DNA from: a virus
Strand: one strand, 5' to 3'
Virus record (IMG/VR): IMGVR_UViG_3300023179_000416
Span: 1-27,898 of that record
DNA length: 27,898 nt
Under the pieces are notes generated by a model. That model was not told the origin of the DNA. It made no database searches and saw nothing but the letters and a program-made list of their open reading frames with translations. A program made the position numbers and the translations under genes. Shown here one piece after another: positions 1 to 27,898 of the stretch. Each line of letters begins with the position of its first letter. The first letter of the stretch is position 1.

Positions 1-58
1 CTTCGTCTAAATGTTCTTCTTTTTGAAATCCTAGTAATTGTATTTCTTTTTCTGTCAT
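1..58 (-). CDS. Partial CDS, N-terminus of an unidentified small phage protein running off the left edge
   Basis: Reading the minus strand from an ATG at 56-58 gives an open frame to the window edge that begins MTEKEIQLLGF and continues with acidic residues. Only 19 codons are visible, so no function can be given. The frame is Glu/Lys-rich and looks like a genuine protein start. It lies head-to-head with the plus-strand gene at 133, leaving a 74-base A/T-rich divergent spacer. TATATTTG sits a few bases before the ATG and resembles the Bacteroidota -7 element, but it is too close to the start codon to be convincing. The N-terminus reminds me of short Bacteroidota-phage hypothetical proteins; that is recollection, not a search result. 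Confidence 0.5.
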   Translation of the reverse strand, partial: MTEKEIQLLGFQKEEHLDE

Positions 59-118
59 ATAACAAATATAAAAAACATCTTTTATTTAATCAACTACACA
101 AACTTTTTTCTTTTTTTA

Positions 119-125
119 TATTTAT
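119..125 (+). promoter_or_regulatory. TATTTAT leader motif upstream of the 133 gene
   Basis: TATTTAT lies seven bases before the ATG at 133, inside the spacer between two divergent genes. The same heptamer precedes seven minus-strand genes in this window. It may be a phage late promoter element or part of an A/U-rich translation leader. The role is inferred only from recurrence. Confidence 0.3.
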
Positions 126-132
126 TAATGAT

Positions 133-354
133 ATGCCATCAGTTATTAATATTAATACTTTAAACGGTCAATTTCCTTTTGATGTTTATACATGCGATAC
201 TGGTTACACGACTTGTATATATATTTCAACAATAAATGGAATTGATCTTCCCTATCAATTTACAGTTCCTACAGTTCAACAAGGTATGACCTCTATAGGA
301 CTTAAAGTTGTTGATGAAACTGGATGCATAATTCAACAAAACTTAACAATTTAA
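133..354 (+). CDS. Small Cys-containing virion-associated protein, paralogue of the 7854-8081 product
   Basis: This 73-residue protein has no signal peptide or membrane segment. It aligns along its whole length with the 75-residue product at 7854-8081: both share a central CD-x5-C pair with identical spacing (C21/C28 here, C22/C29 there), a PxxFTxP block, and a late DxxGC motif (C65 here, C64 there). The short beta-rich pattern resembles a single adhesin-like module rather than an enzyme. Its stop codon is separated by one base from the ATG of the large adhesin at 356, so the two are probably co-translated and may work together on the tail. There is no Shine-Dalgarno sequence; the ATG follows an A/T-rich leader with TATTTAT. 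The family is not one I recognise by name. Confidence 0.75.
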   Translation: MPSVININTLNGQFPFDVYTCDTGYTTCIYISTINGIDLPYQFTVPTVQQGMTSIGLKVVDETGCIIQQNLTI

Positions 355-355
355 A

Positions 356-1855
356 ATGGCTTGTAATAATTTAGGTTTATTTGCTCTTGACACTTCAGTT
401 AGTTTGGATGTTTGTATGTCTGCAAGAACCACTTCAGTATATGGTGTTAATTTAGTATTAGGATCTACATTATATTCAGACCCATTTTGTACACCAGGTA
501 ATGAATTTCCAACATTATCTTTAAGTGATGGTTCTAAACTTTACACAACAAATTCATTAGGAAAAATTGATTCTATTACTGATTGTCCTTGTAATTATTT
601 AGGAACTTTTTCATCGAATTCAGATCCTGATGCTAGTTGCTTAGGTCCATTTACCTTTGATGTTTACGGTTCTAACTTAAATGTTGGAAGCACAATTTTT
701 TCTGATAGTGGTTGTAGTTCTCCTTATATAACAACTTTTATGTCAAATGGTGTTGACATATATTCTACTGATATTAATGGTGTTATAGAATCAATTTCTA
801 CATGTATTTGTAGTGGTTTAATTTGTGTTCAAAATGACCCAACATATGACGACACCTATGTAATTTCAGGTATTTACAATAGTCAATCATATTATACAGG
901 TCAATCAACGGGTTATGTAATTTATTATTCTACTGGTGAAACAAGGTGGTGTTTAGCGCAAAATCTTAATGATCCTTGTGATCAGTTTGGTCCTTACGGT
1001 AGCACTTCTTCTTGTCCTGATTTGGACGATACTGTTATTTATTTTGGGTCTTGCACTACAACCACAACAACAATTAATCCTTGTTCTATATTAGATTTTG
1101 ATGCAGTTTTTGATTGTTATGTTCCACCAACACCTTCAAATACACCAACATTTACTCCGACACCAACATTAACTCCAACACCTTCATCCACTAATCCTTG
1201 TGGTGGAAGACTTATGGAATCTGAAATTTTTCTTGTTTCATCAAGTCCAATGCCAACGCCGACGCCAACACCGACGCCAACACAACAAATTGTTAGACCT
1301 TGTAATTTTTCAGGAGAAGCAATTTTTAATTCTATAAACGAAATAATAAAATGTTCTAATAGTAAAAAATTTCAAGATTGTTTTACAGGTGTTTATTTTT
1401 ACACCACAGATTCTTTATCTTTATCAGGTTCAACATCTTTAAAAGAAAATTATGTTTATAACGCCACAATAAATAATCAGGTTCATTGTGTGATTTTTCA
1501 AGGATTAGTTTCCAACATAAGTGGTGTAGATATTATTGATTTAAATTATGAGGTAGGCGATTCGTTGACAGGAGCTTGCTTAGATTGTGTGGTTATTCCA
1601 TCTCCAACTCCAACTCAAACAATTACTCCAACTCCAACAATTACACCATCTGCAAGTCCTTGTGTTTCATATGAATATAGAGTTACTAATTTAAGTCCTG
1701 AAAAAATCACGATTAAATACGTTAATTGTTTTTCAGAGATGCAAATTAAGACAATTGATGGAAACTCATCAATTATTGTATGTTCTTCTATTGCAATTTC
1801 TACAGGAAATCCTCAGAATATACAAGTAGAACAACTTCCTTCTGTTTGTAATTAA
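356..1855 (+). CDS. Large modular Cys-rich adhesin / tail fibre-like protein with Pro-Thr linkers
   Basis: This 499-residue protein is built from modules. Residues about 20-79 and 95-152 are tandem copies (period about 75) sharing VYG, GST, YSD or FSD, and a closing SI-x2-C-x-C. Residues about 166-222 match a module seen twice in the 5124-6779 protein, with Tyr/Gly-rich strands ending in a W-C-L-A-Q-type block and GPY. A short poly-Thr run (about 234-239) and three Pro-Thr linkers (about 257-280, 299-309, 415-435) separate the later Cys-bearing domains. About 27 cysteines are present. There is no catalytic motif, signal peptide or membrane segment. Extended linkers and repeated small beta modules fit a phage host-recognition fibre. 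It is the only large plus-strand gene here, directly after its small partner, and it ends at a terminator shared with the resolvase gene. Confidence 0.7.
   Translation: MACNNLGLFALDTSVSLDVCMSARTTSVYGVNLVLGSTLYSDPFCTPGNEFPTLSLSDGSKLYTTNSLGKIDSITDCPCNYLGTFSSNSDPDASCLGPFTFDVYGSNLNVGSTIFSDSGCSSPYITTFMSNGVDIYSTDINGVIESISTCICSGLICVQNDPTYDDTYVISGIYNSQSYYTGQSTGYVIYYSTGETRWCLAQNLNDPCDQFGPYGSTSSCPDLDDTVIYFGSCTTTTTTINPCSILDFDAVFDCYVPPTPSNTPTFTPTPTLTPTPSSTNPCGGRLMESEIFLVSSSPMPTPTPTPTPTQQIVRPCNFSGEAIFNSINEIIKCSNSKKFQDCFTGVYFYTTDSLSLSGSTSLKENYVYNATINNQVHCVIFQGLVSNISGVDIIDLNYEVGDSLTGACLDCVVIPSPTPTQTITPTPTITPSASPCVSYEYRVTNLSPEKITIKYVNCFSEMQIKTIDGNSSIIVCSSIAISTGNPQNIQVEQLPSVCN
1124..1194 (+). repeat. Pro-Thr linker-coding repeat 1
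   Basis: Degenerate repeats of CCA/CCT and ACA/ACT codons encode a PTPT-type linker. It lies between two Cys-bearing modules of the large plus-strand adhesin. The unit is imperfect and includes Ser, Asn, Phe and Leu interruptions. Confidence 0.7.
1246..1287 (+). repeat. Pro-Thr linker-coding repeat 2
   Basis: A tight alternation of CCA/CCG and ACG/ACA codons encodes (PT)n. Its local C+G content is visibly higher than that of the surrounding A/T-rich DNA. A tract like this is prone to length change by replication slippage. Confidence 0.75.
1598..1659 (+). repeat. Pro-Thr linker-coding repeat 3
   Basis: A third degenerate CCA/ACT tract in the same gene encodes a PSPTPTQT-like linker. It sits between a Cys-bearing module ending in CLDC and the C-terminal domain. 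Confidence 0.65.
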
Positions 1856-1856
1856 A

Positions 1857-1888
1857 AAAAAATATCGCCTAAAAAGACGATATTTAAT
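1857..1888. terminator. Bidirectional intrinsic terminator between convergent genes
   Basis: A perfect 8-bp stem (AAATATCG at 1860-1867 with CGATATTT at 1878-1885) encloses a 10-base loop. It lies between the stop of the plus-strand adhesin (1855) and the stop of the minus-strand resolvase (1913). Read on the minus strand, the stem is followed by a continuous T run, which is classic rho-independent form. On the plus strand the T run is short, so termination is probably stronger for the resolvase transcript. Confidence 0.8.
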
Positions 1889-1912
1889 ATTATCAGTATT
1901 TTATGTAAAATA

Positions 1913-2518
1913 TTATTTCCAAATTTCTTTTGATTTCATAAAACCTAAAACACAAGTATAAGCATCTGTTTGATCAAAATTTTCTTTCTTTAGTGTGTTA
2001 TTTTTTGTGTATAACCATTTGATTTGTGGTTCAAGTTTGGACACTTTTTCCCATATAATCATTTTTTTATCAACATCTTTAGGATAACCTCCAAAAAGAA
2101 CATATTTTTTTTTGTCGTTTTCTTGCACTAATTCAGGAAAAGCAAATTTTCTTGCATTGTAAGTTGAAACAAACTCAGGTATAATTCCTAAAACATCATA
2201 TATTTCTTTAAATATGAAACTATTAAACCTAAGAAGTGTTTGAATTGTATAAACATTATTTGAATTAATCAGGGGTTCTTCAATTACAACTCTAACTATA
2301 CCTAATGTTTTATATTCTTTTAATTTTCCTGAAAAAACTTCTGATTTTAAAAGCAATTCTTTTAATTTGTCTTCATCATTGTCAACTTTTGGTCTAGGTG
2401 ATATGTGAGTTAATTCTAATAACTCTTTTGTTTGTATGTCAAACAATGCCCAACCTATAGTTTTAGTTGACACATCAAGTCCTAAAACTTTTGGTGAATT
2501 TTTTAAATTTTTTGCCAT
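1913..2518 (-). CDS. RuvC-like Holliday junction resolvase (RNase H fold)
   Basis: This 201-residue protein has the layout of RuvC-family resolvases. A first strand, LGLDVSTKTIGW, carries the catalytic Asp (D15). A second acidic site lies in VIEEPL (E80/E81). A C-terminal FDQTDAY (D182, D185) matches the family's D-x-x-D-A motif. These acidic residues coordinate metal ions for cleavage of four-way junctions. In a phage the likely role is resolving replication or recombination junctions before DNA packaging. The length is close to cellular RuvC (about 170-190 residues). The gene follows the adhesin genes on the same strand, 52 bases after the 2571 stop, and converges on the plus-strand adhesin. 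Its start has an A/T-rich leader without a Shine-Dalgarno sequence. The RNase H-fold nuclease call is firm; exact substrate specificity is inferred. Confidence 0.82.
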   Translation of the reverse strand: MAKNLKNSPKVLGLDVSTKTIGWALFDIQTKELLELTHISPRPKVDNDEDKLKELLLKSEVFSGKLKEYKTLGIVRVVIEEPLINSNNVYTIQTLLRFNSFIFKEIYDVLGIIPEFVSTYNARKFAFPELVQENDKKKYVLFGGYPKDVDKKMIIWEKVSKLEPQIKWLYTKNNTLKKENFDQTDAYTCVLGFMKSKEIWK

Positions 2519-2570
2519 AAATTATTTTTATACATTTAATCTAATTGAAATTTGTAAAAAAGAAATATTT

Positions 2571-4676
2571 TTAGAAATCTAACTTAATTACATATTGTTG
2601 AATCCCTTGTCTTAATGTTGGTGATTGTAGTTTTGACATCACAAGAACGTCTTTATTTTCGTCTAATAAAGCAATTTCAGTTACATACGATTTTTTTCCA
2701 AAGGTCCATGTAGGGTTTTGTGAAACTAAAAATTCAGTTGAGCTCAGATTGATTTTATATTTCATTTCATAAATAGTGGCTTGAATATCTGTTTCTAAAT
2801 TTCCATAAAAATAATATTCATCACCAAAGTTTAATTTTGGTCCAACTGTATTTAATGGAACTAAATCAATAAAATTATTTAAATTGTAAAGTGGTGCAGA
2901 ATTATAATTTGTGTCTGTAATAATAAAAGTTGTTCCTGTTAATGAATTTTGTGTAACGTATCCATTTATAAATTGATCTTCAATTTGGTTTGTAAAATTT
3001 ATAATTCTCCAAGATTGAGGATTTGGTTTTTGACCAACAGGTGTTTTTTGAGCCAATATTTGAAACTCAGTTGCATAAAATCCTTGAGGGACCACACAAG
3101 AAGGGCAATGTGTTGTTGTAGTTGTAACAGGCATTAAAGTTGTGGTAGTTGTAACAGGCATTACAGTTGTGGTAGTTGTTGTATAAAAATGAGTTGTAGT
3201 TGTTGTTGTTGGTGAAAACCCTGGTTGAACTAAACAAGGGAATTCTGCACCGAATCTAACCGCCACATTTTGTGGTGTGTCGGGTGAACAAACGTTTTGA
3301 GTTCCAACAACACTTGTATAATAATTTGAATGTAAAGAATTTGTAAATTCGTTTTTATTGGATAATCTGTAGGTAACCCATAAAGTTTCTTGTGAACCTG
3401 TTAAAACTCCAGATGTATTTGAAGTTCCGCAAGTATTTGGTGTAATAAGTGAAATTTGAGGTGCTGGCAAGGTCCAATTTCTATTTGACTTATAAGATAA
3501 TGCCGCAACAATTTCTTCATCGTCTATAACAATTGTTTGTGAATCAGGATATACTTTACCAATTCGACTTGGTAATCCGTTTATTTGTGGAAACGTATCC
3601 CAAAGATTATAATACCTTAATCCTGGTTGATTCATGTTAGTAGAAATGTTAGACTTTGTATATTGAACTTGAAAAAGGTTTTTCCCGTCAAATCCAGGAG
3701 GATCAACATAAAACGTTTGACCAAAACAACATTCGGGGTTTTTGTGCCACATTAAAGTTGGGATATGTAATCTAAAATTTCTCGCTTGTCCTTGTGTGTT
3801 TTCTGGATTTTGAGTATCAAAAGGTTGCATTGCAAATTTTTCGCCATAGAAAAAATCTATTGTTTGATTTGTATAATGAATTATTGCAATTGCTTTTTGG
3901 TCTTGTGGTGTGACAATTTTTTTCTCACCGAAAGAATTATAATAATAAACATCATCAGTAGATGTTTGAGAATTTGTAGTATAACCAAAAAATTCTTTTT
4001 GACCAAGATATTGTATAGAACCAAATTTAGTATAATCTTCAAATTGTGAAGAGATTAATCCAGCAGGACTTTCACTCCAAGGAATATTCATGTTCCATAT
4101 TTTTACATCGAATTGGTCTGTATCACACACAGATTCAAAATCTATAACATTTTGAGCCCAATGTTTTTCTGGTGTGAAACTGTCATATAAAGGAACCATT
4201 TTTGGTGGATAAATTATTGCTCTTGCAATACAATCAACCGATAAATTTGTATAATCAGGTGTATTTCTATCTAATGTAAGTTTATCTTGACACACATTTA
4301 TAATTCTATACGTAAGTGTTGGAAAACAACTAAATACGGATTTTTCACAATTAGGTGGTGGTGGAACGGGACATACAGGGCTTGGTGATGGTGTTAAACA
4401 AGGAGTTGCTGTTGGTGATGGTGTTGGGGTTGGAGATGCGCAAGGGTTTGTTGGTGTAAAAGATGGTGTAGGCGTTGGTGTAAAACTAGTATATGGTGTA
4501 GACGTATTTGTTGGCGTTGGCGTTGGGGTAGGAAGTCCTGTGCAACTACAATCACTTTTTGCCAAACCATCAAAATATATTGTTATGATGTCACCAATTT
4601 GAGGAGTTTTTTGATTCGAAGGGTCACAGTCAATTCTATAGACATTAATTTCATTTGTACCACTCAAACTATACAT
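2571..4676 (-). CDS. Large virion protein with Pro-Thr and poly-Thr linkers, probable tail fibre/adhesin
   Basis: From the ATG at 4676 the product is about 701 residues. A short N-terminal domain with a GDIITIYFDG strand and a C-x-C pair leads into a long Pro-Thr/Ser-Pro linker (about residues 49-108). A large central domain follows, then poly-Thr tracts (3111-3213), then a C-terminal beta domain ending in an alternating YVIKLDF strand. The C-terminal segment, with an ExALLDEN-type turn, resembles tail-fibre attachment domains, but I cannot assign a family. The frame stays open upstream to a TTG at 4730. I prefer the ATG at 4676, which overlaps the previous gene by 13 bases. The N-terminus may instead continue the 145-residue protein by a frameshift (see findings). 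No catalytic motif was seen. Confidence 0.7.
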   Translation of the reverse strand: MYSLSGTNEINVYRIDCDPSNQKTPQIGDIITIYFDGLAKSDCSCTGLPTPTPTPTNTSTPYTSFTPTPTPSFTPTNPCASPTPTPSPTATPCLTPSPSPVCPVPPPPNCEKSVFSCFPTLTYRIINVCQDKLTLDRNTPDYTNLSVDCIARAIIYPPKMVPLYDSFTPEKHWAQNVIDFESVCDTDQFDVKIWNMNIPWSESPAGLISSQFEDYTKFGSIQYLGQKEFFGYTTNSQTSTDDVYYYNSFGEKKIVTPQDQKAIAIIHYTNQTIDFFYGEKFAMQPFDTQNPENTQGQARNFRLHIPTLMWHKNPECCFGQTFYVDPPGFDGKNLFQVQYTKSNISTNMNQPGLRYYNLWDTFPQINGLPSRIGKVYPDSQTIVIDDEEIVAALSYKSNRNWTLPAPQISLITPNTCGTSNTSGVLTGSQETLWVTYRLSNKNEFTNSLHSNYYTSVVGTQNVCSPDTPQNVAVRFGAEFPCLVQPGFSPTTTTTTHFYTTTTTTVMPVTTTTTLMPVTTTTTHCPSCVVPQGFYATEFQILAQKTPVGQKPNPQSWRIINFTNQIEDQFINGYVTQNSLTGTTFIITDTNYNSAPLYNLNNFIDLVPLNTVGPKLNFGDEYYFYGNLETDIQATIYEMKYKINLSSTEFLVSQNPTWTFGKKSYVTEIALLDENKDVLVMSKLQSPTLRQGIQQYVIKLDF
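3111..3213 (-). repeat. Poly-Thr linker-coding tract with 27-bp tandem duplication
   Basis: ACA/ACT-rich codons encode four Thr runs broken by short VMPV-, LMPV- or HFY-like spacers. Positions 3121-3147 and 3148-3174 are 27-bp direct tandem copies differing at a single base (AAAG versus ACAG within the unit). This shows recent duplication or slippage within the coding sequence. Confidence 0.85.
4353..4532 (-). repeat. Long Pro-Thr / Ser-Pro linker-coding region
   Basis: About 60 codons rich in Pro, Thr and Ser, with occasional Cys, form a degenerate repeat in the N-terminal part of the 2571-4676 protein. It is the same linker style as in the plus-strand adhesin at 356-1855. Confidence 0.75.
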
Positions 4677-5101
4677 ATCCACAACATAATTGGTGTAGAA
4701 ACATACTGGTTGTTTGTAAATACCTTCCAATTTATAGTATTTGCGGTTGTATTCCCTGTGAAAAAACCTCTCATTGCCGCTCTATTAAAAACAGGTTCTA
4801 TTTGAGAATCCATAAAAGGAATTCCATATATATTTGTTTGTCCCTGGTCAACAATATAGGGATATTTAATATATTGTCGGTTGGATTGTGGAACTCCTGA
4901 GCTATTTTGACTATTAAATTCTGGTTGTAAAATAACCGTGTCTGTCTGATTATATGTTGATGGAAGGGAGTTATAACTTATTTCACTATCTCCAATAGCA
5001 AAATAAGATATTCTGAAATTTCCTTCTGATAATCTCTGTCTACCTGTGTCTGTTACTCTTGTGTTAACTAACCCCGATGTATTTTTTATAATGTATGCCA
5101 T
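4664..5101 (-). CDS. Phage virion protein with conserved TD-x-GR...GNF...GDSE N-terminus
   Basis: This 145-residue product begins MAYIIKNTSGLVNTRVTDTG and continues with RQRLSEGNF and FAIGDSEISY. That arrangement resembles N-terminal domains of tail-fibre or baseplate-associated proteins in T4-like phages, where it often heads a longer protein. The last ten or so residues (PIMLWICIV) are oddly hydrophobic and unlike the rest. At that point the next frame takes over with a plausible continuation, so the gene may be the front half of a longer protein. The ATG at 5101 follows an A/T-rich leader with two overlapping TATTTAT motifs. It lies 22 bases after the 5124-6779 gene and overlaps the following gene by 13 bases. 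A virion role is inferred from context and motif style. Confidence 0.65.
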   Translation of the reverse strand: MAYIIKNTSGLVNTRVTDTGRQRLSEGNFRISYFAIGDSEISYNSLPSTYNQTDTVILQPEFNSQNSSGVPQSNRQYIKYPYIVDQGQTNIYGIPFMDSQIEPVFNRAAMRGFFTGNTTANTINWKVFTNNQYVSTPIMLWICIV

Positions 5102-5103
5102 TT

Positions 5104-5114
5104 ATAAATAAATA
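5104..5114 (-). promoter_or_regulatory. Two overlapping TATTTAT leader motifs upstream of the 5101 gene
   Basis: On the minus strand, TATTTATTTAT ends two bases before the ATG at 5101. This is the densest example of the leader motif in the window and sits in the 22-base gap between two genes. Confidence 0.3.
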
Positions 5115-5123
5115 TTTTGTTTT

Positions 5124-6779
5124 TTATATTTGTGGTGGTGTTGGTATTGTTGGGTTCATTATTTCAAATTCACAACAACTACATCCGTTTATTTGTGGTT
5201 TGGTCATAGTAAGGTAATAATAACCAACAGCGTTTTTACAAGATCCGACAGGTGGGTTTATAATCAAATTTGTTGTTGACCCCGTTATAGTTTGATTACT
5301 AGAAAATGTTAAAGTTTTTGTAAATGTTTTTTGTATTTGTAATATTGATATTGGATTTTTTGCAGTGCAAGGTCCTGTCAATGGAATTAGATTTGTTGTT
5401 TGATTAATTAAAAGTAGTTGGAAACTATTACTAACTGTTGTATAATTATCATAAGTTGGTTGTGGTAAAATTCCTGCAGGATAGAAACTAAAAATTGAGG
5501 TCATTTCTAAGTCAATACTTAAGGTAACTCCTCCTGGTAATGAAGGGGCCGTTATTGAAAACGTGTCGTTATTATAATCTACTATCAAATTTAAAATGTA
5601 TGAAGTTGGTAAATTATTTGATATTGTCACGCTAACTGTGTTTCCTACAATTCCGTTATTATCAATTGCTGTAACTGAATAATTTCCTGGAGTCAAATTG
5701 TTAAACATTGGTGATAGTTGATAGGATTGTCCTCCATTAATAGAGTATGAGTAAGGTATAAGACCCCCACTTGCAGTGGCTGTTATACTTCCAAGACCCC
5801 CACAAAGAGCATCGTTATCAGTTGCTGAAACAAAAACAGAATATCCTGTATTACAATCCCCTTCTATCATACTAACAGACCTAATATTTGAATTTCCTAA
5901 AATTTGCCAATTACTCAAAGGCGGATATGAAGGATCATTATTTATAAATAAAGTTGTTGGGCTGTATCCTGTAATAGTCCATCTTGATGGTGTTGATCCT
6001 GTATTCCAAAATAATAAATATTGACTTGTGTCTGAAGTCCAACTTTGTCTTCCGTTTATGTCTGTAGACGGATTAAATTCTATGTTTTGAACATTAAATG
6101 TTGGAACTTCAACATTTTCTCCAAAAGTTTCTATACTAAAACAAAGTTTATATTCATTTTCAGGATTCACAGGACTATTACAACTTCCGACATAAGATTC
6201 CATAATTCTAAACTCAGTATCTAAAGCGAGTTCCCATTCCGTAGTTCCTGAAGGGTAAAAAGTATTACCCGAAAATATATTATAAGGTCCTGATTGACAA
6301 TCTAAAGATTGACAAAAATACCATTCTTGGTTTGCTTGATTCCAAAAAACATAACCTAAATCTTGAATTCCGTAATGTAAAAAATAACTTGGTCTTCCAT
6401 TTTTAAGTCCTAAACTTTCACTGGTTATATAAACCACATCATTTATAACAACACCTGAAACAACAAAACACATATCTAATATTGTTTTTGTTTCTGCGGT
6501 TAAAACACACACGGTATTTGCAGTAAAATCACCATATGAATCTACAATTGTCGCACTGTATTCACCCACACCAACGTTTGTAAGTGCTGGAGCAAATCCT
6601 CCAATATCCCAACTTATGACGTATGGTGGTGTTCCTCCGGTTATTGATAAAGCAGCTAAACCATCAAAAGACCTATCAGTAGTTGGGTGATGTACAAAAC
6701 ATTGCACTCCCATGGGAAATATTGTTATAACATCGCATTCGTTTGGTCTTTGTAAAGTAGGTGTTGTAGATATTCCCAT
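5124..6779 (-). CDS. Modular adhesin / tail fibre with SprB-like repeats and Tyr-Trp modules
   Basis: This 551-residue protein shows a clear mosaic. Residues about 20-95 form a SprB-like repeat (GGTPPY...W...GEYSATIVDSYG). Residues about 104-195 and 210-295 are two copies of a module with NGRPSY or NGRQSW, then a WN or FWN strand, then a WYF or RWT strand. Residues about 312-388 form a second SprB-like repeat (GGLIPYSYS...LTPGNYSVTAIDNNG). The C-terminal part, about 390-551, is beta-rich and ends in a Cys cluster (CSCC). SprB repeats are known from the gliding-motility adhesin of Flavobacterium and related extracellular proteins, so a host-binding role is likely. The Tyr-Trp module recurs in the 356-1855 protein. 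The gene starts 14 bases after the glycosyltransferase stop. It has no signal peptide or enzyme motif. Confidence 0.72.
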   Translation of the reverse strand: MGISTTPTLQRPNECDVITIFPMGVQCFVHHPTTDRSFDGLAALSITGGTPPYVISWDIGGFAPALTNVGVGEYSATIVDSYGDFTANTVCVLTAETKTILDMCFVVSGVVINDVVYITSESLGLKNGRPSYFLHYGIQDLGYVFWNQANQEWYFCQSLDCQSGPYNIFSGNTFYPSGTTEWELALDTEFRIMESYVGSCNSPVNPENEYKLCFSIETFGENVEVPTFNVQNIEFNPSTDINGRQSWTSDTSQYLLFWNTGSTPSRWTITGYSPTTLFINNDPSYPPLSNWQILGNSNIRSVSMIEGDCNTGYSVFVSATDNDALCGGLGSITATASGGLIPYSYSINGGQSYQLSPMFNNLTPGNYSVTAIDNNGIVGNTVSVTISNNLPTSYILNLIVDYNNDTFSITAPSLPGGVTLSIDLEMTSIFSFYPAGILPQPTYDNYTTVSNSFQLLLINQTTNLIPLTGPCTAKNPISILQIQKTFTKTLTFSSNQTITGSTTNLIINPPVGSCKNAVGYYYLTMTKPQINGCSCCEFEIMNPTIPTPPQI

Positions 6780-6785
6780 AATATG

Positions 6786-6792
6786 ATAAATA
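6786..6792 (-). promoter_or_regulatory. TATTTAT leader motif upstream of the 6779 gene
   Basis: The heptamer lies six bases before the ATG at 6779, in a 14-base intergenic gap just after the glycosyltransferase stop codon. The spacing to the start matches that at 119-125. Confidence 0.28.
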
Positions 6793-6793
6793 A

Positions 6794-7774
6794 TCAGATC
6801 TTTTGTTTTTGTATATATTCTTTCATGTTATCAATATATTTAATGGTTGAATTATTTTTATCAACATAATCAAAATAGGTAAAATCGTTTTTTAATTTTT
6901 CTATTGGGTCTACATTTATAAAATCTCCTTTATAAAATTTTGTGTTTTTTAAATTATCCGTAACTCCTGCCATATGTAAAATAGGTTTTTTTTCATATAC
7001 TTCAACACTATCAGTCGCCCATGAAAAATCAAGTTCTTTTGTTATGATTGTTTGTTTGTTATCTAACCACAAATTCCATAATAAACTCCACATTTCTGCT
7101 GTCCAAAATTGAATCTCTCCTGGTGAAATTGGAAATCTTCTTTGATAATCTAACATTTGATTATATAATCCTATCGAATCCTCGTATATTTTTTCCCACA
7201 ACTCATATGTTGTATTTTTTATAATATACTGACCTCCACCTGAATGAAGTCTATTTTTTTTAATTACATCAACATCAATTTTTACAACTTGTGCCATTTC
7301 TTCTAACAATTGATTTTTTGTTGAATTTGGGTGTTGTTGTTCATATCTTCTACAACAATCCAAAATATAATCATAACTAATGTATCCGTTTGTATCTGAT
7401 AAATAACAAATATCATCTTCGACCATACTACCGAAATTTGGGAGTTTTCTAAATATTATATCTGCGTCATGAAGAAAAAATAACTTTCCGTTTTGTGGGT
7501 AATCTTTAATCCATTTAGAAATCAAGTATGGTTTTATTGATGGAATATAATTTTTTTTTCTTCTATTGTCGGAATAGTAATGAACATTTACTCCCATTTT
7601 TTTTAATTCCAAAGATTCTTTTGATGGTTCGTTGTTTGGTGAAACAATTGCAAAAATAATGTGAATGTTTGATGGATTTATGCCTTTTTGTATAAAATTA
7701 TACACATATAACTTTGATTGCCAAATAAAATAAGAAACGTCAGGTTGTGCTGTAACAAAAAGAATATTTTTCAT
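6794..7774 (-). CDS. Glycosyltransferase-like protein with DxD motif
   Basis: This 326-residue protein starts with a Rossmann-like strand (KNILFVTAQ). It carries FFLHDADIIF, whose D103-x-D105 fits the metal and nucleotide-sugar-binding DxD of GT-A enzymes. Further features fit a transferase core: SGGGQYIIK at about 178-186, an acidic/aromatic EIQFW...EMW block at about 220-230, and ILHMAG with His at 267. There is no signal peptide or membrane segment, so it would act in the infected cell's cytoplasm. It sits between two adhesin groups, which makes Thr/Ser-rich fibre proteins plausible acceptors; DNA or host surface glycans are alternatives. It is not a T4 DNA glucosyltransferase by eye. Acceptor and sugar are unknown. 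The 79-base leader holds a long inverted repeat, suggesting separate control. Confidence 0.68.
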   Translation of the reverse strand: MKNILFVTAQPDVSYFIWQSKLYVYNFIQKGINPSNIHIIFAIVSPNNEPSKESLELKKMGVNVHYYSDNRRKKNYIPSIKPYLISKWIKDYPQNGKLFFLHDADIIFRKLPNFGSMVEDDICYLSDTNGYISYDYILDCCRRYEQQHPNSTKNQLLEEMAQVVKIDVDVIKKNRLHSGGGQYIIKNTTYELWEKIYEDSIGLYNQMLDYQRRFPISPGEIQFWTAEMWSLLWNLWLDNKQTIITKELDFSWATDSVEVYEKKPILHMAGVTDNLKNTKFYKGDFINVDPIEKLKNDFTYFDYVDKNNSTIKYIDNMKEYIQKQKI

Positions 7775-7814
7775 ATTAGAAAATTAAATAAAAAAAAAAC
7801 AAAGTGAATTTATA

Positions 7815-7847
7815 TTTGTAATTTGACCTTGAGTTTCAAATCACAAA
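7815..7847 (-). repeat. 12-bp inverted repeat (hairpin) before the glycosyltransferase gene
   Basis: Arms at 7815-7826 and 7836-7847 pair over 12 positions around a 9-base loop. The single non-Watson-Crick position is an A-C mismatch on plus-strand RNA but a G-U wobble on minus-strand RNA, which fits a structure in the minus-strand transcript. A T run occurs only some 15 bases after the stem, so it is not a textbook terminator. Partial termination, mRNA stabilisation or leader control are all possible. Confidence 0.5.
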
Positions 7848-7853
7848 AGTTTT

Positions 7854-8081
7854 TTATATATCTTCACAATTAATGTTTTTTGAAAAGGTACATCCTGAAA
7901 TATCTGTTATTATAATTTTTACTGCCGGTGCTGTATCAAACAATTGTGGGAGTGTAAATGTTATTGGAAATGTTGTCCCACTACTTAAATACTGACATTG
8001 ATTGCCATAAACATCACAAGCAACACCGCTAAACGGTGGTGTTATATTTGAAGCAGAAGTTATGACTACTTGATTTGCCAT
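7854..8081 (-). CDS. Small Cys-containing virion-associated protein, paralogue of the 133-354 product
   Basis: This 75-residue protein aligns throughout with the 73-residue protein at 133-354. Shared features are the CD-x5-C pair (C22/C29), a FPITFTLP block matching PYQFTVP, and a DxSGC motif (C64). A fourth Cys is at C72. The pattern suggests one small beta module held by Cys pairs. The ATG follows the stop of the SprB-repeat gene after three bases (TGA AAA ATG), so translation is probably coupled to it. As at the left edge, a small protein of this family sits directly beside a large adhesin, suggesting a joint role in the fibre. It has no signal peptide and no known family by name. Confidence 0.75.
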   Translation of the reverse strand: MANQVVITSASNITPPFSGVACDVYGNQCQYLSSGTTFPITFTLPQLFDTAPAVKIIITDISGCTFSKNINCEDI

Positions 8082-8084
8082 TTT

Positions 8085-10280
8085 TCACCCACAATTTACA
8101 CAAGATATATCATAATCAATAATTAATTTAACAATCAATTGATTATCTTGTAATGGATTTATTGGGACTATTTCACATCCTTTGGGTATATCTTCACATG
8201 TTGTAGTTACTGTTATTCTGTTTGTAACAATATCTATAGTTGTTCCTGATATACCTAAAAAAGAATCTAAAGTATTGATTATGGTTTTAGCCCATAATTG
8301 ATCTGATGGATAATCTGTAGATCCGCTTGATGTATAAAATTCGGTCTGTGCAGATTGTGAACCAACACTTGCATATATAGAAAATACCGCCTCATTTATT
8401 ACACAATTTGTGTCTCCTGTTGTTAAATCATAAAAACCTTCATAAAACATTGATCGAATGTTTCTTTTAGTAACAAGTCCGCTATTTTTAAACTCGTCAG
8501 AACATACATTATAATATCTATAATCAGAATATTTTTTTGTACCAGCCAATGTAATACTTTTTGTTAATGTACAGCCATTATTATCAATAACAGTACAACT
8601 GTAAGTTCCTGCAGTAAGTCCTGTCACAGTGCTTCCTGTTTGTGAATTTGACGACCCTCCACTCCAAATATAAGTAAATGGAGGTTTTCCTGTATTTACA
8701 TAACTTGTTATTATTCCATCATTTCCAACAATAGGTTGGGTTGGAAATAGATTAAAAAAAACAGATTGGCTATTTGAAATAAAAACAGGTATTGTTTGGC
8801 TACAAGCAGGGGTACTAGAATCTTGTACTGTAAGAGTATAATTTCCGTATTTCAAATTTGTAAAAGTGCTTATAGGGGATGTGGTTGTTGTTGGATTATA
8901 GGTTGGTCCTGTTAGAGTAAAAATATAAGGTAGTGTTCCTCCTGTTGTTACGGTTGCTTGTAATATACCATTGTTTTGACCACAAGTAGTTCCTGTTGTA
9001 GAAGCCGAAACCGTAAACAAATTAACCGAATTAATACTTGTGGTTGCAGTATAAGTACAACCATCAGATTTAACTGTAACTAAATAATTACCATTGTTTA
9101 ACCCATAAAAAAACTGATTCGAATTATTAATTGTTCCCGTTTGTTGAATTCCTGACGATCCAGATACTGAAATTTGTAAATTACTAGCGCTACTTAATCC
9201 ATTATCCACTAAAACTTGTATTACACCATTATTTGTAGAACATACTGAGTTAGTTGTGTTTATGGCAACGCTTGTAAATGAATTTGGTGTTGTAAGACTT
9301 ACTGAATCATATACAGTACATAATCCTGAGTCTGTTACTAAAAAGGAATAAGATCCACTTGATAGTCCTGTAAAAATTACTGAATTTGAAAATGTTATGT
9401 CAACTTGTCCTGTTGATGCACTAAAAAAATATGGCGGTGTTCCATTTACCACAATAAATTCAACCTCTCCATCGTTTTGAAAACATGTTGGTTGTTGTAA
9501 TACAATAAATCCTCCTGATGAAACAGGTGTCACATTATTGACAGTAAATGATTGTGAACTAGAACATCTTGATGAATTAGTCACGGTGACATTGTAAGTA
9601 CCTGCCGTTAGTCCTGTAATTGTAGATCCGCTTTGTGGTAATACAGATGGTGACCAATTTATTGTATATGCAGATAATGGTTCGGTTAGACCTGTTAAAA
9701 ATATTTTACCTGAAGCAATACCCAAACAAGACGCATTATCAACCACATATCCACCAAACGAAAAAGGATTTGATGAATTTATAATTATCGAAGCCGTAAT
9801 TCCTGTACATCCACCTCCATCATTAGCCACAATATAATAAGTGCCGGCAGATAAAGATGTAAAATTATAATCATTTGTTGTAGAAGTTGCAGATGTAATG
9901 TAATTATCAGAACCGTCATAAAGATAAAAACTTGTAAAACCATAAACACCAGATGTAAATCCCGTAATAGAACCATTATCAAGGCCGCAGGTTGTATGCG
10001 CCGAATCAATTGTTGCAGTAGTTCCTGTTGAAATATATACGGTTTGTATTATAGACCCTCCACCCCCATCAATTATTTTTAGAAAATACGTTCCTCCACT
10101 TGCACCAGAAAAGTAATATTCATATGGTGCGGTAAGTGCTGAAGTAGGGAGTGGGCATGGTGATGAAATACAACTCACCGCAAAAGGTGGTGTAGTTCCT
10201 GTAACTTGTAAAAACACTTCTCCAAGTCCTAAGTTAGAACAATCTCCAGTTACACTATATTGTGAAAGCGATATACTCAT
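8085..10280 (-). CDS. SprB-repeat tail fibre / adhesin with shared C-terminal virion domain
   Basis: Residues 1-581 of this 731-residue protein hold about seven repeats of roughly 75 residues. Each runs C-x-NG...GTPPY...GLTAGTY-x-VTV-x-DxxGC, the signature of SprB-type repeats (PF13573 by recollection) found in Bacteroidota surface adhesins. Residues about 625-731 form a different domain whose FYTS-x-GS, PS-x3-W and closing C-x2-C features match the last 93 residues of the adjacent 995-residue protein. This suggests a common attachment or trimer domain. There is no signal peptide and no enzyme motif. The ATG overlaps the stop of the preceding gene as TAATG, indicating coupled translation. Best reading: a host-recognition fibre with a repeat shaft and an attachment domain. 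The repeat call is firm; the fibre role is inferred. Confidence 0.8.
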   Translation of the reverse strand: MSISLSQYSVTGDCSNLGLGEVFLQVTGTTPPFAVSCISSPCPLPTSALTAPYEYYFSGASGGTYFLKIIDGGGGSIIQTVYISTGTTATIDSAHTTCGLDNGSITGFTSGVYGFTSFYLYDGSDNYITSATSTTNDYNFTSLSAGTYYIVANDGGGCTGITASIIINSSNPFSFGGYVVDNASCLGIASGKIFLTGLTEPLSAYTINWSPSVLPQSGSTITGLTAGTYNVTVTNSSRCSSSQSFTVNNVTPVSSGGFIVLQQPTCFQNDGEVEFIVVNGTPPYFFSASTGQVDITFSNSVIFTGLSSGSYSFLVTDSGLCTVYDSVSLTTPNSFTSVAINTTNSVCSTNNGVIQVLVDNGLSSASNLQISVSGSSGIQQTGTINNSNQFFYGLNNGNYLVTVKSDGCTYTATTSINSVNLFTVSASTTGTTCGQNNGILQATVTTGGTLPYIFTLTGPTYNPTTTTSPISTFTNLKYGNYTLTVQDSSTPACSQTIPVFISNSQSVFFNLFPTQPIVGNDGIITSYVNTGKPPFTYIWSGGSSNSQTGSTVTGLTAGTYSCTVIDNNGCTLTKSITLAGTKKYSDYRYYNVCSDEFKNSGLVTKRNIRSMFYEGFYDLTTGDTNCVINEAVFSIYASVGSQSAQTEFYTSSGSTDYPSDQLWAKTIINTLDSFLGISGTTIDIVTNRITVTTTCEDIPKGCEIVPINPLQDNQLIVKLIIDYDISCVNCG

Positions 10281-13267
10281 TAACCGTTACAAAAAACTTC
10301 AAAGTTTATTCCAAGATTCAACTCAAAATCATCAAAATTTGGCACACAATTGTTGTTAAAAACAACTAACTGTTCGATATCTTCATCAATATTATAACTA
10401 TATCCACTGTTTAGTAAATTAGAAAATGTATTCTTAATACCTGTAATCCAATCTTGTGTTGATGGAGAGTGTCCAGTTCCTATACTTGTGTAAAATTGTT
10501 CTTGAGCAATTTGAACTCCATTGATTCTAATATCAACATACCAATTACCAATAGTTGTATTCAGCTGGCAAGTATTTGGGTTTATTTCTTGAGATATAAA
10601 AAATTGTTGTAATGTTTGATATAGAACAACGTCAAAAGAAGTTATGTTGGGATTTGAATTCCATGGATATAATCCACAAGTAACTTTTTGAACCGGACAA
10701 TCAAGAACATAAAAGTTTGACACTAACTCACAAGGATCACAAGGTATTGGTAAAAACTTACATCCTTCTTGTCTTCTCCACACAAATTTTTGTCTATGAA
10801 AAATTGAATTTTCTAATCTTACTCCTGTGTTCCAAATTGTAGTTGCTGGAACCATTTGCTCAATTAAACGAATCCAATAATTACCCATACCATTTACAAA
10901 ATCAATCATAGTTTTATATGTGAAATTATCATTTGGTATACCAGCTTGAGTCAAAGATTCTAAATACTTCCAATAAATTGATTCTAAAGTGGGATAACCT
11001 CCAGTTTTTCCATCAGTTATAAATTGTCGATTACGAGTATTAATCATATTTCTCCAAAATGTTTGAGCAAATTCAAAAAAAGTTTTTTGTTTTGGTTTTG
11101 GAATTATTGATGTCCAATCGATTCCTCCTAATTTTGGATATGGGTTTGATATTTGGCATGGTGATGGTGGTGTATAAAATAAACCTTGCTCAGGTATAGG
11201 ATAATTTTTTTGTCTTGACATTGTCCAAACATCATAAACTAATCCTTGAGCCGGATTCATCATAATATCAACATTTTTAACATTCAAAGTTAAACAGTCT
11301 TCACTCACTGAATAATACGCATTAAAACCTCCATCAGAAGAAATTCTTAAAAAGGGAGTAGTATCGACCCAACTTTTTTTATTGTCTTGAACGTTTCTTA
11401 ATTTGTATCCAAGATTCATATAAGGAAATTCTCTATATCTTTGTAAATATTCTTGTCCATAATTAAATGGAAGTAGTTGTGTTTGATAGTCAGGATTGTT
11501 TCCTGTAAACACAGCATTTGTTGGTATTGCGACTTCTGGCATTCTATGATCTGGGGTCGATTGATACCAACCTCCACCAACTTGAAAAAAATAATCTTCG
11601 GTTGGTGTTGGCATTTTTGGACATCCCACACTATCAACGGGATAATCAGTTCTTGTCGTTAAAACATTTGCATTTGTTAATGTGGTAGTAAATCCAGTGT
11701 ATTGAATTCCTTGAATTGAAAAGACATATGTTTTATCTAATATTGGAAATTCTTGTGTAAAACTGCCCAAACTAATTTGAGCATATTGCTGGTTGAATTC
11801 AGACATATTAATTCTTCTATCTGCAATATAAATGTATTCATTAAAATCTATTAGAGCATCAGGAGCTCCTATCATTCTTAGTAAACATTCAATAGATTTT
11901 CTTGTTCCTTTCGATTTGAATAAGTATGCAGAATTTAAAATTAAGTTTCTATAAAATTGATAGTTAATCTCTTCAGGAGTCTGCCCAATTTGTAATCCAG
12001 GAAATCTGTTTGGTTGTGTGTTAAATACCGCCTGTAGCAATTCTTCTTGCGATATTGGCGAAAAATTAGTAACCCAACCTAAAGTTTGGGCTAAATTTTT
12101 TAAAAGTTGTGATGGTATGTCATTTTGAACTGTATAGTGAACACTGTTCATATTTCCAAGTGCAGTGATAAAAGTTCTTGTTTCGTCAAAACTTCTTCCA
12201 TAAATCTGTAACAATTTTTCAAATTTTTGATCTGGCGTATCAAATTCTTTTAAAGCACCTGTGGTTAAAAATCTAGATATAATATTTGTATTGTATTCAT
12301 CTAAGTTTACAGCAAATTCATTTATTTGCACAAGATAGTTGTCAAATGACACTGTCGATATGTCTAAATTCCAAACACCACCTCGAGGCCATGTCGCACT
12401 TTGTTTAGTAATAACATAACTTCCGTCTTCTTGTTCTATTGGAACGTAAAGTTGTGCGGTGTATGGTGGTGTAATGTTTCGATTTAACAAAAAATTTTCA
12501 ACTGGATCAAAATCTAAATTAAAAACTTTATTAACTTCAAAATCATTTGGTCTAATTATTAGATAATCGTTTGTTGATGTAAGTCCACTAAAAGGATTTC
12601 CATCAACTATTATTTTTAAAGTAGTAGAGTTATTATCTGTGGGATATAAATAATTTAAAGGATATTGTGTTCCATTAACAAACAAAATATATTTTTTGTA
12701 TTCCAATTTCATATTTCTTAGTGGTGAAACTTGAAATTCATTAAACATCATGTTTGTTTCGGCATTTATTGTGTAGTCAATTTCAAAAGGATTAAGTATT
12801 GATGATATGAAAATTTCTAAAGTAGTATCATCAGCATTTTTATCATATGAAATATTGAATGCGGTTGTTTGTTTTTCAAAAGTTGGTGTTGTTGAATTTA
12901 CCTCTAATCCTGCGGGAAAATAATTTATTATTTTTGTAACTGAAACGGAAAATCTTTTTACCAAAGATCCATATTGTGTAAAATTAGTAACTTGAGATAA
13001 ATCAAAGTTTGGATAAACTCTATAATTGTTTGCTAAAATTTGTAAAGATTCTTCTTGAGAACCGATGTTCATGGACTCCAAATTTATAGGATCTGAAAAT
13101 GTTCCTATTGTAAAAGTTCTTGTTTTTTTTTCGCTTATGCCTGTTGTAAAATTAAAATTTGCTTGCGTTAATCCTCCTCCAGCCGTTAACTGAATTCCAA
13201 CCAAATTGTTAGAAAATTGATTAGCAGCACTACTTTGTGGTGGACAATATATTTTTTCAAAATCCAT
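10280..13267 (-). CDS. Large baseplate/tail structural protein, gp7 or tail-protein-I-like in its middle, with shared C-terminal domain
   Basis: This 995-residue protein has a beta-rich N-terminal half. A helical region at about 345-490 begins with KLLQIYGRSFDE and continues through NDIPSQLLKNLAQTLGW to a GTRKSIECLLRMIG helix. That last part resembles the tail-protein-I / gp7-type wedge region of contractile baseplates, where it partners gp6; this is a pattern-level judgement. The C-terminus (about 903-995) matches that of the neighbouring SprB-repeat protein. Cysteines cluster at CDPC. Both ends use TAATG overlaps (at 13267 and 10280), so it is embedded in a coupled operon. With gp25- and gp6-like genes upstream, a wedge or wedge-peripheral role is likely. 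The exact T4 counterpart is uncertain. Confidence 0.7.
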   Translation of the reverse strand: MDFEKIYCPPQSSAANQFSNNLVGIQLTAGGGLTQANFNFTTGISEKKTRTFTIGTFSDPINLESMNIGSQEESLQILANNYRVYPNFDLSQVTNFTQYGSLVKRFSVSVTKIINYFPAGLEVNSTTPTFEKQTTAFNISYDKNADDTTLEIFISSILNPFEIDYTINAETNMMFNEFQVSPLRNMKLEYKKYILFVNGTQYPLNYLYPTDNNSTTLKIIVDGNPFSGLTSTNDYLIIRPNDFEVNKVFNLDFDPVENFLLNRNITPPYTAQLYVPIEQEDGSYVITKQSATWPRGGVWNLDISTVSFDNYLVQINEFAVNLDEYNTNIISRFLTTGALKEFDTPDQKFEKLLQIYGRSFDETRTFITALGNMNSVHYTVQNDIPSQLLKNLAQTLGWVTNFSPISQEELLQAVFNTQPNRFPGLQIGQTPEEINYQFYRNLILNSAYLFKSKGTRKSIECLLRMIGAPDALIDFNEYIYIADRRINMSEFNQQYAQISLGSFTQEFPILDKTYVFSIQGIQYTGFTTTLTNANVLTTRTDYPVDSVGCPKMPTPTEDYFFQVGGGWYQSTPDHRMPEVAIPTNAVFTGNNPDYQTQLLPFNYGQEYLQRYREFPYMNLGYKLRNVQDNKKSWVDTTPFLRISSDGGFNAYYSVSEDCLTLNVKNVDIMMNPAQGLVYDVWTMSRQKNYPIPEQGLFYTPPSPCQISNPYPKLGGIDWTSIIPKPKQKTFFEFAQTFWRNMINTRNRQFITDGKTGGYPTLESIYWKYLESLTQAGIPNDNFTYKTMIDFVNGMGNYWIRLIEQMVPATTIWNTGVRLENSIFHRQKFVWRRQEGCKFLPIPCDPCELVSNFYVLDCPVQKVTCGLYPWNSNPNITSFDVVLYQTLQQFFISQEINPNTCQLNTTIGNWYVDIRINGVQIAQEQFYTSIGTGHSPSTQDWITGIKNTFSNLLNSGYSYNIDEDIEQLVVFNNNCVPNFDDFELNLGINFEVFCNG

Positions 13268-14172
13268 TAAGCCGTTATATTATTAAAAGCTTTAGAGAAA
13301 TCAATATTCTCACCTCGATCTTGTCTAACTTCATAAAGAAGCGAATTAAACTGATCTTTAATTTCGTATAAATTGTATTGTTTGTAAATATTATTATTTG
13401 AATCGTAAATAGTGTAAATACCGTCTTCGATTGATTTTGTTTGGTTGCCATAAAGCGCAATTGCCAATGTAGAAATGTCTTGATCTACTATTTCTATTTC
13501 TGTTGTAATTGGATTAAAATATGTATTTGTAATTACAATATTTTGATTTGGTTGGCCTATAAATGGGGTTGCGCTTGGTTTGTTTGTTGGTGAAGATGAT
13601 GGAGATAATGTGCAAAACATCAAATTTGTGGCCCCTTCAACATATCTATATCTGATTGCTTTTTGAACGGTATTTGTTAAGTTTTGAATTACAGGTTCAC
13701 AATAAAATGAAGATGTAATAATTCTAAAAAAATTTGGTATTTTTGTTCCGTCCGAATTCAAATATTCAACTCTAAAACCAACTAACCCTTGATTTACAAA
13801 TTTGTTTTTATATTGAGTAGGAACATTATTCAAATCTATTATAATTCCTTTAACGTTTGGTAAAGCAGATAGTACACCACAATCAGTAATAGTTGTTCGT
13901 ATTTCTGCAGGTCTTATCATCAAAGTGTATATTCCTAATTTATTAAACCGATCGGCAGGTAATTTCAAATTATATAAACCACCCAAAATTTCAATATTAC
14001 TACCACCAGTGCTGTTGTTATTAAAATAAGGTCTTAATACATCTTGTGCATTCAATGTTGATAAAACAAAGTTTTGTGTGTCATCTCTTGATTCAGTATA
14101 AACCATCACAATTTCAACGTCTTCGGGACTTACATCCGACGGTCTTATAGTTCCATAATTTCCTGTTGCCAT
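13267..14172 (-). CDS. Putative baseplate-associated structural protein with Ser-Pro-Thr linker
   Basis: This 301-residue protein has no family I recognise. The N-terminal two thirds form an alpha/beta or beta-rich domain containing IRPAEIR and a Cys pair (C98, C158). A short Ser/Pro/Thr linker (about 189-204) leads to a C-terminal domain with repeated Tyr-Asn strands (YTIYDSNN, YKQYNLYEIK). The start at 14172 follows a 22-base gap containing TATTTAT, whereas its stop overlaps the next ATG as TAATG. Its place between the PKD protein and the 995-residue protein supports a virion role. No enzyme motif or membrane segment was seen. Confidence 0.65.
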   Translation of the reverse strand: MATGNYGTIRPSDVSPEDVEIVMVYTESRDDTQNFVLSTLNAQDVLRPYFNNNSTGGSNIEILGGLYNLKLPADRFNKLGIYTLMIRPAEIRTTITDCGVLSALPNVKGIIIDLNNVPTQYKNKFVNQGLVGFRVEYLNSDGTKIPNFFRIITSSFYCEPVIQNLTNTVQKAIRYRYVEGATNLMFCTLSPSSSPTNKPSATPFIGQPNQNIVITNTYFNPITTEIEIVDQDISTLAIALYGNQTKSIEDGIYTIYDSNNNIYKQYNLYEIKDQFNSLLYEVRQDRGENIDFSKAFNNITA

Positions 14173-14186
14173 TTTTTTTCTTTTTT

Positions 14187-14193
14187 ATAAATA
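14187..14193 (-). promoter_or_regulatory. TATTTAT leader motif upstream of the 14172 gene
   Basis: The heptamer lies 14 bases before the ATG at 14172 and just after the preceding stop codon (TAA at 14195-14197). A purine-rich A/G run separates it from the ATG. Confidence 0.28.
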
Positions 14194-14194
14194 T

Positions 14195-15370
14195 TTAAGT
14201 TGATACTTTTTCTATTTTGAAATATTTGTATCCGTATTTTTGTAAATCACCCACGTTATCAACTTCACCTAATCTCATAACATTTTCTAATGGCGTATAT
14301 TTACCTCTTTCAATATAAACATTAGTTAATATTTCTGCTTGATCAATAACATTTATTAAACCTTCATCTTTAGTTATTCCTGTCATTATTGTCTGGCCAG
14401 ACACAAAACCATAAGAAGTTGCAAAGTATATTGTAAAATCTTCATAATCATGATATAATATATCATTAACAGTGTATGCTGTATAAATGTTGGTTGGGTC
14501 GGCTCCGTAAAATGTTCCAACACCTCCTGTTGATCCTGTGACTTGTACTCCCAAAATAAATTTTCCTCCAACTAAATTGTTTTTAGGGCCATATTGTGTC
14601 AAATCGTTTAAATTTGATTCAGTAAAACCTGTTATTGGGAATGGAACTGTTGTATAATTATATGAATAAAAATCATTAATATTTGTATTTGAATCTCCTG
14701 AAAAAATAAAATCATAACTTACAGGAGTTGCACTCCAACTTCCTCCTGCAGGAAAAAAAGTTAACGACCCCTGAGAATTTGGTATTGTTGCATTTGTAAA
14801 AGGAGTTGTTATTGGTTTTTGAACTTTGGATATTCCCCATGGTGAAGTGGCGGTTAATGTAATTATATAATTATTTTGTCCCGCAGGATAATTGTGTGTA
14901 AGTGGAGTGATTCCTAAAACGGGTTGTGTTGGTGATCCGTCTCCCCAATCAACATCAAAGGTCACTAAACTTAAAAATTTAATTAATTCTAAATCTGATG
15001 TGTTGTAAAATTTATAAGTATATGGATTTATTGTGTCTGCAGTTACAATAAAATTATTCAATACGTCTGCTTGTAAAACCATACCATCAAATGGTGAGTA
15101 GTAACCAATATCAATTGTTGTTTCTGTAATCATAATATTTACAGAAAGACCTGTCAAAAAAGAAGTTCCTCCTGTATTTCCACTTAACAAATACGACATT
15201 GGTATATAAACTCCTGTTTGTCCTATGTTTGCTAATAATTGTGAAGATTCAAGTAAACAACATGGATCAAAAACATGAAAAATATTTGTGTCACCCGTTA
15301 ATCCTCCAAATACAAGGTCACTTTTGATATTTCCAGGTGATATTAAAAATTTGTAATCAGGAGTTTCCAT
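14195..15370 (-). CDS. Structural protein with PKD-like domain
   Basis: This 391-residue protein contains a PKD-type beta sandwich at about 137-187. The marker is FDVDWGDGSPT (WGDG at 142-145), followed by a HNYPAG turn and alternating strands. PKD domains mediate protein-protein or carbohydrate contacts and are common in phage tail proteins. A CC pair lies at C37-C38. The C-terminal 40 residues are charged and well patterned (RGKYTPLENVMRLGEV, then LQKYGYKYF), suggesting a docking tail. The ATG overlaps the previous stop as TAATG. No enzyme motif or signal peptide is visible. A baseplate or fibre-connector role is inferred from position. Confidence 0.68.
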   Translation of the reverse strand: METPDYKFLISPGNIKSDLVFGGLTGDTNIFHVFDPCCLLESSQLLANIGQTGVYIPMSYLLSGNTGGTSFLTGLSVNIMITETTIDIGYYSPFDGMVLQADVLNNFIVTADTINPYTYKFYNTSDLELIKFLSLVTFDVDWGDGSPTQPVLGITPLTHNYPAGQNNYIITLTATSPWGISKVQKPITTPFTNATIPNSQGSLTFFPAGGSWSATPVSYDFIFSGDSNTNINDFYSYNYTTVPFPITGFTESNLNDLTQYGPKNNLVGGKFILGVQVTGSTGGVGTFYGADPTNIYTAYTVNDILYHDYEDFTIYFATSYGFVSGQTIMTGITKDEGLINVIDQAEILTNVYIERGKYTPLENVMRLGEVDNVGDLQKYGYKYFKIEKVST

Positions 15371-16176
15371 TATGGGTTTACATATTCATAAAAAATTATC
15401 GGTGATGTCGTATCACCAACTCTTTGTTGAGTTGATGTAGAAAAAACCTCATATGTTTTGTTGTTATAATCTAAATTTACTTTGTAATAAAAATAATCAG
15501 CATTGTTAAATTGAAATTTATTTGGAGTAATTAAATCTTGTCTTGTATTTGTCATTTGTTTGAAAACTCCTAATCTTGCGTTGAAGAATTTGGCCGTCAT
15601 ATAAAACTTTGAGATATCAATGAAGTTTCTACTTCTTAACCAATAGATGTAAAAACCTTCTTTATCCGCACCAATACTATCTAATATCATGGTAGGTTTT
15701 TTAATTTCAACGGAAGGAAGTAAATTATTTAAAACTACTGTTTGTGTAAGTCCTTGTTGTATTGGAAGAATTATAGATAAATATATTTGTTGTGTTCTTT
15801 CATCGGGAGTATCATATAAATCAAGTTTAAAAAAAGACTTTGTAAAAGGTTTTGAGAAATAATAAATTTCTTGAGTTGAAAATCCTTCATTCAAATAAGA
15901 GCTTGTCCAGTTTCCAACTACGTTTGAAGTTATAGGTTGAGAATCATCATAAAAATTAAATTCATATTTAATATTGTTATCAAAATTAGAAAATATATTG
16001 TGGGAAAATCTTGCCACTTCAAAATCCGCCGCAATTCCCGTAACGTCTTTAATTGCGTTTGTTTGATACTCAGAAATACTATCATCTCTACCCATAAAAT
16101 CCCACTGCATATTGATAGGAATATTCAAATACTTGTCAGTGTCATTTTTTAATATTTTAATTCTACTCGCATTCAT
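15370..16176 (-). CDS. Putative baseplate structural protein
   Basis: This 268-residue protein does not match a family I can name. Its start, SRIKILKNDTDKYLNIPINM followed by QW, resembles the start of the 1789-residue protein (RI, then DKYINV, then a Trp), hinting at a shared docking element. The rest is beta-rich with many aromatic residues (FYYKVNL, IFYEYVNP at the end), typical of virion proteins. It overlaps the preceding gene by 14 bases and the next by one base (TAATG), so expression is probably coupled. There are no Cys clusters, membrane segment or catalytic motif. Confidence 0.65.
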   Translation of the reverse strand: MNASRIKILKNDTDKYLNIPINMQWDFMGRDDSISEYQTNAIKDVTGIAADFEVARFSHNIFSNFDNNIKYEFNFYDDSQPITSNVVGNWTSSYLNEGFSTQEIYYFSKPFTKSFFKLDLYDTPDERTQQIYLSIILPIQQGLTQTVVLNNLLPSVEIKKPTMILDSIGADKEGFYIYWLRSRNFIDISKFYMTAKFFNARLGVFKQMTNTRQDLITPNKFQFNNADYFYYKVNLDYNNKTYEVFSTSTQQRVGDTTSPIIFYEYVNP

Positions 16177-17965
16177 CTACTGTTGGTTCTGGTATTGTTG
16201 TTGTGTTTATAGGTATACCACCTATTTGAGCATAATCACTTGGGATATTGTAGTTTTCAGGTGTTATTTTGAAAATAGTACCCAAAAAAGGATAATGAGC
16301 ATCATTCAAGTAAGGGTAGTCAACTCCAATTCCCGATGAGTCAATAAAACCATAAGGATATAAATCTCTCCATCTAAAAAGGGCATTTGTTGTTGAGTAA
16401 TAAGAATAGTCAGGTATACCAACAACGTTTACAGCACTTCCTTGTTCTATATAGTCAGAATATGCTCTTATTTGAATTGACCTATGTGGTTGATAAAAAT
16501 AACCATATTGATTGGTTGATGATAATGTAGTTGCTGACAAACTAAACCAGTTTTCGTTATAAGTAATTTTATTTTGGTATAATGAAATTACTCTCTCAAG
16601 TTGTTCAAAACTATTCCACTCACAATAATCACCATCGATGGTATCTCCAGTCACAAGAAAATCATTATATAAAAATGGTCCACTTCCGAGTAATGAATTA
16701 TACTGACTTTGATTTATTTGTGTGTTTGAGTCAACATTATTTTGATCCCACCAAATTTGTGGTTTTCCTTTATCTAAAAAAGTATTGAATTTCCATCCTT
16801 GTTTTAACTTTTGAGTCCAACCAAAATATCCTCTCCATAGCGTTGTAATAAACAATTCGCTTATCGGCCTTTTTTGATTATCTCTTAATTTTGAGGTATT
16901 AACGTCGCAGTTGAAGGACAAATTATATGATCTAGCCCCTTCTTTAATTGAGGTTCTTTTAAGTTGATTTGGAGTTAATGATTTTACTTCACATTTTTTT
17001 TTAACATTATAAATATTTTGTTCAAATCCTGCATTTGTCAAAACAGCACAACTAGAATCTGTGAGTATTTTGTGTTTTCTTACATAATATTCACTAATAG
17101 TATCTGCCGAATTTGCAGGATTTAATACTCTTTTGAAGGTTCCTTGGGTATTTGTTATAAAAGTTGTCCCTATATACCCAACATTTCTAATACCAAAAAT
17201 AAAGTTTTCAGATCCCGAACCTCCATCTCCTAAACTTGAAACTTGAAAAAATGAGTTTCCAAAGTAGTTTAAAGAAAGTAAAACAAATTCACCGACATTC
17301 AAACCATGGTTCATAGGGCATGTGAATAATATATCAGTAGTTTGTTTATCAGATCCTACCGTAATCAAAAATGGTAATCCATCTCCTGATTTCCAACTCC
17401 AAGAAAAATTTGTATTAGGTTTAATTGCATACATTTGTGCATTGTATTCGTTTGAATAAACATAACTTATATAATGAGACCAGTTATAACTTGATCCGCT
17501 TACAGATTTAAAATCGATATGATTGTTCGGGGGTATAGTATATCCTTGGACATCGTTATCCGTTCTAATTAAATCAAACTCAGAGTATTGTGGAAAACCT
17601 TCCCATGGTATGTTTGAATTAATTGGTAGTGGTGGAACTGATGGAACATTTCCTTGGGGGTAGTATGATGATGCATTTGCAACTGCATTTGTATAATACA
17701 AATTGTCTCTAAAGGGAACATATTTTGTTGATCCTGTAAGTGCATTTTCAAAAATAACCATAAATTTTGTAACAGGTCTGAAAATAAAAGAACGTTGTCT
17801 TTCTTCATCAAAAATATCTGCCAAATTTAAATCAACGCTACGATCGAATTCAATTAATTCTCTTTGTTTTTGAATTAAAGGCACGTTCAAATGTTGATCC
17901 TGTTTAGGTGCTCCTTTGTATCTTTTTGTTGATAAAATTATATTTGTTGACGGATTTATTTCCAT
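16163..17965 (-). CDS. Putative baseplate structural protein, 600 residues
   Basis: I do not recognise a named family. The N-terminal region is charged (LIEFDRSVDLNLADIFDEER) and leads to a long beta-rich, Tyr/Asn/Ser-rich body. A notable internal block, about residues 325-395, has CEVKSLTPNQLKRTSIKEGA followed by ELFITTLWRGYFGW; this looks like a conserved folded core. The C-terminus is Thr/Pro/Glu-rich and acidic. The ATG forms a TAATG overlap with the stop of the 1789-residue gene, and the stop overlaps the next gene by 14 bases. A virion role follows from this tight coupling to baseplate genes. No enzyme motif was seen. Confidence 0.66.
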   Translation of the reverse strand: MEINPSTNIILSTKRYKGAPKQDQHLNVPLIQKQRELIEFDRSVDLNLADIFDEERQRSFIFRPVTKFMVIFENALTGSTKYVPFRDNLYYTNAVANASSYYPQGNVPSVPPLPINSNIPWEGFPQYSEFDLIRTDNDVQGYTIPPNNHIDFKSVSGSSYNWSHYISYVYSNEYNAQMYAIKPNTNFSWSWKSGDGLPFLITVGSDKQTTDILFTCPMNHGLNVGEFVLLSLNYFGNSFFQVSSLGDGGSGSENFIFGIRNVGYIGTTFITNTQGTFKRVLNPANSADTISEYYVRKHKILTDSSCAVLTNAGFEQNIYNVKKKCEVKSLTPNQLKRTSIKEGARSYNLSFNCDVNTSKLRDNQKRPISELFITTLWRGYFGWTQKLKQGWKFNTFLDKGKPQIWWDQNNVDSNTQINQSQYNSLLGSGPFLYNDFLVTGDTIDGDYCEWNSFEQLERVISLYQNKITYNENWFSLSATTLSSTNQYGYFYQPHRSIQIRAYSDYIEQGSAVNVVGIPDYSYYSTTNALFRWRDLYPYGFIDSSGIGVDYPYLNDAHYPFLGTIFKITPENYNIPSDYAQIGGIPINTTTIPEPTVDECE

Positions 17966-20900
17966 TACTCTTCTGCAGTTAAGACGTATAATTTATAAAA
18001 TCTGTTTAGTGCGGTTTTTCCATTATTTAAACCAAAATAAAAATGATACGGTGCTCCAACAACTACTGAAGAAGATGTTGTAACTTGTGAGTTTGGCGCT
18101 CCTTGGGTAATATTTGCTAAGGGGGTTATTGGTAATGGATTTCCATTAATATCAAAACTTGCAATATATCCGAGTTTAGTTAGATTTGTTTGATATTTTT
18201 CAGGTACAGATGTAAAATTTAAATCTTGATATCTTTTTGGAAAAAATCCTGAAGAAGAACTAGCGTTTGTATACCAATTATTATCTTCTGATCCAAATAT
18301 ATTTGGTGTTCCTTGTACATCTTGTGGTGTTTTAATTGACCATCTATAATTTGGGACAATTTGTGATTTTGGATATCCAAATGATTCTTCTATTAATGGA
18401 TTAAAATTATAAGTTTCAATACCTGGTGACATAATTTTTCTATATCTGAGGTTATCTGTATTTGCTTGAAAAAATAAACCCATTATAGGTCTAACTTTTT
18501 TTGGTGGGAGTGATCCTGAATTACCGTTCATATTGTCTCCAAAATAGATATAAGATTGTGAGGGTATATTTTCAGTTATAAAAGGTAAAACTTTCCACTC
18601 TGAATTTATTGATAACATTTGTGCAAAATCTCCGTCAATTCTGTCTCCACCTCTATCGCTATTAAAAAATTGAATTATTCCAACCCCTTCTCCACTACTT
18701 TGTCCTACGTTAATTGGTAACATTCTATTTCTTGTACCTTCATTTGTAAGTCTTGATAAAAATCCTAATTGTATTATGTCTGAAACATCTTGGTAAGAAC
18801 TTGTTTTTATTTGATCAACATAATACGATCCAAAAGTTTGTGTTTGGTTGGATGAACAACAAATTTCGTTTGAAAATGAATCTCTTGGTCCTAAATCCAC
18901 TATTGTTGTTGGAAATTGTATTTGTTTTTTATTATAACCATAATAGTTAACATTATTTAATAATTGTGATGGAGAGTCTTTTCCAACAAAATTAGATCCA
19001 TTCCAAGGGGAAGATCTATAATAAAAAATATTTGTCAAAGAATTAAATATTATTACATCGTCACAATATTTGTAGTTTGCTGAAGTAATGTTTAAACCAA
19101 AAGTATTATTTTTGTTAAAGCTAAACATATATAAAACACCATTAATCCAATTATTTTGAAAAACTTGAGCAAAAATTCCTCGACAAGCCGCGTAATTCAT
19201 TAAAAATCTTATTTTCCATTCTAAAAACAATTTTATATCGTTTAAAAGTTCGATAATGTATGTTTTATTTATTAAACAATAACATCCTTTAACCATTCTA
19301 TCATCAGGTATGGAACATTGACCTGGAGGAAGTACACTCACATTGTTTCCTGATCCCTGATAACATTCTAAAGGAACCATTCCTTCACATGTTAAGGTTT
19401 GTGTCAATCCTGTTATTGTGTCATTTGAATCTTGTGCTTCTCCAGATCCAGGGTCTGCACCAACAAAAAACGTTGGTGGTGCTGTTATTCCTTTACTTGT
19501 AAAAATTGCAAAATTATTGTTTTGGTGTAAAGCATATCCCGTTCTTGTTGCTCCGCCATTTTCAATTCCTGTTGAAGTTGGTAGTCTATCGCTTCTCATT
19601 AGTATTTTTGTTGGGTCCGAAAAAGTAATTGGAGGTAACGAATATCTGTAATATGCCGGCGAATAAAGAGAACTTAAGACACCTCCAGCATTATTAGAAG
19701 CAAAATTATTATTTGTACTTAAAGACTTGTAATATTGGCTAATTTGACATAAGTTATTACATGTGGGTGTAGTGTCAGTAAATAAAGTGTAGGTAAAATT
19801 AGTATTGTTATTTGATAATCCTACAAAAGTTCCACCACCAATATAATCAGGTTGATTTTGTGGTAAAGTATAATAACTAGACTGTAATAATCCATTTGGT
19901 GTAGATAAAGAACCAATATTTTGCCAGTTCATAAAAGGTGCCGAGACGTATGATAATGATATCGTATCGTCTGTGCTCAAATAATAATAAGGTAAGTTTG
20001 ATGTGAATTGTGTATAATTAGATTGAGTTATATTAAAACTATAAGAAGGAAAATATAAATAATTATCAGTATTATCAGTTGTGTTGTGGCTTCTTGGTTT
20101 AGTTCCTGATGGATATGCTTGAATTGGTACATTTAAGTAATAACTTCCTTCTACTTCTACATTTCCAGCTGTTGTATACCCAAATATTGATGACAAATCA
20201 TATCTAATAGTTTGTTTGGGTGTGTGAGGATCTACACCTCTTGTAAAAATACACACCTCAAATGATTTATATCCAGACATAAGTCTTAATACATCATTTA
20301 TTGTCCATGCACTAAATTGATTTGTGAAATTTATAGCACCACAATCAGGAACTGCTATTTGAACATTATGAAATAAATATTCTGAATTATATGATCCCAA
20401 AGTTGTCAAAGATGTATTTTCAAAGTCAGAAACTGTGATTCCTGTTATCAATTGATAATATTCCATGTCAATTGCGTATTTCAAATAATCTTGTTCTACT
20501 AAAGAATTACCAACAACTGGCAATTGAGAAACTTGTGGAACATCAATTATAAAATTTGCCGTCAAAGGTGTTTGTCCAGTAGGGTCTGTTGGGTCTGCAA
20601 AGTTTACAACTACATTTGTTTGGCCTGTTATTGTTGTTCCTGTTATTGCTTTATTATTAAATTGATTGTTTGTTGATCCTGTTAGGTTAAGTGTTCTATT
20701 TGTTGATCCAGAGTCGGTATATTTTGGATCTTGAAAGGTACATAAATTACCAACCCCAATTGAGCTAGTTGTTCCTGGATTCATCAAAACTACTATCACT
20801 TGGTCTTTAAATTTCGCGCTTTGTGGATTGGTGTTTATTGAAGGATTTACCCATGTTGATATTTGATTTTTACCCGTAAAATACTTATCTCTTGTATTAA

Positions 20901-23334
20901 ATTCATTTAATTTTTGAGGAAAAGTATCTGTTAGAGGATATGCAAAATATCTTTTGTCAGCATTAAAAGCATCTTTTTCACCGGCCCATAGAAATGGTTG
21001 AGGAGCATGTAACAAATAAAGTTCATTATTGAATAATCTGTTTGGATTATTTGAGCTCAATACATCATATCCTGATATTGTTCTTTTAAGGTCTAAACTT
21101 GCTTGTACAACAACATCGTGTGAAATTTCGTTGTTGGCTAACAAAGTTTGAAATGATTTAAAATTTCCACCAAATCCAGGTCCGCAATCATAAGGTTCGC
21201 TACCGTCGGCACGTTTTTCTATATTTGGATGAGTGATATTATATAAGTTAGCAATATTGACTGGTGCAATCGGGCTGTTTATAGTAGTCAAAGTTACATT
21301 ATATGGTAAATTACCTCCACCACTATTATTATTTGAGGAAGATGGTACTGGTAATTGACTTCCAGTATCTTGAGCTTGATCAGTTCCACAGTTACATTCA
21401 CAACTTGTACAATCAGGATATGATATCATAGGAAGACCTATTCTTGGAAAACTAGGTATTTCTTTATCTCCAAGGTCAAATATATCTTTTATAATATCAA
21501 TTATTAATTTGATTATTTCCCAAATAAAAGCAACAATGTGAATAACAAATATTAATAACATAATTGGCCAAGCTAAAATGTTCAATAAAAGATTTACAAT
21601 AAAAAATAAAAAATCGAAATTTCTAATTATATCATTGACCGGAAAAGTACTAACGGTTGATTTACAACTTCTATTGTCTATTTCTTTTATTCCTAAGTGT
21701 TTAGCTCTTCCTAAACCTTTTTTATATCGATCTAAAAACAAGGCGGTTGTGTAAACTTTATTAAAATAAAATTCATAAAATGTATCTTCACAATTAATTG
21801 CATCTTGAATGTTTACATAATCGTCCCAATCGGTACTAAATGCATATGATTTATAAAGATTAAATAATTGAAGTGGTATTTGTGTAAAAACTATTGATTG
21901 TGGTTGAGTTGGGTCTATTGGTGTTGCTATAATTTGTAGGTTATCACCATTATTTAAAGTTATTGTATTTAAGGTCCCCAAGTAAATTGATCCATTGATT
22001 AAAATCTGAAAAGATTCTACATTTGTTGCTTGAGGATTTGCTAAACCTGCTTGAGTTAAAAAAAGAATTGTGTTTCCTGTTATAACACCTACAGGTAATT
22101 GATATGTATAAGTTCCAATTGATGAAGGGTTAAATGGGTCGCTAGATGAATTTGTCCAACCATATTCTTTGATGTTTGGAACTAAAAAATCCGCTCTCAT
22201 GAAACTATTTTTTAGCCCTTGTTCGTTTTGCCATCTAAATTTGAATCTATATTTTCCTTTAGTAGGTATTCCTTTTTTTGGATCGTTAGAAATTACTTGT
22301 TGTCCAAATTCGTTTGTAAAGACATAATCAAGGTTCATTGGAACATTTAGTAAATAAGTTCCGTCTCCATCGATTACTTTCCCATCTTCGTCTACTTGAT
22401 ACTTTTCTAAAATTGGAAATCCGTTTTGATCTAAAAAAATTGTTTGTCTTATTGCTTGAATTTCTCCTGGTCCTGCTACAATCTCACATAAATTTCCGGT
22501 ATTATTTTTTGGTCTACAATTAACTTTCAAAGCGTCATCATCCGTTGTTGATATAATTGACCCCATAAATACTGCGGTAGGCTCTATTGTTATGTTTGCT
22601 TGTTTTGTTAAGTCAAAATCAACCCTTGTTATACCAACTTGACAAAGGTCCGCATCTCCCCAAAAAGGTCTAACATCAACATCAAAAACTAAATTTTTAA
22701 TTTGTGGTAGTTCATTTAAATTTGTAGAAGATTTAAATCTGGCTCCATTTACTTGAGTTTCAGTTGCCAATCCTTGTCGAATTAAGTCTTGAGGTGAAAG
22801 TGAAAAACAACCAATATCCGATAAGTCGACATCCATGACAATTGTTTGTGATCCAACAGGAACTCCAAAAATCATAAAATCACCACTTTCGTTTGTAGTT
22901 ACTGTAAATCTATAATATTTGTCAAAAACCTCAATATAAGATCCGTCCATTAAAACATCCCCTTTATTGGGAAAAGAACCTGTTGATACATGACCATTGT
23001 AAGATGGTAATTTGGGTAAAAGATTATATCTATAACCATCTTGGTTCGCGTCACTTATGGTTTTATATGGATATAATTCTGTAATTACTGGATCTATTTC
23101 ATCTGTAGGTTCTAAAGGAATAAAAACCGATACTTTGGCATTTGGTAATCCAAAACCACCGTTTACAAATACTCTACCTGTTACAACTCCGTAATCAGAA
23201 CAAAAACGAGTATACACATCGTTTGCCAAAATTTTTAAAGAAAGTATTTCTAACTGTTCCCAATCTTGTTCTAGATTAACATTAATATACTTGTCAACTC
23301 CAACTTGAGTTCTTATTCTATATGATTTGGGCAT
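17965..23334 (-). CDS. Giant baseplate-region structural protein with transthyretin-like N-terminus and internal hydrophobic segment
   Basis: This is the largest gene here (1789 residues). Residues about 50-172 resemble a carboxypeptidase-regulatory/transthyretin-like beta domain (VTGRVFVNGG, then NAKVSVFIPLEP, SGDFMIFGVPVG). Residues about 572-620 form a nearly uninterrupted hydrophobic stretch with Trp and Pro, enough for one or two membrane helices, followed by an amphipathic helix and a C-x2-C-x-C-x-C cluster (C642-C649). A second helical patch near the centre-right contains CYCLINKTYIIELLND. The remainder is beta-rich and Asn/Ser/Thr-rich. Such a segment in a virion protein could insert into the host membrane during injection or bind a tail partner. 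The ATG follows a 77-base gap with TATTTAT. Exact function is unknown. Confidence 0.72.
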   Translation of the reverse strand: MPKSYRIRTQVGVDKYINVNLEQDWEQLEILSLKILANDVYTRFCSDYGVVTGRVFVNGGFGLPNAKVSVFIPLEPTDEIDPVITELYPYKTISDANQDGYRYNLLPKLPSYNGHVSTGSFPNKGDVLMDGSYIEVFDKYYRFTVTTNESGDFMIFGVPVGSQTIVMDVDLSDIGCFSLSPQDLIRQGLATETQVNGARFKSSTNLNELPQIKNLVFDVDVRPFWGDADLCQVGITRVDFDLTKQANITIEPTAVFMGSIISTTDDDALKVNCRPKNNTGNLCEIVAGPGEIQAIRQTIFLDQNGFPILEKYQVDEDGKVIDGDGTYLLNVPMNLDYVFTNEFGQQVISNDPKKGIPTKGKYRFKFRWQNEQGLKNSFMRADFLVPNIKEYGWTNSSSDPFNPSSIGTYTYQLPVGVITGNTILFLTQAGLANPQATNVESFQILINGSIYLGTLNTITLNNGDNLQIIATPIDPTQPQSIVFTQIPLQLFNLYKSYAFSTDWDDYVNIQDAINCEDTFYEFYFNKVYTTALFLDRYKKGLGRAKHLGIKEIDNRSCKSTVSTFPVNDIIRNFDFLFFIVNLLLNILAWPIMLLIFVIHIVAFIWEIIKLIIDIIKDIFDLGDKEIPSFPRIGLPMISYPDCTSCECNCGTDQAQDTGSQLPVPSSSNNNSGGGNLPYNVTLTTINSPIAPVNIANLYNITHPNIEKRADGSEPYDCGPGFGGNFKSFQTLLANNEISHDVVVQASLDLKRTISGYDVLSSNNPNRLFNNELYLLHAPQPFLWAGEKDAFNADKRYFAYPLTDTFPQKLNEFNTRDKYFTGKNQISTWVNPSINTNPQSAKFKDQVIVVLMNPGTTSSIGVGNLCTFQDPKYTDSGSTNRTLNLTGSTNNQFNNKAITGTTITGQTNVVVNFADPTDPTGQTPLTANFIIDVPQVSQLPVVGNSLVEQDYLKYAIDMEYYQLITGITVSDFENTSLTTLGSYNSEYLFHNVQIAVPDCGAINFTNQFSAWTINDVLRLMSGYKSFEVCIFTRGVDPHTPKQTIRYDLSSIFGYTTAGNVEVEGSYYLNVPIQAYPSGTKPRSHNTTDNTDNYLYFPSYSFNITQSNYTQFTSNLPYYYLSTDDTISLSYVSAPFMNWQNIGSLSTPNGLLQSSYYTLPQNQPDYIGGGTFVGLSNNNTNFTYTLFTDTTPTCNNLCQISQYYKSLSTNNNFASNNAGGVLSSLYSPAYYRYSLPPITFSDPTKILMRSDRLPTSTGIENGGATRTGYALHQNNNFAIFTSKGITAPPTFFVGADPGSGEAQDSNDTITGLTQTLTCEGMVPLECYQGSGNNVSVLPPGQCSIPDDRMVKGCYCLINKTYIIELLNDIKLFLEWKIRFLMNYAACRGIFAQVFQNNWINGVLYMFSFNKNNTFGLNITSANYKYCDDVIIFNSLTNIFYYRSSPWNGSNFVGKDSPSQLLNNVNYYGYNKKQIQFPTTIVDLGPRDSFSNEICCSSNQTQTFGSYYVDQIKTSSYQDVSDIIQLGFLSRLTNEGTRNRMLPINVGQSSGEGVGIIQFFNSDRGGDRIDGDFAQMLSINSEWKVLPFITENIPSQSYIYFGDNMNGNSGSLPPKKVRPIMGLFFQANTDNLRYRKIMSPGIETYNFNPLIEESFGYPKSQIVPNYRWSIKTPQDVQGTPNIFGSEDNNWYTNASSSSGFFPKRYQDLNFTSVPEKYQTNLTKLGYIASFDINGNPLPITPLANITQGAPNSQVTTSSSVVVGAPYHFYFGLNNGKTALNRFYKLYVLTAEE

Positions 23335-23353
23335 TTAATTTTGATTTTTTTTG

Positions 23354-23360
23354 ATAAATA
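23354..23360 (-). promoter_or_regulatory. TATTTAT leader motif upstream of the 23334 gene
   Basis: The heptamer is in the 77-base gap after the gp6-like gene, 19 bases before the ATG at 23334. It sits in the context AACTATTTAT, the same decamer found at 26731-26740 before another gene. This is one of the two longest gaps in the structural cluster and a good candidate for an internal promoter. Confidence 0.33.
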
Positions 23361-23411
23361 GTTTATTTGCCATTTTCAAAAAAATAGTTTGATTATAAAA
23401 AAAATAAATCT

Positions 23412-25253
23412 TTATGAAAAATTGACAGAAGTTAGATTTAATACCCTAACATTTATATCTTTATTTGGATACCTAATTTGATAAACCTGTGTTGGTGTTG
23501 CAAACAACGTATCGGCCGTTGGTCTGATTTGTCTTAACACGGGATCTGAATATGGCATTGAGGTTTGAGACGAAGAGTATTGACCCCCAACTTGATTGAA
23601 AAATTGAATATCTGATATGCTAACTATTCCGTTTTCTGCCTGTATTAATCTTCTTAATTCCGAAATATTTACGTTTTGTCCTAACTCTCTAACCAATGGA
23701 TTAAAATAGTTTCCTATTATTTGAATTGTTTTTGCAACAATCGATCCTTGATTTTGGCTGTTATCCAACACAACATCAACAACAACAGATAAATCAATTG
23801 TATCGGCAGCTTCGATAGAAATATAATCATTAATCATTCTATAATTTGATAGATAATTTGCGATATTTTGTTTTAAAGTATTTGACACAACATTTGTCAA
23901 TGTCCCATTAGTGTCATAAGATAACATTTTAATTCTTATTTTATTGTTCTCTTCAGTAATTGCAACTTTAGCTGGGGCTCCAAACTGTGCTGGCATTGTT
24001 CTTAAAATAGAATTATAATCATTAACAGTGACCGCTCTGTTTTGTGCGGCAAAATTGAAAGACACTAAGTTTCTTACGTCTTCTGTTGTTGGTGGATTTG
24101 CCCCTCCAATTGCTGCCGTTACATTATTACATCGTAGACTATTAATAACACTTCTATTTACACTATCAGAAGGACCATTTACGGCAAATGAAACGGTTCC
24201 AATTTGATTAATAGTATTAATTCCAATATTACTTGATAAACCACCACCTATTCTATATTGAATAAATAAAGTTGTATTTGGAGTTAAGGCCGCCCCTAAA
24301 GCATAATTATTTGTGTACCTACTTAAATCAAAACCTTTTCCGTCTCTAGCAAATTCTCGTAATTGTTCTTCGGCAGATATATTTCCTCCACCAAAAGTAA
24401 GTTTACAATAACTTTCTGGTGTAAACTCAGATATAAATTTATTTGATGTTGTTATATATCTTCCTACTTTAATTCCTGGTTGATCAGAAACTTTAGTAGG
24501 ATCCTCAATAAAAACCCTATCTTGAACTAAAGCGTCTACTTCATACCATCTTTCTGGTCCTAATGTTAAAAAATCTTGAGGATTTGGAATTGTAGAGTAT
24601 TGTGTTCCAGATTTTAATAAAACACTTGTAATTCCTAAGACATTTTTTTCAGGTAAAAACAATTCAAAATATGGTTTTACATCATTTGGTGTTATTGTTC
24701 TTTTAAAAACTTTTGTTATTCCATTAACAACAACTTCTCTTTTTACAATTGTATAGTTCAACAACTTTCCGCTAGAATCAAAATTAGGTATTTTAACTCT
24801 ATTTGGTGATCCTTCGGCGTTGATTGCGGACGCAAAATCTATGTCATAAACGGTTTCAAAAGGTTGTCCACCACCATTAACTTGAGATCCTCTACGTAAA
24901 ACGCCACAATATCTTAAATCTTCTCTATCTCCAAAAGCCGGAACTGTTATTGAAAAATCTACCAAAGCCACTGATGGCCTTTGTCCCGGAACTTTAAGTC
25001 CATAAGTTCTAGCAATATTATAAATAGAATTTTTTTGTTGTGCAAACTGTAATACAGTTTCTTGAATGCTTCTATCAATTTGAAAATTTAAATTGTCTGT
25101 AACTGCCGCATTCATGTCTAACATTACTGAAAAAATACCAGCGTCGTTAAAGTTTTGAATTAAATCAGGATAATAAGTTCTTGTGAAATTTATCAATTCG
25201 GTTCGAACTCCTTGGAAATCTCTTACAGTATAGGATATTTTTTTTTCAGCCAT
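23412..25253 (-). CDS. Baseplate wedge protein, T4 gp6-like (baseplate J-like)
   Basis: This 613-residue protein opens with SYTVRDFQGVRTELINFTRT, followed by a DAGIFSVMLDMNAAVTDNLN helix and an IARTYGLKVPGQRPS turn. This is the characteristic start of gp6-like wedge proteins in contractile tails. Residues about 400-500 contain a VTVNDYNSILRTMPAQFG block typical of the conserved core, and a C-terminal helical domain (NISELRRLIQAENG) follows. In T4, gp6 forms the wedge ring with gp7 and gp25 around the hub. The length is close to T4 gp6 (660 residues). The gene starts six bases after the gp25-like gene, the expected order. Assignment is by recognised pattern. Confidence 0.85.
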   Translation of the reverse strand: MAEKKISYTVRDFQGVRTELINFTRTYYPDLIQNFNDAGIFSVMLDMNAAVTDNLNFQIDRSIQETVLQFAQQKNSIYNIARTYGLKVPGQRPSVALVDFSITVPAFGDREDLRYCGVLRRGSQVNGGGQPFETVYDIDFASAINAEGSPNRVKIPNFDSSGKLLNYTIVKREVVVNGITKVFKRTITPNDVKPYFELFLPEKNVLGITSVLLKSGTQYSTIPNPQDFLTLGPERWYEVDALVQDRVFIEDPTKVSDQPGIKVGRYITTSNKFISEFTPESYCKLTFGGGNISAEEQLREFARDGKGFDLSRYTNNYALGAALTPNTTLFIQYRIGGGLSSNIGINTINQIGTVSFAVNGPSDSVNRSVINSLRCNNVTAAIGGANPPTTEDVRNLVSFNFAAQNRAVTVNDYNSILRTMPAQFGAPAKVAITEENNKIRIKMLSYDTNGTLTNVVSNTLKQNIANYLSNYRMINDYISIEAADTIDLSVVVDVVLDNSQNQGSIVAKTIQIIGNYFNPLVRELGQNVNISELRRLIQAENGIVSISDIQFFNQVGGQYSSSQTSMPYSDPVLRQIRPTADTLFATPTQVYQIRYPNKDINVRVLNLTSVNFS

Positions 25254-25259
25254 ATAATA

Positions 25260-25718
25260 TTAAATATTGATAATAACAAAATCTTGTGATTCAAATGCAG
25301 AGTCGGTTATTCTATAGTCAATTTTGATTCTTGCGGTGTGTTCTAATGTTGCAATATTTGTAACTTTAAACTCTCTTTCCCCATATTGATTTACGGTCTC
25401 ACCTTTATTTTCCAATCCTTTTGATGCAGGTTCTACGGATATATTTGTTACTTGTAAGTTTGGCATATATGTTCTAATAGAATTTTGAATTTCTGATTCG
25501 ATATCAGAAAAAGTTGGTCCGTCTAAAGGTTCAAATATATATTCGTAAAGTCTTGATCCAAAATCAGGTAAAAAATACCTACTTCCTTTTCTTGTTAAAA
25601 GTAAGTGAACCAAATTGCTTCTTATTTCTGCTTCAGTTGAACTTGTAACATCCAAATATCTTCCAGTAAATGAATCAACGAAAGGAAAAGAAATTCCATA
25701 AGTTATACCATTAGCCAT
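25260..25718 (-). CDS. Baseplate wedge protein, gp25-like
   Basis: This 152-residue protein matches the gp25 / lysozyme-like baseplate family. An N-terminal ISFPFVDSFTGRYLDV is followed by EIRSNLVHLLLTRKGSRY and the hallmark DFGSRLYEYIFEPLD, then a helix (ESEIQNSIRTYMPN) and C-terminal strands. T4 gp25 (132 residues) joins the wedge to the sheath. The family is nearly universal in contractile injection systems, so this gene is the best evidence for a contractile tail. It is directly upstream of the gp6-like gene. The start has TATTTAT seven bases ahead and no Shine-Dalgarno sequence. The name is a structural equivalence; enzymatic lysozyme activity is not implied. Confidence 0.9.
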   Translation of the reverse strand: MANGITYGISFPFVDSFTGRYLDVTSSTEAEIRSNLVHLLLTRKGSRYFLPDFGSRLYEYIFEPLDGPTFSDIESEIQNSIRTYMPNLQVTNISVEPASKGLENKGETVNQYGEREFKVTNIATLEHTARIKIDYRITDSAFESQDFVIINI

Positions 25719-25725
25719 ATCACAT

Positions 25726-25732
25726 ATAAATA
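25726..25732 (-). promoter_or_regulatory. TATTTAT leader motif upstream of the gp25-like gene
   Basis: The heptamer lies seven bases before the ATG at 25718, at the start of the baseplate gene run and after a 68-base gap. It is preceded by a stretch with a long A run on the minus strand. Confidence 0.33.
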
Positions 25733-25786
25733 TAGGTTAGGTTTTTTTTTAGTAAAAATTAGTTCAAAACTTTATTCATCAATATT

Positions 25787-25975
25787 TTAAATTATTGCAA
25801 TAATTTTTCCGTTTAGCAACTTGATGTCATTTTTTTCAAATTCAAACTCAACAAATTTTTGATTAAGTATATATTCTTTGATAAAATCGTTAATCGGATA
25901 ATAACTCAGACAATCGACGATTGGACTTGTTGATGATTTATACTTATAATAACCAACTTCATATCCCCATATCAT
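25787..25975 (-). CDS. Small hypothetical protein overlapping the flavoprotein gene
   Basis: A 62-residue frame starts with ATG at 25975, overlapping the end of the flavoprotein gene by 17 bases. It runs MIWGYEVGYYKYKSST and ends with an acidic/basic region (FEFEKNDIKLLNGKIIAII). The composition is balanced, unlike most chance frames in A/T-rich DNA. The frame is open further upstream (to 26209), but that part is antisense-free overlap with the flavoprotein and looks non-coding. Short overlaps are typical of this phage. No family is recognised and the gene call is tentative. Confidence 0.42.
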   Translation of the reverse strand: MIWGYEVGYYKYKSSTSPIVDCLSYYPINDFIKEYILNQKFVEFEFEKNDIKLLNGKIIAII

Positions 25976-26726
25976 CAATGAATTTTTTGTGGGACTTTTT
26001 ATAAGAAGATTTACTTTCGTCATATGCATCGGTTGTATATTGCCAATTCCAATATAGTTTTTTATTAGGTTTGAATCCATAAAATTTGTGAACTTCCATT
26101 TGTGTTTTTGTAACATTTTCTCCATTCCAATTTTGTCCAACACAAATAAAACCAGTTTCAACATCCTTAACAATATTTTTTTCACCAAAAGTGGTATGTC
26201 TATTTTCAATCCAATTAAGTCTTTCTAATAAATTTTGATAAAACATATTTGCCTGTCCCCATCTTACTGAACTGAAAAATATCACAGCATTTGACTCGAA
26301 TAATTCTTTACTTACCTTCCAAAGTTCATCTGTTTTATTATTTAAACTTGCCCAACATCTATGATAACCTGATGGATTTTTTTTATCGTCTTTAAGTAAT
26401 GACTTTAATATACCACAACTATTTCCTTCTTTTCTTGAAACATTCCCTTCACAAGGAAATATTTTAAGTTCTGATACGTCCATAAACACAGATTTTTTTC
26501 CAAGTTCTTCATTCAAATACATTCCAAGAATCTTAGATTTTGGAACGTCTATGTTTTTTGAATCCCAATTAAATCTGTTTGAACAACTTAAAAGTAAAAC
26601 TTTATCTTTTTTTTGTAAAATGTCTAAAGTTTGTTTTAATTTTTTAGCACCGTCTTCTTGGACAAGTTCTTCCAAGAGCATCATTTTTCTGATTTTTTGA
26701 ATTTCTTCTGAAATTAGGTTTGACAT
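25959..26726 (-). CDS. Flavodoxin-fold NAD(P)H-dependent FMN reductase-like protein
   Basis: This 255-residue protein has an N-terminal helix (ISEEIQKIRKMMLLEE) of about 40 residues placed before a flavodoxin-like domain. The phosphate-binding loop is LLSCSNRFNWDSK (45-57). FFSSVRWGQAN (150-160) and GQNWNGE (197-203) match later FMN-contacting loops, and ERLNWIENRHTTFGE follows the second one. Five cysteines (C48, C92, C104, C124, C195) are present, with PCEGN...SCG sitting where related flavoproteins carry Cys pairs. The likely role is flavin-dependent electron transfer in the infected cell, but the partner is unknown. Flavoproteins are uncommon beside baseplate genes. TATTTAT lies four bases before the start. 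Confidence 0.72.
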   Translation of the reverse strand: MSNLISEEIQKIRKMMLLEELVQEDGAKKLKQTLDILQKKDKVLLLSCSNRFNWDSKNIDVPKSKILGMYLNEELGKKSVFMDVSELKIFPCEGNVSRKEGNSCGILKSLLKDDKKNPSGYHRCWASLNNKTDELWKVSKELFESNAVIFFSSVRWGQANMFYQNLLERLNWIENRHTTFGEKNIVKDVETGFICVGQNWNGENVTKTQMEVHKFYGFKPNKKLYWNWQYTTDAYDESKSSYKKSHKKFIDDMGI

Positions 26727-26730
26727 AAAA

Positions 26731-26737
26731 ATAAATA
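26731..26737 (-). promoter_or_regulatory. TATTTAT leader motif upstream of the flavoprotein gene
   Basis: The heptamer lies four bases before the ATG at 26726, in the context AACTATTTAT. A strong terminator for the preceding gene lies just upstream (26772-26795), so a new transcript must begin here or nearby. That makes this the best-supported promoter position in the set. Confidence 0.38.
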
Positions 26738-26763
26738 GTTTGTGTGACTAAAAAATTTATAGA

Positions 26764-26795
26764 AATAAAAAAACCCTCCTTTTTTAAGGAGGGTT
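26764..26795 (-). terminator. Intrinsic terminator after the 26801-27583 gene
   Basis: A perfect 10-bp stem (AACCCTCCTT at 26772-26781 with AAGGAGGGTT at 26786-26795) has a 4-base loop. On the minus strand it is followed by a run of T residues. It begins six bases after the stop codon. It is the most G+C-rich short element in this part of the window and a textbook rho-independent terminator. Confidence 0.92.
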
Positions 26796-26800
26796 ACAAA

Positions 26801-27583
26801 TTAATATCTTCTTCTATAATTTCTTCTTCTATATCTTTCGTTTAATTTTTTTAAAGATCTATCGACATAACCTTCTTCGTCATCAATCTCATTACCTTCT
26901 GAGTCAAAAGTTCTTAATTTTCCGTCTACAAATTTTTTAGTTCTTAAGTTTGTTAAATTAGCCCTTCCTTCTTCAGAACCCATAGAGTCTAAATTTGTCT
27001 TTGGTATTCCCCCATAAATTGGTTTATTCGACATGTAACTACCTTGCGATCTAAATGATGAGTCATCATCATTTTCTTCAACTTCAGGATCTTCTTCCAA
27101 CAATTTAGCAAGGCCAATAAGTAAGGTTGAGACTCCCCAACTTGCTGCAAATCCAAGGGCCATAGGAGCACCTACACCAGTTGCGGTTAGAAGACCCCCA
27201 ATAGCAATAGCAGCAGGAACACCTCCCCAGTTACCAAGATTTCCTGCACCTATGGAGTGTAATATATTTGCCACTTTATTTCTTGGGCTTTCGTCTTCTG
27301 TCATTTCACCATTCATATTCGATCCAACTTTAGATTCGATTGCGTTGTGAACTTCTTTTGGTGAAGAATATGCATCCACACCCAAGTTGTCTAAAATTTT
27401 TTGTAACTTTTCTTTATCTTCAACTGTTAGATTTGAATAAACATCTTCAATTTTCATTTCAACTTTTGGGTTTTCAATGGCTTTTTCTACTTTGTGAGAC
27501 ATTTCTGTGTCTTCATTTTCTTTGATAACTCTTCTAACAATACGAGTTAAATCACTTTCCGTTAATCTTATAATTCTTTTCAT
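26801..27583 (-). CDS. Hypothetical protein with amphipathic N-terminal leader and glycine-rich hydrophobic segment
   Basis: This 260-residue protein begins MKRIIRLTESDLTRIVRRVI, a basic amphipathic helix that I recall at the N-terminus of unrelated hypothetical proteins in large Bacteroidota phages. An acidic helical region follows, then a Gly/Ala-rich hydrophobic stretch at about 113-161 (two possible membrane passes), a strongly acidic patch (EEDPEVEENDDD), and a very basic Arg/Tyr end (RRRNYRRRY). There is no catalytic motif. The hydrophobic part could be membrane-associated or a packed internal virion segment. The gene is a single transcription unit: it has a TATTTAT-containing leader and its own strong terminator. 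The N-terminal leader might be a capsid-targeting signal, which is speculation. Confidence 0.65.
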   Translation of the reverse strand: MKRIIRLTESDLTRIVRRVIKENEDTEMSHKVEKAIENPKVEMKIEDVYSNLTVEDKEKLQKILDNLGVDAYSSPKEVHNAIESKVGSNMNGEMTEDESPRNKVANILHSIGAGNLGNWGGVPAAIAIGGLLTATGVGAPMALGFAASWGVSTLLIGLAKLLEEDPEVEENDDDSSFRSQGSYMSNKPIYGGIPKTNLDSMGSEEGRANLTNLRTKKFVDGKLRTFDSEGNEIDDEEGYVDRSLKKLNERYRRRNYRRRY

Positions 27584-27601
27584 AACTTTTTTAATTTACT
27601 A

Positions 27602-27608
27602 ATAAATA
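27602..27608 (-). promoter_or_regulatory. TATTTAT leader motif upstream of the 27583 gene
   Basis: The heptamer lies 18 bases before the ATG at 27583, between this gene and the terminator of the preceding one (27622-27647). As at 26731, a new transcript is expected to start in this gap. Confidence 0.38.
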
Positions 27609-27611
27609 TAT

Positions 27612-27647
27612 CAATAAAAAAAAAATCACTAATTTCTTAGTGATTTT
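27612..27647 (-). terminator. Intrinsic terminator overlapping the end of the DUF5522-like gene
   Basis: An 11-bp stem (27622-27632 with 27637-27647) has a 4-base loop and, on the minus strand, is followed by a T run. The stop codon of the DUF5522-like gene (27637-27639) lies inside the first arm, so the hairpin includes the last codons. Confidence 0.88.
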
Positions 27648-27855
27648 CTACAATTTTATTTCCTTTAACATATTTTGGTTCGTATGGACAATTTAAACAT
27701 TTCGATCCACAACAAAAACCCCTTTTTATGTGATAAGATTTGGTCATAACAATTTTCCCGTTTTCATTTTTGTAAAAATCAGGTTCAGGAGATTTTTTTA
27801 GTGTCTCCTGAACATATAATTGTTGTATCCAATCGTTTGATGCTTTTATTGTCAT
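27637..27855 (-). CDS. DUF5522-like small Cys-rich protein
   Basis: This 72-residue protein carries the hallmark of the DUF5522 family: ENGKIVMTKSYHIKRGFCCG followed by SKCLNCPY. It has four Cys (C48, C49, C53, C56) likely to bind a metal ion. The family is small, usually cellular, common in Bacteroidota, and of unknown function. Here it extends the family core with about 25 N-terminal residues. The ATG at 27855 has an A-rich leader and no Shine-Dalgarno sequence. It ends in its own terminator, so it is probably the last gene of an upstream transcript or monocistronic. Its presence in a phage supports a Bacteroidota host. Family assignment is by motif recognition. Confidence 0.78.
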   Translation of the reverse strand: MTIKASNDWIQQLYVQETLKKSPEPDFYKNENGKIVMTKSYHIKRGFCCGSKCLNCPYEPKYVKGNKIVENH

Positions 27856-27860
27856 TTGTA

Positions 27861-27898
27861 TTAAGTATTTTCTTTTTTATTTTCAACAACTAATTTAA
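27861..27898 (-). CDS. Partial CDS, possible C-terminal tail of an upstream gene at the right edge
   Basis: On the minus strand one frame runs from the window edge to a TAA at 27861-27863 and encodes KLVVENKKENT. The charged composition fits a real C-terminus, and a five-base gap to the next ATG suits the tight packing here. With only about 12 codons visible this cannot be confirmed. Confidence 0.3.
   Translation of the reverse strand, partial: KLVVENKKENT

Follow-up and report, generated by a model that had tools for sequence, protein, structure and literature searches.

Tail fibres of the T4 type consist of a constant proximal part and a variable distal part that binds the receptor and is exchanged by recombination. 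Both the SprB repeat family of Bacteroidota and the presence in phages of tail-associated Ig repeats of the Bacteroidota type (BACON) were known already. De Jonge (2019) has reported tandem BACON repeats in a tail-associated protein of crAss-like gut phages, and the array of crAssphage consists of duplicated units that are distinct from the bacterial ones (PMC6949934). A report on gut phages (PMC13370021) ascribes adhesion to surfaces to Ig-like proteins. Among bacteria, GhpA is the T9SS-secreted grappling hook of Aureispira and has been described as heptameric (PMC11205867). No description of phage fibres with SprB repeats was found in the open-licence literature searched. New here are a widespread family of such proteins, their constant number of seven units, the position-specific clades that these units form and an exchange point behind the array.

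Units and predicted fold of the 731-aa protein

The window is a stretch of 27,898 nucleotides from an IMG/VR virus record, and all features given below in the form start..end lie on its minus strand. The gene at 8085..10280 has an ATG start, includes its stop codon and encodes a 731-aa protein of seven tandem units, each 74–89 aa in length, and a C-terminal domain. Unit 1 (aa 1–89, 10014..10280) opens with the N-terminus MSISLSQYSVTGDC, in which no signal peptide is apparent by eye. It is followed by unit 2 (aa 90–175, 9756..10013), unit 3 (aa 176–255, 9516..9755), unit 4 (aa 256–336, 9273..9515), which contains the direct Pfam SprB match (9405–9497), unit 5 (aa 337–422, 9015..9272), unit 6 (aa 423–507, 8760..9014) and unit 7 (aa 508–581, 8538..8759). 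Units 3 and 7 are the nearest to bacterial SprB repeats. The C-terminal domain of about 150 aa (aa 582–731, 8088..8537) is predicted to be alpha/beta (pLDDT 80.5, pTM 0.71), and a fold search with it gave no clear PDB relative (best Z 5.3).

About seven units marked by NG, TPPY, GLxxGTY and VxDxxGC had been read from the letters in an earlier note, and this description holds. When an HMM was trained on six hand-cut units and the seventh was scored against 500 of its own shuffles, each of the seven units exceeded all 500 (17.3–40.7 bits vs 15.1 for the best shuffle). An HMM of the units of 39 relatives, with the window sequence among the training set, likewise found seven units in the window protein at 49–75 bits each. 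All four marks are present in the joint consensus. One or two cysteines per unit are conserved in nearly all relatives; in bacteria they might be disulphides, but phage proteins are made in the cytoplasm.

The assignment of the units to SprB (PF13573) rests on the family, since the window protein alone scores 18.1 bits, under the Pfam cut-off of 28. All 39 aligned relatives matched SprB at E<=0.01 (best 2.3e-27). No other family was matched by as many of them or at so low an E-value, and the matches of the window protein and its relatives to further Ig-like families were weak. A genome-level SprB search placed 11 of 13 phage records over the cut-off, several of them in fibre-sized frames, and none of 14 control genomes; Flavobacterium phage immuto, a relative in gp6, had no match in this search. 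An NCBIfam search returned no matches. In the AlphaFold2 monomer (mean pLDDT 81.3), seven all-beta domains precede a C-terminal domain of alpha/beta type; the pTM of 0.34 means that the arrangement of the domains is not given by the model. The best PDB matches in Foldseek were fragments of GhpA (9flp, E 1.2e-19; 9flw, 3e-16), which is a match to a repeated common fold, and VIA-align ranked GhpA on a par with other chains of Ig and fibronectin type. With the full model as query, the best match in the viral structure library was A0A6J5LD72, already labelled 'SprB repeat'. The SprB reading of the earlier note is thus carried by the family profile, the predicted repeated beta domains and the GhpA match, and not by the score of the window protein alone. 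The family is supported as SprB-type. The protein is not an SprB adhesin as such: it has no apparent signal peptide, its gene stands next to baseplate genes, and neither it nor its relatives have a Pfam match to CHU_C. Por_Secre_tail has weak matches in 14 relatives (best 1.5e-6), and these may fall on Ig units.

A constant array with exchangeable modules near baseplate genes

Scanning IMG/VR with a profile produced 134 candidate relatives on contigs of up to 326 kb, and 80 of these candidates were kept. Exactly seven units were found in 63 of the 64 members that are non-redundant at 92% identity, and the sole match to an eighth unit (8.4 bits) falls inside a tip. Between phages, units at the same position are 39–54% identical and units at different positions 17–32%; a 71-column tree groups the units by position across phages, each position in a clade that is exclusive or nearly exclusive to it. 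The position-specific clades and the constant seven units indicate that the array arose before the phage family spread and that its length was kept. A scan of the genome collection with the full fibre profile yielded no relative, an absence that is weak evidence because the scan depended on short patterns.

The conserved core ends in a YDISCVSC-like motif. Counting the fibres that differ within their first 200 residues gives 74, of which 19 run on for more than 30 residues past the core, often through a Thr/Pro-rich linker, and 55 have no extension of more than 30 aa. In relatives the extra modules sit after the C-terminal domain and include DUF285 repeats (4.4e-145), Fib_succ_major (7.7e-26) and others. 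Two pairs of closely similar phages have a constant proximal part and an exchangeable distal module, as in tail fibres. Loci L014 and L015 share 12.2 kb of DNA at 98.0% identity, a stretch that runs to 12222 in the linker, with the core ending at about 12188; their modules then differ (about 514 and 202 aa), and identity of 97.7% resumes from 13724, at the end of the gene. Loci L018 and L019 are 99.0% identical up to the linker, where 952 bp replace 141 bp, and 96.8% identical thereafter. The left breakpoints of both pairs lie in Thr-Pro or Thr-rich codons. At L019:12950-13180, downstream of the new stop, a piece that ends in LPIILSPCIP and a stop codon looks by eye like what is left of an earlier tip, and it suggests the direction of one exchange. 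The window fibre itself has no extension and no exchange, which was seen in relatives only. At the threshold used, no module of the fibre tips recurred in the extended proteins of the 75-aa or the 179-aa family.

Genes for a gp25-type baseplate wedge protein (25260..25718) and a gp6/baseplate-J-type wedge protein (23412..25253) lie upstream of the fibre gene, in a conserved order, and the divergent loci that were examined have relatives of the 391-, 301- and 995-aa proteins of the window ahead of the fibre. The gene of the 995-aa protein (10280..13267) adjoins the fibre gene at every locus covering both. This protein ends in a copy of the C-terminal domain of the fibre (aa 874–995, 10283..10648), with 37% identity over 62 aa; the domain profile gives 17.3 bits for the copy in the window and also finds the domain in 98 relatives of the 995-aa protein. 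Profile searches of PHROGs and the PDB gave nothing reliable for the 995-aa protein.

The genes after the fibre gene differ strongly in length among loci. The first encodes a 75-aa protein (7854..8081) whose relatives are extended to 97–625 aa, a further site of variable modules. At L005:13646 onward, a protein of the 179-aa family has a conserved N-terminus followed by collagen-like GTSGTNGTSG repeats. L004 and L006 have a 179-aa and a 404-aa gene that are missing from the neighbourhood of the fibre in the window. The 326-aa protein (6794..7774) belongs to phrog_4417, of unknown function, and appears glycosyltransferase-like by eye (DAD motif). Its relatives, about 33–37% identical, come from phages of mostly Gram-positive hosts, including Enterococcus, Lactobacillus and Staphylococcus (72 records, one of them Chryseobacterium). 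O-glycosylation of the fibre by this protein was considered and rejected: the D[ST][AILVMT] motif is not enriched (2 seen vs 3.4 expected), and loci such as L048 and L061 have no relative of the glycosyltransferase-like gene in the next ten genes or so. The 551-aa protein (5124..6779) has two further units of the SprB type, as the earlier note had proposed, at aa 27–97 (6489..6701, 16.2 bits) and aa 314–392 (5604..5840, 33.7 bits), and as a whole clears the Pfam cut-off (37.5 vs 28 bits). Proteins of 829 aa (L235) and 958 aa (L236) on other large contigs (G001, G008) resemble it: each has two SprB units, and their Thr/Pro linkers are long. The window reading frames at 4664–5101 and 2571–4730 correspond to one 835-aa protein in L006 (17001–19508), and the frameshift near 4700 is possibly an assembly error.

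We consider it rather probable that the protein is a baseplate-associated fibre of a large contractile-tailed phage, with a conserved seven-unit shaft and replaceable tips. That it is a fibre of the virion, as the earlier note had called it, is likely from the position of its gene downstream of the gp25/gp6-type genes and from the exchangeable C-terminal modules. The host is probably a member of the Bacteroidota, judging from the SprB type of the units and the relatives of the gp6-type protein, which include Flavobacterium phage immuto (23.8%). The seven SprB-type Ig-like domains would make up a long shaft whose length is fixed and which ends in the alpha/beta domain that also occurs in the 995-aa protein encoded just upstream. 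This chain would hold receptor-binding modules away from the virion. The fibre may attach to the baseplate via its N-terminal side or via the 995-aa protein. Tips would be added or exchanged behind the C-terminal domain, often through Thr/Pro-rich linkers as in the relatives; if, as we infer, the modules bind receptors, their exchange would change host recognition and leave the shaft and its assembly undisturbed. For the 55 of 74 fibres without an extension, the one in the window included, it follows that the tip would be another protein or the array itself.

These same 55 fibres, and the strongly varying lengths of the genes that follow, are what one would see if the protein were a structural component at the periphery of the baseplate, with SprB units as spacers and with recognition left to the varying proteins of the 75-aa/179-aa type and the 551-aa protein. 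We regard such an arrangement as unlikely, because L014 and L015 exchange the extension of the fibre while the genes of the 75-aa family and the glycosyltransferase-like gene stay the same. Another site on the virion is possible given the PDB sequence match to a neck-whisker protein. The best matches of the A2 profile there were the putative neck whiskers protein gp24 (7e-4) and decoration proteins (0.004, 0.039), and the adhesion reported for Ig-like proteins of gut phages would fit an adhesin of the neck, whiskers or capsid, like Hoc, T5 pb10 or neck whiskers, that is merely encoded near baseplate genes. This seems improbable for a gene that lies directly behind the 995-aa gene in the block after the gp25/gp6-type genes, whose product shares its C-terminal domain with the 995-aa protein and has C-terminal modules that are swapped in the way that receptor binding would lead one to expect.

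Bacterial relatives of the units, and SprB proteins of related phages with predicted type IX secretion

When units 3 and 7 were used to search bacterial genomes, 113 candidates emerged, of which 77 distinct loci were kept. All bacterial records that name a taxon are Bacteroidota, with Flavobacterium foremost, and two are named only 'uncultured bacterium'. The best bacterial segments are 39–60% identical to the query unit. The median identity of a unit to its best sister unit is 57% in the bacterial proteins vs 36% in the phage, and the phage units are about as close to host repeats as to each other. Convergence of Ig-like folds on an SprB resemblance, with no homology, would account for the low score of the window protein alone and for the weak matches to other Ig-like families; it is very improbable, as SprB is matched by all 39 relatives, more than match any other family, and with the best E-value, and as the identity of units 3 and 7 to their best bacterial repeats is about 47%. 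Capture of the shaft of a host adhesin, which the earlier note had raised, is possible and would be old, in view of the closeness of the units to host repeats and of the clade that each position forms; the shared sugar-binding fold that the note offered as the alternative is hypothetical. The unit tree was rejected as an arbiter of the direction of transfer: it has 71 columns and weak deep support, and its bacterial sample is biased because the units were fetched with units 3 and 7 as queries.

CHU_C type IX secretion domains were found in the 642-kb phage LR756502.1 and in two contigs that belong to the fibre lineage, G002 (296 kb) and G003 (272 kb); in G003 and LR756502.1 they stand on proteins that also have SprB units and start with what looks by eye like a signal peptide. 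An 815-aa protein of G003 (L234:2470-4917, minus strand; 272.6 kb, a contig that also has the fibre locus L113) has a signal-peptide-like N-terminus, SprB units (6.5e-16) and CHU_C (8.9e-12), and among its neighbours are an FKBP-type protein and one with a weak OmpA-like match. In LR756502.1, from an uncultured phage, a 1670-aa SprB protein (L156:6825-11837; 13 stretches, 6.3e-95) has a signal-peptide-like start and CHU_C, and two further CHU_C matches are present. That the 731-aa protein, too, is a host-type SprB adhesin shown on the infected cell and no part of the virion is scarcely credible: related phages do encode SprB-type proteins with this type IX secretion domain, but the fibre lies inside the tail module with no apparent signal peptide and no CHU_C Pfam match, and its unit count is fixed, against 1 to 44 units detected in bacterial proteins, some of them truncated by contig ends.

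If these contigs are purely viral, phages encode proteins whose predicted route of export is the type IX system of the host, which raises the question whether phages use host type IX secretion. We think it possible, though less likely than not, that this lineage took a host SprB chain as a seven-domain adaptor for swapped modules, such as DUF285 and Fib_succ_major, and that some of its phages export SprB/CHU_C proteins, which would reach the surface of the infected cell via the host T9SS. For the fibre reading that we favour, the constant-length array and the adjacent exchange point provide a clear and testable architecture for possible host-range change in large uncultured phages of Bacteroidota, and the near-identical phage pairs supply exact exchange boundaries.

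Comparison with known systems

A0A6J5LD72 of an uncultured Caudovirales phage (BFVD) has 714 aa and is 30% identical over 759 alignment columns (E 2.2e-51). It probably belongs to the same family as the 731-aa fibre; its name 'SprB repeat' is a database label only, with no description found in the open-licence literature searched. SprB-repeat surface proteins of Bacteroidota, for example of Flavobacterium, share with the phage protein the repeat family, the unit length and the predicted tandem Ig-like domains. The complete bacterial proteins inspected have a signal-peptide-like start, and several end in a sorting domain of the T9SS type, whereas the phage protein has neither; their unit number is variable and their sister units are similar, in contrast to the seven anciently diverged units of the phage protein. 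The GhpA structures of Aureispira (9flp, 9flw, 9flx, 9fls, 9flv) are the best Foldseek matches of the array (1.2e-19 to 6.6e-11), but they are only 16–18% identical to it and GhpA functions in predation. BACON arrays resemble the SprB-type array in being a tandem of a Bacteroidota-associated repeat domain in a tail-associated phage protein; they belong to another domain family and another phage lineage, whereas constant unit number and exchange of terminal modules distinguish the SprB-type array. Tail fibres of the T4 type share the plan of a constant and a variable part with the family described here, in which the shaft is a chain of SprB-type Ig domains.
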